This document shows, piece after piece, positions 1-64,000 of a DNA stretch of 64,000 bases. The first letter of the stretch is position 1; each line of letters begins with the position of its first letter. The notes under the pieces are model-generated. The model saw only the letters and a list, made by a program, of their open reading frames with translations, was not told the DNA's origin and made no database searches. The stretch comes from Flavobacteriia bacterium (lineage in GTDB: Bacteria; Bacteroidota; Bacteroidia; Flavobacteriales; Weeksellaceae), in NCBI GenBank assembly GCA_015999765.1, contig JAECQR010000006.1:102469-166468 (forward strand). The letters run 5' to 3'. Position numbers and translations under genes: made by a program.

Positions 1-33
1 AGGTTTTTACTTTTACTTTGTATCAAATAAACT

Positions 34-1119
34 ATGGAATTATTTCTCACAATTTTTTCGGTGCTGCTTATAGTGCTGAGCGTGCTTCCGTTTTTCAGGA
101 ACCAGCATTGGGTATTCCGCGTTCCGGAATTTATGAAAATACAGATTCTGGTGCTCCAGACAATCGTTTTCTGGGCGATGATATTTTTTGCTGAAAAAAA
201 CTTTTTGCTTTGGCTTATTAACGCAGCGCAGTTCGCACTGATTATTTATCATCTTTATATTTTAATCCGCTACACCAAATTTTACAAAAAGAAAACCGTA
301 AAAAAGATATCTTCTGCTTCCGCTACAGTGAAAGTCATTTCTGTAAATGTTTATCAGTTCAATAAAGATTTTCAGAAATTCCACCAACTGATTCAGAAAT
401 ACACGCCCGATATTTTCATCACGATGGAAAGTAATTCCGATTGGGAACTGGCGAACCGAAAACTCGAAGAAGAATATCCTTTTACCGAGAAAATCACGCT
501 CGAGAATACCTACGGAATGCATCTTTATTCTAAAATTCCTTTTGTGAAATCCACTGTTCATTTTTTTATTGCTGATGATGTTCCGAGTATCGAAGCACAG
601 TTTAAAACCGCTGATGGACATAATTTTGTAGTTTTCGCGGTGCATCCGCCGCCGCCAAGTCCTACAGAAGAAACGACTTCCAAAGAGCGCGACGGTGATT
701 TACTCTGTGTCGCGAAAAAGATTAAAGAACATCAGGTTCCGTCTTTGGTAATCGGGGATTTCAACACGGTAGCCTGGTCTGTTACCTCCATTCTTTTCCG
801 GAAAACCAGTGAGCTGATTGATGCCCGAGTGGGGCGCGGAATTCTGGCGACTTTCCACGCTAAATATTGGTTTTTCCGCGTTCCGCTGGATTTGCTTTTC
901 CACTCGCCAGAGATTTTTGTTGAAAAACTGAAAACATTAGAACATATCGGTTCCGATCACTTCCCTATTCTCTGCGAATTTCACATTAATCTTTACGACA
1001 CCAAACAGGAAGACGAGGTAAAAACCCTGAAACCTGAAGAGGAAGAAGTCGTGGAAGAACTGATTGAGGAAGGTATAAAAGAAGAATCAGACAACCGCGA
1101 AGAAATCGCAAAGGAATAA
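34..1119 (+). CDS. Membrane-anchored endonuclease/exonuclease/phosphatase (EEP) family protein
   Basis: A 361-residue protein. The first ~85 residues are hydrophobic and look like two or three membrane helices. The EEP fold follows, starting near VKVISVNVYQFN (~res 99). Metal and catalytic motifs are visible: a glutamate in TMESNSDW, GDFNTVAWS, and the C-terminal GSDHFPI. This is the DNase I/Mg-dependent phosphoesterase superfamily, whose substrates (nucleic acid, phospholipid or sugar phosphate) cannot be told from sequence. The topology suggests the catalytic domain faces the periplasm or lies at the membrane. The last ~35 residues are a Glu-rich acidic tail after the domain, not needed for catalysis. 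The gene converges on the DUF1543 gene with 7 nt between stops. Confidence 0.85.
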   Translation: MELFLTIFSVLLIVLSVLPFFRNQHWVFRVPEFMKIQILVLQTIVFWAMIFFAEKNFLLWLINAAQFALIIYHLYILIRYTKFYKKKTVKKISSASATVKVISVNVYQFNKDFQKFHQLIQKYTPDIFITMESNSDWELANRKLEEEYPFTEKITLENTYGMHLYSKIPFVKSTVHFFIADDVPSIEAQFKTADGHNFVVFAVHPPPPSPTEETTSKERDGDLLCVAKKIKEHQVPSLVIGDFNTVAWSVTSILFRKTSELIDARVGRGILATFHAKYWFFRVPLDLLFHSPEIFVEKLKTLEHIGSDHFPILCEFHINLYDTKQEDEVKTLKPEEEEVVEELIEEGIKEESDNREEIAKE

Positions 1120-1126
1120 TTTAAAA

Positions 1127-1675
1127 CTAAATTTTATCGATTTTAAGATATTTTAGTTTGATAAAATTCTTCTGGTCAACATCATCAGATTTCTCCAAAA
1201 CCAGGGAATATTTATCCTTCATTTCCTGAGGCAAAAGATCATTTACTTTAAAAATATCATCGATATCAACACCGTGTTTGTCATCGATGTGGCTTACGGC
1301 ACCCGGAAAGCCCATCGTTTTATAAAATTCGGTCTGCTTGGCTCTTTTGATAACATCCGACATTTTCTTCCCGACTATCAAATGCTGCTCATGAAATTCC
1401 TCGAAAAATCCCTTTTTATATCCTCCAAGGTTGATGAAAAATAAATGATTTTCTGATTGCTGACTTCCTTTTTCCACAATTCGGATTTCGTAGCCATCGA
1501 CAAATTTTACTTCCTGATAAGCGTCAAGATGAAGATCGCTACCTGCTTCCGGCCAGAACTCTTTAATAGAAGGCACTAAATCTTTCAGCTTTTCAGCGAT
1601 GCCGAAAAACACATCATGCTGTTCGATTGTTCTGCCTTTCACTGAAGCACCGAGAATTATGTAAAATAGTTTCAT
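1127..1675 (-). CDS. DUF1543 domain-containing protein
   Basis: 182 residues, cytoplasmic, no signal peptide. The N-terminal block (LFYIILGAS, then QHDVFFGI) and the following residues resemble the DUF1543 family, which is often found as a small stand-alone protein in flavobacteria. No catalytic residue can be assigned and the role is unknown. It is the last gene of a tightly packed minus-strand run (3-nt gap from the VOC gene), so it is probably co-transcribed with the chorismate and thioesterase genes, but nothing in the sequence ties it to menaquinone synthesis. Confidence 0.75.
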   Translation of the reverse strand: MKLFYIILGASVKGRTIEQHDVFFGIAEKLKDLVPSIKEFWPEAGSDLHLDAYQEVKFVDGYEIRIVEKGSQQSENHLFFINLGGYKKGFFEEFHEQHLIVGKKMSDVIKRAKQTEFYKTMGFPGAVSHIDDKHGVDIDDIFKVNDLLPQEMKDKYSLVLEKSDDVDQKNFIKLKYLKIDKI

Positions 1676-1678
1676 CTT

Positions 1679-2056
1679 TTATGCTTCGTAAAATTCGAGC
1701 GGCAACGCATCGGGATCCTGGGTGAAGAAAAACTTCCGGTCGGTAAATTCGTCAATCCGGATGTCCTCGCAAATCAAACCCTTTCTATTAAGTTCATTCC
1801 TCTTTTCTTCTACATTTTCAACAGAAAAAGCCAGGTGCCTCAAACCGCAGCTCTCAGGCCGCGATGGCCTTGCAGGAGGATTGGGAAAAGAAAAAAGCTC
1901 GATCACATAATGGTCGCCGATTCCGAGATCAAGTTTATAGGAATCCCTTTCCGCACGGTAAACTTCGCGCAAAATCTTGAGCCCTAAAATTTCGGTATAA
2001 AATTTTCTGGACACCGGATAATCTGAACAGATGATGGCAATGTGATGAATTTTCAT
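1679..2056 (-). CDS. VOC-family (glyoxalase/bleomycin resistance fold) protein
   Basis: 125 residues, the usual length for a single-domain VOC protein with two beta-alpha-beta-beta-beta modules. It begins MKIHHIAIICSDYPVS and contains GLRHLAFSVENV at the second module and a terminal ALPLEFYEA, as in the YaeR/GloA2 subgroup. Metal ligands expected in this subgroup are the N-terminal His (HHIAI), an Glu in the first half (VIELF), the His of LRHLAF and the Glu of PLEFYE, and all four can be seen. The substrate is unknown. It lies between menF-like and DUF1543 genes, spaced by 9 and 3 nt, consistent with one operon. Confidence 0.85.
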   Translation of the reverse strand: MKIHHIAIICSDYPVSRKFYTEILGLKILREVYRAERDSYKLDLGIGDHYVIELFSFPNPPARPSRPESCGLRHLAFSVENVEEKRNELNRKGLICEDIRIDEFTDRKFFFTQDPDALPLEFYEA

Positions 2057-2065
2057 GCTGAAGAT

Positions 2066-3037
2066 TTATGTGAAACTAAGATTTTTCAGAACTGCTTCGG
2101 ATTTCAGTTCGGTTTCGCGCCATTCTTTTTCAGGCGAACTTTCTGCGGTAATTCCGCCACCGACGTAGATTAAAGCAGCGTTCTCAAAGAATTCAGCGCA
2201 GCGAAGATTTACAAAATACTGAACATTTTCTTCGGTTTCGACTTTAATATAACCAGCGTAGAAATTTCTTGGATGAGTTTCAAAATGCTCTATCGCATTG
2301 CTGCAAATTTCTTTCGGAATTCCACAAACCGCGGGCGTAGGATGAAGTTCGGAAATGATCTTCTCCAGATCATTTTCGTTGATTTTCGCACTGAAATCGT
2401 TTCTCAAATGCTTGATGTTTCCGGAAATATGGTCGTAAGTGTCGCTTTTATAAACTTCAGAAGCATAATTTTTCAGCGTATTGGAGATAAAATCTGTTAC
2501 CGGTTTTTGTTCTTCAATTTCCTTTGTCGTCCAGTTTTCTGTCACGGGAATCGTTCCGGCGAGACTCATGGTTTGAAATTCAGAGGTTTTTTTATCAAAT
2601 TTTCCTAAAAGTTCAGAAAAAGCGCCGAGCCAGCATTTGCCGTCTTTAATGAAAAAATAGACGAACGCGTTTTTGTAGGATTCACATAAATTCAGAAAAG
2701 TTTGGGAAAGACTGAGCTTTGAATCGTTAATCTGAACCAGTTTCCTTCTGGAAATCACCAGTTTGGAAAGTTGATTAGCTTTAATGAAATCTATGACTTT
2801 AACTAATTTTTCCTGATAAGCGGCGCTGTTTTCTTCCTCAAAATCCAGAAGTTCTGTATTCAAATCATCATTAAAAACTTCATGATTTAAAAAATCGGTT
2901 TTTGAAATTGCTTTAAGCCTTCCTTGGAAACCAATTTTTTCTGACTGATCGAAGGACAGAAAAGACACCGCCTCAGAAACCGAAGTTTCCTCAACAGTAT
3001 AAATGGTTTCGGAAAAAGGAAATCTGAAAAAAATCAT
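2066..3037 (-). CDS. menF: Isochorismate synthase / chorismate-binding enzyme (MenF-like)
   Basis: 323 residues, mostly the chorismate-utilising enzyme domain; the N-terminal part is shorter than in E. coli MenF. Diagnostic C-terminal motifs are HPTPAVCGIPKE, FYAGYIKVE, NLRCAEFF, YVGGGITAES and EKEWRETELKSEAV, the region that carries Mg2+ and chorismate-binding residues. The reaction is chorismate to isochorismate, the first step to menaquinone, the only respiratory quinone of most flavobacteria. The gene 3 nt upstream encodes a hotdog thioesterase that could act later in the same pathway (DHNA-CoA hydrolysis). Anthranilate or aminodeoxychorismate synthase activity is the alternative, but no trp or pab partners are nearby. 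Confidence 0.85.
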   Translation of the reverse strand: MIFFRFPFSETIYTVEETSVSEAVSFLSFDQSEKIGFQGRLKAISKTDFLNHEVFNDDLNTELLDFEEENSAAYQEKLVKVIDFIKANQLSKLVISRRKLVQINDSKLSLSQTFLNLCESYKNAFVYFFIKDGKCWLGAFSELLGKFDKKTSEFQTMSLAGTIPVTENWTTKEIEEQKPVTDFISNTLKNYASEVYKSDTYDHISGNIKHLRNDFSAKINENDLEKIISELHPTPAVCGIPKEICSNAIEHFETHPRNFYAGYIKVETEENVQYFVNLRCAEFFENAALIYVGGGITAESSPEKEWRETELKSEAVLKNLSFT

Positions 3038-3039
3038 AA

Positions 3040-3468
3040 TTACTGCGGGCGCGGAATAATATTATTGGTCATGGTAGTGTGATTAATCAGATGACCTTTC
3101 TCATCGCGGATATCAATTTCAGAAACGTGCATCGTGTTGCCTTTTCGGATAAATTTTGCGGTTCCGGTAACTGTCCCTTCCTTTTTACTTCGTAAATGAT
3201 TGGAATTGATATTGGTTCCGACAGGCACCACTTTTTCTGTATCTACATGTAAAACGGAAAGGCAGGACCCGAGCGTTTCGGCCAGAACACAGTTTGCACC
3301 GCCGTGAAGAATGCCGTAAGGCTGATGCACTCTCGGGGTTACAGGCATTGTTGCGGTCAGCGTATCATCAGTAACATCCGTGAAAATAATTCCTAAAGTC
3401 TTTCCCAGGTTTTCTCCGCCCCAATTGTTGAGTTGGTGCAGAATTTCGTTCTTTCTATCTTCGGTCAT
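3040..3468 (-). CDS. PaaI-type hotdog thioesterase, possible DHNA-CoA thioesterase (MenI)
   Basis: 142 residues, a single hotdog domain. The motif RVHQPYGILHGGANCVLAET carries the HGG and the Glu used for water activation in the 4HBT-II/PaaI family; VGTNINSNHLRS follows as expected. Family members hydrolyse acyl- or aroyl-CoA thioesters. The placement 3 nt from the isochorismate synthase gene and the similarity to YdiI/MenI-type enzymes suggest 1,4-dihydroxy-2-naphthoyl-CoA as substrate in menaquinone synthesis. That assignment is inferred from context. Confidence 0.8.
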   Translation of the reverse strand: MTEDRKNEILHQLNNWGGENLGKTLGIIFTDVTDDTLTATMPVTPRVHQPYGILHGGANCVLAETLGSCLSVLHVDTEKVVPVGTNINSNHLRSKKEGTVTGTAKFIRKGNTMHVSEIDIRDEKGHLINHTTMTNNIIPRPQ

Positions 3469-3478
3469 AACGTTTACA

Positions 3479-4045
3479 TTAATAGATTTTGGGATTCCAT
3501 TTTTCAGGATATTTCGGCGTAATTTTTTTGTAATACTCTTCCATTTCCTGCATAATATCTTCGAAAGAACGGGTCTCGAGATCTTTTACCGAAATTTCAT
3601 AGCCAAGATGAATCTGCTTCGTTCTGAAGTCGCCCGCTGCCACAATGATCGGAACTTTTGCCGCCATTGCCATGTGATAAAAGCCTTTTCTCCATTTCGG
3701 AACCCAGCTGCGGGTACCTTCGGGAGTAATTACCAGACTGAAATCTTCTTTTTTGAATTGATCAACTACAAATTTCACGAGGTCGTTTTTCTGAGAGCGA
3801 TCGATTCCCACGCCTCCCAAAGCTTTTACGATTCCGCCGTACCACGCTTTTGTATGCTGGTCTTTGATGATGATTTTCAGCGGTTTATCCAGCGCCCAAT
3901 AGGCGAGATTGCCGAGAAGATATTCCTGGTTTGATGTGTGCGGCGCAACGACAAGAATGCAGCGGTTCAGGTTATTCACATCGCCTTCAAGAACAATTTT
4001 CCAGCCGATTAATTTCAGGATGAGTTTTCCAATGAGTTTTTTCAT
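3479..4045 (-). CDS. 1-acyl-sn-glycerol-3-phosphate acyltransferase-like protein
   Basis: 188 residues with one N-terminal hydrophobic stretch (LIGKLILKLIGWKIVL) and the PlsC fold. Motif I appears as APHTSNQEYLLG (His present; the usual HX4D has Glu in the acidic position). The substrate-binding motif is ITPEGTRS, followed by WRKGFYHMAMAA. The family transfers an acyl chain from acyl-ACP or acyl-CoA onto a lysophospholipid or other membrane lipid. It is probably the first gene of the minus-strand block that continues into the thioesterase (10 nt gap). Confidence 0.85.
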   Translation of the reverse strand: MKKLIGKLILKLIGWKIVLEGDVNNLNRCILVVAPHTSNQEYLLGNLAYWALDKPLKIIIKDQHTKAWYGGIVKALGGVGIDRSQKNDLVKFVVDQFKKEDFSLVITPEGTRSWVPKWRKGFYHMAMAAKVPIIVAAGDFRTKQIHLGYEISVKDLETRSFEDIMQEMEEYYKKITPKYPEKWNPKIY

Positions 4046-4090
4046 ATCAAAAGATTCCGGGAAAAGGAATTAATTTTACAGTTTCTTATT

Positions 4091-4127
4091 AAACAAAAAA
4101 GTATAACCAAAGGTATTGGTTATACTT
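4091..4127 (-). terminator. Rho-independent terminator after the micro-ORF
   Basis: The stem AGTATAACCAA pairs perfectly with TTGGTTATACT around a 5-nt loop (4100-4126). On the minus strand the hairpin is followed by a T-rich run. It sits 28 nt past the stop of a 20-codon ORF and ~50 nt before the acyltransferase start, so it separates that gene from whatever is transcribed upstream on the minus strand. Confidence 0.75.
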
Positions 4128-4154
4128 TACAAATATATTGAATTAAAATTCTAA

Positions 4155-4217
4155 CTAAAATAAACTGCTTACGAAATCCATGATTTTCATTGCGATTTCT
4201 AGAACGAACTGTACCAT
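4155..4217 (-). CDS. Possible 20-residue amphipathic peptide
   Basis: Minus-strand micro-ORF that reads MVQFVLEIAMKIMDFVSSLF, stop. It is too short for the ORF track. Polar residues fall at positions 3, 7, 11, 14 and 17/18, the spacing of one polar stripe on an otherwise hydrophobic helix, as in membrane-active peptides. An in-frame stop lies eight codons upstream. A strong terminator ends the transcript directly downstream, which supports a short dedicated RNA. I saw no perfect TAnnTTTG box upstream (TAATTTCG at 4264-4271 is one mismatch off). The rest of the 4046-4388 gap shows no other gene. Confidence 0.35.
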   Translation of the reverse strand: MVQFVLEIAMKIMDFVSSLF

Positions 4218-4388
4218 GACTGATGATTTAAGTGTTAATTAATGACTTATTAAATTCGCGTTACGAAATTAGTGTTTTTTTCTATCAAAATACTTTTCCG
4301 TATGTTAAATTTTGGTTAAACCCAGATGAACAAGCGAAAAGCGGATTTTCTGTGACGCAGAGCCTCCGCCTTTGCTCATCCACTCTCA

Positions 4389-6095
4389 TTATTTGGTTTT
4401 AATAGATATTTCTTTCTTTCCGTCTTTAATGGAAATGTCTACATTTTCCATTTTGCCAATATTTGTTTTCATAGAATCGATGATTTTATCAGCGGCTGCT
4501 TTGGGCATTTTGGTCCCGTTGATAATCACGCTGTCTTTATCTGATGAATTGTACTGAATGGTAGATCCGTTGATTTTAATCTTATTTTTTTCAATTACTA
4601 CAGCGTTATCGTCATCATTATCATCTTCCATTCCGTCGCCATCCAGATCACCGTCGATATTCAGTCCATTTTCTTTCACCTTGAAAACTCTGGTGTTCAT
4701 GGGAACTACAAGTTCATAGGTCACATTGTAATTACGGAACCGATCCTGGTAAGGGTATTTTACGAAGTTTGGAAGCAATATCTTATTATCCTGAATTTCT
4801 ACAGGTACATTAAGCTGAACCGGAATATTATATCCTTTACCCTCTTTTTTAACGATTAAATATGGCGCTGTAGCAGTTGCACTTCGGGTTACATCAACGT
4901 AAGGATAATCTTCTTCGTAAACCATTTTTTTGTCGGAAAAGATATCATCGTCGTAAGCTGTAAAGTTCTGCGGAATGGTAATCTGTTTCACATCGACATA
5001 AAGACTGTCGGATGTTGTATTGATGGCTACATTCTCTGTATCTTCTTTATGACCTTTGTAAATCATGTCCTTTTTAGCCATATTTACTCCGAAGTAAGTA
5101 CCGAAACCAATCAGGATCAGCAATAGCGCACCTAAAACATATCCTACATTTCTCAGCTGTGTTTTCGGCGAGATAAGTTTGATGGATAATAAACTGAAGA
5201 GAATTGCGGGGATCAGGGTTCCGATCAGCATCATGGCATAAAGTACATTGCTCATACCATCATCTTCAAACATAAAGTTGAATTCGCGCATTGGGGAAAA
5301 TTCAGAATTTCCGCCAAATAATCCGAAGATAAAGAAGGCTCCGATGATACATCCCAAAGCCATCATTCCGAAGATTCCGCCTAGAATGTAACGGATTACA
5401 TTCCAGATCCCGCTTCCTGCATTGTTGATATAAGGCTTGTTTTCAGTGTAAATTTCTCCGACCCTTTGTGTAGATTCATTGGCAAACTGTACAAGTTTGT
5501 TGGATTCGTTTTTCAAATTGTCGAAGTTCATAGGCTTTCCCTTCATTTTCAGGAAATCGGTCGCAGTTTCTGCTTTTGGTAAAACAATCCACAGAATAAC
5601 GTAAATCAAAATAATGAGTGAAGTTGAAATGGCTGCAGTGAAAATCCCAAGGATCGCGATACCTAACCAAATGGCGCGCATTGCACTTACATCCATCCCC
5701 ACGTAATGTGCTAAACCTGCACATACGCCTGCGATTTTCTGTTTCTCAGGATCCCGGAACAGCTGTTTATGGCCGGTGAACGTTCCTGTAGTTTTGTGGT
5801 CTCTTCTTGAAGATTTTTCAGAAAAGTAAGCTTCTTCCTGTTCTTCAATCTGCTCCGGTTTTCCGATTTGCGAAATTACTCTTTCTACATCGGTATCGTT
5901 GATGACTTCGCGTTTTCCTAAAGTGTCTTTGAAGATTTCAACCATCCGGATTTCAATGTCATGCATTACCTCATCAGCTTCATTTGCATCCAAAGAGCTT
6001 CTGAGCGCGGCAAGATAATCACTGAGTTTAATATATGCGTGTTCCTCGATGGTGAATGAGAAACCTGCAAGTCCTATTGAGAGTGTCTTGTTCAT
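4389..6095 (-). CDS. PspC domain-containing envelope-stress membrane protein
   Basis: 568 residues. The N-terminal ~85 residues are a cytoplasmic helical region. The PspC domain is at ~110-175 (RDPEKQKIAGVCAGLAHYVG, then a long hydrophobic helix). Three or four more membrane helices lie between ~225 and 340, followed by a large extracytoplasmic beta-rich domain to the C-terminus. An Asp-rich insert, GDLDGDGMEDDNDDD, resembles a calcium-binding loop. PspC proteins sense or counter inner-membrane stress. It is 4 nt downstream of the PadR gene, a pairing common in Bacteroidetes, and probably under PadR control. Confidence 0.85.
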   Translation of the reverse strand: MNKTLSIGLAGFSFTIEEHAYIKLSDYLAALRSSLDANEADEVMHDIEIRMVEIFKDTLGKREVINDTDVERVISQIGKPEQIEEQEEAYFSEKSSRRDHKTTGTFTGHKQLFRDPEKQKIAGVCAGLAHYVGMDVSAMRAIWLGIAILGIFTAAISTSLIILIYVILWIVLPKAETATDFLKMKGKPMNFDNLKNESNKLVQFANESTQRVGEIYTENKPYINNAGSGIWNVIRYILGGIFGMMALGCIIGAFFIFGLFGGNSEFSPMREFNFMFEDDGMSNVLYAMMLIGTLIPAILFSLLSIKLISPKTQLRNVGYVLGALLLILIGFGTYFGVNMAKKDMIYKGHKEDTENVAINTTSDSLYVDVKQITIPQNFTAYDDDIFSDKKMVYEEDYPYVDVTRSATATAPYLIVKKEGKGYNIPVQLNVPVEIQDNKILLPNFVKYPYQDRFRNYNVTYELVVPMNTRVFKVKENGLNIDGDLDGDGMEDDNDDDNAVVIEKNKIKINGSTIQYNSSDKDSVIINGTKMPKAAADKIIDSMKTNIGKMENVDISIKDGKKEISIKTK

Positions 6096-6099
6096 AGTT

Positions 6100-6471
6100 T
6101 TAAGAATTTGGGTGGAACGAGCTTTCAGGTGCGTCCGTGGGGTTATTGTTTTTAGTAATTTGGTTTACAGAATCGGTAAGTTCTTTCCATGTATTGAGTA
6201 GTTCTGCAAGAAACAGTTCTCCTTTTTCTGTAATCTGGTAGTATTTTCTTGGAGGTCCTCCGGTAGATTCTTCCCATCGGTAAGAGAGGAATTCGCCGTT
6301 TTTCAGTCTTGTGAGGAGCGGGTAAAGAGTGCCTTCCACCACATCCAGTTTTCCTTTTTTAAGTTCATCAATCAGATCGGAAACATACATTTCTTTTCTA
6401 TCGATTAAACTCAAAATGCAGAATTCCAGAATTCCTTTCCGCATTTGCGCTTTGGTGTTTTCTGTGTTCAT
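6100..6471 (-). CDS. PadR-family transcriptional regulator
   Basis: 123 residues from the chosen start MNTENTKAQMRKG, which matches the usual PadR N-terminus. The ORF-track start at 6546 would lie inside the promoter box and adds 25 residues with no family similarity, so I reject it. The winged helix-turn-helix includes VVEGTLYPLLTRL and GGPPRKYYQIT, the hallmark PadR wing. Such regulators repress their own operon until a ligand or stress releases them. Translation of pspC starts 4 nt after the stop. Confidence 0.9.
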   Translation of the reverse strand: MNTENTKAQMRKGILEFCILSLIDRKEMYVSDLIDELKKGKLDVVEGTLYPLLTRLKNGEFLSYRWEESTGGPPRKYYQITEKGELFLAELLNTWKELTDSVNQITKNNNPTDAPESSFHPNS

Positions 6472-6543
6472 ATTATTTGAGGTTATTAATTGGTTCGCTA
6501 TTCTAAATACTCTGTTTAAGTATTCTGTATCAATCTTACTATG

Positions 6544-6575
6544 CAAAGATATATAAATAATTTAGTATTATGCAA
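6544..6575 (-). promoter_or_regulatory. Bacteroidetes-type promoter of padR-pspC
   Basis: On the minus strand TTG (6575-6573) is followed after 21 bp by a perfect TAnnTTTG box, TATCTTTG (6551-6544). Both elements and the spacing match the flavobacterial -33/-7 consensus. The predicted transcript starts near 6538 and has a leader of about 65 nt before the PadR ATG at 6471. Confidence 0.7.
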
Positions 6576-6578
6576 TAC
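6565..6578. promoter_or_regulatory. Dyad overlapping the -33 element, candidate PadR operator
   Basis: GTATT-N4-AATAC is a perfect inverted repeat that covers the TTG element of the padR promoter. A repressor bound here would block polymerase. PadR proteins bind inverted repeats in their own promoters; the exact sequence preference of this protein is unknown. Confidence 0.4.
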
Positions 6579-6693
6579 AAAGTAGTAAATATTTTAATAA
6601 AATTACATTTTTGGTGGTTGAAATATTGATAAAAAGTCTTACAAATCAATACCATAAACGGTTCCACGATAATTTGAACATCCAATTTTAAGG

Positions 6694-6726
6694 CAAAAAA
6701 AATCCGCCTCATTACTGAGACGGATT
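6694..6726 (-). terminator. Terminator of the first GEVED T9SS gene
   Basis: AATCCGCCTCA and TGAGACGGATT form the stem (6701-6726) with one G-T pair, and on the minus strand eight T residues follow. Nearly the same sequence ends the paralogous gene at 9284-9309. Confidence 0.8.
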
Positions 6727-6754
6727 GATTTTAAATTAAATTTTCGTGAAAACA

Positions 6755-9109
6755 CTACTTCTTAATTACTTTAATTGAGTTGACTGAACCATCTTCCATG
6801 TGCAATGTCACGATATAAAGACCAGTTCTCAAATCTGAAAGGTTAAGCTGAGCAGCTGCTTTCATATTTTTCACCTGTCTTCCTGCAACATCATTTACTG
6901 AAACAGATTTCACTCCTTTTACATCGGAAATATTTAATACATCTGTAAACGGATTTGGATAAACCGCCACTTTAGCTTTATCGATATTTGAAGTTCCCGT
7001 TGTAGCTGTATTCACCTGAATCGTGTAATCTTCGACCTGACCAAATGTAGAACCTGTTGTAACACAGGCGTTGGCAAAATTGCTCAGGTTAGGATCTGTT
7101 GCAGGCCCCCCTGAAGGGTAAAACGCAGATTTAACTCTCATTCTTGTCTGCCCCAATTTCGCATCTGCAGGTACTACAACTGAACCTGTAGCCGGAGTTC
7201 CGGTTACACCATCAGACCCTAATACAAATATAAAGTTTGCAGGTGTTGTAAAATATTTTTCCCCCGCATCATCAAAGTCTCCATCCTGATTCCAGTCGAT
7301 GAATACCGCAAAATAATGTCTGAAGGAAGCTCCATCGGTATTCGCATTCATTGAAATTGGGTAGGTGGTGTTTGTTAACACGGTTCCTACTTTATCCAGG
7401 AAGAACTCGTGAGCCGATGTTCCATTTAATGCAGCAGATGTGGTATTATTAATGCCCGCAAATGTTACATTGGTTGTAGGCTCCACGGTGGTGTAAGTCA
7501 AAGGTCCACAATAAGCCACTCCTACGGTTGTAAATGACATTTCGGTACATCCCGCGGCGTCGCCTAAATTATTATAGGGTACCACTCTAAGATAGTAAGT
7601 GGTATTTGGCGCTAATCCGGGCTTGTACGATGTGGAGCTAACAATTGTGCCATTTGCAAATTCGTTTCCTCCCGGTGTAGTACCGATATACACTTTGTAT
7701 CCGGCTGCAAATTCCGCCGCAGCCCAGGTAATCGTTCCGTTTGCGGGGAAGTCTGCAGCACCTGCCAGCGGTAAGGTAACAGTGGTACAAACGGGTACAG
7801 ATGGTGGAACCTGAACGGATAATGTATAATCTTCAACCTGTCCGTTGGTCACATTCGCGCAGGGATTGGCTAAAGGATCAAGAAGTGCAGTTGTGGAACT
7901 GTTGAAATTGTATTTGATACGCATTCTTTTGTTCCCTAATGAAGCTCCTGCCGGCACAGTAATGTTTCCGGTTAAATTTACTGTGGCACCGGTGCCTCCT
8001 ACCAAAGGTGCTGCGGTAAAATACTGTTCATTTGCATCGTTAAAATCACCATCATTATTCCAGTCCACAAAAGCGGTCATTCCAAATCTATTGGTACCTA
8101 AACCAGTTCCTGTAACCGCTAGTTGATGGGTAAGACCTTGATAAACATTCATCACTGTAGCTGTAAAATCTTCGTAAGCCGGTGCGCCGGTAGTTGCCGC
8201 AGAAGTATTGGTAACGCCATTGAGAGATACAGATGATATCGGATAGGTCACCGTATTAGAACTGATAGGTCCACAGTAGCCGATCACACTGTTGGTTGTG
8301 AACGAAATTTCTGAGCAACCTGCAGCGTCTCCGTTAAGGTTCCCAGGAACTACGCTTGCATAATAAGTAGTATTGGGAGCCAAAGTAACATTGGTATTAG
8401 TTCCCGTAACCGTAGTATTATAAATATTTGAGCTTCCCGGTGATGTTCCGATGGCCACCTTATAATTTACGGCAGCAGGAACAGCATTCCAGGCTAAATT
8501 GAGGTTCCCTGCAGAAATTGTGGACCCGTCTGCAGGATTCATAATGGTTGTGCAACCAGGTGTCGTTGTAACAGTCTCCTGATTAATAGAAATATCATCA
8601 ACATAGATATTACCGGTCGTTGTTCCGCTTCGTACAAACCAAGCCCCGATTCCGTATACCTGTCCCGGCTGAATAACTCCGGAAGGAATAGTAGCATTTA
8701 AGGTGGCACAGGTGGTAAGCGCCGTAGATGACAGGACTACAGATGGCCCGAAAGTGTTGACCGTCCATTGATTGGTTGCTGCATTGAAAACAAAATACGC
8801 CAGACTTAAGGTGCCCGTAATATTTGCTGCTTTCTTGTATCCTACACTTACGTCAATTTTTTGTCCGTTACCGGTTTGGCCAATTGTACTTAAGTCGATC
8901 ATATACCCTGTCTGGGTCACTGATGAGCTTATTGCAAGTTGTCCGCCATTTGTGCCGTTACAGGCAGCTGTAGCTGTACGGGTGCCGTTACCAAATTGCT
9001 TGTATGTTGTGGTATTATAACCTGGGTCTTCGAAGTCACCGGTGTAGGTATACTGGGCATTCGAGCTGATTCCGAGTGCGATAAAGCACGAGAGTAAAAA
9101 TTTTTTCAT
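6755..9109 (-). CDS. T9SS cargo protein with two Fn3-like and two GEVED domains
   Basis: 784 residues. There is a signal peptide (1-18), then an N-terminal beta-sandwich-like region (~20-175). Two similar modules follow: an Fn3-like domain (~185-272 and ~437-525, each with NTTYY) and a GEVED domain (~280-432 and ~530-700). GEVED signatures include FVDWNNDGDFNDANE, FVDWNQDGDFDDAGE and two GQVEDYT. The last ~75 residues are a type A T9SS sorting domain (VYPNPF, NISDV, GLYIVTL, ending IKVIKK), which directs export and surface attachment. It is probably a surface adhesin-like or carbohydrate-associated protein with no visible catalytic motif. A TAATTTTG box lies at 9140-9133 upstream. Confidence 0.85.
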   Translation of the reverse strand: MKKFLLSCFIALGISSNAQYTYTGDFEDPGYNTTTYKQFGNGTRTATAACNGTNGGQLAISSSVTQTGYMIDLSTIGQTGNGQKIDVSVGYKKAANITGTLSLAYFVFNAATNQWTVNTFGPSVVLSSTALTTCATLNATIPSGVIQPGQVYGIGAWFVRSGTTTGNIYVDDISINQETVTTTPGCTTIMNPADGSTISAGNLNLAWNAVPAAVNYKVAIGTSPGSSNIYNTTVTGTNTNVTLAPNTTYYASVVPGNLNGDAAGCSEISFTTNSVIGYCGPISSNTVTYPISSVSLNGVTNTSAATTGAPAYEDFTATVMNVYQGLTHQLAVTGTGLGTNRFGMTAFVDWNNDGDFNDANEQYFTAAPLVGGTGATVNLTGNITVPAGASLGNKRMRIKYNFNSSTTALLDPLANPCANVTNGQVEDYTLSVQVPPSVPVCTTVTLPLAGAADFPANGTITWAAAEFAAGYKVYIGTTPGGNEFANGTIVSSTSYKPGLAPNTTYYLRVVPYNNLGDAAGCTEMSFTTVGVAYCGPLTYTTVEPTTNVTFAGINNTTSAALNGTSAHEFFLDKVGTVLTNTTYPISMNANTDGASFRHYFAVFIDWNQDGDFDDAGEKYFTTPANFIFVLGSDGVTGTPATGSVVVPADAKLGQTRMRVKSAFYPSGGPATDPNLSNFANACVTTGSTFGQVEDYTIQVNTATTGTSNIDKAKVAVYPNPFTDVLNISDVKGVKSVSVNDVAGRQVKNMKAAAQLNLSDLRTGLYIVTLHMEDGSVNSIKVIKK

Positions 9110-9280
9110 AATATAAACGTTTTAATCAATTTCAAAATTATGAATTAATATCATATTACAGTATAAATTATTACAATAAAAACAGAAGCAAACATTTATT
9201 ACGGAATAAAGAAAGATTACGTACAACTATTAATCAAAATCAAATCCCTGAAGTACTGTTGAAAGTTTTTGCTTTTGACA

Positions 9281-9309
9281 AAAAATCCGCCTCATTGCTG
9301 AGGCGGATT
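9281..9309 (-). terminator. Terminator of the second GEVED T9SS gene
   Basis: AATCCGCCTCA and TGAGGCGGATT pair perfectly around TTGC (9284-9309), followed on the minus strand by T residues. It is a near copy of the terminator at 6701-6726. Confidence 0.8.
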
Positions 9310-9340
9310 CATTTTTATCAAAAATTATTCTGTAAGAATA

Positions 9341-10954
9341 TTATTTTTTGATTGCTTTAATTGTTTTAGAACTTCCGTCTTCCATGTTTAAAGTAACCAT
9401 GTAAAGACCAGATTTCAATTCTGAAACGTTAAGTTCAGCAGCCGGTTTCATGGTTTTAACCAATCGTCCTGCAACATCCGTGATTGAAACAGATTTCACT
9501 CCATTTACATCAGAAATTTTCAATACATCATGGAATGGGTTAGGATATATAGAAAGGTTAGCTTTTTTTACATCTGATGCAGCTAAAAACTGAACATAAT
9601 CTATTTTATAATCTTCTGCCTGACCATTAGTAAGATCTGCACATGCGGTTGTTAATGTTGCATTAACTGAAGTTCCGGAGAAATTGTATTTAACTCTCAT
9701 TCTTTTCGTCCCTAATGCTGTCCCGGAAGGAATCGCAATATTTCCTGTTAACGTAATCACCCCATTAGTAATGGTGGTAGACCTTTTGATGGTAGCAGCA
9801 GTATTAAAATAAGATTCTCCCGCATCATTGAAATCTCCGTCTTCATTCCAGTCAACAAATACAGTCATCGCAAAGCCATTAGCTCCAATACCTATGCCTT
9901 TCACTGTAATCGGCACCGTGGTAATATTGTTTTTAACTTCAAATACAGTTGATGTAAAATCTTCGTGAGCGACATACGAACCCGCAACGGTCGCAGTAGC
10001 ATCCGAGTCATTAGTAATTCCAGCAAAGGTTACTGACTTAATAGGTGTCATAGCAGTAGGAGCACTTGAAGTTAGCGGACCACAATATGGTGCTAATGGA
10101 TTCGCTCCCGTTGTAAAGCTTTTTTCAGTACAACCCGTGGCTTCTCCTAAGCTGTTAATAGGAGTAATCGAAGCATATAAAAGAGTATTTGCAGGCAATA
10201 CATTGCTGGATGAAGGAGTATAAGACTGGTTAGGTGATACGTCAGATAATACATCATCTCCCCCAGAGGTGGTTCCAATTTTCACTCTATAAGTTTGAGC
10301 GTTTTCTACTGCAGCCCATGTTAAAGTTGGTCTTACAGAAACATTGGTTGCATTATCGGCTGGAAGAATTAGAGAAGTACATACTGGTAATGCAGTAACC
10401 TCTTGAGCGATTAGCACTTTATCAAAAAAGGTATAAAAGTCGTTACCTGAAGCTGTGGATACGCTTTGAATTCTCAACTTAAAATTGCCCGTAACAGCAG
10501 CTGTTTCTGGGATAGTAACCGAATAAGGGGTACATGTTTCTCCCACTGTTCCTGCAGCTAAAGTCAATGGCGTCCCAACGGGTATATAAGTTGTTCCGTT
10601 ATCCGTTGAGTAACTTACATTTACTGTACCACTTATTGTGGAAGTAGCAGAATATGGGATTGTACTTACAGTAAAAGATACATCAATCTTTTTCCCATTG
10701 GCAGTCATTGCGGTAGGTTTCGTGTAAACTAAGTTTAATGTTGCTGACGTTGTAGCTCCATAATTGTTTCCTCCAATCGCTGCAATTCCATCACACGACG
10801 TAGGATTAAGATTATAAACGCCAGTACTCCCACTGAAAGCTCCTGACACAACAAATGTGGCGGGACTTCCTGATTCAAAACTTTCGCTGACATAAATTTG
10901 CGCACTTGCGCCAAATCCCAATGCTAAAAAGCACGATAGTAAAATTTTCTTCAT
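9341..10954 (-). CDS. T9SS cargo protein with Fn3-like and GEVED domains (paralog of 6755-9109)
   Basis: 537 residues. Signal peptide [18 protein letters not shown], an N-terminal jelly-roll-like region (~20-185), one Fn3-like module (~190-282), one GEVED domain (~290-455, with [15 protein letters not shown] and NGQAEDYK), and a T9SS type A sorting domain ([16 protein letters not shown] to IKAIKK). The architecture is that of its downstream neighbour with one module pair fewer, and the sorting domains are clearly homologous. Each gene has its own terminator. A TAGTTTTG box at 10987-10980 may drive it. The function is unknown beyond being secreted. Confidence 0.85.
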
Positions 10955-11133
10955 AAATATTTAAATTTGTTAATTGAGCCAAAACTAAACAATTAATTTT
11001 AATAAAGCCTAAATTCTTTCACAAATATTTAACAAAGTTTTAAATGTCTTACGAATTGGATAATTTCAGTGCTTTTCTTCCCTTAAAACATAGACAAGCT
11101 GTCCAAAAACATACAATCACTTTTTGTTCATCA

Positions 11134-11409
11134 CTACAGTTTCTGCCGACGCAATTTAGAATTCTCATTTTTAAGCACTTCCATCTTTGCATGAAGGTAA
11201 TGAATGATTTCTAAGCCCGGTAAATTAACTTCGAGATCGTAATATAAATTGGATAACCTTTCGAAAACCTGAAGTTCATCATAACTTACGTACATAATAT
11301 CGTTTTCGGTCTGCGTTTTAAGCAAACCGGATTCCTGCAGTGCATCGAAAAATGTAATTTCCACATTGTAAATTCTTACAATTTCCTCGCGTGATATTCT
11401 TTCCGTCAT
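11134..11409 (-). CDS. cbpM: Chaperone modulator CbpM
   Basis: 91 residues, the normal CbpM size. It has a MerR-like N-terminal helix-turn-helix region ([20 protein letters not shown]) and a helical C-terminus ([17 protein letters not shown]). CbpM binds the J domain of CbpA and inhibits its co-chaperone activity. The start overlaps the stop of the upstream DnaJ-like gene by 4 nt (ATGA), showing translational coupling with its partner. Confidence 0.85.
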
Positions 11410-12326
11410 GGCTGTAAATCTTTAAGCTGTTGAAACAATTCTTTTTCTCTGGATGAGAGGTTTGTCGGGAGTTTTACATGGTAGGTCACCATAAGATCAC
11501 CGAATTCGCCTTCCTTTTTGTAAACCGGAAATCCCTTTCCTTTCAAACGTACCTTCGTTCCGCCTTGCGTTTCTGGTTTAACCTTCAGTTTTACACTTCC
11601 GTCCAGGGTTTTTACATTAACCTCTCCCCCCAAAATTGCGGTGTATAGATCGATAGTGATATCGCCGCTTAAATGATCACCGTTTCTTTTAAAATGAGGA
11701 TCTTCCGCGATATTGAAAGTGATATAAAGATCACCGTTGGGTCCGCCATTATACCCGGGATTCCCATGACCTTTGAGTTTAATCTTCTGACCATCGGCAA
11801 CACCCGCAGGAATGGTTAATCTCACCTTTTTTCCATTGATATCGAAAGTCTGCTGATGGGTTTTAGCCGCATCCCTCAGATGAAGATTCAATTCCGCTGA
11901 AATATCCTGACCTTTAAATTTTCCCGATGCACTGCCACGGGAGCTTCTGCCGAAACCGCCTCCTGCGCCGCCGCCAAACATACTCTGGAAAAAGTCTGAA
12001 AAATCTTCACCGTCACCGAAATCTGTGCCTGTAAATCCCTCTCCGAAATTCTGACTTTGCTGTGCCCTTTGGTGTTGCTGTGCTTTATCGTATTCTTCAC
12101 CCTGTTTCCAGTGTTCACCATACTTGTCGTACTTTTCACGGTTTTGCGGATGGCTGAGCACTTCATTGGCTTCATTGATTTCCTTAAATTTCCGTTCAGC
12201 TTCCTTATCGCCGGGATTAACATCCGGATGATACTTTCTGGCGAGTTTTCGGTACGCTTTTTTCACGTCATCGGCAGACGCTTTCTTATCAATCCCCAAA
12301 ATCTTATAATAATCTATATAAGCCAT
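11406..12326 (-). CDS. cbpA: DnaJ C-terminal domain co-chaperone, CbpA-like
   Basis: About 306 residues from the preferred start [11 protein letters not shown]; the ORF-track start three codons upstream (12335) is possible. The J domain is at ~1-70, with the HPD motif in [10 protein letters not shown] Gly/Phe-rich linker follows (~115-135), then two C-terminal substrate-binding beta domains. There is no zinc-finger region, which fits CbpA rather than DnaJ. It stimulates DnaK ATPase and binds unfolded clients. It is coupled to cbpM by a 4-nt overlap. Confidence 0.9.
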
Positions 12327-12343
12327 TTTTTTCATGATTTATT

Positions 12344-12351
12344 CAAATTTA
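12344..12351 (-). promoter_or_regulatory. -7 box upstream of cbpA
   Basis: Minus-strand TAAATTTG fits TAnnTTTG. It would place the RNA start about 13 nt before the preferred ATG at 12326, which favours that start over 12335. No clear TTG -33 partner is seen. Confidence 0.4.
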
Positions 12352-12424
12352 AGGAAAATCCATATTGTGTCGTTTTAAAGAACTGTTAAACTTTAAGGCT
12401 AATTCTCTATTTTAGCAAAAATTT

Positions 12425-14476
12425 ATGTGCTTGCATATCAAAGCTTTTCATCTTGTTTTCCTGCTTGTTTCGGTGTTGGCTTTTTGTCAGCAACAGGATT
12501 CTGCATCCTTAATCACAGAGGTTCAGATTGACGCATTCAAAAAGCCGGGAAAACTCATTACTTCAACAAAATCGGTATCCTTTTCCGGAAGTAATTTCCT
12601 GGCCCAGAACGCACCGGACCGTGTACTGGAATCACTCAACCTACTTCCCGGAAGCAAGATGGAAGAACGTTCACCCGGATCCTACAGATTGTCGGTACGC
12701 GGAAGCTCTTTAAGATCTCCTTTTGGGGTTAGAAACGTAAAAGTTTATCTCGATGATTTTGCACTTACTGACGCATCCGGAAATACTTATTTAAATATTC
12801 TGGATCCCGAAATCCTGGGTTCAGTTGAAATTTTCAAAGGTCCGGAAAGCGGAGATTTCGGAGCCCAAACTGGTGGCACAGCCTTACTGAATACAAAAAA
12901 TAAGGCCGAAAAAAGTTTCGGAATTTCTGGAGGAAGTTTTAATCACTTCAAAGGCAAAATCCATGCAGCAGAAAATGTGCAAAATCATTTCTTTCAGTTC
13001 TATACAAGCTATGAAACCACCGAGTCGTATCGCAAACAAGCTGTAGTTCAAAGGAAGTTCGCATTCATAAAAGACAGCTATCATTACGGTGAAAATAACC
13101 AGTTTCAGGCGCTTCTTCTTCTGTCGGATTTACATTATGAAACTCCGGGCGGACTGACGCTTGCGCAGATGCAGGAAAATCCCAGACAGGCAAGGCCGAA
13201 AACAACTGCTCTTCCCGGAGCTGCAGAACAGCAGGCAGGTATTTATAACAGAATGATCTTTGCCGGATTGTCTAATATTTACAGCTTTAAAAAAGATTTC
13301 AGCCATTTTATTGCAGTTCAGGGTAACTACAACGACTTTCGGAATCCGTTCATCACGAATTACGAGAAAAGATTCGAAAATAATTTTACCGTCCGTACCC
13401 ATTTAAATTTTGCCAAAAACCTCGAGAATTCCGCTTATGAAACACGCTTGGGTTTAGAAGGCGCGGCTGCAAAAGGAATCATCAGAAACTTCGGTAATAA
13501 TTTGGGAACGCCCGCAGATGCTCAGAATTTTGATGACATCTCCACAGAAAGCGGATTCATTTTTCTTTCCCAGAAAGCGGAATTCAAAAAAAAGCTGACG
13601 ATTGACCTTGCGGCAAGCCTTAATTACATGAATTACCGCTGGAAAAGCGTCTATCCAATCGCAGAATCGGGACATAAAAAATTTGAGAATGCATTTTTAC
13701 CGAATTTGGGAGTTTCGTATCTTTTAGGAAAAGGTTTTTCGCTTCGCGCAAAATTTGCAAAAGGGAACTCGGCGCCAACTACTGAGGAAGTCCGCTCCTC
13801 TGCGCAGGAAATCAACATCAATTTAAGTTCCGAATGGGGATGGAACAAAGAAATCGGCATCAGGAAACAGTGGGGAGATTTACTTTTTACCGAACTCAAT
13901 ATTTTTGATTTCCGCCTGAAAGACGCCATTGTAAGAAAAGAAAACGAAAACGGCCAGGAATATTTTATAAATGCCGGCGGAACCTCACAGAAAGGAATCG
14001 AATTTGTTGTTGAAAGCAGAAAACTGCTCATCAATTCACCAATGCTTAAGAATATAAAGTTTTACTTCGCAGGAAATTTTTACGATTTTACCTTCAGGAA
14101 TTACCTCAAAAACAATGATGATTTCTCAGGAAACAAACTTACGGGTGTTCCGTCATCCTCAGTGCAAAGTCTCATTAATTTTGAATTATTCCATGACATA
14201 AAAATTGATCTGAGCCATTTTTACACGTCGGAAATCCCGCTGAACGATGCCAATTCTGTGGTAGCAAAACCGTCTCTAGTTGGCAATATTTCATTGAGTT
14301 ATCCTTTAAAATTAAATACTTTTAAAACTGATTTAAAACTGAGTGTACAGAATATTTACGATACGGCGTACAGTTTGGGTTATGATATTAACGCATTCGG
14401 AAACCGGTATTACAACCCTGCAGCAGGCAGAAACTATATGCTGAGTCTGAATTTCAATTTAAAAAAACAGCCATGA
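12425..14476 (+). CDS. TonB-dependent outer-membrane receptor
   Basis: 683 residues. Signal peptide (MCLHIKAFHLVFLLVSVLAF), then the plug domain (~45-150: SLNLLPGSKMEERSPG, RLSVRGSSLRSPFG, FKGPESGDFG), then a 22-strand barrel ending in aromatic-rich AAGRNYMLSLNFNLKK. It lacks an N-terminal carboxypeptidase-regulatory domain, so it is not SusC-like; it resembles receptors for iron chelates, cobalamin or other metal complexes. The substrate cannot be assigned. It shares a 4-nt stop/start overlap with the lipoprotein gene downstream. Confidence 0.85.
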   Translation: MCLHIKAFHLVFLLVSVLAFCQQQDSASLITEVQIDAFKKPGKLITSTKSVSFSGSNFLAQNAPDRVLESLNLLPGSKMEERSPGSYRLSVRGSSLRSPFGVRNVKVYLDDFALTDASGNTYLNILDPEILGSVEIFKGPESGDFGAQTGGTALLNTKNKAEKSFGISGGSFNHFKGKIHAAENVQNHFFQFYTSYETTESYRKQAVVQRKFAFIKDSYHYGENNQFQALLLLSDLHYETPGGLTLAQMQENPRQARPKTTALPGAAEQQAGIYNRMIFAGLSNIYSFKKDFSHFIAVQGNYNDFRNPFITNYEKRFENNFTVRTHLNFAKNLENSAYETRLGLEGAAAKGIIRNFGNNLGTPADAQNFDDISTESGFIFLSQKAEFKKKLTIDLAASLNYMNYRWKSVYPIAESGHKKFENAFLPNLGVSYLLGKGFSLRAKFAKGNSAPTTEEVRSSAQEININLSSEWGWNKEIGIRKQWGDLLFTELNIFDFRLKDAIVRKENENGQEYFINAGGTSQKGIEFVVESRKLLINSPMLKNIKFYFAGNFYDFTFRNYLKNNDDFSGNKLTGVPSSSVQSLINFELFHDIKIDLSHFYTSEIPLNDANSVVAKPSLVGNISLSYPLKLNTFKTDLKLSVQNIYDTAYSLGYDINAFGNRYYNPAAGRNYMLSLNFNLKKQP

Positions 14477-15117
14477 AAAACCTTATCTTCCTCTCTTTAA
14501 TCACAGTTATAACCGGCTGCAGTAAAGAAAATAAAGCTTCGGTTTCCGTTCAGAAAAACAACACGGAAACTGCTAAAAAAGATTCCATCCAAAAAATTCC
14601 GGAACCGGTAAAGCTGAGCAAAAATGAGCTCCTCAAAGACCTCAACAATGAAATTCTCGCTTCTTTAAAATCGAAAGATTACGACCGTTTTTCAGAGTTT
14701 ATTCATCCGCAAAAAGGAATTCGATTTTCCATGTATGCTTATGTACAGCCGGAAAAGAACAAACATTTTACCCGGGAAGAGTTCATTAAATATATTCCAA
14801 TGCGAACCAGATTTACATGGGGAGAGAAAGACGGAACTGGCGATCTGCTCATAATTTCCCTTAAAGACTATCTGGAGAAGTGGGTTTTCAAGAGGGACTT
14901 CACCAAGTCTGAATTTTATCTGAATGAATTCAAAGGAACCGGAAATTCGCTAAACAACCTGAAAAAGATCTATCCAAACCTCAACTTTACCGAAAACTTT
15001 ATTCCCGGATCGGAAAAATACGGAGGAATGGACTGGAACGCTCTGCGTTTTGTGTTTGAGGAATTTCAAGGCGAATATTATATTGTGGCAGTGATCAACG
15101 ACGAATGGACGGCATAA
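14473..15117 (+). CDS. Uncharacterised lipoprotein coupled to the TonB receptor
   Basis: 214 residues with a lipoprotein signal peptide ending in the lipobox ITGC (Cys at ~16). A Ser/Lys/Thr-rich linker to ~55 precedes a globular domain containing LKDLNNEILASLKSKDYDRF. I recognise no catalytic motif. The ATGA overlap with the receptor gene implies co-translation and a possible accessory role at the outer membrane. Confidence 0.75.
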   Translation: MKNLIFLSLITVITGCSKENKASVSVQKNNTETAKKDSIQKIPEPVKLSKNELLKDLNNEILASLKSKDYDRFSEFIHPQKGIRFSMYAYVQPEKNKHFTREEFIKYIPMRTRFTWGEKDGTGDLLIISLKDYLEKWVFKRDFTKSEFYLNEFKGTGNSLNNLKKIYPNLNFTENFIPGSEKYGGMDWNALRFVFEEFQGEYYIVAVINDEWTA

Positions 15118-15161
15118 CCCATTTGAAAAATTTTACCTTTATCTTTACTAAATTTGAAAAC

Positions 15162-16391
15162 ATGCGTGAAGTTTTAAAAAACTATTCCGGAATTATCCTC
15201 CTGTTAACCGGAATTGTTGCCGGAAGTTTTATCGGTATATTTTTTCCGGAAGCGGTGACCTATTTAAAGCCGCTGGGCGATATTTTCCTGAATTTGCTTT
15301 TCGTAAGCGTAGTCCCGCTGGTTTTTTTCGCGGTTTCAAATTCCATTGCTTCACTGGAACAGCAGTCGAAATTCGGAAAAATTATTTTCTCCATGATCTT
15401 CACTTTTCTACTGTTCATCATCATTGCTGCTTTGTTTACGATCGCCGCGGTTTGGCTTTTGCCCACAGAAGCTTTGCCTTCGACTTCACCAGAAACGATT
15501 GATACCGGCACCGACGCAACCTGGGGCGACCGTATCGTAAGCTTCTTTACTGTTGGTGAATTTACCGAACTCTTTTCCAGAAAAAATATGTTGGCGTTGC
15601 TGATTTTTGCATTTCTCACAGGTACGGCGGTGAGGAAAACCGGCGATTCGGGAACACCTTTCCGACAGTTTTTAGCATCAGGATATGAAGTGATGAAAGA
15701 ACTTTTACTCATCGTAATGAAAGCTGCTCCCATAGGTTTAGGCGCTTATTTTGCGTATCAGGTGGCGACCCTCGGACCGCAGCTTTTCGGATTTTACGCA
15801 AAGCCGCTCGGACTTTATTACGTTGCCGGAACGGTTTACTTTCTTCTGTTTTTTACGATCTACGCTTTCATAGCGAAAGGAAAAGACGGAGTTCAGAAGT
15901 TCTGGAAAAACAATATTTATCCGACTTTAACGGCAATTTCAACCTGCAGCAGTTTCGCCACAATGCCGGCAAATTTGCAGGCCGCGGCAAGAATCGGAGT
16001 TCCGGATGCGATTGCGAACATTGTGATTCCGATCGGAAGTACGCTGCACAAAAACGGTTCATCAATGTCGTCCATCATTAAAATTTATGTTGCTTTTTTA
16101 ATTATCGGCGAAAATTTCTTCGATCCTATGAATCTGCTTCTTGCAATCGGAATCACCATTTTTGTAAGTATTGTTGCCGGAGGAATCCCGAACGGAGGGT
16201 ATATTGGCGAGATGCTGATGATTTCGGTATATCAGCTTCCGGTTGAGGCGATTCCTGCGGTAATGATTATCGGAACATTGGTAGACCCTCTGGCGACTGT
16301 TTTAAATTCTACCGGAGATACCGTCGCTGCAATGTTTGTAACGAAAATTTCAGGTGAAAAATTTGAGGAGCCGAAGGATTTTGCGGTGTAA
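15162..16391 (+). CDS. Dicarboxylate/amino acid:cation symporter
   Basis: 409 residues from MREVLKNYSG; the ORF-track start at 15105 overlaps the previous gene and adds 19 residues that do not look like this family. About eight membrane helices and two hairpins are expected. The HP1-like segment is STCSSFATMPANLQ (~res 260), TM7 carries NIVIPIGSTLHKNGSS, HP2/TM8 is GTLVDPLATVLNSTGD. This is the GltP/DctA sodium- or proton-coupled family for glutamate, aspartate or C4-dicarboxylates; several residues differ from the classic motifs, so the substrate is open. Confidence 0.85.
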   Translation: MREVLKNYSGIILLLTGIVAGSFIGIFFPEAVTYLKPLGDIFLNLLFVSVVPLVFFAVSNSIASLEQQSKFGKIIFSMIFTFLLFIIIAALFTIAAVWLLPTEALPSTSPETIDTGTDATWGDRIVSFFTVGEFTELFSRKNMLALLIFAFLTGTAVRKTGDSGTPFRQFLASGYEVMKELLLIVMKAAPIGLGAYFAYQVATLGPQLFGFYAKPLGLYYVAGTVYFLLFFTIYAFIAKGKDGVQKFWKNNIYPTLTAISTCSSFATMPANLQAAARIGVPDAIANIVIPIGSTLHKNGSSMSSIIKIYVAFLIIGENFFDPMNLLLAIGITIFVSIVAGGIPNGGYIGEMLMISVYQLPVEAIPAVMIIGTLVDPLATVLNSTGDTVAAMFVTKISGEKFEEPKDFAV

Positions 16392-16430
16392 GCCTCAAAC
16401 ATTTTTTTCCGAAACCTCCTTCTTTTTAAA

Positions 16431-16460
16431 CCAAAAATGCCGGAACGTACGCACGGCATT
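16431..16460 (-). terminator. Terminator of the M1 peptidase gene
   Basis: AATGCCG pairs with CGGCATT around an 11-nt loop, and on the minus strand TTTTTGG follows. It lies 21 nt past the stop of the minus-strand peptidase and may also close the convergent symporter gene. Confidence 0.6.
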
Positions 16461-16480
16461 CTCAGTTTATTAAGAAAAGT

Positions 16481-18988
16481 TTATTTATAAGCTTCAATCG
16501 CTTTGTTGATTGCATCGACCTGCTGATTGATTGTGGGACTGGATGGATTGGCTTTAAGCACCGCCATCTTTTTAGCCAGACCATCTTTAAGAATCTGAAC
16601 AATCATCATCTTGGCCTGTGGATTATCGCCAATCTGCTTTTTAACCTGCGTTAAAATCTTCGTTACATTTTCCGTTGCTTTCAGGTTATCAGAACTCATG
16701 ATCCAGTTATAACCGTCTTCGGCAGCTGCGCCCAATTCAGGATTCTGGAATTTCACAAACGGAAAAAAAGCTGCAGTTGAAGCAATTGCCGGCATCTGCT
16801 TTTCGATTCTGTTTTTTACGATAATCGGTAAAAGTTCAGCAATTAAATCATCGCTTGCACCGTCAAGATCAATGCTGCCAGCTAAAGTCGCAACTTTCGA
16901 AGGATCCACGACCGCAATCCCGGAAAGAGAACTTCCTTTCACCGAATTCGACACAGCGCTCATTCCTTTCTCGAAAAGAGGCAGGTATTTCTTGTCTTTT
17001 GTTTTTGTCAAAGCTGAGATCGCTGCAGCCTGAACCAAAGTTTTAGTCTCATTGGAAGCCATTTTTTCAACTTCTGCCAACGCTGCTTTCGCGTGATCAG
17101 ATTTTGTTAAATCAAGACCGCTCAGCGCTTTCATTCTGATTCTGAAGTTCGGGTCTTTCAATGCTGCGACCAAAGTTTTCAGTGACGCAGGATTTGCTCC
17201 TTTATTCTCCGCAGCTTTTTCTACTGCTTTGTATCTGCTTAAAAATTCCTTTGAATTTGAGTATTGTGCGAAATATTGATCCGGCGTTTTATTTTCCGTA
17301 AACTCGCCTAAAATGACACCGTCAGCATTCAGATTGATAAAATCTGGATTTTTGGAAACCGGGAAGCTAAAATCGTTTTTATCTTTCGCACTTACCCAAA
17401 CATTTTTCCTTGTAGGTTTTCCGTTTTCATAGATGTCGAGCGCCAGCGGAAACTGGAAATTACCGCCCACCTGGTCCTGACTTACCGTAACTTTCACCTG
17501 CTTTTTCACAGGTTCGAAGGTTGTAGTGTATGAAACTTTCGGGTGACCGCTGTTGAAATACCACTGATTGAAGAACCAGTTTAAATCTTTGCCTGAAACT
17601 TTTTCCAGCGATAGACGGAACTGATGTGCTTCGGCCGTACCGTATTCATTGGTTTTGAGGTAATCTGTCATTCCGGCCCAGAAAGCATCGTCGCCCACAT
17701 AATTTCTCAACATGTGAAGAATTGAGCCTCCTTTATTATATGAAACCCCATCAAACATATCTTCTTTGTGATGGTAATTAAAACGCACCAAATCTTTGGT
17801 GACATTGGAAGGATCCCGGAAATAACCTTCAGCAGCTTTCATTAAAGTATAATCGGCGAAGTCTTTACCATATTTATGTTCATTCCAAAGGTATTCGGAA
17901 TAGTTGGCGAAAGATTCGTTTACCGTTAGGTTACTCCAGCTTTCAGTAGTAACAAGATCGCCGAACCAATGATGGAAAAGCTCATGAGAAATCACATCTT
18001 CCCAGCGGTTTTCATCGATCAGGTCGCCGGGTTTTTGCTGTGCGGATTCCTGATGAAGTACCGCTGTGGTATTTTCCATCGCCCCGGAAACGTAATCTCT
18101 TGCGGTAATCTGCGCATATTTGGACCAAGGATAATCGTAATTCAGTTTTTTAGAAAAGAATTCCAACATTTCCGGAGTGTTGCCGAAAATCTGCTTCGCG
18201 TACAGTTCATATTCTTTTTCAACATAATAATCTACTGCAATATTTCTCCACTTATCTTTCACCACAGCATAATCTCCCACTCCCATAAAAAACAGGTAAG
18301 GTGCATGCTTTTTATCCATCACCCAGTGGTCGGTACGGAGCCCGTTGCCTTCTTTCACCGAAGATTTCATCAAACCGTTAGATAAAGTGACATATTTGTC
18401 GGGCACGGTCATGTAAATTTCCTGAGTGGTTTTCTGATTGGGCTTGTCGATGGTTGGGAACCATGCAGAACTGGCTTCGGTTTCACCCTGTGTCCAGATC
18501 TGGGTAGGTTTATCAGCATCTTTTCCCTGCGCGTTTACGAAATAAAGTCCCTTTGCATCGGTAATTGCAGCGCTGCCCTTTTCGGTTACTTCATTAGGAC
18601 GCGCGGTGTATTTAATGTAAACCGTATACTCCTGATTCCGCGTATAGGTCTTATCTAAAGTGATCCTCAGCATATCATCTTTGTACGCGTACTTCAGTGG
18701 CGTTTTACCACCATTTTTGTCCAAAGCCACTTCGTGAATGAGCATCGCTTTAGCATCCAGAATCAAGGAATCCGAAGGATAGAAATGCGGGCTGGCCGTT
18801 AACCATTCCTCGCCGTTCATCTGTTCTTTGGCATAATCGAAATTTACTTTGAGTTTAGTATGCTTAAGTTCCGTAGACTTAGTGTGGGTTTGGCGGTATT
18901 CGGTTCTGCCGGAAGTTTCGGTTTGGGCGTAGGCAGTACCGGTAAATAGAATGCCGAGTAGTCCTAAGGAAATGATGAGTTTCTTCAT
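16481..18988 (-). CDS. Secreted M1-family zinc aminopeptidase
   Basis: 835 residues with signal peptide MKKLIISLGLLGILFTGTAYA. The N-terminal beta domain is followed by the thermolysin-like catalytic domain with the exopeptidase motif YVSGAMENTTAV and the zinc site HELFHHWFGD (~res 335), 18 residues before the Glu ligand in NESFANYSEY. The C-terminal third contains HEAT-like helices. Members remove N-terminal residues from peptides. The signal peptide puts it in the periplasm or outside. There is no T9SS sorting domain. Confidence 0.9.
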   Translation of the reverse strand: MKKLIISLGLLGILFTGTAYAQTETSGRTEYRQTHTKSTELKHTKLKVNFDYAKEQMNGEEWLTASPHFYPSDSLILDAKAMLIHEVALDKNGGKTPLKYAYKDDMLRITLDKTYTRNQEYTVYIKYTARPNEVTEKGSAAITDAKGLYFVNAQGKDADKPTQIWTQGETEASSAWFPTIDKPNQKTTQEIYMTVPDKYVTLSNGLMKSSVKEGNGLRTDHWVMDKKHAPYLFFMGVGDYAVVKDKWRNIAVDYYVEKEYELYAKQIFGNTPEMLEFFSKKLNYDYPWSKYAQITARDYVSGAMENTTAVLHQESAQQKPGDLIDENRWEDVISHELFHHWFGDLVTTESWSNLTVNESFANYSEYLWNEHKYGKDFADYTLMKAAEGYFRDPSNVTKDLVRFNYHHKEDMFDGVSYNKGGSILHMLRNYVGDDAFWAGMTDYLKTNEYGTAEAHQFRLSLEKVSGKDLNWFFNQWYFNSGHPKVSYTTTFEPVKKQVKVTVSQDQVGGNFQFPLALDIYENGKPTRKNVWVSAKDKNDFSFPVSKNPDFINLNADGVILGEFTENKTPDQYFAQYSNSKEFLSRYKAVEKAAENKGANPASLKTLVAALKDPNFRIRMKALSGLDLTKSDHAKAALAEVEKMASNETKTLVQAAAISALTKTKDKKYLPLFEKGMSAVSNSVKGSSLSGIAVVDPSKVATLAGSIDLDGASDDLIAELLPIIVKNRIEKQMPAIASTAAFFPFVKFQNPELGAAAEDGYNWIMSSDNLKATENVTKILTQVKKQIGDNPQAKMMIVQILKDGLAKKMAVLKANPSSPTINQQVDAINKAIEAYK

Positions 18989-19056
18989 GTATCGCTGTTT
19001 ATATTTTTATTCGTTGTTTGATGTATTAACTGACTTAAAGTAAAATTGTTTTTGCA

Positions 19057-20376
19057 CTACTGCCTTGTGAAAGTCAATACCATAGATCCCTGATTGAAAT
19101 CTATTGTGTTTTTATCGGGATTAAATTTCATTTTTATACCCGCAGGATCAAATTTAAATTCGGAATCGGAAACAACCTCGAGTGGAAATGCAGTTTGTCC
19201 GGTAGCCTGAGCCATCAGTTTTCCGTTCTCTTCGAAAATTTTAATATCAAGCGGAAATCCTGGTGCTTTGTATGTGCCTTCATATTTTTTAAGGAGTGCG
19301 AGATCAACAGTTTTCTCTTTAAAATCGGGCATTTTAAAATCCATATTCATTGCCGTTTTCAACATGTTGATGGAAATCTGGTTCACATCATAATCCGATT
19401 GATTGGTAATGAAACTCACCCCGGCTTTTGATTCCGGAAAGTAAAAAAGTACCGAACGGAATTCCTCGATCCTCCCGCTGTGACCATATCCATATCTGTC
19501 AATAAACGGCACCTTAGCTAATCCAAACCCGTAATTATCTTTAAAATCCTTCATCGCCGCAAGGCTTTTTTGAGAAATGATCTTGCCGTTTTCCAGTGCA
19601 ATGACGAATTTAAGCAGCTCGGTTGGTGTTGAAATAATATTTCCGGCGCCGATCGGGATACTCATGTCGGTCTCCGGATTTTTTTCATAGACTCCGTTTT
19701 TGTAGTAATAGGCGTGAGCCTGATTTTTTGCAGGATCAATTTTTCCGCCGACTTTAGTTAGAGAAAGTTTCAAGGGTTTTGCAATTTTGTCCTGCAGCAG
19801 TTCAGCATACGACTTCTTATAAACTTTCTCCAGTATATATCCCAACAAGATGTAATTGGAGTTACTGTAAGCATGTTTTTCTCCCGGAGAAAAGTCACTT
19901 TTATATTTCTGAATGATGGAAACCAGCTCATTTTCAGTCTTAGGATTCTGATGGTATTCCCAATATTCCTTCTCGTCGGTAAGATTATGAATTCCGGTAC
20001 GGTGCTGCATGAGTTGAGCTACGGTAATTTTCGGTGAGTTTTCGATTGCAGGGTAAAAATCCGAAAGTTTGGTATCCAGCGATAGTTTTTTCTCTTCTAC
20101 CGCTTTCATCACCAAAACAGCAGTAAAGATTTTGGAGACCGAACCAATTCGGTATTGGGTATTCATATTGGCCTTCTGCTGCTTTTCAGCATCGGCAAAG
20201 CCGGTTACCTTTACAAAGTCAGGTTCATTGCCAGTCGCAAGCGCGTAGCTGCCAACTGCCTTATGACGTACTGCGAGGGAATCCAGATAAGCTGATAGTT
20301 TCTCGCGGTTACCCTGCTGGGCAAAATTCAGAATGAATGCTCCTGACAGGGCGGCTGTAAATAATTTTTTCCACAT
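19057..20376 (-). CDS. Serine hydrolase, class C beta-lactamase family
   Basis: 439 residues with a signal peptide (1-19). Active-site motifs in order: SxxK as SVSKIFTA (~res 78), YxN as YSNSNY (~res 168), and HSG as YGHSGR (~res 294). The final ~90 residues form an extra beta domain after the transpeptidase fold. Such proteins are periplasmic D-aminopeptidases, esterases or carboxypeptidases; true AmpC activity is not implied, since the KTG motif is replaced by HSG. It is a separate gene with 68 nt to the M1 gene. Confidence 0.85.
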   Translation of the reverse strand: MWKKLFTAALSGAFILNFAQQGNREKLSAYLDSLAVRHKAVGSYALATGNEPDFVKVTGFADAEKQQKANMNTQYRIGSVSKIFTAVLVMKAVEEKKLSLDTKLSDFYPAIENSPKITVAQLMQHRTGIHNLTDEKEYWEYHQNPKTENELVSIIQKYKSDFSPGEKHAYSNSNYILLGYILEKVYKKSYAELLQDKIAKPLKLSLTKVGGKIDPAKNQAHAYYYKNGVYEKNPETDMSIPIGAGNIISTPTELLKFVIALENGKIISQKSLAAMKDFKDNYGFGLAKVPFIDRYGYGHSGRIEEFRSVLFYFPESKAGVSFITNQSDYDVNQISINMLKTAMNMDFKMPDFKEKTVDLALLKKYEGTYKAPGFPLDIKIFEENGKLMAQATGQTAFPLEVVSDSEFKFDPAGIKMKFNPDKNTIDFNQGSMVLTFTRQ

Positions 20377-20454
20377 AAGAATTAGTTTTCTTAATGGGTA
20401 GCAAAAACGATAAATTAGTTACGGAAATACCTGATCTTTAACAAATAAACTTAT

Positions 20455-21249
20455 TTAAACCGCTACAGGCGCTTTAATTCCCGGATATGGATCATAATTT
20501 TCGAGCGTGAAATCTTCAAAAGTGAAACTGAAAATATCTTTAATCTGAGGATTGAGTTTCATCGTTGGTAAAGCTTTCGGAGTTCTGGAAAGCTGTTTTT
20601 TAACCTGCTCGAAATGATTGTTATAAATATGAACATCACCAAAAGTGTGAACATAATCACCCACTTCCAAATCGCAAACCTGTGCAACCATCATCAGTAA
20701 CAACGCATAACTTGCAATATTAAAGGGAACGCCAAGAAAAACATCAGCACTTCGCTGATACAGCTGCAGCGATAATTTTCCGTCGGCAACGTAAAACTGA
20801 AACATTGCGTGGCAAGGCGCTAAAGCCATATTAGGAATTTCAGCAACATTCCATGCGGAAACGATGAGTCTCCGGGAATCCGGATTTTTTTTAATCTGAT
20901 CAATCACTTCCGAAACCTGATCGACCACTTTTCCGTCTGCACCGGCCCAGCTTCTCCACTGCGCGCCGTAAACAGGTCCTAAATCTCCATTTTCATCAGC
21001 CCATTCATTCCAGATTGAAACGCCATTATCGGTTAAATACTTTACATTGGTATCGCCTTTTAAAAACCAAAGCAATTCATAAATAATTGATTTTAAATGA
21101 ACTTTTTTAGTGGTTACCAAAGGGAAACCTTCAGACAAATCGTATCGCAGCTGGTAACCAAAAATACTTCGGGTGCCGGTGCCGGTTCTGTCGGTTTTAT
21201 CGGTTCCGTTGTCGATGATATTCTGAAGTAAGTCGAGGTAATTTTGCAT
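20455..21249 (-). CDS. thyA: Thymidylate synthase
   Basis: 264 residues, exactly the length of E. coli ThyA. It converts dUMP to dTMP with methylenetetrahydrofolate. Motifs: [11 protein letters not shown] (phosphate-binding Arg), [10 protein letters not shown], catalytic Cys in [12 protein letters not shown] (~res 147), [17 protein letters not shown], and the C-terminal GIKAPVAV closing the active site. No dfrA is adjacent. Confidence 0.97.
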
Positions 21250-21276
21250 GATAAGAATGTGGAGTGTTTTTTTCTA

Positions 21277-21284
21277 CAAAAATA
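21277..21284 (-). promoter_or_regulatory. -7 box of thyA
   Basis: Minus-strand TATTTTTG fits TAnnTTTG and lies 28 nt before the thyA ATG. I see no good -33 TTG at the normal distance. Confidence 0.4.
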
Positions 21285-21306
21285 GCAAACCTTTTTAATT
21301 GGTTGA

Positions 21307-22002
21307 TTAGTAAGGTTGATAATTAGATTTTTGATAAAAAAGCAAGTGATTGAATTTCACCTGTATTTTATCTGAATTTCCGGTGACTGATTTTAATTTA
21401 CCAAATTTCTCTTCATCGCTATAATAATTATCCCAATAGTCAAATTTGACAGGTCCGAAGCTTTTGATTTTTCCGTATTTTGCTTTATTTAGTGGTTCAT
21501 TTTCCCAGTAATCAACAAATATACTTCCTATGTTTTTTATCTTCCCATATCTTGCGGTGTCGAAACCGTCTTTATCCCAGTAATCTACCGGGATCGTTCC
21601 AATATTTTTTACTCTTCCAAATTTTTCTTTTTCGTAATTGTGGCTGTCCCAATAGTCGATTGTAACTTTACCAATACTCTTCACCTTCCCGTATCTTGCA
21701 TCATTCACGTTGGAAGTCAGCCAATACTCAATCTTTGTATTCCCATAACTTTTGAGTTTTCCGTATTTTTCTTTTTCAAAATGTTCATTGTCATAATAAT
21801 CAAAACTGCCGTTAAAATTATTTGTTGTAAAACCTGAAATACTGCCATTTTCAGTAAGAAAAAACACAAATTCTTCAGTATAAATTTCTATAGAACCTAA
21901 ACTACCTCCACCAAATGACGCTACCACTTTCTGCATCTGTTGTGCCTGAATGTTTATAAAAGTCAGAAGCAAAGACCAACATAAAACAAATTTTAATTTC
22001 AT
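21307..22002 (-). CDS. Secreted repeat protein of unknown function
   Basis: 231 residues. Signal peptide MKLKFVLCWSLLLTFINIQA. After a ~55-residue lead region come five 24-residue repeats and a partial sixth (from res 79), each of the form [KR][YF]G[KR]xK[SN]xG followed by xxx[ED]YW and an acidic/polar linker. I recognise no named family; the pattern suggests a beta-solenoid or stacked beta-hairpins exposed outside the cytoplasm. The repeat ends close to the C-terminus and there is no sorting domain. It lies 11 nt downstream of the GreA-like gene. Confidence 0.7.
   Translation of the reverse strand: MKLKFVLCWSLLLTFINIQAQQMQKVVASFGGGSLGSIEIYTEEFVFFLTENGSISGFTTNNFNGSFDYYDNEHFEKEKYGKLKSYGNTKIEYWLTSNVNDARYGKVKSIGKVTIDYWDSHNYEKEKFGRVKNIGTIPVDYWDKDGFDTARYGKIKNIGSIFVDYWENEPLNKAKYGKIKSFGPVKFDYWDNYYSDEEKFGKLKSVTGNSDKIQVKFNHLLFYQKSNYQPY
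21409..21768 (-). repeat. Five 72-bp tandem repeats within the secreted repeat protein
   Basis: Each unit encodes 24 residues with conserved YGK, K[SN].G and DYW positions. The DNA copies differ at many sites, so expansion is not recent. The units are in frame without interruption. Confidence 0.75.
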
Positions 22003-22013
22003 ATTTCTAATTT

Positions 22014-22454
22014 TTACCAGATATTTTTAATGGTCTGTTTTACCGCATTAATAACAAAAACATCCTTATTAACTTTTCCTGTCATCGCTTGTGCTAAAGG
22101 ACTTTCAGGGGAAATTAAAAATATTTTATGATGATGAGTTTCAAGAGAGCCTAAGGAAACTGCAATATAAAACATGCCTTTATCCGTTTCTACCAGACTT
22201 CCCAAACCGACGGTCTGATGAAGATTGGTATTGATTAATTTCAAAGAATTTTTCGCCCGCAGATTTTCATTCAGCTGAATCTGCAGATTATTGATCTCCT
22301 GCTGTACCATTTCCCGCGAAGTTTCGTATTTATCGCCCATTGAACTTTTGGTTTCGTTGTTGGCGGCGCGGGTTTCGGCAATCAGATGTTCTAAATGACC
22401 AATTTTTTCTGATAATTTGTCATGAATGATCTGCAGGATTTCGGATTTGTTCAT
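22014..22454 (-). CDS. GreA/GreB-like C-terminal domain protein with N-terminal coiled coil
   Basis: 146 residues. A helical N-terminus (1-75) with KYETSREMVQQEINNLQIQL resembles the GreA coiled coil, but is short. The C-terminal domain has LGSLVETDKGMFYIAVSLG and SPLAQAMTGKVNKDVFVI, like the FKBP-type domain of Gre factors (SPIAxALxGKxxGD). Tip acidic residues that stimulate RNA polymerase cleavage are not obvious, so it may act differently. Many flavobacterial genomes carry such proteins under misleading names. It lies 7 nt downstream of the amylase gene. Confidence 0.65.
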   Translation of the reverse strand: MNKSEILQIIHDKLSEKIGHLEHLIAETRAANNETKSSMGDKYETSREMVQQEINNLQIQLNENLRAKNSLKLINTNLHQTVGLGSLVETDKGMFYIAVSLGSLETHHHKIFLISPESPLAQAMTGKVNKDVFVINAVKQTIKNIW

Positions 22455-22461
22455 TCAGCGT

Positions 22462-23814
22462 TTATTTTTCCATTACGGCATATCCGCCGACCGGTAAGTA
22501 AAAACTTTTATCCTGTGAAAAATCTTTTACGGGACCACTGAAAACATTTTTAAATACTCCGGAAACATTTTCGTCACCGATGGTAAAAGAGACATTCTCT
22601 TTAGAGAAATTGAGAACAACCAACACCTCATCTTTACCGTTCTTTCTGACATAAGCTAAGACCTTATCGTCTGCCGAAGTTTTAAGAATCTGAGTTTTTG
22701 CGGCAGGATCACCTCCTCTTAATGCCGGATTATCTGATTTAAGGTTTAGTAAAGTTTTGTAGAAACCGTGAAGTTCATTAGTTCCTGTCCACGGGATTGG
22801 ATCTTTCTCGAAAAACTCCAGTCTTTTTGTTTTCAATGGAAGTTCCTGACCGTTATAAAGTAGCGGAACGCCATTCCACGTTACGGAAAACACGGCTAAA
22901 GGTTTTGCCAGAACACCATATTTTTCATACTCGGTTCCGTTCCAGGTATTTTCGTCATGATTGGAAGTAAACCAGGCTCTCATCGAACCGTCTCCGATCG
23001 CTGAATATCTTGAAAGAAGATTTTTTAAATCATCAAAAGAAGCTTTCCCGTCGTTATAATCTTTTGTTTTGTGCATCCAGTTCCAGATGTAACTTGCATC
23101 GAAAACTTTCCCGTAATCAGGATTGTCGAGTTCGTCGAATTCGCCGAGCCAGAAGAGCGGTTTTACTTTTTCAACTTCCGGTCTTGCCTGCTGCCAGAAA
23201 TCAACTTCAACCCAAGCCGCAAGATCGCAGCGGAATCCGTCGATATTGGTTTCCCGAACCCAGAATTTCATCGCTTCGATCATCGCTAATCTCATTTCAG
23301 GATTGCTGTAGTCAAGTTCGATGATATCATCCATTCCGGAAGCGATCTGAAAATCGTTCGTTTTAGGATCTTTAAGATAAAAGTCAGGATGGGTTTTCGT
23401 CCATACATGGTCCCAACCAGTATGGTTTGCAACCCAGTCGATGATTACTTTGAAGCCCATTTTATGAGCTTCATCCACCATATGTTTAAAATCTTCCATC
23501 GTACCGAATTCCGGATTGATGGCGGTGTAGTCCTGTGCTGCATACTGGCTGCCCAAAGGTCCTTTTTTATTTTTCTGTGCGATAGGGGTGATTGGCATAA
23601 ACCAAAGGGTTTTCACTCCCATTTCTTTCAGACGCGGCATCTCTTTTTCGAATGCCCGGAAAGTTCCTTCCGGAGTATACTGTCTTATATTAACTTCGTA
23701 AATATTGGTGGTGTGCTTCCATTCGCTGGGCAACTCGTTTATTTTTGTAGATTTTTGAGTGGTACAGGATGCGATTCCCAGACCGATGATTGCTAAAAGG
23801 ATGAGTTTTTTCAT
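22462..23814 (-). CDS. Alpha-amylase family (GH13) lipoprotein
   Basis: 450 residues with a lipobox (GIASC, Cys17). The (beta/alpha)8 domain has the four GH13 regions: VIIDWVANHTG (~res 123-133), GFRCDLAAW with nucleophile D197, FWLGEFDE with acid/base E225, and FTSNHDENTW with the transition-state Asp. A C-terminal beta domain completes it. It acts on alpha-1,4- or alpha-1,6-glucans; being a lipoprotein it is likely periplasmic or surface-anchored. No SusCD partners are adjacent. Confidence 0.92.
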   Translation of the reverse strand: MKKLILLAIIGLGIASCTTQKSTKINELPSEWKHTTNIYEVNIRQYTPEGTFRAFEKEMPRLKEMGVKTLWFMPITPIAQKNKKGPLGSQYAAQDYTAINPEFGTMEDFKHMVDEAHKMGFKVIIDWVANHTGWDHVWTKTHPDFYLKDPKTNDFQIASGMDDIIELDYSNPEMRLAMIEAMKFWVRETNIDGFRCDLAAWVEVDFWQQARPEVEKVKPLFWLGEFDELDNPDYGKVFDASYIWNWMHKTKDYNDGKASFDDLKNLLSRYSAIGDGSMRAWFTSNHDENTWNGTEYEKYGVLAKPLAVFSVTWNGVPLLYNGQELPLKTKRLEFFEKDPIPWTGTNELHGFYKTLLNLKSDNPALRGGDPAAKTQILKTSADDKVLAYVRKNGKDEVLVVLNFSKENVSFTIGDENVSGVFKNVFSGPVKDFSQDKSFYLPVGGYAVMEK

Positions 23815-23906
23815 TCTGATGATTTGCTAGCAAATGTATGGGTTTTTTATTAAAATTCCCAGTCGCGGACGCATCGTTCTCCTTCCAATTACTATAAAAA
23901 GTTCAA

Positions 23907-23932
23907 TAAAAAACCCCGGAAAATCCGGGGTT
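23907..23932 (-). terminator. Terminator of the pRiA4b ORF-3-like gene
   Basis: AACCCCGGA and TCCGGGGTT pair perfectly around AAA (23912-23932). On the minus strand a T-rich tract follows. It begins 7 nt past the stop codon. Confidence 0.9.
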
Positions 23933-23938
23933 GTATTT

Positions 23939-24520
23939 TTAAACTTCATCAGTATCATCTTCTTCAAAGAAATCATCATCGAAATCATCTTCCTCATCAT
24001 CAAAACCTTCGTCTTCATCTGAAAAATCACCGGAACTGAAATCTTCGTCAAAATTCCCGAAATCATCATCAGCTAAAGGAATCGGCGAACTTTTCTTTGC
24101 TTTCTTTCCTCCTTTACTTGGTGCTTTCAGCGGCATATTTCCGAAACGGAAAACGGTAATGGGGTAATTTACAGCAGGTTTTTCGTCGATAATTTCTACC
24201 AGCTCGCAGAAGAACTCCCAAAGATCCATAAAACCGTACTGGAAGTGTACTTTGTCTCCTACTTTTTCGAAGGCTTCGGTGATATACACATCCGACATTA
24301 TTTCTCCTTCCCCATCATCACTCATATCTTCCAACGGAACTGTTTTTACAACCATTCCCTCCTCATCCAGAATGTTAAAAAGCGAAAGATCCTCGCCCAT
24401 CAGCGTAAATGCGCTCTTGATTCCCAAATGCAAATTCCAGAGATTCTGCTTTTCCTTGATCTCAACATCGCGGAAGATATCATCTTTAGCATCTAAAATA
24501 ATGCGGATTTTATAAACCAT
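23939..24520 (-). CDS. Plasmid pRiA4b ORF-3-like (IS1096 passenger TnpR-like) protein
   Basis: 193 residues from MVYKIRIILDAKDDIFRDVE. The ORF-track start at 24592 would lie in the promoter and adds unrelated sequence. The domain begins with the typical KIRI...DVEI and NLWNLHLGIKSAFTL pattern and includes VHFQYGFMDLWEF. The C-terminal ~30 residues are almost all Asp, Glu and Phe, an unusual acidic tail. The role of the family is unknown; despite the name there is no transposase here. Confidence 0.75.
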   Translation of the reverse strand: MVYKIRIILDAKDDIFRDVEIKEKQNLWNLHLGIKSAFTLMGEDLSLFNILDEEGMVVKTVPLEDMSDDGEGEIMSDVYITEAFEKVGDKVHFQYGFMDLWEFFCELVEIIDEKPAVNYPITVFRFGNMPLKAPSKGGKKAKKSSPIPLADDDFGNFDEDFSSGDFSDEDEGFDDEEDDFDDDFFEEDDTDEV

Positions 24521-24564
24521 TTTGTGTTTAAATTTTGATAGTTTTTTAGAATTGATTTCCGGTA

Positions 24565-24596
24565 CAAATATAAAACAATAGAATTTTGACAAAAAA
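24565..24596 (-). promoter_or_regulatory. Promoter of the pRiA4b ORF-3-like gene
   Basis: Minus-strand TTTTTTG (24596-24590), 17 bp, then TATATTTG (24572-24565), a full -33/-7 match. The predicted RNA start at about 24559 gives a ~40-nt leader and rules out the upstream ORF-track start. Confidence 0.7.
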
Positions 24597-24645
24597 GAAT
24601 TCGCAGCCCTTTTTTTAAAAAAGTTTTGCTTACATTTTGCGCTTG

Positions 24646-25680
24646 TTAATTGCTTTTCTCGAGTAAAAAACTGAACTGTGTACCTTCCAAATATACGCTT
24701 TCCACGGAGATATTCTCACCATGCGCTTCCAGAATATGTTTCACAATCGCGAGTCCCAGTCCGGATCCGCCATCGTTGCGGTTTCTGCTGGTTTCCACGC
24801 GGTAAAACCTTTCAAAAATACGGGGTAAAACTTCAGGTTTAATTCCCATTCCGTTGTCTTCCACGAGGACCAAAACCTTATTTTTCAGGATGGTAGTTTT
24901 GATGATGATCTGCGCCTTGTCTCTGTTCGCATAATGAATGGCATTTGAAATTAAATTGATCAGGACCTGAGAGATTTTCTGCTTATCGGCATTTACAAAA
25001 ATCTGCGGTGCTGCGGTCTGCAGCTGTACTCTTGCTTCTTTCCGAAGTGCTTCCAGATCCAGAAGGTCAATAATCTCGCGCACGACACTGTTGAGATCGA
25101 AACTGGTGATATTTAGCGTTATCTCGCCGGATTCGTACTGGTTGATCATATCAAGATCCTTCACGATATTAAGTAACCTTTCTACCGATTTATCAATTCT
25201 TTCCAAGTATTTATCGCGGATTGCCAGATTTTCCACACCGCCATCCATAAGGGTTTCAACATATCCCTGGATAGAAAATAAAGGGGTTTTCAGTTCATGA
25301 GAAACATTTCCGATGTATTCTTTCCGATAAGTTTCCATTTCTTTCATGGTTACCATTTCGGTTGCACTCTTTTGGCTAAAGGCAGAAAATCTTTCCCCCA
25401 GCTGCTTAAAATCCATTTCATTATCATCATCGGGACTAATGTCTTCCGGAAGAATGGTAGAGATTTTTCTTATCTGCTTTTTACCATAGAAATTAAAAAG
25501 GTAATCAAGAATCACATAATTAAGCGCAAATATTAGGACGACACAAACCAAAAGAGTAAGATAAAAATTGCTTTTGCTGTGAAAAACCGCATCGTTGGTA
25601 TAATCGAAACCCAACGCCACCAGAGACATGGCTACGGTCAGGAAAACTGAAGCAAGTAAAGTAAGCCGGTGAAACCTCAT
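24646..25680 (-). CDS. Sensor histidine kinase (PhoR-like)
   Basis: 344 residues. Two N-terminal membrane helices (~7-25 and ~40-62) flank a short ~15-residue periplasmic loop, so ligand sensing outside is unlikely. A HAMP/linker region follows. HisKA has GNVSHELKTPLF with H128. HATPase_c has N-box NLISNAIHYA, G1 EDNGMGI, F-box FERFYR and G2 GGSGLGLAIV. The short loop and domain order resemble PhoR, which in other bacteria senses phosphate transport status. The gene follows the response regulator by 9 nt. Confidence 0.88.
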   Translation of the reverse strand: MRFHRLTLLASVFLTVAMSLVALGFDYTNDAVFHSKSNFYLTLLVCVVLIFALNYVILDYLFNFYGKKQIRKISTILPEDISPDDDNEMDFKQLGERFSAFSQKSATEMVTMKEMETYRKEYIGNVSHELKTPLFSIQGYVETLMDGGVENLAIRDKYLERIDKSVERLLNIVKDLDMINQYESGEITLNITSFDLNSVVREIIDLLDLEALRKEARVQLQTAAPQIFVNADKQKISQVLINLISNAIHYANRDKAQIIIKTTILKNKVLVLVEDNGMGIKPEVLPRIFERFYRVETSRNRNDGGSGLGLAIVKHILEAHGENISVESVYLEGTQFSFLLEKSN

Positions 25681-25689
25681 CTTACAAAT

Positions 25690-26367
25690 TTACACAACTA
25701 ATTTGTAACCGATTCCTTTTAAGGTCTGAATGGTACCGATTCCCAGTTTTTCGCGGAGGCGGCGGATGTGTACATCGATGGTTCTTTCGCCAACAATTAC
25801 ATCGTTGCCCCAGACTTTTTCCAGGATTTCTTCGCGTTTGAAAACTTTATTGGTATTGGAAGCAAGGAGATAAAGCAGGTCAAATTCTTTTTTAGGAAGC
25901 AGAAACTGTTGCCCTGCCTTGGAAACCCTGAAATTATCTTTATCAATTATCAAATCGCCAACATTAATATTTTTTGAAGTCTCAGAAACCTGCGAAGTAA
26001 GCTGTAAAAGGGCGTTGACTTTAGAAATAAGAATTTTCGGTTTAATGATTTTCACGATATAATCGTTGGCGCCCGCCTGAAAACCGGCAAGCTGAGAAAA
26101 CTCTTCGCTTCTTGCGGAAAGAAATACGATGAGCGTTTTCTGCAGTTCTTTGATTTTTCTTAAATCCTGGCAGGTTTCGATGCCGTCTTTTTCCGGCATC
26201 ATCACATCCAGTAGAATAAGATCGGGGATGATCTGTTTTGCCTTTTCAATTCCTTCGTTTCCGTTGCTGGCGGTGGAAACCTGGTAACCTTCTTTTTCAA
26301 GATTATAGGACAATATTTCTAAAATATCCTGTTCATCATCAATTAAAAGAATTTTTTTCTGATTCAT
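25690..26367 (-). CDS. OmpR/PhoB-family response regulator
   Basis: 225 residues. The receiver has acidic pocket IDDEQD, phospho-acceptor D54 in LILLDVMMPEKDG, Ser/Thr switch in FLSARSEE, and Lys106. The residue after Lys106 is Ile (VKIIKP) where nearly all receivers have Pro; the shifted KP two residues later may serve. The winged-helix C-terminal domain has KKEFDLLYLLA, VGERTIDVHIRRLREKLG and TLKGIGYKL. It is the first gene of the kinase operon, divergent from the TonB receptor gene, which suggests local control. Confidence 0.88.
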   Translation of the reverse strand: MNQKKILLIDDEQDILEILSYNLEKEGYQVSTASNGNEGIEKAKQIIPDLILLDVMMPEKDGIETCQDLRKIKELQKTLIVFLSARSEEFSQLAGFQAGANDYIVKIIKPKILISKVNALLQLTSQVSETSKNINVGDLIIDKDNFRVSKAGQQFLLPKKEFDLLYLLASNTNKVFKREEILEKVWGNDVIVGERTIDVHIRRLREKLGIGTIQTLKGIGYKLVV

Positions 26368-26385
26368 CTTTACTATTTAACCTTT

Positions 26386-26414
26386 CAAAGTTAGTCAAAT
26401 TTGATATCGCAAAA
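26386..26414 (-). promoter_or_regulatory. Promoter of the two-component operon
   Basis: Minus-strand TAACTTTG (26393-26386) fits TAnnTTTG exactly. TTTTG (26414-26410) lies 16 bp upstream, slightly close for a -33 element. The RNA leader would be short, about 13 nt. Confidence 0.5.
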
Positions 26415-26430
26415 CCGGCAGATTATAATA

Positions 26431-26487
26431 TTCATAATTAATTAACATTACCCCAATTCCGTTCAGAATTTCTTAAAGCAAACTTAA
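26431..26487 (+). promoter_or_regulatory. 11-bp-period direct repeats upstream of the TonB receptor, candidate PhoB-like sites
   Basis: Two pairs of direct repeats have an 11-bp period, the helical repeat used by OmpR/PhoB-family dimers: TTCATA-N5-TTAACA (26431-26447) and CTTAA-N6-CTTAA (26472-26487). The first is close to the TTHACA-N5-TTHACA form of Bacillus PhoP boxes. They lie ~35-90 bp before a near-consensus -7 box TTCCTTTG (26521-26528). Low-complexity A/T DNA can give such pairs by chance. Confidence 0.3.
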
Positions 26488-26563
26488 GATTATAGAAACA
26501 CCAAAACGGCGTGTTCTTTATTCCTTTGCAACGAGAGAAATTTATTAAAAAGAATCAAGTAAA

Positions 26564-29110
26564 ATGAGCAAACTAAGTATTGCAGTTTTTTTTCTAAGCT
26601 GTTCAACAACAATACTCTACGCGCAGGAATTAAGGAACGACACCATTAAAAAAGAGAAGCGTATTGAAGGAGTTACCATACAGGGCAGCGTTAAAAAAAG
26701 TTCTGAAAGCAACATTATAAGCCTTCAGAAAAAATCGGTGGAAGTAATTGAACGCGTAGGTGCAGCCCAACTCGAAAAACAGGGAGTTGGTGATGTATCG
26801 GTAGCGGTTACCAAAGCCACCGGCGCACAGAAACAGGAAGGCAGCGGACAGGTTTTTATCCGGGGACTTGGCGACAGGAACAACGCCACTACCATGAACG
26901 GATTGCCGATCCCGTCTAACGATCCTGTTTATAAAAATATTGATCTAAGCATCGTGAAAACCGACATGATTGATTATGTAGGTCTGGAAAAAGTGTACAA
27001 CCCAAAAATGTGGGGCGACATGTCTGGTGCCAATATCGATATTATATCTAAAGTTTATACCGGCAAACCTTACTTCAAAATCAACCTGGGATCGTCGGTA
27101 AATACCAATGCTATAAATAAGGACAGGTTCTATCTCCAGAACGGACCCGGGTATTTCGGATTCAAGCAGATTAAGAAACCACTGAACGCCGCCTTAATAA
27201 ACAACGGATATGCGTTCAATACTACCTGGGCTAACAGAGAAGTTTTCACGCCACTTAACTCATCTTTAGGAGCAGATTTCGGCAGAACTTTCAATATTGG
27301 TGAAGAAGGAAAGCTGAGTCTTTTCGGATTCGGATCTTTTGAAAACAATTACGGTTACAAAGAAGGCATCACCAAATCTGTAGACAATGTTGGTGAAGCT
27401 ACAAAAGACCTCTTCGGCACCGAATATTCTTACGCGACTAATGCTACAGGCTTAATCAACCTTAATTATAAGCTCAACAGCAATCATAATTTAAAGTTCG
27501 TTTCGAATTACATCCATACTACTGAACAGAAATTAGAGAATTATTCCGGTTACATCCGGGACACTAATGAAAACAGAGCAGAAGAAACCGCTTTGCTGAG
27601 AAGAGCTAACTACAAAACAAACGATTTATTCATTAATCAGCTTGCGGGTGAACACAACATTTCTTCGCCGCTAAAAGTTTACTGGAACTTAGGCTTCAAC
27701 AGACTCGACAGCCGCAGACCCGACAGGATGCAGAATATCTCAATCTACAACAGAACAACAGACAGCAATTATTTCGGCGCAAGTAATCCGGGAGCCAACC
27801 ACAGGTATTTCGACAAACTGATTGAGAATGATTATGTGGGAGACCTTCATGCAGACTACGAAATCAGCGAAAATGCAAAAGTGACTTTCGGTTACAACGG
27901 AAGATACAAGAAAAGTGATTTCCAGGCTACCCAGTTTAACCTTAGAGTAAACGCCGTACCGGGAAGCTATTATCTGGACACCAATGATTACGGAAGTTTC
28001 TTCAACACCAATAATTATGCAGCAGGATTTTTCGATATTGTAACCTTCCGTGGAGACATCAGATGGAATCCTGAAACGGCCTTAATTCCGCAGTTTTATA
28101 ATTCCGAAATCCTCAACAATGCAGGTTACACGAATATCGATTATAAATTCAGCGACAGATTTACTGCACAGTTCGGCGTGAGATATGATAATCTGGATCA
28201 GAAAATCAATTACAGCACTTCGATTAAAGAAGGTGCAGTAGACAAACAATATTCTAAAATCCTTCCGGCGCTTAATTTAAAATATGCGGTAAATGACAAG
28301 CATAACCTTAGATTTTCAGCTTCTAAAACGTATACTACTCCACTATTGCTCGAAACGGCTCCTTATGAGTATGAAGAAGTGGATGAACTGAGCTTCGGTA
28401 ACCCTGCGCTATATCCTTCAGACAACTACAACGCAGATCTGAAGTGGGAATGGTTCCCGAAAAGAGGCGAAGTAATTTCGGTTACGGCTTTCGGAAAATA
28501 CATTCAGAATCCTATTTCCAGGGTAACGGTGAATTCATCTTCGAACTCGGTTTCATTTGTAAATATTGGCGACATGGGACATGTTTTCGGAGTTGAAATG
28601 GAAATGCGTAAAGACCTTTACCAACAGAACAACACCAAAATCTACACCTTCTTAAACGGTACTTACCTGAACACAAAACAGGAACTGAGCGCAGAAAAAG
28701 TAGCAGCTGAAACTCTGACACCTTACTCTAACCAGGTTTCTATAGACCCATCAAAGTCCAAAGACAAAATGCAGGGCGCATCTGAATTCCTTGCGAACGT
28801 AAACCTTGGAATCGAACAGAAATGGGGCGAGAAAAACAGTTTAGATTTCGTGCTTTCCTACTCCCATATTTCAGATAATATTTACGCCATCGGTTATGCT
28901 TCAAAAGGAAATTTAGTCGACAAAGCAGTTAATATGCTGGATGCGGTGGCTAAAGTGAACTTCGGTAACGGAATTGGATTTTCCATCAGCGGAAAAAACC
29001 TTCTGAATACTAATTTCACGAGAGTACAGGACAACCAGAACGGCGAAGTAACCGTAAGAGACTACAAAAAAGGAATCAATCTCGGAATGGGAGTTTCCTA
29101 TCAGTTTTAA
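26564..29110 (+). CDS. TonB-dependent outer-membrane receptor next to PhoBR-like genes
   Basis: 848 residues. Signal peptide ends near LYAQ (~res 21). The plug starts ~res 60 (AQLEKQGVGDVSVAVTKATG, VFIRGLGDRNNATTMNGLPI). The barrel follows, with a C-terminal strand ending LGMGVSYQF. It lacks the carboxypeptidase-like N-terminal extension of SusC proteins. The lipoprotein gene follows after 41 nt, and the divergent PhoB/PhoR-like operon lies 196 bp upstream. It may import a phosphorus compound, but the substrate is inferred only from that neighbour. Confidence 0.85.
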   Translation: MSKLSIAVFFLSCSTTILYAQELRNDTIKKEKRIEGVTIQGSVKKSSESNIISLQKKSVEVIERVGAAQLEKQGVGDVSVAVTKATGAQKQEGSGQVFIRGLGDRNNATTMNGLPIPSNDPVYKNIDLSIVKTDMIDYVGLEKVYNPKMWGDMSGANIDIISKVYTGKPYFKINLGSSVNTNAINKDRFYLQNGPGYFGFKQIKKPLNAALINNGYAFNTTWANREVFTPLNSSLGADFGRTFNIGEEGKLSLFGFGSFENNYGYKEGITKSVDNVGEATKDLFGTEYSYATNATGLINLNYKLNSNHNLKFVSNYIHTTEQKLENYSGYIRDTNENRAEETALLRRANYKTNDLFINQLAGEHNISSPLKVYWNLGFNRLDSRRPDRMQNISIYNRTTDSNYFGASNPGANHRYFDKLIENDYVGDLHADYEISENAKVTFGYNGRYKKSDFQATQFNLRVNAVPGSYYLDTNDYGSFFNTNNYAAGFFDIVTFRGDIRWNPETALIPQFYNSEILNNAGYTNIDYKFSDRFTAQFGVRYDNLDQKINYSTSIKEGAVDKQYSKILPALNLKYAVNDKHNLRFSASKTYTTPLLLETAPYEYEEVDELSFGNPALYPSDNYNADLKWEWFPKRGEVISVTAFGKYIQNPISRVTVNSSSNSVSFVNIGDMGHVFGVEMEMRKDLYQQNNTKIYTFLNGTYLNTKQELSAEKVAAETLTPYSNQVSIDPSKSKDKMQGASEFLANVNLGIEQKWGEKNSLDFVLSYSHISDNIYAIGYASKGNLVDKAVNMLDAVAKVNFGNGIGFSISGKNLLNTNFTRVQDNQNGEVTVRDYKKGINLGMGVSYQF

Positions 29111-29151
29111 AAATCAAAACCAAATTAAATAAATCATTTAAAGTAAAAATT

Positions 29152-30315
29152 ATGAAAAAGAACCATTTAAAAGTTTTAGCATTAGCACTTTTATTACCTG
29201 CAGCTTTCGCGGTACAGTCTTGTGATAACGGAGATGATCCCATCACCCCTTCTACCCCAACAGGAATTGCTGCCAATCCTAATGATTTCAAAGGTGAAGT
29301 GAAATCTGGTGAAAAAGTAACACTTGATGCTACCAAAGTATACAAACTTACAGGTGCGGTTCAAGTAAAAGATGGCGGTCAGCTTATTATTCCTGCCGGA
29401 ACAAGAATCGAATCAACAGGTGGAACTTCTGCATATATCACGGTAGAACAGGGAGGTAAAATCTTTGCTAACGGAACAGCATCTGCACCGGTAGTATTCA
29501 CTTCTCCAACCGGAACAGCAGGAAGCTGGGGCGGTATTGTAATCGCTGGTAAAGCACCAATCAACAAAGGAGTTACTGCTTCTGCAGAAGTAGGAAACGC
29601 TACTTATGGCGGTACTGTTGCTAACGACAACTCAGGATCTTTAACGTACGTAAGAATTGAGCATTCAGGAGCAATTTTTACAGGTGAAAAGGAATTCAAC
29701 GGTCTTTCACTTTTCGGAGTGGGCAGTGGAACTACAATCAGCAACATCTCGATCCTGAACGGTGCTGATGACGGTATTGAATTCTTCGGAGGAACTGTAA
29801 ATGTATCGAACATTATTTCTGTAGGAAACGAAGATGATGCTTTCGACTGGACTGAAGGATGGAAAGGTACAGCAACCAATGTTTACGCAAAAAGAAGAGC
29901 GAACGGTATTGGAAACAGAGGTATTGAGGCAGACAACAATGCGGAAAATAACAATGCGGACCCAAGATCTAACCCAACCATTAAAAACGCAACATTTATC
30001 GGAGCTGAAAGCGGCGAATCTGATGGTATTAAGTTGCGTGTAGGAACTTATGCAACTATCGACAACGTGGTATTGTCTAACTGGAAAACAGGAATCAACG
30101 TAGAGCACGATGCTTCTGTAGCTTATTTTAACGGTGGCGGAAAAATCACCAACATAAAATTCGATAACGTACTTACACAGGCCTCTGTAAAAGCAAGCAC
30201 TGGTTCTCCGGCAGCTGTTTTACTGCCAAATACCTTTGTTGAAAATGCCAACGCAACAGGCGCAGGAAACGGAACTGCTGCACCATCTTGGGCTGCAACC
30301 TGGGGCGGACTATAA
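29152..30315 (+). CDS. Beta-helix surface/outer-membrane lipoprotein paired with the TonB receptor
   Basis: 387 residues, with lipobox VQSC (Cys ~24) and an acidic linker (DNGDDP) that in Bacteroidetes can mark surface export. The body shows short repeated turns with Gly, Asn and hydrophobic steps (QLIIPAGTRIES, SWGGIVIAGKAPI, GADDGIEFFGGTVNVSNI, NEDDAFDWTEGWKG), consistent with a right-handed parallel beta-helix. Such folds bind or cleave polysaccharides, but no catalytic set is clear. The position directly after the receptor suggests a substrate-capture lipoprotein analogous to SusD, though unrelated in sequence. A strong terminator follows. Confidence 0.8.
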   Translation: MKKNHLKVLALALLLPAAFAVQSCDNGDDPITPSTPTGIAANPNDFKGEVKSGEKVTLDATKVYKLTGAVQVKDGGQLIIPAGTRIESTGGTSAYITVEQGGKIFANGTASAPVVFTSPTGTAGSWGGIVIAGKAPINKGVTASAEVGNATYGGTVANDNSGSLTYVRIEHSGAIFTGEKEFNGLSLFGVGSGTTISNISILNGADDGIEFFGGTVNVSNIISVGNEDDAFDWTEGWKGTATNVYAKRRANGIGNRGIEADNNAENNNADPRSNPTIKNATFIGAESGESDGIKLRVGTYATIDNVVLSNWKTGINVEHDASVAYFNGGGKITNIKFDNVLTQASVKASTGSPAAVLLPNTFVENANATGAGNGTAAPSWAATWGGL

Positions 30316-30343
30316 GACTCACTTAACACATTCATATCAAATT

Positions 30344-30376
30344 AAACCATCGGATTTTCCGGTGGTTTTTTTTTCT
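30344..30376 (+). terminator. Terminator of the receptor-lipoprotein operon
   Basis: AAACCATCGGA and TCCGGTGGTTT pair with one wobble around three T residues (30344-30368), followed by a run of T. It begins 28 nt past the lipoprotein stop. Confidence 0.85.
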
Positions 30377-30396
30377 GTTAACATTAAGTTCACATT
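30377..30396 (+). promoter_or_regulatory. 11-bp direct repeat, PhoP/PhoB-box-like
   Basis: GTTAACATT and GTTCACATT start 11 bp apart, giving TTAACA-N5-TTCACA. This exactly fits the TTHACA-N5-TTHACA pattern known for Bacillus PhoP boxes. It lies in the region before the TonB-C-like gene at 30568, about 115 bp from a TTGCTTTG near-consensus -7 box (30507-30514). Confidence 0.35.
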
Positions 30397-30440
30397 GCAA
30401 TCTGCTGGAATCATGCATTTTAAACCCTTTTTCTGCGCTA

Positions 30441-30476
30441 ATATTAAATTTTCACTTTCTAATGTGAATTTAATAT
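30441..30476. repeat. Long AT-rich inverted repeat
   Basis: ATATTAAATT-TTCAC (30441-30455) pairs with GTGAATTTAATAT (30464-30476), a 13-nt arm with a 2-nt bulge and an 8-nt loop. It lies between the operon terminator and the next gene's likely promoter. There is no T tail, so it may be an operator or an RNA hairpin rather than a terminator. Confidence 0.5.
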
Positions 30477-30567
30477 GAATTATTTGTTAATTAAAAATGA
30501 ATTTACTTGCTTTGTATATCAAAACAGAAATTTACTTACTAATTCAGACAAATAAAAAAGGAATATC

Positions 30568-30951
30568 ATGAAAAATATGGTCAAAATACTCGGGGTTTTT
30601 GGGGTTTTAATAGCAGCAGGATTCACTTCAACTATTAATGCACAGGACACCAACGTTATAAAAGAAGTAAAAATTAATTCAAACGACGGATTCGGTGAGT
30701 TAAGAAATCTGGTAATGCAGAATTTCGATTTTACCAATCCTGAGTTTACGGAAGGAAAAATCAACAGCACCGTTACTTTTGAAGTTGCTGAAAGCGGAAG
30801 AATTTCACACGTTTCGGTAGACGGCGACTGTAAATATGTTAGCAAAGAAATCGAAGACGTGATGACGAATCTTCTTTATAAATTCGACAACGCCTCAAAA
30901 ATGAACAGCGTTTATGTGCTGCCGGTTACTGTTTTTATTGCCTCCAGATAA
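30568..30951 (+). CDS. Secreted TonB C-terminal-like domain protein
   Basis: 127 residues with signal peptide MKNMVKILGVFGVLIAAGFTSTINA. The mature part (~100 residues) resembles a stand-alone TonB C-terminal domain (NSTVTFEVAESGRISHVSV, VLPVTVFI), without the membrane helix and Pro-rich linker of true TonB. It could bind receptor TonB boxes or be an unrelated small beta domain. It has its own transcript by terminator position, and the adjacent PhoP-like repeat suggests co-regulation with the receptor. Confidence 0.6.
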   Translation: MKNMVKILGVFGVLIAAGFTSTINAQDTNVIKEVKINSNDGFGELRNLVMQNFDFTNPEFTEGKINSTVTFEVAESGRISHVSVDGDCKYVSKEIEDVMTNLLYKFDNASKMNSVYVLPVTVFIASR

Positions 30952-30978
30952 TAAGTTTTAAACATTTCATGTCATAAT

Positions 30979-31006
30979 AAAAAATACCTGCAGATTTGCA
31001 GGTATT
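30979..31006. terminator. Bidirectional terminator between the TonB-C-like and barstar genes
   Basis: AATACCTGCA and TGCAGGTATT pair perfectly around GATT (30983-31006). T-rich sequence follows on the minus strand (and less on the plus). It closes the convergent genes at 30951 and 31009. Confidence 0.8.
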
Positions 31007-31008
31007 CT

Positions 31009-31296
31009 TTATTCTTCGTCTTCGTACTGTTCCAGATAATAGGTGAATGTAAAATCATCAAGTTCATCTTCCGCATCTTCCAGCGTTACGAGTAAATCTT
31101 CAAAAGTTTCGAGCTGGTCGACACTTAGATTTACAAATTCAATATGAAGCGGAAGTTCAACAAAACCCGTCAGCGAATCGAAAAGCGCATCTAAATTATC
31201 TCCGAAAAATTCCGGAAGCGTAAGTTTTTCCTTTAATTGGGTGTAAAAATCATCGTAATCGCCGATGTCTGTAAAATCGATATAAACTGTTTTCAT
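31009..31296 (-). CDS. Barstar-family ribonuclease inhibitor
   Basis: 95 residues, close to barstar's 90. LPEFFGDNLDALFDSLTG aligns with the barnase-contact helix of barstar; D36 and D40 stand where barstar D35 and D39 enter the barnase active site. The C-terminus is strongly acidic (ends YEDEE). Its role is to neutralise the RNase encoded directly upstream (62-nt gap) in the cytoplasm before export. The first gene on the strand is the RNase, so inhibitor translation follows toxin translation on the same message. Confidence 0.9.
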   Translation of the reverse strand: MKTVYIDFTDIGDYDDFYTQLKEKLTLPEFFGDNLDALFDSLTGFVELPLHIEFVNLSVDQLETFEDLLVTLEDAEDELDDFTFTYYLEQYEDEE

Positions 31297-31358
31297 AGTT
31301 GTTGGTTGTCTGTTGTTGGTTATTGGTTTATCCTAAACTTTTTCCTGGCTCTTTACCG

Positions 31359-31889
31359 CTACTGTTTTTCAAAACTTTTGTAATGATTTTTTGTCAGCCA
31401 TACATCGCCGTTTTTAGTAAAGACAATTCTGTCGGCATTTCTCCGTCCGCAGTTATAATTCACGTCGGCCTCGAAATACTGGTTTCCTGTGGGTAAAGTT
31501 TTTTCTCTGTTGCTGAATTTATCACCACCAATCGCACGCCCGGGCAATACGTCACATAAATTTCCTTCGGATGCAACCCAGCCTTTATTTCTGGCTTCGC
31601 CTTTTGTGAGATAATAATCCGGAAGTTTTTTGTTCGCTTTTACAAAATCAATAACTAAATTTTCTTCGGTAAGGTCATCAATATCTGCCGATTTAGGTGA
31701 AGAATTTCTTCCTTCTTTTTCATTAAAATCTACCCGGCTGTTGTTCTGTCGATTTTCAATAACATTTTCCTGATTTTCAGGCTGGGATTTTTTTTCGATC
31801 TTAAAGTTATCGAGGAGATACATCACCAAAAAAGCGCTGAGCATTCCGATAATAAAAAATAGAACAAGCTTAAGGTTATGTCGGTTCAT
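31359..31889 (-). CDS. Membrane-anchored barnase-family ribonuclease
   Basis: 176 residues. One uncleaved-looking N-terminal membrane helix (~8-26) is followed by a polar linker (~30-72) and a complete barnase/N1 domain (~75-176). Residues matching barnase K27, R59, E73, R83, R87 and H102 are K96, R128, E140, R150, R154 and H169, in motifs YYLTKGEARNKGW, IGGDKFSNRE, FEADVNY and TKNHYKSF. It should cleave single-stranded RNA. The helix places the domain outside the cytoplasm. Its barstar is encoded next door. Use as a competition toxin or nutrient RNase is open. Confidence 0.92.
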   Translation of the reverse strand: MNRHNLKLVLFFIIGMLSAFLVMYLLDNFKIEKKSQPENQENVIENRQNNSRVDFNEKEGRNSSPKSADIDDLTEENLVIDFVKANKKLPDYYLTKGEARNKGWVASEGNLCDVLPGRAIGGDKFSNREKTLPTGNQYFEADVNYNCGRRNADRIVFTKNGDVWLTKNHYKSFEKQ

Positions 31890-31974
31890 ATTATAATTTT
31901 AGATTAAGTCTCAACTTTCTTCTTTAAACTTGAATCCTTTTACTTGATTCTTTTTAATTTTTACTTGAATCTTT

Positions 31975-32763
31975 TCACCTCCATTCCTCAGGAATATCAC
32001 AAACCGGAATCGGCTGCATTTTGTGTTGCGCGGCTTTGTTCATTCGGGCAAAGATTTTATAAACTTCCAGGTCTCTTCCGCTGTAATCTGCTTCGGTTTT
32101 GGTTCCCCATTCTTTCTGAATTTTTTCCAGTTCCGGATAAGTTGCGCCAATCTGCTGCTCATCGGTTCTTTCCACATCCCAAAGTCCATCGGTTGGAATT
32201 GCGTTCTGAATTGATTCTACAAGATTCAGTGATTTCGCCAGTGCGTAAACCTCGGTTTTATAAAGATCGGCAATCGGCGAAACATCTACTCCACCGTCGC
32301 CATATTTGGTATAAAAACCAATGCCGAAATCCTCCACTTTATTCCCGGTTCCGCAAACCAAAAGTCCGTTCAGCTGCCCAAAATAATACAAAGTAAGCAT
32401 TCGCAAACGTGCTCTGGTATTGGCAAATGCCAGTTTTTCTTCCGGATATTTTTCATCATCTACATTAAAAGCCCTGTAAAGTTCTTCGAAAGCCGGTGTA
32501 AGGTTAAGTGAAACTGCTTCAATATTTGAAAATTTCGATTTCAAATCTTCAATATGTTCCCAGGCACGGTTTACCTGATCTTCTTTCTGGTGAATCGGCA
32601 TTTCGATTAAAAGCGTCTTCAGTCCGGTCATCGCGCACAGCGTGGAAACCACTGCAGAATCTACACCGCCGGAAACTCCGATTACATATCCTTTAACTTT
32701 AGCATATTCGGCATATTCTTTCAGCCAGGAAACGATTTTTTCTGTTATTTTTTCTGTTTGCAT
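31975..32763 (-). CDS. nadE: NAD(+) synthetase
   Basis: 262 residues, the ammonia-dependent short form without a glutaminase domain. PP-loop ATP motif GVSGGVDSAVVS (~res 28-39), KVEDFGIGFYTKYGDGGVD with the NaAD-binding region, and SPIADLYKTEVYALA. It adenylates nicotinic acid adenine dinucleotide and amidates it to NAD. It is divergent from gldB, an arrangement seen in other flavobacteria. The barnase gene lies 85 nt downstream in the same direction. Confidence 0.95.
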   Translation of the reverse strand: MQTEKITEKIVSWLKEYAEYAKVKGYVIGVSGGVDSAVVSTLCAMTGLKTLLIEMPIHQKEDQVNRAWEHIEDLKSKFSNIEAVSLNLTPAFEELYRAFNVDDEKYPEEKLAFANTRARLRMLTLYYFGQLNGLLVCGTGNKVEDFGIGFYTKYGDGGVDVSPIADLYKTEVYALAKSLNLVESIQNAIPTDGLWDVERTDEQQIGATYPELEKIQKEWGTKTEADYSGRDLEVYKIFARMNKAAQHKMQPIPVCDIPEEWR

Positions 32764-32817
32764 TGTTTGTCTGTTTTCAAGTAAGTGATGCGGATCGCAA
32801 AATCCTTAAATTTTGCT

Positions 32818-32825
32818 TATTTTTG
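32818..32825 (+). promoter_or_regulatory. -7 box of gldB-gldC
   Basis: TATTTTTG fits TAnnTTTG, 24 nt upstream of the gldB ATG. No -33 TTG at the usual distance is visible. It lies downstream of the ORF-track start (32763, TTG), which supports the ATG at 32850. Confidence 0.5.
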
Positions 32826-32849
32826 CGTCTTAAATCTGATGTAAAAATA

Positions 32850-33830
32850 ATGAAGTTTTTTAGATATTTGCTTTTTTCAGCCGTTTTCGCTTTCGGTGCA
32901 GTTTCCTGCAAAAAAGAGACGAAAAACATTTGGAATGTCGAAATAAAAGAGTCTGCGAAAAACGTGGCAGTGACCGATATTTCAAAAGAATTTTATGACA
33001 CGAATGTACCTCTCGAAGAATTCAAACAGAAATATCCGTGGTTTCAGGGAAGTGTTCCTGATGAGGATTACAGCATCAGAAGAGCCGATACGGCTGAAGT
33101 GAAAATTTATAAAGAAGCCATTTCTAAAATTGATATTGCCAAACTCAACAAAGATTTAACAGGCCTTTTTTCGCACATTAAATACCATTTCCCTGAATTT
33201 ACAGAACCTCAGGTTTTTCTCTTTTCATCGGCACTGAGCGGAATTATGGAACCTGTTTTCTACAGAAACGATGTTAATATGCTTTTTATTGATGTTACCG
33301 GTTTTATGGGCGACAACAACCCGAATTACAAAGGTTTGGAACAATATTTTCAGCTCTCGATGAATCCCCAGAATATCGTTCCGAAAGTATCGCAGACCTT
33401 TGCCGAATACTTTGTACAGCCCAATCTTACTGATCAGAAATTTATTGACGAGCTTATTTATCAGGGGAAAATCATGACCCTACAGGATGCTTTTCTACCA
33501 GACTTTCCGGATTATCTGAAGATGCATTATTCCCAGAAACAGTACGAATGGGCGAAGGAAAACGAAGTGAACATCTGGAATTATTTCGTGGAAAGCAATC
33601 TTATTTTCAGCGACGACATCCGATTAAAAGAACGCTTTATCAATCCCGGCCCGTTTTCAAAATTCTATACGGAAATCGACAACGAATCCTCCCCAAGGGT
33701 TGGAGTTTTCACAGGCTGGCAAATCAGCAGGAAATTCTATCAGGAAAAACCTGAAACAAAACTCGCGGATTTCCTGAACATGAACGCTCAGGATATTTTT
33801 AACCAAAGCAATTATAAACCTAAATATTAA
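32850..33830 (+). CDS. gldB: Gliding motility lipoprotein GldB
   Basis: 326 residues from MKFFRYLLFSAV, with lipobox GAVSC. The ORF-track start uses TTG at 32763 inside the nadE start and lacks a signal peptide. Conserved GldB features include EFKQKYPWFQGSVPD, HIKYHFPEF and VPKVSQTFAEYF. In Flavobacterium johnsoniae GldB is needed for gliding and supports T9SS function. gldC follows after 43 nt, reproducing the known gldBC order. The substrate-binding Zn-peptidase-like fold has no catalytic motif that I can see. Confidence 0.9.
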   Translation: MKFFRYLLFSAVFAFGAVSCKKETKNIWNVEIKESAKNVAVTDISKEFYDTNVPLEEFKQKYPWFQGSVPDEDYSIRRADTAEVKIYKEAISKIDIAKLNKDLTGLFSHIKYHFPEFTEPQVFLFSSALSGIMEPVFYRNDVNMLFIDVTGFMGDNNPNYKGLEQYFQLSMNPQNIVPKVSQTFAEYFVQPNLTDQKFIDELIYQGKIMTLQDAFLPDFPDYLKMHYSQKQYEWAKENEVNIWNYFVESNLIFSDDIRLKERFINPGPFSKFYTEIDNESSPRVGVFTGWQISRKFYQEKPETKLADFLNMNAQDIFNQSNYKPKY

Positions 33831-33873
33831 AAAGAGTTCCGGCCAATTTCGAAACTCCTAACTCCTATAAATA

Positions 33874-34200
33874 ATGAGAAAGACCCAAATTACCATAGAC
33901 ATCGAACTTGATGAAAACCACGTTCCGGAAACCATGACCTGGAACGCCGAGGATGGCGGAATAGAAGCCCAGGAAACCAAAGCGACCATGATTTCGGTTT
34001 GGGACGACAAAACGATGGAAGCTTTAAGAATCGATCTCTGGACCAAAGATATGCCGGTAGATCAGATGAAAATGTTTCTGCACCAGATTTTAGTATCTTT
34101 AGCAAACACTTATCAGCGCGCGACCGGCGAAGAAGATGTTGCCGCCTGGATGGAAGAAATGGCGGAACAGTTCGCTGCAAAATCTGCGATAAAAATGTAG
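33874..34200 (+). CDS. gldC: Gliding motility protein GldC
   Basis: 108 residues, the usual GldC length, cytoplasmic, with TQITIDIELDENHVPE and ISVWDDKTMEALRIDLWTKD. GldC enhances gliding in F. johnsoniae and is thought to work in the cytoplasm with the T9SS-linked machinery. It is co-oriented with gldB. The organism need not glide, since related non-gliding genera keep these genes. Confidence 0.92.
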   Translation: MRKTQITIDIELDENHVPETMTWNAEDGGIEAQETKATMISVWDDKTMEALRIDLWTKDMPVDQMKMFLHQILVSLANTYQRATGEEDVAAWMEEMAEQFAAKSAIKM

Positions 34201-34301
34201 AAACGCCCATAGCTCATGGCTTCTGGCTCATTGCAGCTATAAAAATTTAATCACATGCAAATTGGATAAGCGAAAAACCATTTGCAATAAGCAATACAAT
34301 T

Positions 34302-35441
34302 ATGAACTTCAATACAAAAGTAATCCACGGTGGGCAACACCACGAATCAGCGACAGGATCGGTAAATGTGCCTGTATTTTTAACCTCAACTTTTGCACAG
34401 AAATCGCCGGGAATCCATTCCGGTTACGAATATTCCCGTGCGGCAAATCCTACCAGACAGGCTTTGGAAGACAGTTTGGCAAGCATCGAAAACGGTGCGA
34501 GAGGTTTGGCTTTCGGTTCCGGTTTGGCTGCGATTGACTGTGTTTTGAAATTACTGAATCCGGGTGATGAAGTAATTGCGGTTGATGACCTTTACGGCGG
34601 GACTTACAGAATGTTCACCCGTTTGTTTGAAAAATATCAGTTGAAATTTACCTTCGTTAATTTTGATGATGTTTCTAAAATTTCAGATTTAATCACCGAT
34701 AAAACCAAACTCATCTGGCTTGAAACTCCGACAAATCCTTTAATGAAACTGGTCGACATCAAAGCGGTGACCAATCTGGTAAAAGGAAAAGACATTCTGG
34801 TTGCGGTAGACAATACTTTTGCGTCTCCTTATTTACAGCTTCCTTTGGATTTGGGCGCTGACATTGTAATGCATTCCGCTACAAAATATCTCGGCGGACA
34901 TTCAGATGTAATCGCAGGAGCTTTGGTAGCAAAAACTGCTGAACTTGGCGAAAAACTGCACTTTATTCAGTTTGCAAGTGGCGGAATTTTGGGTCCACAC
35001 GATTCTTATCTGGTTTTAAGAGGAATCAAAACTTTAGCTTTGAGAATGCAGAGACATTCAGATAACGGAATGGAAGTCGCAAAATATTTAGAAAGCCATC
35101 CTGCAGTAGATAAGGTAATTTATCCTGGTCTGGAATCTCACCCGCAGCACGATCTGGCGAAAAAACAGATGAAAGATTTCGGCGGAATGGTTTCCTTCAC
35201 CTTTAAATCAGGTAAAAAAGAAGACGCCATTAAGTTTTTGGAAAAAGTGAAAGTTTTCACTTTGGCTGAATCTTTAGGAGGTGTTGAATCTCTGGCAAAT
35301 CATCCGGCTTTGATGACGCATGCCTCTATTCCTGAAGACAAGCGCGCTGAACTTGGAATTACCGACGATCTGGTGAGATTAAGTGTTGGTATTGAAGATA
35401 AAGATGATCTGATTGCCGATCTGGAAAGAGCTTTTTCTTAG
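34302..35441 (+). CDS. metB: Cystathionine gamma-synthase (Cys/Met metabolism PLP enzyme)
   Basis: 379 residues, the normal size. PLP-binding Lys in HSATKYLGGHSDV (~res 198), GSGLAAIDCVLKL and ETPTNPLMKLVDI near the N-terminal third, and ESLGGVESLANHPALMTHAS near the end. It joins cysteine to an O-acylhomoserine to give cystathionine. Cystathionine gamma-lyase or an O-acylhomoserine sulfhydrylase cannot be excluded by sequence alone. It is monocistronic by its terminator. Confidence 0.85.
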   Translation: MNFNTKVIHGGQHHESATGSVNVPVFLTSTFAQKSPGIHSGYEYSRAANPTRQALEDSLASIENGARGLAFGSGLAAIDCVLKLLNPGDEVIAVDDLYGGTYRMFTRLFEKYQLKFTFVNFDDVSKISDLITDKTKLIWLETPTNPLMKLVDIKAVTNLVKGKDILVAVDNTFASPYLQLPLDLGADIVMHSATKYLGGHSDVIAGALVAKTAELGEKLHFIQFASGGILGPHDSYLVLRGIKTLALRMQRHSDNGMEVAKYLESHPAVDKVIYPGLESHPQHDLAKKQMKDFGGMVSFTFKSGKKEDAIKFLEKVKVFTLAESLGGVESLANHPALMTHASIPEDKRAELGITDDLVRLSVGIEDKDDLIADLERAFS

Positions 35442-35458
35442 ATCCTCATTAATAACTC

Positions 35459-35526
35459 TCGCAGATTTTGCAAATTACGCAGATAAAAATCAGCTCAATC
35501 CGCGAAATCTGCGAGACCTTTTTAAA
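35459..35526 (+). terminator. Hairpin after the cystathionine gamma-synthase gene
   Basis: CTCGCAGATTT (35459-35469) pairs perfectly with AAATCTGCGAG (35506-35516) over a 36-nt loop, followed by a T5 run. Inside are further GCAGAT copies, so it may be a dispersed repeat used as a terminator. Confidence 0.55.
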
Positions 35527-35536
35527 ACATATCGAT

Positions 35537-36034
35537 ATGACTGATTTTCAAAAATACATCCAGCGTTATCTCGATTATATCCCGTCACAAAACTGGATTG
35601 AAGAGATGAGGATTTCCGGGACTCAAACCCTGGAAATTTACGACAGTTTAACTCCCGAACAGGCAGAATATGCTTACGCTGAAGGAAAATGGACTTTGAA
35701 AGAACTGCTGCAGCACCTTATCGATGCGGAACGGATTTTTGCTTACCGTGCATTAAGATTTGCCAGAAAAGACAAAACCGAACTTCCGGGTTGGGACGAA
35801 GAGCTTTACGCAAAACATTATCCCAAGGAAAGAAGTTTAAGCAGTCTTATGGATGAGTTTGAAAGCGTTAGAAAATCGTCTGTGATCTTTTTTGAGCATT
35901 TAAATTCGCAACAGTTGGCTGAATCCGGTGTCGCAAACGGAAATGAAATTTCCGTGGAAACCTTGGGAAAATTAGTGGTCGGTCATAATATTCATCATCT
36001 TAATATCATCCGCGAAAGATATTTAAAGTACTGA
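35537..36034 (+). CDS. DinB-family protein
   Basis: 165 residues from MTDFQKYIQRYL; the ORF-track start at 35468 runs through the terminator hairpin. It is a four-helix DinB/YfiT metalloprotein. Metal His residues are visible in LLQHLIDAERIF and GHNIHHLNIIRERYL, with AEGKWTLKE before the first. DinB proteins are often thiol-dependent transferases or hydrolases; no activity is assigned. Confidence 0.82.
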   Translation: MTDFQKYIQRYLDYIPSQNWIEEMRISGTQTLEIYDSLTPEQAEYAYAEGKWTLKELLQHLIDAERIFAYRALRFARKDKTELPGWDEELYAKHYPKERSLSSLMDEFESVRKSSVIFFEHLNSQQLAESGVANGNEISVETLGKLVVGHNIHHLNIIRERYLKY

Positions 36035-36046
36035 AATTCAAATAGA

Positions 36047-36063
36047 AGCGGGTTAAAGCCCGT
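36047..36063. repeat. REP-like palindrome
   Basis: GCGGGTTAAAGCCCG shares the CGGG...TAAA...CCCG core of the palindromes around the IS200-like gene 5 kb away. It lies 13 nt past the DinB-like gene. It suggests that the repeat is dispersed. Confidence 0.55.
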
Positions 36064-36075
36064 TTTCATTTTATG

Positions 36076-36087
36076 GTGACTAGTCAC
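36076..36087. repeat. 12-bp perfect palindrome GTGACTAGTCAC
   Basis: A symmetric 12-mer without spacer, 37 bp before the YchJ-like start. It could be a regulator site; no partner is known. Confidence 0.4.
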
Positions 36088-36123
36088 ACGTACTCATAAT
36101 TTTTAAAAAACTTAAACCAGAAG

Positions 36124-36501
36124 ATGAACTGTCCCTGCTGCTCAGGAAAAACTTACGAAGACTGCTGCAAACCTTTTCACACAGGAGAAAAACACGCTCC
36201 GACTGCGGAAGCATTAATGCGGTCCCGGTTTTCAGCTTTTGCGATTCCGAACGGGGAATATTTAATGGAAACGACTTTCCCTCCGAAAAGAAAATTTCAC
36301 AATAAAAAAGACCTTCAGGAATGGGGAGAAATAAATGAGTGGACCCAACTTGAGATCATCAGAACACCCACTTCAGATCAGGTAGAATTTAAAGCTTATT
36401 ACACAGATGAAAACGGCAAAAAGCAGCTTCATCACGAACATTCGCTTTTTAAAAATGTGAACGGAAAATGGTATTACGTTTCCGGGAAGTTTTTAGACTA
36501 A
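36124..36501 (+). CDS. YchJ-family SEC-C motif protein
   Basis: 125 residues. An N-terminal zinc-binding stretch (CPCCSGKTYEDCC) and ALMRSRFSAFA with HNKKDLQEWGEIN match the YchJ family (NTF2-like fold). The C-terminal SEC-C copy seen in some members is absent. The role is unknown. The convergent VF530 gene begins 1 nt past its stop. Confidence 0.8.
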   Translation: MNCPCCSGKTYEDCCKPFHTGEKHAPTAEALMRSRFSAFAIPNGEYLMETTFPPKRKFHNKKDLQEWGEINEWTQLEIIRTPTSDQVEFKAYYTDENGKKQLHHEHSLFKNVNGKWYYVSGKFLD

Positions 36502-36502
36502 A

Positions 36503-36751
36503 CTACTGATCCGGTTTCCCGTTTTTCTTTTTCTGCCTTAAAACATACAGATATAAGCTCTCAACCTTCGTTCTTGCCCAATCGGTTTTTCTTAAGAACT
36601 TCAAAGAAGAATTAATACTCGGATTATCGGTAAAACATTTAATGTTGATCTGCTTTCCCAAGTCTTCAAATCCGCCATAATACTCCACCAATTCCTCTAA
36701 AATTGCATCCAGGCGCTTTCCGTGCAGTGGATCTTTCTGTTTCTGTTCCAT
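36503..36751 (-). CDS. VF530-family (DUF2132) DNA-binding protein
   Basis: 82 residues. KDPLHGKRLDAILEELVEYY, NIKCFTDNPSINSSLKFLRK and TDWARTKVESLYL match VF530, which folds like a small HTH DNA-binding domain. The target is unknown. It is encoded convergently with the YchJ-like gene. Confidence 0.88.
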   Translation of the reverse strand: MEQKQKDPLHGKRLDAILEELVEYYGGFEDLGKQINIKCFTDNPSINSSLKFLRKTDWARTKVESLYLYVLRQKKKNGKPDQ

Positions 36752-36820
36752 AATGACGTAAAATTACTCATTAGAATTTATTTATACGGAATACGGTGGA
36801 AATTCATTATATTTTGTCCT

Positions 36821-36828
36821 TACATTTG
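36821..36828 (+). promoter_or_regulatory. -7 box of sbcDC
   Basis: TACATTTG fits TAnnTTTG, 50 nt upstream of the sbcD ATG. I see no -33 TTG at a normal distance. Confidence 0.45.
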
Positions 36829-36877
36829 GAAAGTGGACGTTTAAATGACTCCATTTTATCACTAAATATTTCTGAAA

Positions 36878-38083
36878 ATGAAAATTCTGCATACCGCCGA
36901 CTGGCATTTGGGTAAACGCCTTGACCGATTTTCAAGACTTGAAGAACAGGTTTTGGTCATGGATGAAATCGTAGAAATCGCCAACGGACAGAATGTAGAC
37001 CTTGTTCTGATTGCCGGCGATTTATTTGATAATTTCAATCCAAGCGTCGAGGCGACGGAACTTTTCTACAAAACACTGAAACGTTTATCGCTGAACGGAA
37101 AACGCCCGGTTGTTGCAATTTCCGGAAATCATGACTCCCCAAATCTTATCGACGCTCCTGATCCTTTGGCTCGCGAATGCGGAATTATCCTCATCGGTCA
37201 TCCAAAAGCTGAAGTCAGTCCGTTTGAAGTGGAAGGTTTTAAAATTAAACAGTCCGCTCCTGGCTTCATTGAAATTCAGCTAAAAAATCAGGATTTTCCC
37301 GTGAGAATTCTTCACACCCCTTATGCGAACGAAATCCGTCTGAAAGAATATTTCGGCGAAAATAAAGAAGAGGAACTCAGCAATGTTTTAGCTGAAAACT
37401 GGAAAACTTTGGCTGAAGAATTCTGTGATCAAAAGGGAGTAAATCTTATGATGGCTCACCTTTACATGAACAAAAAGGGCGCTCCACTTCTGGACGAACC
37501 TGAAGGCGAAAAACCAATCAAAATCGGTAATGCAGATCTTATTTTTTCAGATATCATTCCGCCGCAGATCCAGTACATGGCTTTGGGACATCTGCACGGC
37601 TTCCGAAATATCGGAACGGCTGAAAAACCCGTTGTGTACTCTTCTTCCCCACTTTGCTACAGTTTCAGTGAGGCCGGACAGACCAAATATATTTCTGTCA
37701 TTGAAGCCCAGCCGAATCAAAATGTTTCGTTTGAAAAAATACCTTTGCAACACGGAAAAAGGCTCGCCAGAAAAACATTTAACAATGTTGAAACTGCAGT
37801 AGAATGGCTTACTGAAAATCAGAATTCTTTCGTGGAACTGACATTAGAAAGCAAAACATTTCTCACTGCCGAAGAAAGAAAACGTATTCATCAGTCCCAT
37901 CACGGAATTGTTCACTTAATTCCAAAAGTCAGAAATCAGGAATTTAATGAAAACGAATTGCGCACCGTCAATCTCAATCAGGATATTCAGTCGCTTTTCA
38001 AAGATTACTTTAAATCCAAAAACAACGGCCAGCAAGCCAATGAAGACCTCATCAATCTGTTCAACGAAATTAAAAATCTGTAA
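36878..38083 (+). CDS. sbcD: Exonuclease subunit SbcD (Mre11-like)
   Basis: 401 residues. Calcineurin-like metal motifs: LHTADWHLGK, IAGDLFDN, ISGNHDSP, and GHLHGFRNIG. Forms the nuclease half of SbcCD, which opens hairpins and processes DNA ends with Mn2+. The capping region and SbcC-binding C-terminus follow. The sbcC start is 3 nt past its stop, so the subunits are translated together. Confidence 0.95.
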   Translation: MKILHTADWHLGKRLDRFSRLEEQVLVMDEIVEIANGQNVDLVLIAGDLFDNFNPSVEATELFYKTLKRLSLNGKRPVVAISGNHDSPNLIDAPDPLARECGIILIGHPKAEVSPFEVEGFKIKQSAPGFIEIQLKNQDFPVRILHTPYANEIRLKEYFGENKEEELSNVLAENWKTLAEEFCDQKGVNLMMAHLYMNKKGAPLLDEPEGEKPIKIGNADLIFSDIIPPQIQYMALGHLHGFRNIGTAEKPVVYSSSPLCYSFSEAGQTKYISVIEAQPNQNVSFEKIPLQHGKRLARKTFNNVETAVEWLTENQNSFVELTLESKTFLTAEERKRIHQSHHGIVHLIPKVRNQEFNENELRTVNLNQDIQSLFKDYFKSKNNGQQANEDLINLFNEIKNL

Positions 38084-38086
38084 TTC

Positions 38087-41000
38087 ATGATTCCGATTCA
38101 ACTTACGCTCGAAGGTTTATATTCTTATCAGGAAAGGCAAACGATTGATTTCAAAAGCCTCACGGAAGCCGGACTTTTTGGAATTTTCGGAGCGGTCGGT
38201 TCAGGAAAATCGTCTATTCTGGAAGCCATTTCTTTTGCTTTGTACGGCGAAACCGAAAGGCTGAATGCCCGCGACAAAAGAGCTTACAACATGATGAATC
38301 TGAAAGCAAACAGTTCTTTCATGCGTTTTGATTTCATCAACCACGACAATAAAATCTTCCGCGTAGAAAGGGAATTCAGGCGTAATTCAAAGAAATTTGA
38401 AGATGTAAAACCAAGTTCGGTAACTTTTTATGAAAACCAAAACGAAAAATGGATTCCACTCGAACATTCCGACTGTGAGAGAATTATCGGTCTGAGTTAT
38501 GCGAATTTCAAGCGTACGATCATCATTCCGCAGGGTCAGTTCAAGGAGTTTCTGGAACTCGGCGCTGCAGAGCGCACGAATATGATGAAGGAAATCTTCA
38601 GCCTTCAGCAGTATGATCTGCAGAACAATACAGCTATTCTGAACAGTAAAAACAAATCAGAACTCGATCAGCTTGAAGGCCAGCTGAAAGGTTTTGAAGA
38701 CATTAATGAAGAACATATTTCGGCACAAAATGAACTGCTGAAAACTGAAAAGCAGAAATTCGAAAACATCAACATTGAATTTAAAAAAGCTGAAGAAACT
38801 TACCGGAATTTAAAAAATCTGAAAAGTGATTTTGAGTTACTGATTTCAAAAAAAGAAACCTATACAAAACTTCTTGACGACAAGAAAAATATCGATTCTT
38901 TAGAAACCGAAACAGAACTTTACGACAGAATTTTCAGGATTTTCACTCCCCTGATTTCGGAGAAAAACAAACTTCATTCCGAACTGGCCAACCGGATGGA
39001 AGAGCAAAAATCACATTCTGCTACATTACAGCAAACGAACGCAAGATTTAATCAAAATAAAGAGCAGCTTGAAAAAATCGGGCCTGAATTTGAAGCTTTG
39101 GACCAGTCAAAAATCCAGGAAAATGATTTGAAGATTATTCTCCAAATGTTGGGTTATTCAGCAGAAATCAAATTACTGAAAGAACGCACCGAAAATGGTT
39201 CAGCTAAAGTAAAAGAAGTAGAATCAAAGCAGACTTTAAACAAAGAAAAGATTCAGGAATTAGAAAATAGACTTGGAGAATTAAAACGTAAAAAGCTCGA
39301 TAATCAAATACTGCTCAATGCCGGAAACTGGTTCTCCACCAGAAAAAACATACTCGAATCGCTGCAAAAACAAATTGACAAAACCGGAAATTTCAATATT
39401 GAACTTCAGAAAATTGAAGAAGAATTAAAACCTTTCAACGTTGAAACTGATACTTTTCAGCAGGATTTCAATTTAAAAATTATTGCGCTCGAGAACCAGA
39501 AAAAAGAAATTTCAGCCAGAAAAAGTCAGCTGGAAGTTCAGCAGAAGCTTGCGCATTTCGCCAGTGAGCTGCATGATGGAAAATCCTGTCCGCTTTGTGG
39601 CTCGCTCGAACATCCACATATTGTTGAATTTAATGACGTTTCCAGCGAATTGGGTAAAATCCAGAAACAGCTGGACGAAATTGACTTTCAGCAAAAGGAA
39701 ATTCAGACCAGAATTTCTGCCGTAGAAAAAATTCTTGAAAGAAAAAAACTTCTTCGATCGCAGCTGGAAACAGAAAACGACCAATTACAATCGATAAAGA
39801 TCCAGCAGGAAAGTCATCTGAAAACTTTTGCATGGAAAGAATTTAATCCTGAAAACGAAGCGGATTTCAACACCAAAAGAGCGGAATCTTTTGAAATTGA
39901 AAAACAGATTGAAGAACTGCAAAAAGTGATCTCAGGCGAGCAGAAAAATCTTGAACAAACGCAGCAGGATCTGAATAAATTCAATAAAGCGCTGGACGAA
40001 TTTAAACTGAAAGAGCATGAAGTCATAACGCAGATTAAAACCAGCGAAACAAATCTCAAAGCTCTAAGTTGGAAGCATTATCAGGAACACCCCGTTTTTG
40101 TAGTTGAAAAACTGCATTCCGATTTATCAAAACAAAATCTGGAGACGGAGAAACAGTATCAGAAATTAATCGGGGAAGAGAAAGAAATTGCGGTAAGTCT
40201 CGCGGCACAAAAATCAACGGTATGTCAACTGGAAAAGCAGGTTTTGGAACTTAATAAAGAAATTTCTGCAAATGAAATTCAGATTAAAGAGGCTTTAATT
40301 CTGAATAAATTCGGAGGTCTGAATGAAGTTGAATCTGTTCTTACTCAGGAAATCAATGTTTCGGAAAACAGAAATCTCATCCAGAAATTCCGGATCGAAT
40401 TTGAAACCCTTAAAAACGGAATCGAAGAACTGGAAAAAAAGCTGGAAGGTTTTCATTTTGATCAAACCCATTTCCTGGAAATAGAAGCACAATTTAAAAT
40501 TCTTGAAACTGAAAAAATCAGCTCCAATGATGCCGTTGTAAAACTCAATGCTGAGATTGAAAGGCTTCAGAATGAATTCAGGAAAAAAGAAGGTTTGCTG
40601 AAAGATTTATCCAAACTTCAAAAACGCGCGGAAAACCTGAAAATTATGAGCAATCTCTTTAAAGGTGCGGGGTTTGTGCAGTATGTTTCCTCAATTTATC
40701 TGCGCCAGCTTTGCGACCACGCAAATATCCGTTTTCACCGCATGACGAGGAACCAGCTGAGTCTGCAGCTCAACGAAAACAACGATTTTGAAATCATCGA
40801 TTATCTGAATGAAGGCCGTTGCCGAAGTGTAAAAACGCTGTCCGGCGGACAGGCTTTTCAGGTTTCGCTGAGTCTGGCTCTGGCTCTGGCAGAAAGTGTG
40901 CAGACGAATGCAAAAGCTGATAAAAATTTCTTTTTCATCGACGAAGGTTTCGGGACACAGGATCTGGAATCGGTAAATGTGGTTTTTGAAACGCTTACGA

Positions 41001-41125
41001 GTCTGCAAAAAGAAAACAGAATCGTCGGAATTATTTCTCATGTTGAAGAACTGAAAGAAAAGATTCCCGTATCCCTTAATATCATAAAAGATGAGGACAG
41101 GGGAAGTTTGATTGAGATGGTGTAG
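38087..41125 (+). CDS. sbcC: Exonuclease subunit SbcC (Rad50-like ATPase)
   Basis: 1012 residues. Walker A is GAVGSGKSSILEAISFALYG (~res 35-50). Two long coiled coils meet at the zinc hook CPLC (~res 500-503) in DGKSCPLCGSLEHP. The C-terminal half has the ABC signature TLSGGQAF and Walker B FFIDEGFG. It forms head dimers that gate SbcD. It is the last gene of the pair; a degenerate AAAT...GC/GC...ATTT hairpin and REP palindromes follow. Confidence 0.95.
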   Translation: MIPIQLTLEGLYSYQERQTIDFKSLTEAGLFGIFGAVGSGKSSILEAISFALYGETERLNARDKRAYNMMNLKANSSFMRFDFINHDNKIFRVEREFRRNSKKFEDVKPSSVTFYENQNEKWIPLEHSDCERIIGLSYANFKRTIIIPQGQFKEFLELGAAERTNMMKEIFSLQQYDLQNNTAILNSKNKSELDQLEGQLKGFEDINEEHISAQNELLKTEKQKFENINIEFKKAEETYRNLKNLKSDFELLISKKETYTKLLDDKKNIDSLETETELYDRIFRIFTPLISEKNKLHSELANRMEEQKSHSATLQQTNARFNQNKEQLEKIGPEFEALDQSKIQENDLKIILQMLGYSAEIKLLKERTENGSAKVKEVESKQTLNKEKIQELENRLGELKRKKLDNQILLNAGNWFSTRKNILESLQKQIDKTGNFNIELQKIEEELKPFNVETDTFQQDFNLKIIALENQKKEISARKSQLEVQQKLAHFASELHDGKSCPLCGSLEHPHIVEFNDVSSELGKIQKQLDEIDFQQKEIQTRISAVEKILERKKLLRSQLETENDQLQSIKIQQESHLKTFAWKEFNPENEADFNTKRAESFEIEKQIEELQKVISGEQKNLEQTQQDLNKFNKALDEFKLKEHEVITQIKTSETNLKALSWKHYQEHPVFVVEKLHSDLSKQNLETEKQYQKLIGEEKEIAVSLAAQKSTVCQLEKQVLELNKEISANEIQIKEALILNKFGGLNEVESVLTQEINVSENRNLIQKFRIEFETLKNGIEELEKKLEGFHFDQTHFLEIEAQFKILETEKISSNDAVVKLNAEIERLQNEFRKKEGLLKDLSKLQKRAENLKIMSNLFKGAGFVQYVSSIYLRQLCDHANIRFHRMTRNQLSLQLNENNDFEIIDYLNEGRCRSVKTLSGGQAFQVSLSLALALAESVQTNAKADKNFFFIDEGFGTQDLESVNVVFETLTSLQKENRIVGIISHVEELKEKIPVSLNIIKDEDRGSLIEMV

Positions 41126-41158
41126 AAATCTTGCAATTTTGCGAAATTTATGAATAGG

Positions 41159-41176
41159 AACGGGCTTTAGCCCGTT
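41159..41176. repeat. REP-like palindrome 1 (upstream)
   Basis: AACGGGC-TTTA-GCCCGTT, a perfect 7-bp stem with a TTTA loop, 33 nt past sbcC. Confidence 0.75.
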
Positions 41177-41197
41177 TATGAAAAATTAAACCAACCA

Positions 41198-41212
41198 TTG
41201 GCTTTAGCCGAA
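41198..41212. repeat. REP-like palindrome 2 (upstream, degenerate)
   Basis: TTGGC-TTTA-GCCGAA, stem of three G-C pairs plus wobble pairs. It ends 13 bp before the transposase -7 box TATTTTTG (41226-41233). The TTG in its arm could serve as a distant -33 element. Confidence 0.55.
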
Positions 41213-41241
41213 ACTTAAAATGTTATATTTTTGTTTTCGTT

Positions 41242-41679
41242 ATGCCTTATATCAAAATATATATCCATTTGGTATTTTCAACATTACACCGTAAACCACT
41301 CCTCCATTCTCCGGAATTGAGGATTAAAGTATGGAAACATATAAAGGAAAATGCTGCCGAAAAAGGAATTTTCATAGAAATGGTAAATGGCTTTGCTGAT
41401 CATTGTCACTGTCTGATTTCTTTAAGTTCTAATCAGACTGTAGAAAAAGTAGTACAGTTGATCAAAGGAGAGTCCTCATTCTGGATTAACAAAAATAATT
41501 TGACGTCAGAAAAATTTCAGTGGCAGGATGAATATTTTGCGGTTTCTATTTCAGAATCAATGATTGATGATGTGAGAAATTACATTAAAAAGCAGGAGAA
41601 GCATCACGTGCAGAAATCCTTTTCGGATGAATATATAGAATTTATGGAAAAATATAATTTTAAAAATACCGGACTGTAG
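41242..41679 (+). CDS. REP-associated tyrosine transposase (IS200-like, Y1 HUH)
   Basis: 145 residues. MPYIKIYIHLVFST is the typical start. The HUH motif is HCH in FADHCHCLI, and the nucleophile Tyr is expected in VRNYIKKQEKHH. These are the transposase IS200-like hallmarks (PF01797). RAYTs are single-copy domesticated relatives that cut and rejoin REP hairpins. The flanking palindromes supply likely substrates. TATTTTTG (41226-41233) would give almost no leader before the ATG. The ORF is intact. Confidence 0.85.
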   Translation: MPYIKIYIHLVFSTLHRKPLLHSPELRIKVWKHIKENAAEKGIFIEMVNGFADHCHCLISLSSNQTVEKVVQLIKGESSFWINKNNLTSEKFQWQDEYFAVSISESMIDDVRNYIKKQEKHHVQKSFSDEYIEFMEKYNFKNTGL

Positions 41680-41704
41680 GTTTTGGCTAAAGCCATTTTA
41701 ACCT
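41678..41704. repeat. REP-like palindrome 3 (downstream)
   Basis: The outer arms AGGTT/AACCT and inner TGGC-TAAA-GCCA form a two-part stem that begins at the transposase stop. Confidence 0.65.
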
Positions 41705-41717
41705 GAAACTAGAAAAC

Positions 41718-41729
41718 GGGCTAAAGCCC
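41718..41729. repeat. REP-like palindrome 4 (downstream)
   Basis: GGGC-TAAA-GCCC, inverted in loop sense relative to palindrome 1. A further degenerate copy (CGGATTAAAGGCCG) lies near 41800-41813. The rest of the 41680-41886 gap holds only these repeats, with no gene. Confidence 0.65.
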
Positions 41730-41886
41730 ATTCCGATTGATATCCCTATAAGAGGATTATGGCGAAAATCCCGTTTTTATGCCTATCAAAAATCGCAAAA
41801 CGGGTCGACGGATTAAAGGCCGTTTCTACTGAAAATTAAAACCAGCAAAAGAATATAATACAAGGAATTAAATTCAAATCTACACT

Positions 41887-42435
41887 ATGCAAAACCTCAT
41901 CGATACACTGAAATCCGGCGGAACCATCCTTTATCCAACTGATACCATTTGGGGAATTGGCTGCGACGCGACTAATGTTGAAGCTATCAGTAAAATATTT
42001 GAAATCAAGAAGCGGGAAAAATCAAAATCGATGATTATTCTGGTGGAATCGGAAAAAAGACTACAGGATTTGGTGGAAGTCCCTGAGATGGCGTGGGAAA
42101 TCATGGATTTATCGGAAAAACCCGTGACATTAATTTATGACAATCCTAAAGGTTTGCCAAAGGAAATCCTCGCGGAAGACGGCAGCATCGGAATCCGTTT
42201 GGTGAAAGATGACTATCTGAAAAAGTTGATCGGGAAACTGAACAAACCTTTGGTTTCAACCTCAGCCAATTTCAGTGGCGATAAATCACCGATGAAGTTT
42301 TCTGATATTTCAAAAGAAATCACCGCTTCTGTAGATGCTGTAGCTGAGGAAAACCACGATAAAATCTCTGAATATTCCGGATCTTCGGTGATCAGAATGT
42401 GGAAAGACGGACGGGTAAAAGTCCTTCGCGAGTAA
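41887..42435 (+). CDS. tsaC: L-threonylcarbamoyladenylate synthase (TsaC/Sua5)
   Basis: 182 residues of the YrdC domain only; no Sua5 C-terminal domain. TLKSGGTILYPTDTIWGIGC, KREKSKSMIILVES and STSANFSGDKSP carry the ATP, Thr and bicarbonate-binding residues. It makes threonylcarbamoyl-AMP for the t6A modification of ANN-decoding tRNAs. Confidence 0.92.
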   Translation: MQNLIDTLKSGGTILYPTDTIWGIGCDATNVEAISKIFEIKKREKSKSMIILVESEKRLQDLVEVPEMAWEIMDLSEKPVTLIYDNPKGLPKEILAEDGSIGIRLVKDDYLKKLIGKLNKPLVSTSANFSGDKSPMKFSDISKEITASVDAVAEENHDKISEYSGSSVIRMWKDGRVKVLRE

Positions 42436-42442
42436 TTTATTT

Positions 42443-42898
42443 CTACTTTTTATAGAGTTTTTCGTAGAGTGAGATCCATTCCTCCGGCGACATCATTTTT
42501 GCAAGTTCTGCAATGAGTTGAAAAGGAACATCTTCAGGTTTTTTGAAACGGATACACGATTTTCCCATGTCGAGTTTCTTTTTTGAATGCTTTGGGAACT
42601 CAGTCACAAACCAATCTAAAAGTTCTGGGTTTGCATAAATCCCCATGTGATACAGCGCGATGAAATTCTTCTGTGATGCCAGGTTTATAAAAGGCAGCGG
42701 TGTATTTAGCGTACAGTGATAACCGTCAGGATAGGTTTCTAAAGGAACGTTCCATCCGATCATTCCATAACTTAAATTTTCCTGAAAACCTTCCGGAAGA
42801 TTGTCGGAAATAGTTTTGTACAACTTTGTGAATGCTTCGTTTCGATCTTCAGGAACATTCGATAGATATTCTTCAATGCTTTCGCCCGGAATCTGCAT
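42443..42898 (-). CDS. DUF1801 domain-containing protein
   Basis: 151 residues. SIEEYLSNVPEDRNEAFTKL, LSYGMIGW and DMGKSCIRFKKPEDVP match the DUF1801/YdhG family. The role is unknown. It may share regulation with the S9 peptidase, but a terminator separates them. Confidence 0.85.
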   Translation of the reverse strand: MQIPGESIEEYLSNVPEDRNEAFTKLYKTISDNLPEGFQENLSYGMIGWNVPLETYPDGYHCTLNTPLPFINLASQKNFIALYHMGIYANPELLDWFVTEFPKHSKKKLDMGKSCIRFKKPEDVPFQLIAELAKMMSPEEWISLYEKLYKK

Positions 42899-42940
42899 GG
42901 TTTTATTTTTTACTAAAATACAAAATCACAGTTTTAAAAT

Positions 42941-42972
42941 AAAAAATCCGGAAATAATTTTCCGGATTTTTT
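42941..42972. terminator. Strong palindromic terminator between DUF1801 and the S9 peptidase
   Basis: AAAAAATCCGGAAA and TTTCCGGATTTTTT pair perfectly around TAAT (42941-42972), giving T tails on both strands. It ends the minus-strand peptidase transcript. Confidence 0.9.
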
Positions 42973-42974
42973 TA

Positions 42975-45116
42975 TTAATTTTTCAGATGTTGGTCAAAAT
43001 AATCGGTCACTTTCTGCATGAGATGGACTCTGTCTTTACCCATAACGTTGTGTTCATGTCCGGGATAAACAAAATAATCAAGCTGAACGCCGTTGTCAAC
43101 AGCAGCTTTCAGAAATTTCATTGAATGTTGCCAAACCACCACATTGTCCTGAGCGCCGTGAATCATCAAAAGCTTTCCTTTAAGATTCTGAACTTTATCT
43201 AAAAGATTAGAATTTTTGTAACCTTCGGGATTGGTTTGTGGGGTGTCCATATATCTTTCGGTATACATAATTTCGTACATGCTCCAGTCGATCACCGGTC
43301 CGCCCGCAACACCCGCTTTGAAAACTTCCGGATATTTCAGCATAAAACTCGTTGTCATAAATCCACCGAAACTCCAGCCGTGAATTCCTAATTTTTCTCC
43401 ATCAACATAAGGAAGAGATTTCAGGTAATCAACACCTTTCAGCTGATCTTTCATTTCGGTTTCACCGAGATTTCTGAAAACTGCCTGTTCGAATTTCATT
43501 CCGCGGTTAGAAGATCCTCTTCCATCCATTGTGAAAACGACATAGCCGTTCTGTGCCATATATTCGTACCAGAGATTTCCGGAAGCCGGGAAACTCTCTG
43601 TCACCAACTGAAGATGAGGCCCGTTGTACAGGTAAACGATGGTCGGATATTTTTTAGTGGCATCAAAATCGGTCGGAAGAATGATTTTCCCGTAAAGAAG
43701 TGTTCCGTCGTCAGCTTTCAGCGTCACATTTTTGATTTCGGGTCTTTTATAATTTTTCAGAGGATTTTCTGAAGTCAAGATATTTTTAGACTTTAAAGTC
43801 GCTGTGTTAAGAAGATTAACTGAACGCGGTGTTGTCGCATTACTGTAGATATCATAAAGTTGTGTTCCGTCTTTGCTTAAAACTCCGGTGTGCATTCCAG
43901 GAGCTGTAGATAATCTTTGAGTTTTGAAATTATTCCAGTTTACTCTGTAAAGATGCCTTTCCATCGGCGATTCCTGCGTAGATGTGTAATAGATTTCCTT
44001 CTTTTTTTCATTGAAACCCAAAATATCAGTAACCAGCCAGTCGCCTTTAGTAATCTGCGCTACCAACCCTTTCTCGAGGCTGTAATGAAACAGATGGTTG
44101 TACCCCGTGCGCTGACTTTGCCAAATGAAATCGGTATTGGAGTTGGGGAAAAACAACAAAGGATGCTGCGGCTCAACATATTTATCTGAAGTTTCTTCAA
44201 ATAAAGTTTTTACCAAATTCCCTGTTACCGCGTCGTACTGATTCATTTTCATGTGATTCTGATCACGGTTCAGTACGCCAACAAAAATATACCTGGAATC
44301 AGGACTCCAGGTTATAGCTGTTAAATACTGCTCCTTATCACCATCAATATTCAGAAACGTCTTTTTCTGTGAGTTTACATCATAAACGCCTAAAGTCACC
44401 TGATGCGAAACAGCACCTGCCATCGGATATTTGATGTTTACATTTTTTGCTGGAGTCGCAGCCCAGTCGATAATCGGGTAATCGGTTACCATGCTTTCAT
44501 CCATTCTGTAAAAAGCAATCTTGGTGTTACTGGGAGCAGCGAAAATTCCGCCATCGATACCAAATTCGCTTCTGTGAACTGCCTGACCGCTTACAATGCC
44601 TTCATTTTCATCATTGGTAATAGCGACCGTTTTTCCGTTCTTATTCAGGTAAAGATTGTTCTTTACGGTGTAAACGATGGTTTTGTTATCTGGAAGAATT
44701 TTTACATTTTCTGCGCCTTCATTCAGGGAAGCCCAGTCTGTGACCTTCCAGTCGGTTCCGGATTTTTCGAGACGGAAATATTTGCCGTCTCTTGTGAAAT
44801 AACCCTTGTCTTTTCCATTAAATTTAATTTGCGGAAAAGATTTAAGTTTCTGATCTGCAGAAAGGTTTTTATTGATTTGATATAAAGAAACCAACGTGTC
44901 CGCTTTCATGCTCTGGAGTTCAGTAACAAGATAGCCGTTTTTGGTTCCCTGAATATAAGATTTACCATCATCGGACCAGGAAAACTGCGGAATACTTTTA
45001 ATAGCCAGGTTGCTGCGCAGACCGTTTACCGCCTCAGCCATAGTATATTTCTGGTTTTGAGCGAAAACTAAACTGCCGAAACCAAGCAATAACAAAGGTA
45101 ATTTTGAAAATTTCAT
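42975..45116 (-). CDS. S9 family (DPP IV-like) serine peptidase
   Basis: 713 residues with signal peptide MKFSKLPLLLLGFGSLVFA. The N-terminal beta-propeller is followed by the alpha/beta hydrolase domain with catalytic Ser in GWSFGGF (~res 581), Asp in HGAQDNVV (~res 655) and His in YPGHEHNV (~res 690). A Glu pair of the DPP IV type is expected in the propeller (DESMVTDYP region). It removes N-terminal X-Pro or related dipeptides in the periplasm. Confidence 0.9.
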   Translation of the reverse strand: MKFSKLPLLLLGFGSLVFAQNQKYTMAEAVNGLRSNLAIKSIPQFSWSDDGKSYIQGTKNGYLVTELQSMKADTLVSLYQINKNLSADQKLKSFPQIKFNGKDKGYFTRDGKYFRLEKSGTDWKVTDWASLNEGAENVKILPDNKTIVYTVKNNLYLNKNGKTVAITNDENEGIVSGQAVHRSEFGIDGGIFAAPSNTKIAFYRMDESMVTDYPIIDWAATPAKNVNIKYPMAGAVSHQVTLGVYDVNSQKKTFLNIDGDKEQYLTAITWSPDSRYIFVGVLNRDQNHMKMNQYDAVTGNLVKTLFEETSDKYVEPQHPLLFFPNSNTDFIWQSQRTGYNHLFHYSLEKGLVAQITKGDWLVTDILGFNEKKKEIYYTSTQESPMERHLYRVNWNNFKTQRLSTAPGMHTGVLSKDGTQLYDIYSNATTPRSVNLLNTATLKSKNILTSENPLKNYKRPEIKNVTLKADDGTLLYGKIILPTDFDATKKYPTIVYLYNGPHLQLVTESFPASGNLWYEYMAQNGYVVFTMDGRGSSNRGMKFEQAVFRNLGETEMKDQLKGVDYLKSLPYVDGEKLGIHGWSFGGFMTTSFMLKYPEVFKAGVAGGPVIDWSMYEIMYTERYMDTPQTNPEGYKNSNLLDKVQNLKGKLLMIHGAQDNVVVWQHSMKFLKAAVDNGVQLDYFVYPGHEHNVMGKDRVHLMQKVTDYFDQHLKN

Positions 45117-45172
45117 TTCTTAGATTTAAGATGTTAAAAATAAGAAATAATTCTGAAATCGTTAAAGAAATG

Positions 45173-45880
45173 TTAATTCAAACGTTGGTAAATAATTCCG
45201 GCGAAGGGATCCTTTTCTGTTTTGGGTTTGTTCCATTTATATTGGTGAGTCCAGTACGCAGCTTTCATCGACAGGATTCCCAAACCTGCGCCGAAAAGCA
45301 CATCTGAAATATAATGTTTGTTATTAGCCATGCGCATTAGCCCAATTCCGCTTGCAACACCATATGATACATACGGAACCCATTTGTAATTTTCGCCGTA
45401 TTCTATTGCGAGCATGGTGGCGCCGGCAAACGCATTTGCGGTATGCCCTGAAGGAAACGAAAAGGCGGTACCGTCCGGACGTGTTTTTTTCAGAGTGGTT
45501 TTCAGGATATAAACCATTCCGAGATTCAGAATCTGCCCTTTGATGAGAATAGCTGTCCGGTTCTGCCAGTCGGTTCTGGGTTTCATGCCCGCCCATTCAA
45601 ATCCATAAACCGCCAACATGGGTGCAAACTGTGCATAATCATCAAAATGATTGGTAAATCCGAAAAGATGCTCGTTGCGTTCTTCTACCACCTCATTTTT
45701 CAGGGATTCGCGGCCGTTCCCGTCAAAAACTATTCCCGATGCCATTAACCCGGCAGGAATATATACCTTGTTATATTTAAAACTTAAAGGCCGGTTGTCA
45801 ACATCGGAACTGTCTTTTTGCTGCGCATAATTCAGTATAAAACAATTGAAAAAAAACAGTATTGAAAGGAGTTTTTTCAT
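45173..45880 (-). CDS. PAP2-family membrane phosphatase
   Basis: 235 residues with a signal-like N-terminus. The three acid phosphatase motifs are LKKTRPDG, FSFPSGHTANAFAGA, and MRMANNKHYISDVLFG. Several hydrophobic segments lie in the second half. Family members dephosphorylate phosphatidic acid, undecaprenyl diphosphate or lipid A. The substrate is unknown. Confidence 0.88.
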   Translation of the reverse strand: MKKLLSILFFFNCFILNYAQQKDSSDVDNRPLSFKYNKVYIPAGLMASGIVFDGNGRESLKNEVVEERNEHLFGFTNHFDDYAQFAPMLAVYGFEWAGMKPRTDWQNRTAILIKGQILNLGMVYILKTTLKKTRPDGTAFSFPSGHTANAFAGATMLAIEYGENYKWVPYVSYGVASGIGLMRMANNKHYISDVLFGAGLGILSMKAAYWTHQYKWNKPKTEKDPFAGIIYQRLN

Positions 45881-45894
45881 GACCTAAGTTTATT

Positions 45895-45902
45895 CAAAAT
45901 TA
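45895..45902 (-). promoter_or_regulatory. -7 box of the PAP2 gene
   Basis: Minus-strand TAATTTTG fits TAnnTTTG, 14 nt before the ATG at 45880. Confidence 0.4.
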
Positions 45903-46046
45903 CTTAAAAGAAACGGTGATGCGTTAAACAGTATTAAATTTCTCTAAACAATCATTTATATTGGATAATTTTATAAGAGAATTATTCGGCAACCTGGAAA
46001 ATACATTTTCTTAACCTACATCAATGTGGAAGCAGTGTTGTTACGA

Positions 46047-46054
46047 TACCTTTG
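46047..46054 (+). promoter_or_regulatory. -7 box of the YceI gene
   Basis: TACCTTTG fits TAnnTTTG, 40 nt before the ATG. No clean -33 TTG is seen in range. Confidence 0.45.
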
Positions 46055-46093
46055 CAATATCAAAATCAGTTACTAACCAAAAAATAAAATATT

Positions 46094-46603
46094 ATGTCAA
46101 CGAAATGGAACTTAGACCCAACGCACAGTGAAATTACCTTCAAAGTAAGACACATGATGATTTCTAACGTAAAAGGTGAATTCAAAAACTTTAACGTGAA
46201 TCTGGAAAGTGAAGACGAAAACTTCAAAAACGTAAAAGCTAATGCGACGATTGATACTTCATCCATCAGCACTAATAATACAGACAGAGATAACCACCTG
46301 AAATCAGGAGAGTTTTTCAATGCGGAGGCTCATCCGCAGATTACCTTCGAAACTGATTCTTTAAATGATGATGTTACAGGAAATCTTACCATCAACGGTG
46401 TTACAAAACCTGTAAAACTTGATGTAGATTTTGGCGGAATCAACGTTGACCCTTGGGGACAGACAAAAGCAGGATTCTCATTCGAAGGAAAAATCAAGAG
46501 AAGCGACTTCGGTTTAAACTGGAACGCAGCCCTGGAAGCCGGTGGCGTAATGGTTTCTGACGAAGTGAAAATTGCAGGTGAACTGCAGTTCGTAAAAGCA
46601 TAA
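46094..46603 (+). CDS. YceI-family lipocalin-like protein
   Basis: 169 residues, the usual YceI size, beginning STKWNLDPTHSEITFKVRHM. Later blocks NHLKSGEFFNAEAHPQITF and DFGLNWNAALEAGGVMVSDE are typical. There is no signal peptide here, so this copy is cytoplasmic. YceI proteins bind polyisoprenoids in an eight-stranded barrel. A terminator separates it from the dioxygenase-like gene. Confidence 0.95.
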   Translation: MSTKWNLDPTHSEITFKVRHMMISNVKGEFKNFNVNLESEDENFKNVKANATIDTSSISTNNTDRDNHLKSGEFFNAEAHPQITFETDSLNDDVTGNLTINGVTKPVKLDVDFGGINVDPWGQTKAGFSFEGKIKRSDFGLNWNAALEAGGVMVSDEVKIAGELQFVKA

Positions 46604-46629
46604 AATAATTCATAGTTTATTTTTTTAGG

Positions 46630-46665
46630 GTTCACCAAAGTTTTATGCTTCGGTGAACTCTTTTC
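46630..46665 (+). terminator. Terminator after YceI
   Basis: GTTCACCAAAG and CTTCGGTGAAC form a stem with one mismatch (46630-46658), followed by TCTTTTCAATTTT. It ends the YceI transcript 20 nt before the next start. Confidence 0.7.
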
Positions 46666-46684
46666 AATTTTAATAATTAAGGAT

Positions 46685-47512
46685 ATGAATCTTAACGATT
46701 TAGACAACATTTCTCAACAGTTCAACACCACCGAAAAAATGCCGGTTCTGTTCCTCGGGCACGGCTCACCGATGAATGCGGTTGAAGAAAACCAGTTTGT
46801 GAAGGGTTTCCGCAACATTTCCCGTGAAATCCCAAAACCGAACGCCATCCTGTGTATTTCTGCACACTGGTTCACGAACGGAACTTTTGTTACCGCAATG
46901 CAGAACCCGAAAACCATTCACGATTTCTACGGTTTCCCCAAAGAACTTTTCGAGGTAAATTATCCGGCTCCCGGAAGTCCGGAACTGGCCAGAGAAACTG
47001 CAGAACTGCTGTTGCCCGAAATTGTGGAAGAAGACCACAGCTGGGGCCTCGACCACGGGGCGTGGAGCGTTATTAAACATTTATATCCCAACGCAGAAAT
47101 TCCGGTGATCCAGCTGAGTATTGATTATACAAAACCTCCGCAATATCATTTTGATCTGGCAAAAAAACTCCAGAAATTAAGAGAAAAAGGAATTCTGATC
47201 ATCGGAAGCGGAAATATCGTTCATAACCTCAGAATGGTCGACTGGAAGAACATCAATACCGTAGGCGCCGGCTGGGACTGGGCGGTGGAAGCACGCGAAA
47301 AAACAAATAACTGGCTTTTAGACGGTAATTTCCAGAATCTCATCGATTATCAGCGTCAGGGTGTTGCACTGCAAACCGCGGTACCAAGTCCAGATCATTA
47401 CCTGCCTCTTATTTATTCTTTAGGTTTGAAAGAAAAATCCGAAAACCTTTCCCTCTTCAACGACGAACTTATCGGCGGAAGTCTGAGTATGACGAGTGTA
47501 AGAATTGGGTAA
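46685..47512 (+). CDS. ygiD: 4,5-DOPA dioxygenase extradiol-like protein (YgiD family)
   Basis: 275 residues, class III extradiol ring-cleavage fold. VLFLGHGSPMNAVEEN carries the first metal His, ISAHWF the second, and SWGLDHGAWSV further His residues. LIIGSGNIVHNLR precedes the C-terminal region. The E. coli homolog opens L-DOPA to betalamic-acid-type products; the natural role is uncertain. It is convergent with the next minus-strand gene. Confidence 0.9.
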   Translation: MNLNDLDNISQQFNTTEKMPVLFLGHGSPMNAVEENQFVKGFRNISREIPKPNAILCISAHWFTNGTFVTAMQNPKTIHDFYGFPKELFEVNYPAPGSPELARETAELLLPEIVEEDHSWGLDHGAWSVIKHLYPNAEIPVIQLSIDYTKPPQYHFDLAKKLQKLREKGILIIGSGNIVHNLRMVDWKNINTVGAGWDWAVEAREKTNNWLLDGNFQNLIDYQRQGVALQTAVPSPDHYLPLIYSLGLKEKSENLSLFNDELIGGSLSMTSVRIG

Positions 47513-47528
47513 CTTTACATTTGAAATA

Positions 47529-47563
47529 AAAAAAGATTCAGAATAATTTCCTGAATCTTTTTT
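47529..47563. terminator. Bidirectional terminator between convergent genes
   Basis: AAAAAAGATTCAG and CTGAATCTTTTTT pair perfectly around a 9-nt loop, giving T tails on both strands. Confidence 0.9.
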
Positions 47564-47576
47564 ATCGAGTTTTAAC

Positions 47577-48185
47577 TTAGTAAAACCGCCAGTAATTGGC
47601 ATCGTAAGTCTTGGTAAAATTCCTCATACATTTAGATGATGTTACCCTAAGCATCAGTGTTTTAATTCCGTTTTCTCTGGAATAGCTGAATTGCGCAGTC
47701 GGTTCGGCTGAAGTTTTTTTGTCACCGTTTTCGTATTCTGCAGTCCATTCGTATTTTACACCGGATTCTGATTTTGCAGGAACAAAAGAAACTACGCCAT
47801 CGCTCACTTTCACCTCTTTAAAACTGTCTAAACTAACATCGCACGCCGAGGTCGAACTGTGATTTTCCTGTGACACAGGATTGACGACATCGATGTTTTT
47901 GCTGCAGCGTAAAATTCCTTTATCTGAAAGCATTTCCAAAGAAAGAATTGTTTTTCCCCCAGCATTACCTTTTACCTTTATTGTATGTTGTTTTACATCG
48001 CCTTCCAGAGAAACATTTCCCCCGAAAGAACTCCACTGATGACAGTCAGCACACTGCGCAGTATTGTTTTTAATGGTATAAACTTCGGATTCGCCGGCTT
48101 TGATCTGAGAATTTCCCTCAATAAAACATTGCGAATAAACAAATGTGAAACTCAATAATGTGAGCAAGAATAGAATTTTTTTCAT
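47577..48185 (-). CDS. Secreted PKD/Ig-like protein of unknown function
   Basis: 202 residues with signal peptide MKKILFLLTLLSFTFVYS. The body has two beta-sandwich-like modules: the first (~20-105) contains QCADCHQWSSFGG and the second (~115-195) EWTAEYENGDKK and TSSKCMRNFTKTYDA, reminiscent of PKD or Ig-like folds. Five mature Cys could pair. No sorting domain or catalytic motif. It lies 22 nt downstream of the acyl-CoA carboxylase gene. Confidence 0.65.
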   Translation of the reverse strand: MKKILFLLTLLSFTFVYSQCFIEGNSQIKAGESEVYTIKNNTAQCADCHQWSSFGGNVSLEGDVKQHTIKVKGNAGGKTILSLEMLSDKGILRCSKNIDVVNPVSQENHSSTSACDVSLDSFKEVKVSDGVVSFVPAKSESGVKYEWTAEYENGDKKTSAEPTAQFSYSRENGIKTLMLRVTSSKCMRNFTKTYDANYWRFY

Positions 48186-48207
48186 GATGTTTTGGATATT
48201 TTATTTT

Positions 48208-49836
48208 TTAAACCTGAATAACGCCTAAATTGAATTTCTCCGTAATCGGCGCATGGTTGGCAGCTTCAATCCCCATCGATATCCAGGTTCTGGTATCTAC
48301 AGGATTAATAATGGCGTCGGTCCACAATCTTGCTGCTGCATAAGTCGGTTCGGTTTGTTTCTGATATCTTTTCGAAATTGTATCGAGAATTTCCTGGTGT
48401 TCTTCTTCGCTGATTTCCTTTCCCTGTTTTTTTAAAGTCGATTCCTGGATCTGAGCAAGAACTTTTGCAGCCTGGTTTCCTCCCATTACAGCGAGTTCGC
48501 TCCATGGCCAAGCGACAATTAATCTGGGATCGTAGGCTTTTCCGCACATGGCGTAATTTCCAGCACCGTAAGAATTCCCTGTGATCACCGTGAATTTTGG
48601 AACTACAGAATTCGCTACTGCATTCACCATTTTCGCTCCGTCTTTAATGATTCCGCCGTGCTCAGATTTTGAACCGACCATGAATCCTGTTACATCCTGA
48701 AGGAATATCAACGGGATTTTTCTTTGGTTGCAGTTGGCGATAAAACGGGTTGCTTTGTCGGCAGAATCAGAATAGATTACGCCGCCGAACTGCATTTCTC
48801 CTTTTCCGCTTTTAACAAGTTTTCTTTGGTTGGCAACAATACCCACACTCCAGCCATCGATTCTTGCGGTTGCACAGATGATTGTTTTACCGTAATCCGG
48901 TTTGTATTCTTCGTATTCGGAATTATCTACCAAACATTTAATGATATTAAAAGTATCGTACTGATCTGCTCTGGAAGCCGGCATATGACCGAAAATATTT
49001 GCCATATCTTCTTTGGGTGGAAAACTTTCAGTCCTATCAAAGCCTGCTTTCTCGTAGCTTCCGATGGTTTTCATAATATTTTTAATCCGGTCTAAAGCAT
49101 CTCTATCATCCTTCGCTTTGTAATCCGTTACTCCGGAAATCTCGCAGTGTGTGGTGGCTCCTCCTAAAGTTTCATTGTCGATGTTTTCGCCTATCGCGGC
49201 TTTTACGAGATAGCTTCCGGCCAAAAATATAGAACCTGTTTTATCTACAATCATCGCTTCATCGCTCATAATCGGGAGATAAGCACCGCCAGCAACACAG
49301 CTTCCCATCACCGCAGAAATCTGCACAATTCCCATCGAACTCATCTTCGCATTATTGCGGAAAATTCTTCCGAAATGTTCTTTATCGGGGAAAATTTCGT
49401 CCTGCATAGGCAGATAAACTCCGGCAGAATCTACGAGGTAAATGATAGGTAATCTGTTCTCAATGGAAATTTCCTGGGCCCGGAGATTCTTTTTGGCAGT
49501 AATCGGGAACCAGGCACCAGCTTTTACTGAAGCATCATTAGCAACAACAAGACATTGTTTTCCGGAAACATAGCCCATCACCACAACCACTCCCGCACTG
49601 GGACAGCCGCCTTGCTCTACGTACATTTCGTAGCCGGCAAATCCGCCAATTTCGATGGATTCTGAATTTTTATCGAGAAGATACTCAATTCTTTCGCGGG
49701 CGGTTAATTTTCCTTCATCGCGCTGCTTCTGCAGGCGTTTTTCACCGCCGCCTTTTTTTATCTCTGCAAATAACCTGTTGATTTCCGCAAGTTTTAATTT
49801 ATTTTGATCTTCTCTCTTATTAAATTCTATATCCAT
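48208..49836 (-). CDS. Acyl-CoA carboxylase, carboxyltransferase (beta) subunit
   Basis: 542 residues. The two crotonase-like halves are clear: N-terminal LLDKNSESIEIGGFAGYEMY, GGAYLPIMSDEAMIV, and C-terminal FLQDVTGFMVGSKSEHGGII and GNSYGAGNYAMCGKAYDPR. It transfers carboxyl from biotin to an acyl-CoA; the length and motifs are closest to methylcrotonyl- or related (geranyl-/propionyl-)CoA carboxylases. The biotin carboxylase subunit is not in this window. Confidence 0.88.
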   Translation of the reverse strand: MDIEFNKREDQNKLKLAEINRLFAEIKKGGGEKRLQKQRDEGKLTARERIEYLLDKNSESIEIGGFAGYEMYVEQGGCPSAGVVVVMGYVSGKQCLVVANDASVKAGAWFPITAKKNLRAQEISIENRLPIIYLVDSAGVYLPMQDEIFPDKEHFGRIFRNNAKMSSMGIVQISAVMGSCVAGGAYLPIMSDEAMIVDKTGSIFLAGSYLVKAAIGENIDNETLGGATTHCEISGVTDYKAKDDRDALDRIKNIMKTIGSYEKAGFDRTESFPPKEDMANIFGHMPASRADQYDTFNIIKCLVDNSEYEEYKPDYGKTIICATARIDGWSVGIVANQRKLVKSGKGEMQFGGVIYSDSADKATRFIANCNQRKIPLIFLQDVTGFMVGSKSEHGGIIKDGAKMVNAVANSVVPKFTVITGNSYGAGNYAMCGKAYDPRLIVAWPWSELAVMGGNQAAKVLAQIQESTLKKQGKEISEEEHQEILDTISKRYQKQTEPTYAAARLWTDAIINPVDTRTWISMGIEAANHAPITEKFNLGVIQV

Positions 49837-50074
49837 CCGTAAAAAAAATTTGTCTAAAGGTAAGATTTTTAATTATAATTCCTTTATTGATAATGCTTTG
49901 AAGTAATTATTTGAGCCACAGAAATTTAATTATTCAAAATTAACATTATATAACGTTTTCTAATAAAATATTTAGGCCTGTTTTAGCGTTAGTGATATAC
50001 AAAACCTAAATAGTTTCATGAATTCTCAGAATTCAGTTCCTAGTTTATTTTTTTAATAGTTTATTATTTGAAGG
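49837..50074 (+). other. Gap with a possible small RNA, micro-ORF and dyad
   Basis: No gene of normal length is present. On the plus strand a strong terminator (50075) has no upstream gene on this strand for 2.5 kb, which implies a short RNA. It could include a 12-residue ORF (50018-50056: MNSQNSVPSLFF) that contains a perfect dyad TGAATTC-TCA-GAATTCA (50019-50035). I saw no perfect promoter box. Confidence 0.35.
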
Positions 50075-50110
50075 CCCCAAAAGTTGATGAAGCTTTTGGG
50101 GTTTTTGTTT
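50075..50110 (+). terminator. Orphan terminator
   Basis: CCCCAAAAG and CTTTTGGGG pair perfectly around 9 nt (50075-50101), followed by TTTTTGTTT. No coding gene precedes it on the plus strand. Confidence 0.85.
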
Positions 50111-50164
50111 AAATTTCTGAGTAATCATTGTCAATATTTTACGGGCCAATCTCAAACAGATTTG

Positions 50165-50172
50165 TAGCTTTG
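50165..50172 (+). promoter_or_regulatory. -7 box of the EamA operon
   Basis: TAGCTTTG fits TAnnTTTG, 25 nt before the GTG start. No -33 TTG in range. Confidence 0.45.
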
Positions 50173-50196
50173 CATGAATTGAAAAAATAAACCCCA

Positions 50197-51090
50197 GTGT
50201 TACAAAAATCCGCTCTTTTCAGATTGCATCTCATTGTTTTTCTATGGGGATTTACTGCAATTTTAGGAAAACTCATTCACGCAAACGCTCAGATTCTGGT
50301 CTTTTACCGAATGCTTTTTGCAGCGTTTTTCCTGTTCGTTTTCATTCGCATTATAAGACGCGAAAGTTTAAAGGTGTCGCGAAAACTCTTGATACAGCTT
50401 TCGTTAATCGGCGGTTTTATGGCTTTCCACTGGTTATTTTTCTTCTATTCGATTAAAGTTTCCAATGTATCTATCGCGCTGAGCTGTCTTTCGCTGTCAA
50501 CCCTTTTTGCCGCAATTTTAGAACCCATAATCTTTAAAAGGAAAATTGATATTTCGGAAGTAATCATGGGAATCGTCATCGTAATCTGTATGGGACTGAT
50601 TTTCAAAACAGAGTTTCACTACAAAGAAGGAATTTTCTTCGGTATCCTTACCGCACTATTCGGAACAATATTCTCGGTTTTTAACGGGAAAATCTACGGA
50701 AAAACGAGTTCGGGAAATATCATCTTCTACGAAATTTTTGCAGGATTTCTCATCTTGAGTGTATTTTATCTGCTGACGGGACAAATTACCCAGCTCAATG
50801 AAATAAGTTACCGTGATTTATCGTTAATCTTATTATTGGCAAGTGTTTTCACAGCGTTTCCGATGCTGGAATCCATAAAACTGATGAAGTATATTTCGCC
50901 CTTTACTTTAATTTTAACGATTAATTTAGAGCCGGTTTACGGGATTATCCTCGCTTTTTTTATCTTTGGTGAATCGGAGCAAATGAGCCCTGTATTTTAC
51001 ATCGCTTCATTAATCATGATTTTAGCTATTGTTGCCAATGGAATCATTAAAGCCCGGAAAACGACAGACACAAAAAAAGTAGAAATTTGA
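50197..51090 (+). CDS. EamA-family drug/metabolite transporter
   Basis: 297 residues with ten hydrophobic helices in two EamA repeats (5 + 5). The start is GTG. The first repeat has LWGFTAILGKLIHANAQ and FYRMLFAAFFLF; the second shows SVFTAFPMLESIK and LEPVYGIILAFFIFGE. It probably exports metabolites or amino acids. The PorV-like gene starts at its stop (1-nt overlap), so they are co-transcribed, although a functional link is not obvious. Confidence 0.9.
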   Translation: MLQKSALFRLHLIVFLWGFTAILGKLIHANAQILVFYRMLFAAFFLFVFIRIIRRESLKVSRKLLIQLSLIGGFMAFHWLFFFYSIKVSNVSIALSCLSLSTLFAAILEPIIFKRKIDISEVIMGIVIVICMGLIFKTEFHYKEGIFFGILTALFGTIFSVFNGKIYGKTSSGNIIFYEIFAGFLILSVFYLLTGQITQLNEISYRDLSLILLLASVFTAFPMLESIKLMKYISPFTLILTINLEPVYGIILAFFIFGESEQMSPVFYIASLIMILAIVANGIIKARKTTDTKKVEI

Positions 51091-52172
51091 TGAAAAAAAT
51101 ATTCTTTGGACTCTTTATTTTTTCAGGAATTTTTTCTGATGCGCAAATCATCAGGAAATACTCTAACGAATTTCTTAATATTGGTGCGGGAGCCCGCGGA
51201 CTTGCGATGGGCGGCGCGGTAATTTCGAATCAAAACGACGTATACTCACCGATGTGGAATCCGGCGGGCTTAATCGGCATCGACCGCGACTGGCAAGGTG
51301 CTGCAATGCACGCAGAATATTTCGAGTCTATTGCTAAATATGATTATCTCGCTTTTGCAAAACCTTTAGACAATAACGGCGGTGTTTTCGCCATTTCAAT
51401 CGTTCGCCTTGGTGTCGATAATATTCTTAACACCACACAGTTAATTGATACTGAAGGAAATATCGATTACGACAAAATTACCAGTTTTTCTCAATCTGAC
51501 TATGCTGCTTTGCTTTCCTATGCGTTTCGGCCAGGCGGTGACCATCGTCTTTCAGTGGGGGTAAATGCAAAAATGGTTTACAGAAATGTGGGGAAATTCG
51601 CCAGCGGTTATGGCTTCGGTTTTGACCTGGGCGTGCTTTATAATGCTGACAATGGACTAAATTATGGTGCGATTCTCCGTGATGCCACCACGACCGTAAA
51701 TTTCTGGACAGTCAATCAGGACGAACTTTCTGCAGTGGTAAACGGTGAAGAGTTCAACCCCGCACCGAAAGACAAAATGGAACTCACGATGCCTAAACTG
51801 AATTTAGGAATCAGCAAAAATTTTGAAATTAACCGAGATCTGGAACTTTTACCTGAGGCCGGAATCAACGTTGATTTCGCGAAAACTGCGGCATTGATTT
51901 CAACCGATTTTGCCAGCATTACACCGTACGCAGGCGCAGAACTGAAATTTCAGGATATGATTTTCATAAGATTAGGCGTCAACAGATTTCAAACCATAAC
52001 CGACATCGAAGATTTGAAACGGAAAGTTTCTTTTCAGCCCAGTGCGGGAATCGGCATTAAATATCAGGGCCTCACACTTGATTACGCGATTACCAATTCC
52101 GGAATCGGTGGCTCTAATTTTTACTCCAATTTCTTCTCCCTGAAATTGGATATGGGAGATTTCAGGAATTAA
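51090..52172 (+). CDS. PorV/PorQ-family outer-membrane protein of type IX secretion
   Basis: 360 residues from the ATG at 51090; the ORF-track start uses TTG three nt upstream. Signal peptide MKKIFFGLFIFSGIFSDA, then a FadL-like barrel: LNIGAGARGLAMGGAVISN and SPMWNPAGL are the diagnostic N-terminal motifs of PorV-type proteins. PorV shuttles cargo from the translocon to the attachment complex. The gene directly downstream encodes a T9SS cargo, so this copy (not the main PorV, which is with other por genes) may be specific for it. Confidence 0.8.
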   Translation: MKKIFFGLFIFSGIFSDAQIIRKYSNEFLNIGAGARGLAMGGAVISNQNDVYSPMWNPAGLIGIDRDWQGAAMHAEYFESIAKYDYLAFAKPLDNNGGVFAISIVRLGVDNILNTTQLIDTEGNIDYDKITSFSQSDYAALLSYAFRPGGDHRLSVGVNAKMVYRNVGKFASGYGFGFDLGVLYNADNGLNYGAILRDATTTVNFWTVNQDELSAVVNGEEFNPAPKDKMELTMPKLNLGISKNFEINRDLELLPEAGINVDFAKTAALISTDFASITPYAGAELKFQDMIFIRLGVNRFQTITDIEDLKRKVSFQPSAGIGIKYQGLTLDYAITNSGIGGSNFYSNFFSLKLDMGDFRN

Positions 52173-52198
52173 ATTTACCTTTAGGGAAAATTTGGTTC

Positions 52199-55036
52199 AT
52201 GCAAAAAATCTATGTTTTCTTACTTTTACTAATTTCTACTTTAAATTCTTCTCAACAGCTGGATGCTGAATTGTACGAAATAAATTACCAAAGTGGCTTA
52301 GATGCCCGGAATTTATTTAAATATAACGATCAAATCCTTTTCGCCGGTGCCAAAAACGATATGTCGCCAGGGTATTGGAATATGAATTACGAACTTTGGT
52401 CTTACAATTTCACCACAAAAAAAACAACGCTTCTGAAAGAGCTGGTGCCGTATGCGAGCTCACCTTTCGGGCACGATCCCCAATTTCTTTTATTTAAAGG
52501 AAAAACCTATTTCCTCGCAGAAATAAACTCCAAATATGAACTTTGGGAAACTAATGGAACTAGGGACGGTACCCGGAAGGTTTTCGGATTTCCCGATAAT
52601 TATGTCATGCAAATGACTTCAAATACGGAAAAAATCATCATTACCGGAAATAAAACAGTTTATATTTCTAATGGTTCAACGGCAGGAACTCAACTGCTTA
52701 TGCCGACGGCAGGTGAACTAGAGAAAAAACCGTTTCCTTACCAGTCTTATTTTGTGTTTGCCGCAAAAAATACTGAGTATAAAAATGAACTTTGGATGAC
52801 CGACGGCGGTACTTCGGGCACCTTTAAAATAAAATCTTTCGATACCAATGACCAGCTGACCGTACATGTAGATCTGGACTGTTATATTTTAAATGGTCAA
52901 CTGTTTTTCTACGGCCAGGACTCAAGTGGAACTAGAAATGGTTTGTGGGCCCTGGATAATGCCACAAAAAAAGCAAAGTTTATTTTTAAGACCAATGGAG
53001 TGAATTCCGGCAAGGTTCTGAACAATAAGCTTATTTTCTTTGGTAACACCTCAACTGACGGTAATAATCTTTTTGCCACCGATGGAACTGCCGAAAACAC
53101 GAAGGCTTTAAACGCTACCATGCATTTTGCAAGCTCGGTTAATGAAGGGACAGGTTTGCAGATTTTGGGAGATTCGGTTTACTTTTTCGCGAATATAAAC
53201 GAACGGAACAGGCTGTGGAAAACAGACGGTACCATGGCGGGAACGGTTTCGACAAATATCATAATCCCGGATTATGCTCGCCCGAATTTTCTGAAATATT
53301 TTCCGGAAAATAAACTTCTGCTCCTTGAAAATGCCTCCCATAACTTATTTTATCTGCTTGATGAAAACCTAAATGTAACCGCCCTCAACGAAACACGACT
53401 GCACGATGCGGTTGAAAAGGACAACAAACTGATCTTTAATCTGTACACCAAAAAATTTGGTCTGGAGTTATCTCAGTTCGATCCGGCTACTGCAGAAATT
53501 TCACTTTTTAAAGACAGCCAGCATGAAATAGGAAGTTTCCCGTCGAACCTGCAGACCACGGCACAAAACTCTCTCATTATCACCGCTAATGATGGCGAGT
53601 TTGGAAACCAGTTTTACAGCATTGCCACTAAAGGTGACATCCCAAAAGTCATTAAGCAAAGTCCGAGCTGGAACAGCGTGCCAACGGGCGATCTTTTTAA
53701 AGTAGGCACATATTATTACGTAAAACCTTCGGAATATACGAGCGCTTTGGCAAAAACAAACGGTGAGGAAACGCAGACGCAGTTTTTATCGCTTCCTCAA
53801 ACTTTTGACAGTTCTGCTTCTTTCGGAAATCTCAATGATGAAGCGCTCATCGTGACGACCTACAGCTCCAATCCGGAAAGAAACATTCGCGTCTGGAAAA
53901 ACAATGTGGAGCTTAATACAGTAGAACTGATCAAAGAAATCCCGACAGGTTCCACGGTGCAAAACGCGAAAAGCATTTCGTACAAAGGCAATGTGTATTT
54001 CACGGTATATACTGCCGATTACCATACCCAAATCTGGAAAACCAACGGCACCGCGGCCGGAACAAAAATCGCTTTCGAGATACCGGATAATGAATACTAC
54101 AGCAATGTTCCCAGACTTTTACAGGTCTTTGACAACCAATTATTAGTGGCTAAAAACACGAAGCTTTGGGCCTTTAACGGAGATACCGAGCAGATAAAGG
54201 AAATTCCTTTTCCGACAAATAACTGGGGATACGGCGACTGGAATATTTCCGACAGTACATTAATCGATGAGGGCAAATTATATATCCTCTCTCAATTAGG
54301 TTATGGCAGTGTTTTCAGATTTAATGATCTGCAGTCGCAGCCCACCAATCTGTTCAGTGCTAACTTTCTTGGGACACACACTTCCTTTAAAAAATGTGGA
54401 AATCAGATCTATGTTGGAAATGGAACGTCTGAGGATAAGCTGCGGGTGCTTTGGAGCATTACTCCCTCGACCGCTTCAACTAAAGAAATCATCAACTATA
54501 ATGCTGGCGCTTCGATTTCGAATTTAACATGTGCGAAAGATTATCTATATTTTCTTCGGGAAAATAACCCGCAGGTTTGGCGGACAAACGGCACCACTGA
54601 AAGCATTATTTCGCTGCCGCTTAATGTTTTGAATGACGAACAGATCGCTTCCGATGATCAACTTTTAAAATTACATTCTTATGATGAGAATATTTATTTT
54701 GTGGCAAAAACCAAAAGTTCCGGCACAGAACTTTATATGGTGAAAACCGAATTGCCAGTTTACCTCAGTACAGGAAATGCAGCGACGGGAGGCGAAAAGA
54801 TCAAATTAATCTTATACCCAAATCCAGCAACATCATTTATTAAGATCAAAGAAAACCAAGCCCCGCAAATCGAGACATACAAAATATTTGACACAACGGG
54901 AAAACAAATCCTGAGTGGAAAATATACCGGTCAGGACCAATCCATCGATATTTCGCGGTTGCTCACCGGAAATTACATTATGGAAATCACAACTAAAAAC
55001 GGAAGCCGGTTTTCTCAAAAATTTATTAAAAAATAA
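52199..55036 (+). CDS. Large T9SS cargo protein with ELWxTDGTxxGT repeats
   Basis: 945 residues. Signal peptide MQKIYVFLLLLISTLNSSQQ. Repeated propeller-like motifs include ELWETNGTRDGT, ELWMTDGGTSGT, LFATDGTAENT, LWKTDGTMAGT, IWKTNGTAAGT and VWRTNGTTES. The final ~80 residues are a T9SS type A sorting domain (LILYPNPATSFIKIKE to SQKFIKK). The repeat is known from large surface proteins of Bacteroidetes; function is unproven. It sits 26 nt after the PorV-like gene. Confidence 0.88.
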   Translation: MQKIYVFLLLLISTLNSSQQLDAELYEINYQSGLDARNLFKYNDQILFAGAKNDMSPGYWNMNYELWSYNFTTKKTTLLKELVPYASSPFGHDPQFLLFKGKTYFLAEINSKYELWETNGTRDGTRKVFGFPDNYVMQMTSNTEKIIITGNKTVYISNGSTAGTQLLMPTAGELEKKPFPYQSYFVFAAKNTEYKNELWMTDGGTSGTFKIKSFDTNDQLTVHVDLDCYILNGQLFFYGQDSSGTRNGLWALDNATKKAKFIFKTNGVNSGKVLNNKLIFFGNTSTDGNNLFATDGTAENTKALNATMHFASSVNEGTGLQILGDSVYFFANINERNRLWKTDGTMAGTVSTNIIIPDYARPNFLKYFPENKLLLLENASHNLFYLLDENLNVTALNETRLHDAVEKDNKLIFNLYTKKFGLELSQFDPATAEISLFKDSQHEIGSFPSNLQTTAQNSLIITANDGEFGNQFYSIATKGDIPKVIKQSPSWNSVPTGDLFKVGTYYYVKPSEYTSALAKTNGEETQTQFLSLPQTFDSSASFGNLNDEALIVTTYSSNPERNIRVWKNNVELNTVELIKEIPTGSTVQNAKSISYKGNVYFTVYTADYHTQIWKTNGTAAGTKIAFEIPDNEYYSNVPRLLQVFDNQLLVAKNTKLWAFNGDTEQIKEIPFPTNNWGYGDWNISDSTLIDEGKLYILSQLGYGSVFRFNDLQSQPTNLFSANFLGTHTSFKKCGNQIYVGNGTSEDKLRVLWSITPSTASTKEIINYNAGASISNLTCAKDYLYFLRENNPQVWRTNGTTESIISLPLNVLNDEQIASDDQLLKLHSYDENIYFVAKTKSSGTELYMVKTELPVYLSTGNAATGGEKIKLILYPNPATSFIKIKENQAPQIETYKIFDTTGKQILSGKYTGQDQSIDISRLLTGNYIMEITTKNGSRFSQKFIKK

Positions 55037-55068
55037 ACATTCTTAAGTTAAATCAAACATAAATTATC

Positions 55069-55842
55069 ATGAAAAAAATCCTGCAATTATCGTTTATCAT
55101 TCCTTTTGCTGCAGTTTACGGCCAGAATATTTCGAATTACGAATATGTTTCTGTAGCAAGCAAAACCGGGAATTTAGAATCTGGTAAATACGGGTTGAGT
55201 GGGATTTTAAACTCAAAACTTAAGGCGGCGAAATACGAGATCATCAGTGAAAGCAATGAATCATGGCCAGATGCTGCCAAAAATAATCCATGCGGTGTGC
55301 TGAAAGCAGAAATTGAGGATACCAGCACGTTTCTGAAAAACAAAATACAGGTAAACTTCAAAGACTGCAGCGGAAAAACTGTGGCTTCGTTTGAAGGAAA
55401 ATCAAACATCAAAGAATATGAGCCCGGATTTAAAGATGCTTTAAATGTGGCATTAAGAAATCTGCCTGCTTCAAATCCTGAGAAATTGGCAGTTATCAAT
55501 GAAACTCCAAAACAGAACGTAGCAATTGCAGCCGAACCTGTGAAATCAACATCAAGCCAAACCCAAAAAAGCAACGTAAAAACCGAAAGCAAAGCCCAAA
55601 CTTTCAGTAACGGTACATTAAATTTAAACAGGATCTATATTTCAGAAAATCAGTTTATTTTGGTTAGTCCAAATAATTCAACGCCATATGCGATTTTTAA
55701 AGAATCTACTAAAAAAGAGGTGTACAGAATTCAGCTTCATGACGGATCGCAGACTTTAGGATATCTTGAAGATGGAAACATTATTATTGAAGTTGCCAAT
55801 AATGATGGTAGTTTCAAAAAAGAAATTTTCACACAAAAATAA
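55069..55842 (+). CDS. Secreted protein of unknown function
   Basis: 257 residues with signal peptide (MKKILQLSFIIPFAAVYG). The first domain (~20-145) has alternating strands and helices ending in GFKDALNVALRNL, perhaps a lipoprotein-like fold. A low-complexity Lys/Thr/Ser linker (~150-185) leads to a small C-terminal beta domain (GTLNLNRIYISENQFILVS...). No name fits. It lies 32 nt after the ELW-repeat gene and is likely co-transcribed. Confidence 0.65.
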   Translation: MKKILQLSFIIPFAAVYGQNISNYEYVSVASKTGNLESGKYGLSGILNSKLKAAKYEIISESNESWPDAAKNNPCGVLKAEIEDTSTFLKNKIQVNFKDCSGKTVASFEGKSNIKEYEPGFKDALNVALRNLPASNPEKLAVINETPKQNVAIAAEPVKSTSSQTQKSNVKTESKAQTFSNGTLNLNRIYISENQFILVSPNNSTPYAIFKESTKKEVYRIQLHDGSQTLGYLEDGNIIIEVANNDGSFKKEIFTQK

Positions 55843-55846
55843 TCCC

Positions 55847-57643
55847 TTACTGATTATCATTAAAATACTCCCAAACTAAGCCGCCACGGTTTTTACCAAG
55901 AATTTCCTCTAAAGTTTCTCTTGAAGATTCTTTTACTCTTTTTACTGATTTCAGTTTAGAAAGTAAAAGTTCGATGGCTTTCTCACCAATCCCCGGTATT
56001 TCTTCAAGCTCAGATTTGATGGTTGAATTTTTCCGTCTTGTGCGGTGATGTTTTACGCCAAATCGGTGAGATTCGTCCCGAACGCGCTGCAAAATTTTCA
56101 GCGTTTCCGATTTTTTATCGAGATATAAAGGAATGGAATCTTCGGGGAAATAAATTTCTTCCAGGCGTTTTGCAATGCCTATAATTGTAATCTTTCCATA
56201 AAGTCCTAAAAGTTTTAAACTTTTCACCGCTGAAGAAAGCTGGCCTTTTCCTCCATCGATCAGAATAAGCTGCGGCAACGGTTCGTTTTCGTCTAAAAGT
56301 CTTTTGTAACGGCGGTGAATCACCTCTTCCATGGTAGCAAAATCATTTGCTCCTTCTACCGTTTTGGGATGAAAAATGCGGTAATCTGCTTTGCTAGGCT
56401 TTCCGTTTTTAAAAACGACACATGCGGAAACCGGATTGGTTCCCTGAATATTGGAATTATCGAAACCTTCGATATGGCGAGGTTCTGTGGGCATTCGAAG
56501 CAATTTCTGCATTTCTGCCATAATGCGGTTGGTATGCCTTTCGGGATCTACAATCTGTACCTGCTTTAGTTTTTCGATGCGGTATTCTTTCGCGTTTTTC
56601 TCAGAAAGTTCTACAATTCTCTTTTTGTCACCAACCTTCGGTACAATCAATTTTACGTTCGGAATTTCGACGGTAAGATGGAATGGCAACAGTATTTCCT
56701 TCGAATTTGAATTGAATTTCTGCCGGATTTCAATCATTGCCTCCTCAAGCATATCTTCATCGCTTTCTTCGAGAATTTTTTTTATTTCTGTCGTAAAACT
56801 CTGTATGATATTTCCGTTTTGAATTTTAAAATAATTGATATAAGCCGCAGTTTCGTCGCTCGTCATCCCGAAAACATCAACATCATCAATATTCGGGTTC
56901 ACCACAGTGTGTTTGTGCTGGTAATTTTCCAACAGATCAATTCTCTCCTTGATGATATGCGCATTCTCGAATTCCAGATTCTCGGCAAATTTCATCATCT
57001 GCTTCACCAGATAATCATTTGCATGCCGGAAATCGCCTTTAATTATACCCCGTATTGCATCAATTTTCTGATCATAATCATCTTTGCTTTCCAGCATTTC
57101 GCACGGACCTTCGCAATTTTTAATATGATACTCCAGGCAAACTTTATATTTTCCCTCGGCAATTTTTGCGGGCGCAAGATTCAGATTACAGGTCCTGATT
57201 TTGTAGATATGTTTAATGGTATCAAGCAATACTTTTGCGGGACGCACTTTCGCGTAAGGTCCGTAATACTCTGAACCGTCCTTAATCATGGTTCTGGTTA
57301 AAAAAATGCGCGGGAAATTTTCGTTTTTGATACAGATCCACGGATACGATTTGTCATCCTTCAACATTACATTATAGAACGGCTGATGCTCTTTAATAAG
57401 ATTATTCTCGAGCAAAAGTGCATCGTATTCACTGGGAACAATGGTCGTTTCGAGCCGGTGAATCTTCCCGACCATGATTCTGGTTCTGTATCCTGAAAGA
57501 TTTTTATTGAAGTAAGAGAGAACCCGTTTTTTCAGATGTTTGGCTTTACCAACATAGAGCAGCTGCCCGTTTTTATCATAATAACGGTAAACGCCGGGTT
57601 CGGATGGCAAAGTTTTAAGCTGAAGTTCGAGGTCTGAATTCAT
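55847..57643 (-). CDS. uvrC: UvrABC excinuclease subunit C
   Basis: 598 residues, normal length. N-terminal GIY-YIG nuclease (GVYRYYDKNGQLLYVGKAKH, ~res 17-36) for the 3' incision. UVR motif (~200-240) that binds UvrB. RNase H-like C-terminal nuclease with HIEGFDNSNIQGT and LILIDGGKGQLS, and a HhH pair near LEEIPGIGEKAIELLLSK. Start as in other flavobacterial UvrC. It works in nucleotide excision repair; UvrA and UvrB are encoded elsewhere. Confidence 0.97.
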   Translation of the reverse strand: MNSDLELQLKTLPSEPGVYRYYDKNGQLLYVGKAKHLKKRVLSYFNKNLSGYRTRIMVGKIHRLETTIVPSEYDALLLENNLIKEHQPFYNVMLKDDKSYPWICIKNENFPRIFLTRTMIKDGSEYYGPYAKVRPAKVLLDTIKHIYKIRTCNLNLAPAKIAEGKYKVCLEYHIKNCEGPCEMLESKDDYDQKIDAIRGIIKGDFRHANDYLVKQMMKFAENLEFENAHIIKERIDLLENYQHKHTVVNPNIDDVDVFGMTSDETAAYINYFKIQNGNIIQSFTTEIKKILEESDEDMLEEAMIEIRQKFNSNSKEILLPFHLTVEIPNVKLIVPKVGDKKRIVELSEKNAKEYRIEKLKQVQIVDPERHTNRIMAEMQKLLRMPTEPRHIEGFDNSNIQGTNPVSACVVFKNGKPSKADYRIFHPKTVEGANDFATMEEVIHRRYKRLLDENEPLPQLILIDGGKGQLSSAVKSLKLLGLYGKITIIGIAKRLEEIYFPEDSIPLYLDKKSETLKILQRVRDESHRFGVKHHRTRRKNSTIKSELEEIPGIGEKAIELLLSKLKSVKRVKESSRETLEEILGKNRGGLVWEYFNDNQ

Positions 57644-57647
57644 GTCA

Positions 57648-57655
57648 CAAAAATA
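57648..57655 (-). promoter_or_regulatory. -7 box of uvrC, giving a nearly leaderless mRNA
   Basis: Minus-strand TATTTTTG ends 4 nt before the uvrC ATG. With the usual spacing, transcription would begin at or next to the start codon. Confidence 0.4.
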
Positions 57656-57841
57656 GGTAAAAAGTAATAGCGAAAGGTTTTTATGATACGTTTAACAAAA
57701 AACCATGAAAATACAAATCATTGTTTTCTGCTATTATTTTAGCGTGAAAATACTGACAGCCAACCATTTAATAGCAATACATTTGAAACAATTTTTTACC
57801 GCCGATGTCTCATCGGTTGATAATCAATAAAAACTTTAGAC

Positions 57842-58393
57842 ATGAAAATCAAAATCACGCTTCTGATGCTTGCATTGGCTCAATACTACTGTGCACAACT
57901 TTCCGACTGTGGGGAAGCTATCGAAAAAATTGACAATCATCAACTTGAAATTAAGGAACTCAGCAGGCAGGTAAATTATTACAAAAACCTGCTGAACGTA
58001 TCGAAAGCAATCCGTTCAGCCGCTTTTGAGGATGTACAGTATACGATCAATCAGGTAACCGGTTCAAAAAAAGACGGAACTATTCTTGTGCGCTTCACCT
58101 ACCGTAATCTTAATGATCACCCTCGTAAAATCCTGCAGTGTGAAAAAGCGGTCATCGTAGATACACAGGGGAATCAGCACCAAACTAACCAAGTATATCT
58201 ATCGCCAAATGGGGGGAGAATCCTGGCGAACGATGTGCTTGCCAAAATTCCATATCAGGGTGCAATGGTTTTCAAAAAAAGCACAGCTTATTTTCCGGTA
58301 ATCAAGGCGCTGCTGGTCTACGCTTATCCTCTAGATAATCTTACGAGCCCAAAACCCGTGGTATTTGAAAATATTCCTGTAATCTGGGAATAA
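57842..58393 (+). CDS. Secreted coiled-coil and beta-domain protein, function unknown
   Basis: 183 residues. Signal peptide MKIKITLLMLALAQYYCA. A helix with coiled-coil spacing (~27-55, LEIKELSRQVNYYKNLL) precedes a beta-sandwich domain (VRFTYRNLNDHPRKI, VDTQGNQHQTNQVYLS) that recalls DUF4352/telomeric-repeat-like domains. No catalytic residue. It has its own transcript, ending in the hairpin at 58399. Confidence 0.6.
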   Translation: MKIKITLLMLALAQYYCAQLSDCGEAIEKIDNHQLEIKELSRQVNYYKNLLNVSKAIRSAAFEDVQYTINQVTGSKKDGTILVRFTYRNLNDHPRKILQCEKAVIVDTQGNQHQTNQVYLSPNGGRILANDVLAKIPYQGAMVFKKSTAYFPVIKALLVYAYPLDNLTSPKPVVFENIPVIWE

Positions 58394-58398
58394 AAAAA

Positions 58399-58430
58399 AA
58401 CGTCAGCCTGTCAAAAGACAGGGTGACGTT
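58399..58430 (+). terminator. Hairpin after the 57842 gene
   Basis: AACGTCA-CCTGTC and GACAGG-TGACGTT pair around AAAA, with one G-G mismatch per arm. The plus-strand tail TTTATAA is weak. A-run upstream gives a T-run on the minus strand. Its core recurs at 60298. Confidence 0.65.
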
Positions 58431-58440
58431 TATAATATAG
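58407..58440 (+). repeat. Left copy of a ~34-bp direct repeat
   Basis: From CCTGTCAAAAGACAGG to ATAATATAG. The copy at 60298-60332 matches at all but three positions plus one inserted base. The pair brackets the T9SS gene 58503-60212. Confidence 0.7.
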
Positions 58441-58502
58441 AAGTTTTAGCGTTTACAATGACCGTCTTAAAAAAAGACGTAAATTTGCTGAAAACCAATG
58501 TT

Positions 58503-60212
58503 ATGAAAACATTTTTACCTTTATTTATATTTTGCACAGTTCTCGCCAATGCTCAAACGGAAGTTAAATGGAAAAAAGTTTTTGGCGGGAGCCAAGGTGA
58601 CTCGTTTTCGAAACAGGTTAAAACAACAGACTCTAATTTTGTTTTTTCCGGCTCAACAAGCAGTTCAGATGGGGATTTGCCGGTTAACTATGGGTCAAAC
58701 GATGTGGTCGTTTCAAAAATAACAAAAGACGGAAACATTCTTTGGACTAAAGTTATAGGTGGTAACGACTATGATGCTCCGCAGGATATGATAAAAACAA
58801 GTGATGGAGGAGTCATTTTAACTGTATTAAGCAGTTCGAATACGGACTTTTTTCCACAACATTATGGAAATGAGAGCAGTTATGATGTTTATGTCATTAA
58901 ACTAGATAAAGATGGTAATATTTTGTGGAGTAAATTTATTGGAGGCTCGGGGGAAGAATCTAAAGCATCTGTAGTTTCAACAAATTCAGGTTATGTCGTA
59001 GCTATAAACTCCATTTCAAATGATTTCGATTTTGAAAGTTTGTATGGTGGTAAAAATATACTCGTGATAAAATTTGACGAGGCCGGAAATATTATTTGGC
59101 GCAAAAATCTGGCTGGGTCAAATGACGAAGTGTTTGAAGATTTACGATCTTTTGATCAGGAAAATGTTTTATTAGCAATTAATTCTGATTCTACTGACGG
59201 CAGTTTCTCGAATAGTACTACGACGATAAAAAAAGGCTTTGTGGTAAAAATTAATTCAGAAGGGGATGTGGTATTTTCTACACCAATAATTACAGATAAT
59301 CCAAACTTAGTTAATTCTGTTTCTACGATTAATTCTTTCAACAATCAATATTTTGCCGTCGGCACTGAACGAAAAGAATCCTTTCAAGCAGTAGGTATTA
59401 TAAAACATTTTGATGCGATGCTCGTGAATTTTTCAGAAAGCGGATCACTTCTTTGGAAGAAAAATTATTCATGGAAAGTAAGCACATCAAATAATTCAGA
59501 AACCTACTACGATGGAGCGCTCTTTATAGAACAAACCATTGACAACCATATTCTGCTCAGCGGAGTAACCTATATCCACGAAGATTCTATGTATGGAATA
59601 AACCTTATTTCATCCTGGTTAAAAAAGATTGATATGCAAGGGAACTTAGTAAATACAATTGGACGCATATCGAGGACCTACAAGTTAGAGAAACTGCCAA
59701 ACGGTCTGTTTATAGATCATGCATATAAATACGAATACGGACCTTATGGTGTTACTTCCATTTACGACCTCCAAATTGTGACTCCTGACGGAATGAATTT
59801 TTTGCCTAGCTCATCATTTAAAAGTGTTTTGACTACAGACAAACATTTGGGAACCCGTACTAGTACCAGTACGGTAGATGGCAATAATCTAATTCTTTTT
59901 AGCAATCGGAATAATCTTATAGAATCTTCTATTTGGATCACAAGGATCCAGTCATCAGAATTTACAACTACTGAACTTGCATCAGAAGAAGTAGAAGCTA
60001 CAAAAGTGGATATTTATCCGAATCCGACCTCCAACTTCATCAAGTTATCAAGGAAAGCAAACATTATTTCTCTTTACGATACTTCCGGTAAAATGCTGAT
60101 CACCGCAAAAGATACTGACGTGATCGATTTAACTAAATTTTTAAAAGGCGTTTATTTTCTTAAAGTACAGATTGACGATAAAACCAAATCTTTTAAAGTG
60201 ATCAAAAATTAA
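58503..60212 (+). CDS. T9SS cargo protein with propeller-like repeats
   Basis: 569 residues from MKTFLPLFIFCTVLANA; the ORF-track start at 58458 adds 15 residues before the signal peptide. The body repeats a pattern such as VVVSKITKDGNILWTKVIGG, VYVIKLDKDGNILWSKFIGG, VIKFDEAGNIIWRKNLAG, consistent with a beta-propeller. A T9SS sorting domain ends it (VDIYPNPTSNFIKLSRK to SFKVIKN). The region looks more A+T-rich than its neighbours and is flanked by direct repeats, so it may be a recently acquired cassette. Confidence 0.82.
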   Translation: MKTFLPLFIFCTVLANAQTEVKWKKVFGGSQGDSFSKQVKTTDSNFVFSGSTSSSDGDLPVNYGSNDVVVSKITKDGNILWTKVIGGNDYDAPQDMIKTSDGGVILTVLSSSNTDFFPQHYGNESSYDVYVIKLDKDGNILWSKFIGGSGEESKASVVSTNSGYVVAINSISNDFDFESLYGGKNILVIKFDEAGNIIWRKNLAGSNDEVFEDLRSFDQENVLLAINSDSTDGSFSNSTTTIKKGFVVKINSEGDVVFSTPIITDNPNLVNSVSTINSFNNQYFAVGTERKESFQAVGIIKHFDAMLVNFSESGSLLWKKNYSWKVSTSNNSETYYDGALFIEQTIDNHILLSGVTYIHEDSMYGINLISSWLKKIDMQGNLVNTIGRISRTYKLEKLPNGLFIDHAYKYEYGPYGVTSIYDLQIVTPDGMNFLPSSSFKSVLTTDKHLGTRTSTSTVDGNNLILFSNRNNLIESSIWITRIQSSEFTTTELASEEVEATKVDIYPNPTSNFIKLSRKANIISLYDTSGKMLITAKDTDVIDLTKFLKGVYFLKVQIDDKTKSFKVIKN

Positions 60213-60290
60213 ATGGTTAATCTTGCTAAAAAAATTCAAAAAACATTCTCGCGAAAAGATTTTGGTAAAGAAACTCTGTAGCACTGGCAA

Positions 60291-60313
60291 AAAAAAACCT
60301 GTCAAAAGACAGG
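60291..60313 (-). terminator. Terminator of the 604-residue protein gene
   Basis: CCTGTC-AAAA-GACAGG (60298-60313) is a perfect hairpin with a T-run on the minus strand, 26 nt past the stop. It is the same core as at 58407. Confidence 0.75.
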
Positions 60314-60332
60314 CTGATGTTAATAATATCAG
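60298..60332 (+). repeat. Right copy of the ~34-bp direct repeat
   Basis: Matches 58407-58440 beyond the hairpin (TGA-GTT-ATAATAT-AG), so the likeness is not only shared terminator function. Confidence 0.7.
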
Positions 60333-60339
60333 GTAATTT

Positions 60340-62154
60340 TTATTTCGTCTTATTTTCGGGAATTACAAGACCTGTGATTTTACTTTTGTAATCTGCCAAT
60401 TGGGTCTGAATGGTTTTCACATTATCATTGAAAAACGTAGTTTCCGAAAATAATCTCTCATAATATTCTACGCCTTCGGTTAGATTGCTTTTAAAAGTTT
60501 TCCATTTCTTAACCTGTGCATTGGTAAAATTTTCTGAGAAATCGTCAATTTCATTTTTTAGGTATTCGACGTACATTTTCAGTTCGTTCACGAAGAGATT
60601 CGGTCGACCGTTCTCAAGCATTACATTTTTCTCACCGTAAATATGCTGTACCATATCTGCCAGCGAAACTTCTTTGTTAAAATAAGCGAGATTTGGGCCC
60701 GGACAAACCACTACGCCCTGCTTTTCCCCTTTGACCGTAAGTTCATTTTCAAGATAAGATGAGTTCACCAAACCTACGCAAAGACATGATTTTTCAGTAA
60801 TTTTAGTCTTTGTTCTGTCGTATTCGCGATCGCTGATCTCATTTTTCTGGAGCTCCAGGTCATTCAGTTTAATGGTTTGATATTTTCGGGAGGCTGTACA
60901 GATTCCCTGAGGCGAAAATTCTTTGCTCAGTGCCAAAAACTTTTTAGGGCATGAACTTCCGGCTTTGTTCTGAAGCACTTTCTGTTGTTTCAGAAATTCA
61001 TTGGTTGTTCCTTTAACGGTATTGAAAGGTATTCCCAGCGGTGAAATATTGCTGAGATAAAAATCGTCTTCTTTAGATTTCGATAATAACTGACGCGTTT
61101 CTTTGTCTACAGAAGTTGCTTCCGGTACGAGTAAAAACGGTGAACCCCAACCGACACTGTCAAGCTGATAATTTTCCAGTAAAAATTCATGCTCTTCTGC
61201 TGTTCCTACGCCGCCCTGCACCGTAATCTTCATCTCCAGCGGTTCTGGGGGACAAGGCAATTCTTTCTGCGTTAAAGCTTTTGCCATCAAATCGTGTGCG
61301 GAAGCGATGAGCTCGTCTTTCTTTTGCTTAAATTCTTCCATGATCGGTCCTAAAAGCAATCCGTCAGTCGCAAAGGCATGTCCCCCACAGTTCAATCCGG
61401 ATTCAACACGGTATTCCGAAACCCAAAGTCCTTTTTTTGCCAGAAAATTCCCCTGAATCATCGCAGAACGGAAGTCGCTTACTTTAAGAATAATTTTCTT
61501 TTTCAGTTCTCCCTTTTCATTTGGAAAAAAATCGGGAAATGACTCAAAATAACTGTAAAGTCTGGGATTCATACCTGCAGAAAGTACCACAGAAGAAGAA
61601 AGTTTGCTGTTTGCAAACCCGCGCAGCGATACGTGTGCATCATTATAAATCACAGGCAACTGGATGTTTTTATCAAAATTGTCTTTGTCTACTTTGGTCA
61701 TGATGTTCACATCAATACTTCCCGGAGAAAGATGAGTGTCCAAAAATTTTCTGACGTTTTCTGTGAAATTATCTTTCTGCCCGGCAAGATTTTTCAGGCC
61801 GTTTCTTACATTTGATTTGTTGGGAAGTATCGAAATGTACTGGTTAAGCGCATCTTTACTTTTGCTGAGTTCCTGCTTTAAATTTTCGAATTTCAAATTC
61901 ACCACATCATCCACCATATCCAGGTACGCTGTGATTCTTTTTGCGCGGTAATCTTCAATTTTATTCGTGATTTCGGTATAACTGAAATTATTTTTCTGGT
62001 GATAGAGGCGGTTCATTCTCTCAATAATTTCATCGTCAATGATAGAAATTACTGATGAAATACCATACTGCGCTACTTTTATAGGACTGTCGATGGTATA
62101 GGCAAGTCCCATTACCGGGATGTGAAAATTGTGGACGGGTGTCTTTTCCTTCAT
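60340..62154 (-). CDS. Uncharacterised 604-residue protein, FMN/TIM-barrel-like with a cysteine cluster
   Basis: No name fits. The N-terminus (VMGLAYTIDSPIKVAQYGIS) resembles the first strand of nitronate monooxygenase/IMPDH-type barrels. LNCGGHAFATDG lies near residue 256, and QGGVGTAEEHEFL plus SVGWGSPFLLVPEAT (~312-348) look like the phosphate-binding end of an FMN barrel. A Cys set follows: GSSCPKKF, QGICTASRKYQ, KSCLCVGL and VVCPGPN, suitable for an Fe-S cluster. Helical coiled segments at ~75-115 and ~530-600 bracket the core. Soluble, no signal peptide. A TATTTTTG box lies at 62203-62196. It is divergent from hutH. Whether it is an FMN enzyme is inferred. Confidence 0.6.
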   Translation of the reverse strand: MKEKTPVHNFHIPVMGLAYTIDSPIKVAQYGISSVISIIDDEIIERMNRLYHQKNNFSYTEITNKIEDYRAKRITAYLDMVDDVVNLKFENLKQELSKSKDALNQYISILPNKSNVRNGLKNLAGQKDNFTENVRKFLDTHLSPGSIDVNIMTKVDKDNFDKNIQLPVIYNDAHVSLRGFANSKLSSSVVLSAGMNPRLYSYFESFPDFFPNEKGELKKKIILKVSDFRSAMIQGNFLAKKGLWVSEYRVESGLNCGGHAFATDGLLLGPIMEEFKQKKDELIASAHDLMAKALTQKELPCPPEPLEMKITVQGGVGTAEEHEFLLENYQLDSVGWGSPFLLVPEATSVDKETRQLLSKSKEDDFYLSNISPLGIPFNTVKGTTNEFLKQQKVLQNKAGSSCPKKFLALSKEFSPQGICTASRKYQTIKLNDLELQKNEISDREYDRTKTKITEKSCLCVGLVNSSYLENELTVKGEKQGVVVCPGPNLAYFNKEVSLADMVQHIYGEKNVMLENGRPNLFVNELKMYVEYLKNEIDDFSENFTNAQVKKWKTFKSNLTEGVEYYERLFSETTFFNDNVKTIQTQLADYKSKITGLVIPENKTK

Positions 62155-62195
62155 GTATTTGGGGATATTGGTGATATTATAATTTAGAAAACCAT

Positions 62196-62203
62196 CAAAA
62201 ATA
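62196..62203 (-). promoter_or_regulatory. -7 box of the 604-residue protein gene
   Basis: Minus-strand TATTTTTG fits TAnnTTTG, 41 nt upstream of the ATG. On the plus strand, TAATTTTA just upstream of hutH is one base off the consensus. Confidence 0.45.
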
Positions 62204-62341
62204 GATTATTATTATTGACTATGCAGCGAATACGATATTAAAAATGATTTCATTAAGCATGACTTTTGTCAGTATTGATATAAATAGGGCTCGTTTTTCC
62301 TTAATTGCTAAAAAAGTGTAATTTTAGGCAAATTCTTATCA

Positions 62342-63832
62342 ATGAAAATTTACGGCATAGACCAACTTACGATTACCGATGTAATTGCGATCCTGAATAA
62401 CCCATCAAAAGCAAAACTTAATAAGGAAGCGAAACAGAAGATTCTTAAATCTCAGCAAAATGTACAGCAGATCGTAGAATCCGACCGCACCGTTTACGGA
62501 ATCAACACAGGTTTCGGACCGCTATGCGATGTAAAGATTTCTGAGGAGGAAACAGCACAGCTCCAGCACAACCTGATTATTTCGCATGCTGTGGGTGTAG
62601 GAAAACCCATTGCCAAAGATTTATCGAAAGTAATGATGATTGCAAAGATTCATGCTTTATCTAAAGGATTTTCTGGCGTATCTCTGGAAGTTATTGAAAG
62701 GCTGATTTTAATGCTCGAAAAAGATATTATTCCTGTCGTTCCGGAACAGGGTTCCGTTGGCGCTTCGGGCGACCTCGCCCCTTTGGCCCATTTGGTCCTG
62801 CCGCTTTTAGGCCTGGGAAAAGTATGGGAAAAAGATATACTGGTAGAAACTTCCGAAGTGCTCGAAAAACATGGCTTAGAGCCACTAATCTTAGGTCCGA
62901 AAGAAGGTCTGGGATTAATCAACGGAACGCAGTTTATCCTGGCACACGCAATTTTGGGTCTTCACAAGTTTGAATATCTTTTAAATCTTGCCGACTTAAC
63001 TGCCGCTATGTCATTGGAAGCGTACCGCGGCTCCTCCAGTCCGTTCAAAAAGGAACTACACGAAATCCGCCCTTTTGATGGCAGTAAAAAAGTAGCGGCA
63101 AGAATGCTGAAGTTTCTGGAGAATTCGGAAAATCTTAAGGAACACGAATTCTGTGACAGAGTTCAGGATCCGTATTCCATGCGTTGTGTTCCTCAGGTAC
63201 ATGGAGCAAGCAGAAACGCCTTTGAACATTTAAAGAACCTTGCAGAAACGGAATTGAATTCGGTTACTGACAACCCGATTATTTTAAGCTCGGAAGAGTC
63301 TATATCAGGCGGTAATTTCCACGGACAGCTACTAGCCTTACCGTTAGATTACTGTACTTTGGCCGCTGCTGAACTGGGCAATATTTCGGACCGGAGAAGT
63401 TACCTTTTACTGGAAGGAAAATTTGGCTTGCCAAGACTTTTGACGGAGAGTTCAGGATTAAACTCCGGCTTTATGATTCCGCAATACACGTCTGCAGCAT
63501 TAGTTACGGAAAATAAAACTTTATGTTTCCCAGCCTCAGCTGATTCAATTCCCACGAGTTTAGGGCAGGAAGATCATGTCTCAATGGGAAGCATATCAGG
63601 GCGTAAATTTAACCAGGTTTTAGGAAATTTAGAAAATATATTGGCGGTAGAACTTATGTTCGGAGCTCAGGGATTAGAATTCCGGAGACCCGCAAAATGC
63701 TCTACATATGTTGAAAAGGCGTATGCCCTCATCCGCACAAAAGTAGCGAAATTAGAAGATGACAGGTTAATTGGGGATGATATTCTTGCGATAGCGGAAT
63801 TAGTAAGAAATCTAATGTTTGATGTTGAATAG
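62342..63832 (+). CDS. hutH: Histidine ammonia-lyase
   Basis: 496 residues, the usual HutH size. The MIO cofactor triad A141-S142-G143 lies in GSVGASGDLAPLAHL, and GLINGTQFILAH, CVPQVHGASRNAF, ISGGNFHGQ and TSLGQEDHVSMGS follow. It deaminates L-histidine to urocanate, the first step of histidine breakdown. The remaining hut genes (hutU, hutI, hutF/G) are not seen here. A tyrosine ammonia-lyase or aminomutase assignment is less likely. Confidence 0.93.
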   Translation: MKIYGIDQLTITDVIAILNNPSKAKLNKEAKQKILKSQQNVQQIVESDRTVYGINTGFGPLCDVKISEEETAQLQHNLIISHAVGVGKPIAKDLSKVMMIAKIHALSKGFSGVSLEVIERLILMLEKDIIPVVPEQGSVGASGDLAPLAHLVLPLLGLGKVWEKDILVETSEVLEKHGLEPLILGPKEGLGLINGTQFILAHAILGLHKFEYLLNLADLTAAMSLEAYRGSSSPFKKELHEIRPFDGSKKVAARMLKFLENSENLKEHEFCDRVQDPYSMRCVPQVHGASRNAFEHLKNLAETELNSVTDNPIILSSEESISGGNFHGQLLALPLDYCTLAAAELGNISDRRSYLLLEGKFGLPRLLTESSGLNSGFMIPQYTSAALVTENKTLCFPASADSIPTSLGQEDHVSMGSISGRKFNQVLGNLENILAVELMFGAQGLEFRRPAKCSTYVEKAYALIRTKVAKLEDDRLIGDDILAIAELVRNLMFDVE

Positions 63833-63855
63833 AATTGTATCAATATACATTATAA

Positions 63856-63884
63856 AAACTTCATATTTTTATGGAGTTTTTTTG
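63856..63884 (+). terminator. Terminator of hutH
   Basis: AAAACTTCAT and ATGGAGTTTT pair with a wobble around ATTTTT, followed by a T run. It begins 24 nt past the stop. Confidence 0.65.
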
Positions 63885-63949
63885 TACAACCTCTGAAGTT
63901 GTAGTCATTTTTTCCCTTCACTTGCTTTCTATATTGAGCTATATGGCCA

Positions 63950-63987
63950 AAAAAAAAATCCTCAATCACATACATGATTGAGGATTT
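63950..63987 (-). terminator. Terminator facing a gene beyond the window
   Basis: AAATCCTCAATCA and TGATTGAGGATTT pair perfectly around 6 nt (63956-63987); the minus-strand T run follows. It should close a minus-strand gene to the right of the window. Confidence 0.8.
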
Positions 63988-64000
63988 AAAAAGACTGGCG

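Follow-up and report, generated by a model that had tools for sequence, protein, structure and literature searches.

What does the 604-residue protein encoded beside hutH in the window (the whole 64-kb stretch of DNA that was analysed) do, and under which conditions would it be needed? An earlier note had placed its reading frame at 60340-62154; these coordinates proved exact, but the strand had to be corrected to minus. The frame found there starts with ATG and comprises 604 codons plus a stop, and the plus strand over the same interval contains 20 stops. The note had not recognised the family, and our scans with Pfam, NCBIfam, PHROG and PADLOC likewise returned no family model, yielding only coiled-coil noise and sub-threshold matches.

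A family without a model and its predicted fold

We found homologues in 143 of the 396 sampled genomes of the phylum Bacteroidota, nearly always full length and in one copy, with identities ranging from 40 to 96% (about half of the species of the window's own genus carry the gene). No family match was obtained in plasmid or phage collections. When 44 diverse members were compared with Pfam and NCBIfam, no family scored above its cut-off, and PF03060, the Pfam model for nitronate monooxygenases (NMO), matched none of the 44. The protein represents a real family without a previous model, placed among the FabX-like members of the NMO superfamily. One genome (G152) contains, in addition to an intact copy at C1:15222, a broken second copy at C1:4371170-4372913, which is fragmented and interrupted by a stop and by frame breaks. 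The parts of the gene are as follows.

60340..62154, minus strand: predicted FabX-like flavin/Fe-S barrel protein (reading frame, homologues, AlphaFold model)
61105..62127, minus strand: predicted (beta/alpha)8 barrel, residues 10-350 (DSSP of the model; Foldseek matches to PfaD, FabX, FabK and NMO), with strands at residues 10-12, 33-37, 147-152, 188-192, 220-225, 245-251, 309-313 and 333-335 (DSSP of the model)
61732..61950, minus strand: predicted helical insert between strands 2 and 3, residues 69-141 (alignment, model, comparison with FabX)
61378..61404, minus strand: active-site motif E251-SGLN-C256-GG-H259, i.e. ESGLNCGGH (invariance, profile alignments)
61192..61215, minus strand: GGVGTAEE loop of barrel strand 7 (invariance, profile alignments)
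61120..61152, minus strand: GWGSPFLLVPE of barrel strand 8 (invariance, profile alignments)
60691..60960, minus strand: Cys segment, residues 399-488, with C402, C419, C457, C459 and C484, the last in CPGPN (conservation, alignments with FabX and CLC-type proteins)
60373..60597, minus strand: predicted C-terminal helical part, residues 520-594 (model)

The AlphaFold model, computed from the family alignment, had a mean pLDDT of 94.2 and a pTM of 0.93, and DSSP assigned to it the eight strands of a barrel, with helices inserted behind strand 2. In the model, the barrel is followed by a Cys-rich segment, and the C-terminal part is helical. Judging from this model, the core almost certainly folds as a (beta/alpha)8 barrel. 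In a Foldseek search of the PDB, the top ranks were taken by PfaD, Helicobacter pylori FabX, polyketide enoyl reductases, FabK and 2-nitropropane dioxygenases; the best matches were PfaD (E 2.5e-11) and FabX (E 1.9e-10, TM 0.61 on FabX), followed by FabK, TM0800 and PA1024, while IMPDH-type barrels came far down the ranking. The predicted fold is thus that of the NMO superfamily (PF03060 clan), complete with GGH and GG-loop motifs and with Foldseek E-values down to about 1e-10. This agreed with the earlier note, which had proposed a TIM barrel flanked by helices: the model places the barrel in the NMO/FabK/FabX/PfaD group and predicts helices at 69-141 and 520-594.

Active-site motifs, cysteines and nearest relatives

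Conservation was determined in an alignment of 100 homologues of below 80% identity. E251, S252, G253, N255, GGH 257-259, Q-GG-x-G 313-317 and GW 335-336 are essentially invariant, and the invariant charged or polar positions include R70, R73, K154, D156, K224, D227, R229, N255 and E345, the first two belonging to the helical insert, which is about 73 residues long and missing from FabX. The earlier note had pointed to a C..C..CxC..C pattern of at least five cysteines, which we located as C402, C419, C457-L-C459 and C484. All five passed the conservation check that it had proposed: each is present in 98-100% of the 100 homologues, and C256 and about 60 further positions are equally conserved. 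Because of this near-complete conservation, the five-Cys pattern is not due to chance.

FabX (H. pylori HP0773; PDB 7e1q and 9lt5) is a decanoyl-ACP dehydrogenase/isomerase. It uses FMN and a [4Fe-4S] cluster, bound by C300/C304/C308/C320, in the dehydrogenation and isomerisation of acyl-ACP, and is the sole NMO-family enzyme reported to carry such a cluster (PMC8626469). It shares with the studied family a flavin barrel of the NMO type with a Cys segment behind it, the E...GGH motif, VNIM in strand 3 and an SP-G-P motif ahead of the Cys segment. ESGLNCGGH is the counterpart of FabX E175...H182, E251...GGH259 aligning with the FabX motif and H259 with the catalytic His of FabX-type proteins, but the invariant C256 stands where FabX has Ala. 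Likewise, GGVGTAEE corresponds to FabX AAGGIYTG, on the FMN phosphate side, and GWGSPFLLVPE to the GTRF loop, whose Arg is replaced by Pro. In the Cys segment, the profile alignment pairs C402 and C419 with the cluster ligands C300 and C320. Only the first and last ligands align, the FabX spacing (C-x3-C-x3-C-x11-C) being absent: C304 and C308 have no equivalents, and the family has the CLC (C457, C459) and CPGPN (C484) cysteines instead. The two proteins also differ in length (604 residues vs 363 in FabX), the helical insert and C-terminal helices being specific to the family; their sequence similarity is remote, and no sampled genome has both.

No full-length match at the level of HP0773 was found: phmmer and hmmsearch with the family gave no FabX match, and a profile search of the PDB returned no relevant chain. 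Because sequence searches alone were blind, we built alignments of related flavin barrels from Bacteroidota genomes. These contained true Bacteroidota FabX proteins (L302-L306), one of which (L303) matched FabX with an E-value of 1.9e-77 and with all four cluster Cys aligned. They also contained a group of FabX-like proteins marked by a CLC motif, from Bacteroidota families f32 and f30 (L240, for example), in which C319/C332/C358/C360 align with C402/C419/C457/C459 and the barrel motifs align as well. Unlike the studied family, the CLC-type proteins have about 418 residues, GGMG and ATRF loops as in FabX, and an additional CWTC. With hhalign, the family matched the joint profile of FabX and the CLC-type group at 95.8% (E 8.3e-9), the CLC-type group alone with E 2.9e-4 and FabX alone with E 1.6e-3; the controls gave 3.1e-3 for FabK, 0.15 for NMO and 0.28 for IMPDH. 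From these comparisons, the family appears to sit nearest the FabX-type proteins, on the Fe-S-bearing side of the NMO superfamily. The earlier note had likened two of its motifs, GGVGTAEEHEFL (residues 314-325) and GWGSPFLLVPEAT (residues 335-347), to both NMO and IMPDH barrels; Foldseek supports the first likeness at the level of the superfamily, and we rejected kinship with IMPDH since the hhalign value is not significant.

The CLC-type proteins (L238-L245 and others, in f32 and f30) have an invariant NC...C...CLC...CWTC. About 83 sampled genomes carry them, and the studied family is absent from all of these; they are themselves a candidate uncharacterised family of Fe-S flavoenzymes.

PfaD (6lkc, 4z9r), the trans-acting enoyl reductase of PUFA synthases, resembles the family in its best Foldseek E-value, its similar overall length and its FMN barrel. 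Membership was rejected because the family has no match to TIGR02814 (NCBIfam) and no PKS or PUFA genes among its neighbours; moreover, none of the 61 genomes of the phylum that were searched contained a PfaD above the cut-off. A census of PF03060 cannot separate these subfamilies, as nearly every genome matches it.

By comparison with its relatives, the barrel very probably binds FMN, and there is an equally strong case for the C402/C419/C457/C459/C484 segment as a predicted [4Fe-4S] site. The suggestion of the earlier note that a barrel joined to an Fe-S centre forms a redox enzyme is supported by FabX, the closest relative to have been characterised, whose flavin barrel carries a [4Fe-4S] cluster (PMC8626469); in the family, the occupancy of both sites is predicted. 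We did not class the family as FabX because its Cys set is changed, C256 replaces Ala, and a helical insert and C-terminal helices have been added; it is kept separate, yet probably works like FabX.

Promoter and gene neighbourhood

The gene shares its upstream region with hutH.

62260..62271, no strand assigned: FNR/CRP-type dyad TGACAAAAGTCA in the intergenic region shared with hutH (dyad search, conservation in the genus)
62342..63832, plus strand: hutH, divergent neighbour, outside the system (adjacent in same-genus genomes only)

A dyad search upstream of family genes gave TGAY-N4-RTCA, which is the core of the FNR box (consensus TTGAT-N4-ATCAA). In the window it takes the form TGACAAAAGTCA, 106-117 bp upstream of the ATG, and this is the sole copy in the 64 kb (0.03 expected). 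A looser form of the pattern is not rare there (8 vs 4.2 expected), so that the weight of the dyad rests on its conservation. Of 14 distinct same-genus sequences with diverging flanks, 12 keep it between -117 and -122. A dyad was present in 22 of 100 diverse family upstream regions, compared with 30 of 513 other neighbouring genes (p 2.5e-6, with a motif originally derived from the same family upstream regions), and before 8 of 30 respiratory marker genes such as ccoN, fixI, fnr, nirK and RIC (p 5e-4). Freshly fetched loci had it in 4 of 21 cases outside taxonomic family f38 and in 0 of 19 inside f38, where the neighbouring Rrf2 and RIC genes suggest a different switch. In the window's own genome, a site of the same class (TTATGACTGTAATCATAT) precedes the nos operon, as it does in four other genomes of the genus. 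In these five genomes (L351:1400, L352-L355), perfect FNR-type dyads stand ahead of the cytochrome c-nosZ operon, in the divergent region that it shares with another small gene.

Outside the genus, the recurrent neighbours, which we identified by inspecting their sequences and by BLAST comparison of the loci, are nos genes, nirK, Rrf2-type regulators, RIC, the cbb3 oxidase and FixI, FNR-type regulators, tryptophanase and haem A synthase. RIC is an iron-sulfur repair protein. No fatty-acid genes were found among the recurrent neighbours. The family and nosZ are both present in 69 genomes, where 47 would be expected (Fisher p 1.4e-6, not corrected for shared ancestry); in 19 of these 69, belonging to taxonomic families f3, f17, f36 and f38 and mostly to f38, the two genes are no more than 15 kb apart, against about 0.6 expected at random. 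In many other genomes, CcoN/FixI, NirK, RIC, Rrf2 and FNR genes are close to the family gene. Given the dyad in its promoter and this context, we predict with high confidence that the gene belongs to a low-oxygen regulon of Bacteroidota.

Three arrangements were also observed. In Chryseobacterium/Epilithonimonas, and also in a distant family, 10-25 bp separate the family gene from a gene for an Rrf2-type regulator (L049, L064, L067, L069, L075, L171), which hints at Fe-S- or NO-responsive control. In family f17 (L151, L147, L149), the gene stands beside FixI and CcoN (cbb3 oxidase) genes that carry FNR-type dyads of their own. In the window, two large predicted secreted proteins (52199-55036 and 58458-60212) flank uvrC, and their C-terminal segments resemble type IX secretion sorting domains.

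Possible roles of the protein

A FabX-class flavin/Fe-S enzyme that belongs to a low-oxygen regulon, its substrate being left open, is the reading that we consider likely. The protein would be a soluble flavoenzyme of the NMO superfamily, with FMN in the barrel beside H259 and with the [4Fe-4S] cluster of the Cys segment acting as an electron store or outlet; the site of a partner or substrate presumably owes its shape to the two helical additions, and an FNR/CRP-type regulator would switch the gene on at low oxygen. The most likely reaction would follow that of FabX: hydrogen would be abstracted from an acyl thioester at the flavin, the new double bond would be isomerised, and the cluster would pass the electrons on to some acceptor that is not O2. 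The cell would thereby gain oxygen-independent synthesis of unsaturated fatty acids, or of related acyl groups, during anoxic or N2O/nitrite-respiring growth, a need that would arise once O2-dependent desaturases stop. A parallel is UfaA (NGO1024) of Neisseria gonorrhoeae, which resembles the family, by its description in PMC11300592, in being an NMO/FabX-type protein and in its anaerobic role, being needed for anaerobic unsaturated fatty-acid synthesis and growth; it is not known to have the insert or the Cys set of the family. By analogy with these enzymes, we regard acyl-thioester chemistry as about evenly balanced, and unsaturated fatty-acid synthesis specifically as a tentative proposal.

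Most sampled family genomes encode a desaturase of the PF00487 type, a group that includes O2-dependent acyl desaturases. The unsaturated fatty-acid reading is favoured by this finding, by the FabX/UfaA precedent, by the lack of FabA above the cut-off in the family genomes tested and by the lack of a FabX-type protein in genomes carrying the family. It is weakened by the lack of fatty-acid genes nearby, by the changed Cys set and by the many relatives that do without the gene: half of the same-genus genomes lack it, though most of them have nosZ and none tested has FabA. A literature search on a Bacteroidota FabX/desaturase link returned nothing on point. The fullest version of the proposal, in which a new FMN and [4Fe-4S] family with its own cluster ligands and active-site Cys would give aerobic-looking Bacteroidota an oxygen-independent unsaturated acyl route, or a comparable substitute for an O2-dependent step, during N2O/nitrite respiration, seems to us rather doubtful.

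Alternatively, a FabX-class enzyme of the low-oxygen regulon could act on something other than acyl-ACP, such as a polar or small thioester or a nitrogen compound, with C256 as an active-site thiol. The invariance of C256 within the GGH motif, the many invariant charged positions and the absence of FAS genes nearby all argue for this; because of the Cys replacements, the change of the GTRF Arg to Pro and the invariant charged residues of the insert, the chemistry may indeed differ from that of FabX. However, the nearest structural relatives of known function (FabX, PfaD and FabK) all use acyl thioesters (PMC8626469). We consider such a substrate quite possible, though somewhat short of an even prospect.

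The protein could also assist in N2O reduction or NO defence as an accessory factor, serving NosZ electron supply or maturation, or repair under NO stress, as the RIC and Rrf2 neighbours and the proximity of nosZ might suggest. However, 74 of the 143 family-bearing genomes have no nosZ, 61 nosZ genomes have no family member, and the predicted fold points to a barrel enzyme that converts a substrate; we therefore hold this role to be unlikely. As half of the family's genomes lack nosZ, we discarded a strict role in N2O reduction, and the link is with a low-oxygen lifestyle rather than with NosZ itself.

A classical nitronate monooxygenase or nitroalkane-detoxifying enzyme is very improbable: the superfamily fold matches NMO, PA1024 and TM0800, but the hhalign value for NMO is not significant, so that this kinship was rejected, NMOs have no conserved Cys segment, and they require O2, whereas the family gene appears to belong to a low-oxygen regulon. 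Membership of the histidine utilisation (hut) pathway, to which the divergent hutH in the window had seemed to point, has a negligible probability and was rejected, since the co-occurrence check proposed by the earlier note found hutH close to the family gene in loci of this genus alone, all other lineages examined lacking the arrangement; the hutH neighbourhood is a coincidence.

The structural reading of the earlier note is thus correct, and its hut link is not. With the kinship to FabX-type proteins and the probable low-oxygen control taken together, the job of the protein is probably redox, at scarce oxygen, and its product perhaps unsaturated fatty acids. If Fe-S binding holds true, the family would add to the NMO superfamily, beside FabX, a second and differently wired Fe-S branch, one that is spread over about a third of the sampled genomes of the phylum without a Pfam or NCBIfam model. 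The question that it addresses is that of membrane fluidity in denitrifying Bacteroidota reliant on O2-dependent desaturases, for which a gene that carries an FNR-type site and lies beside nos genes is a directly testable candidate.
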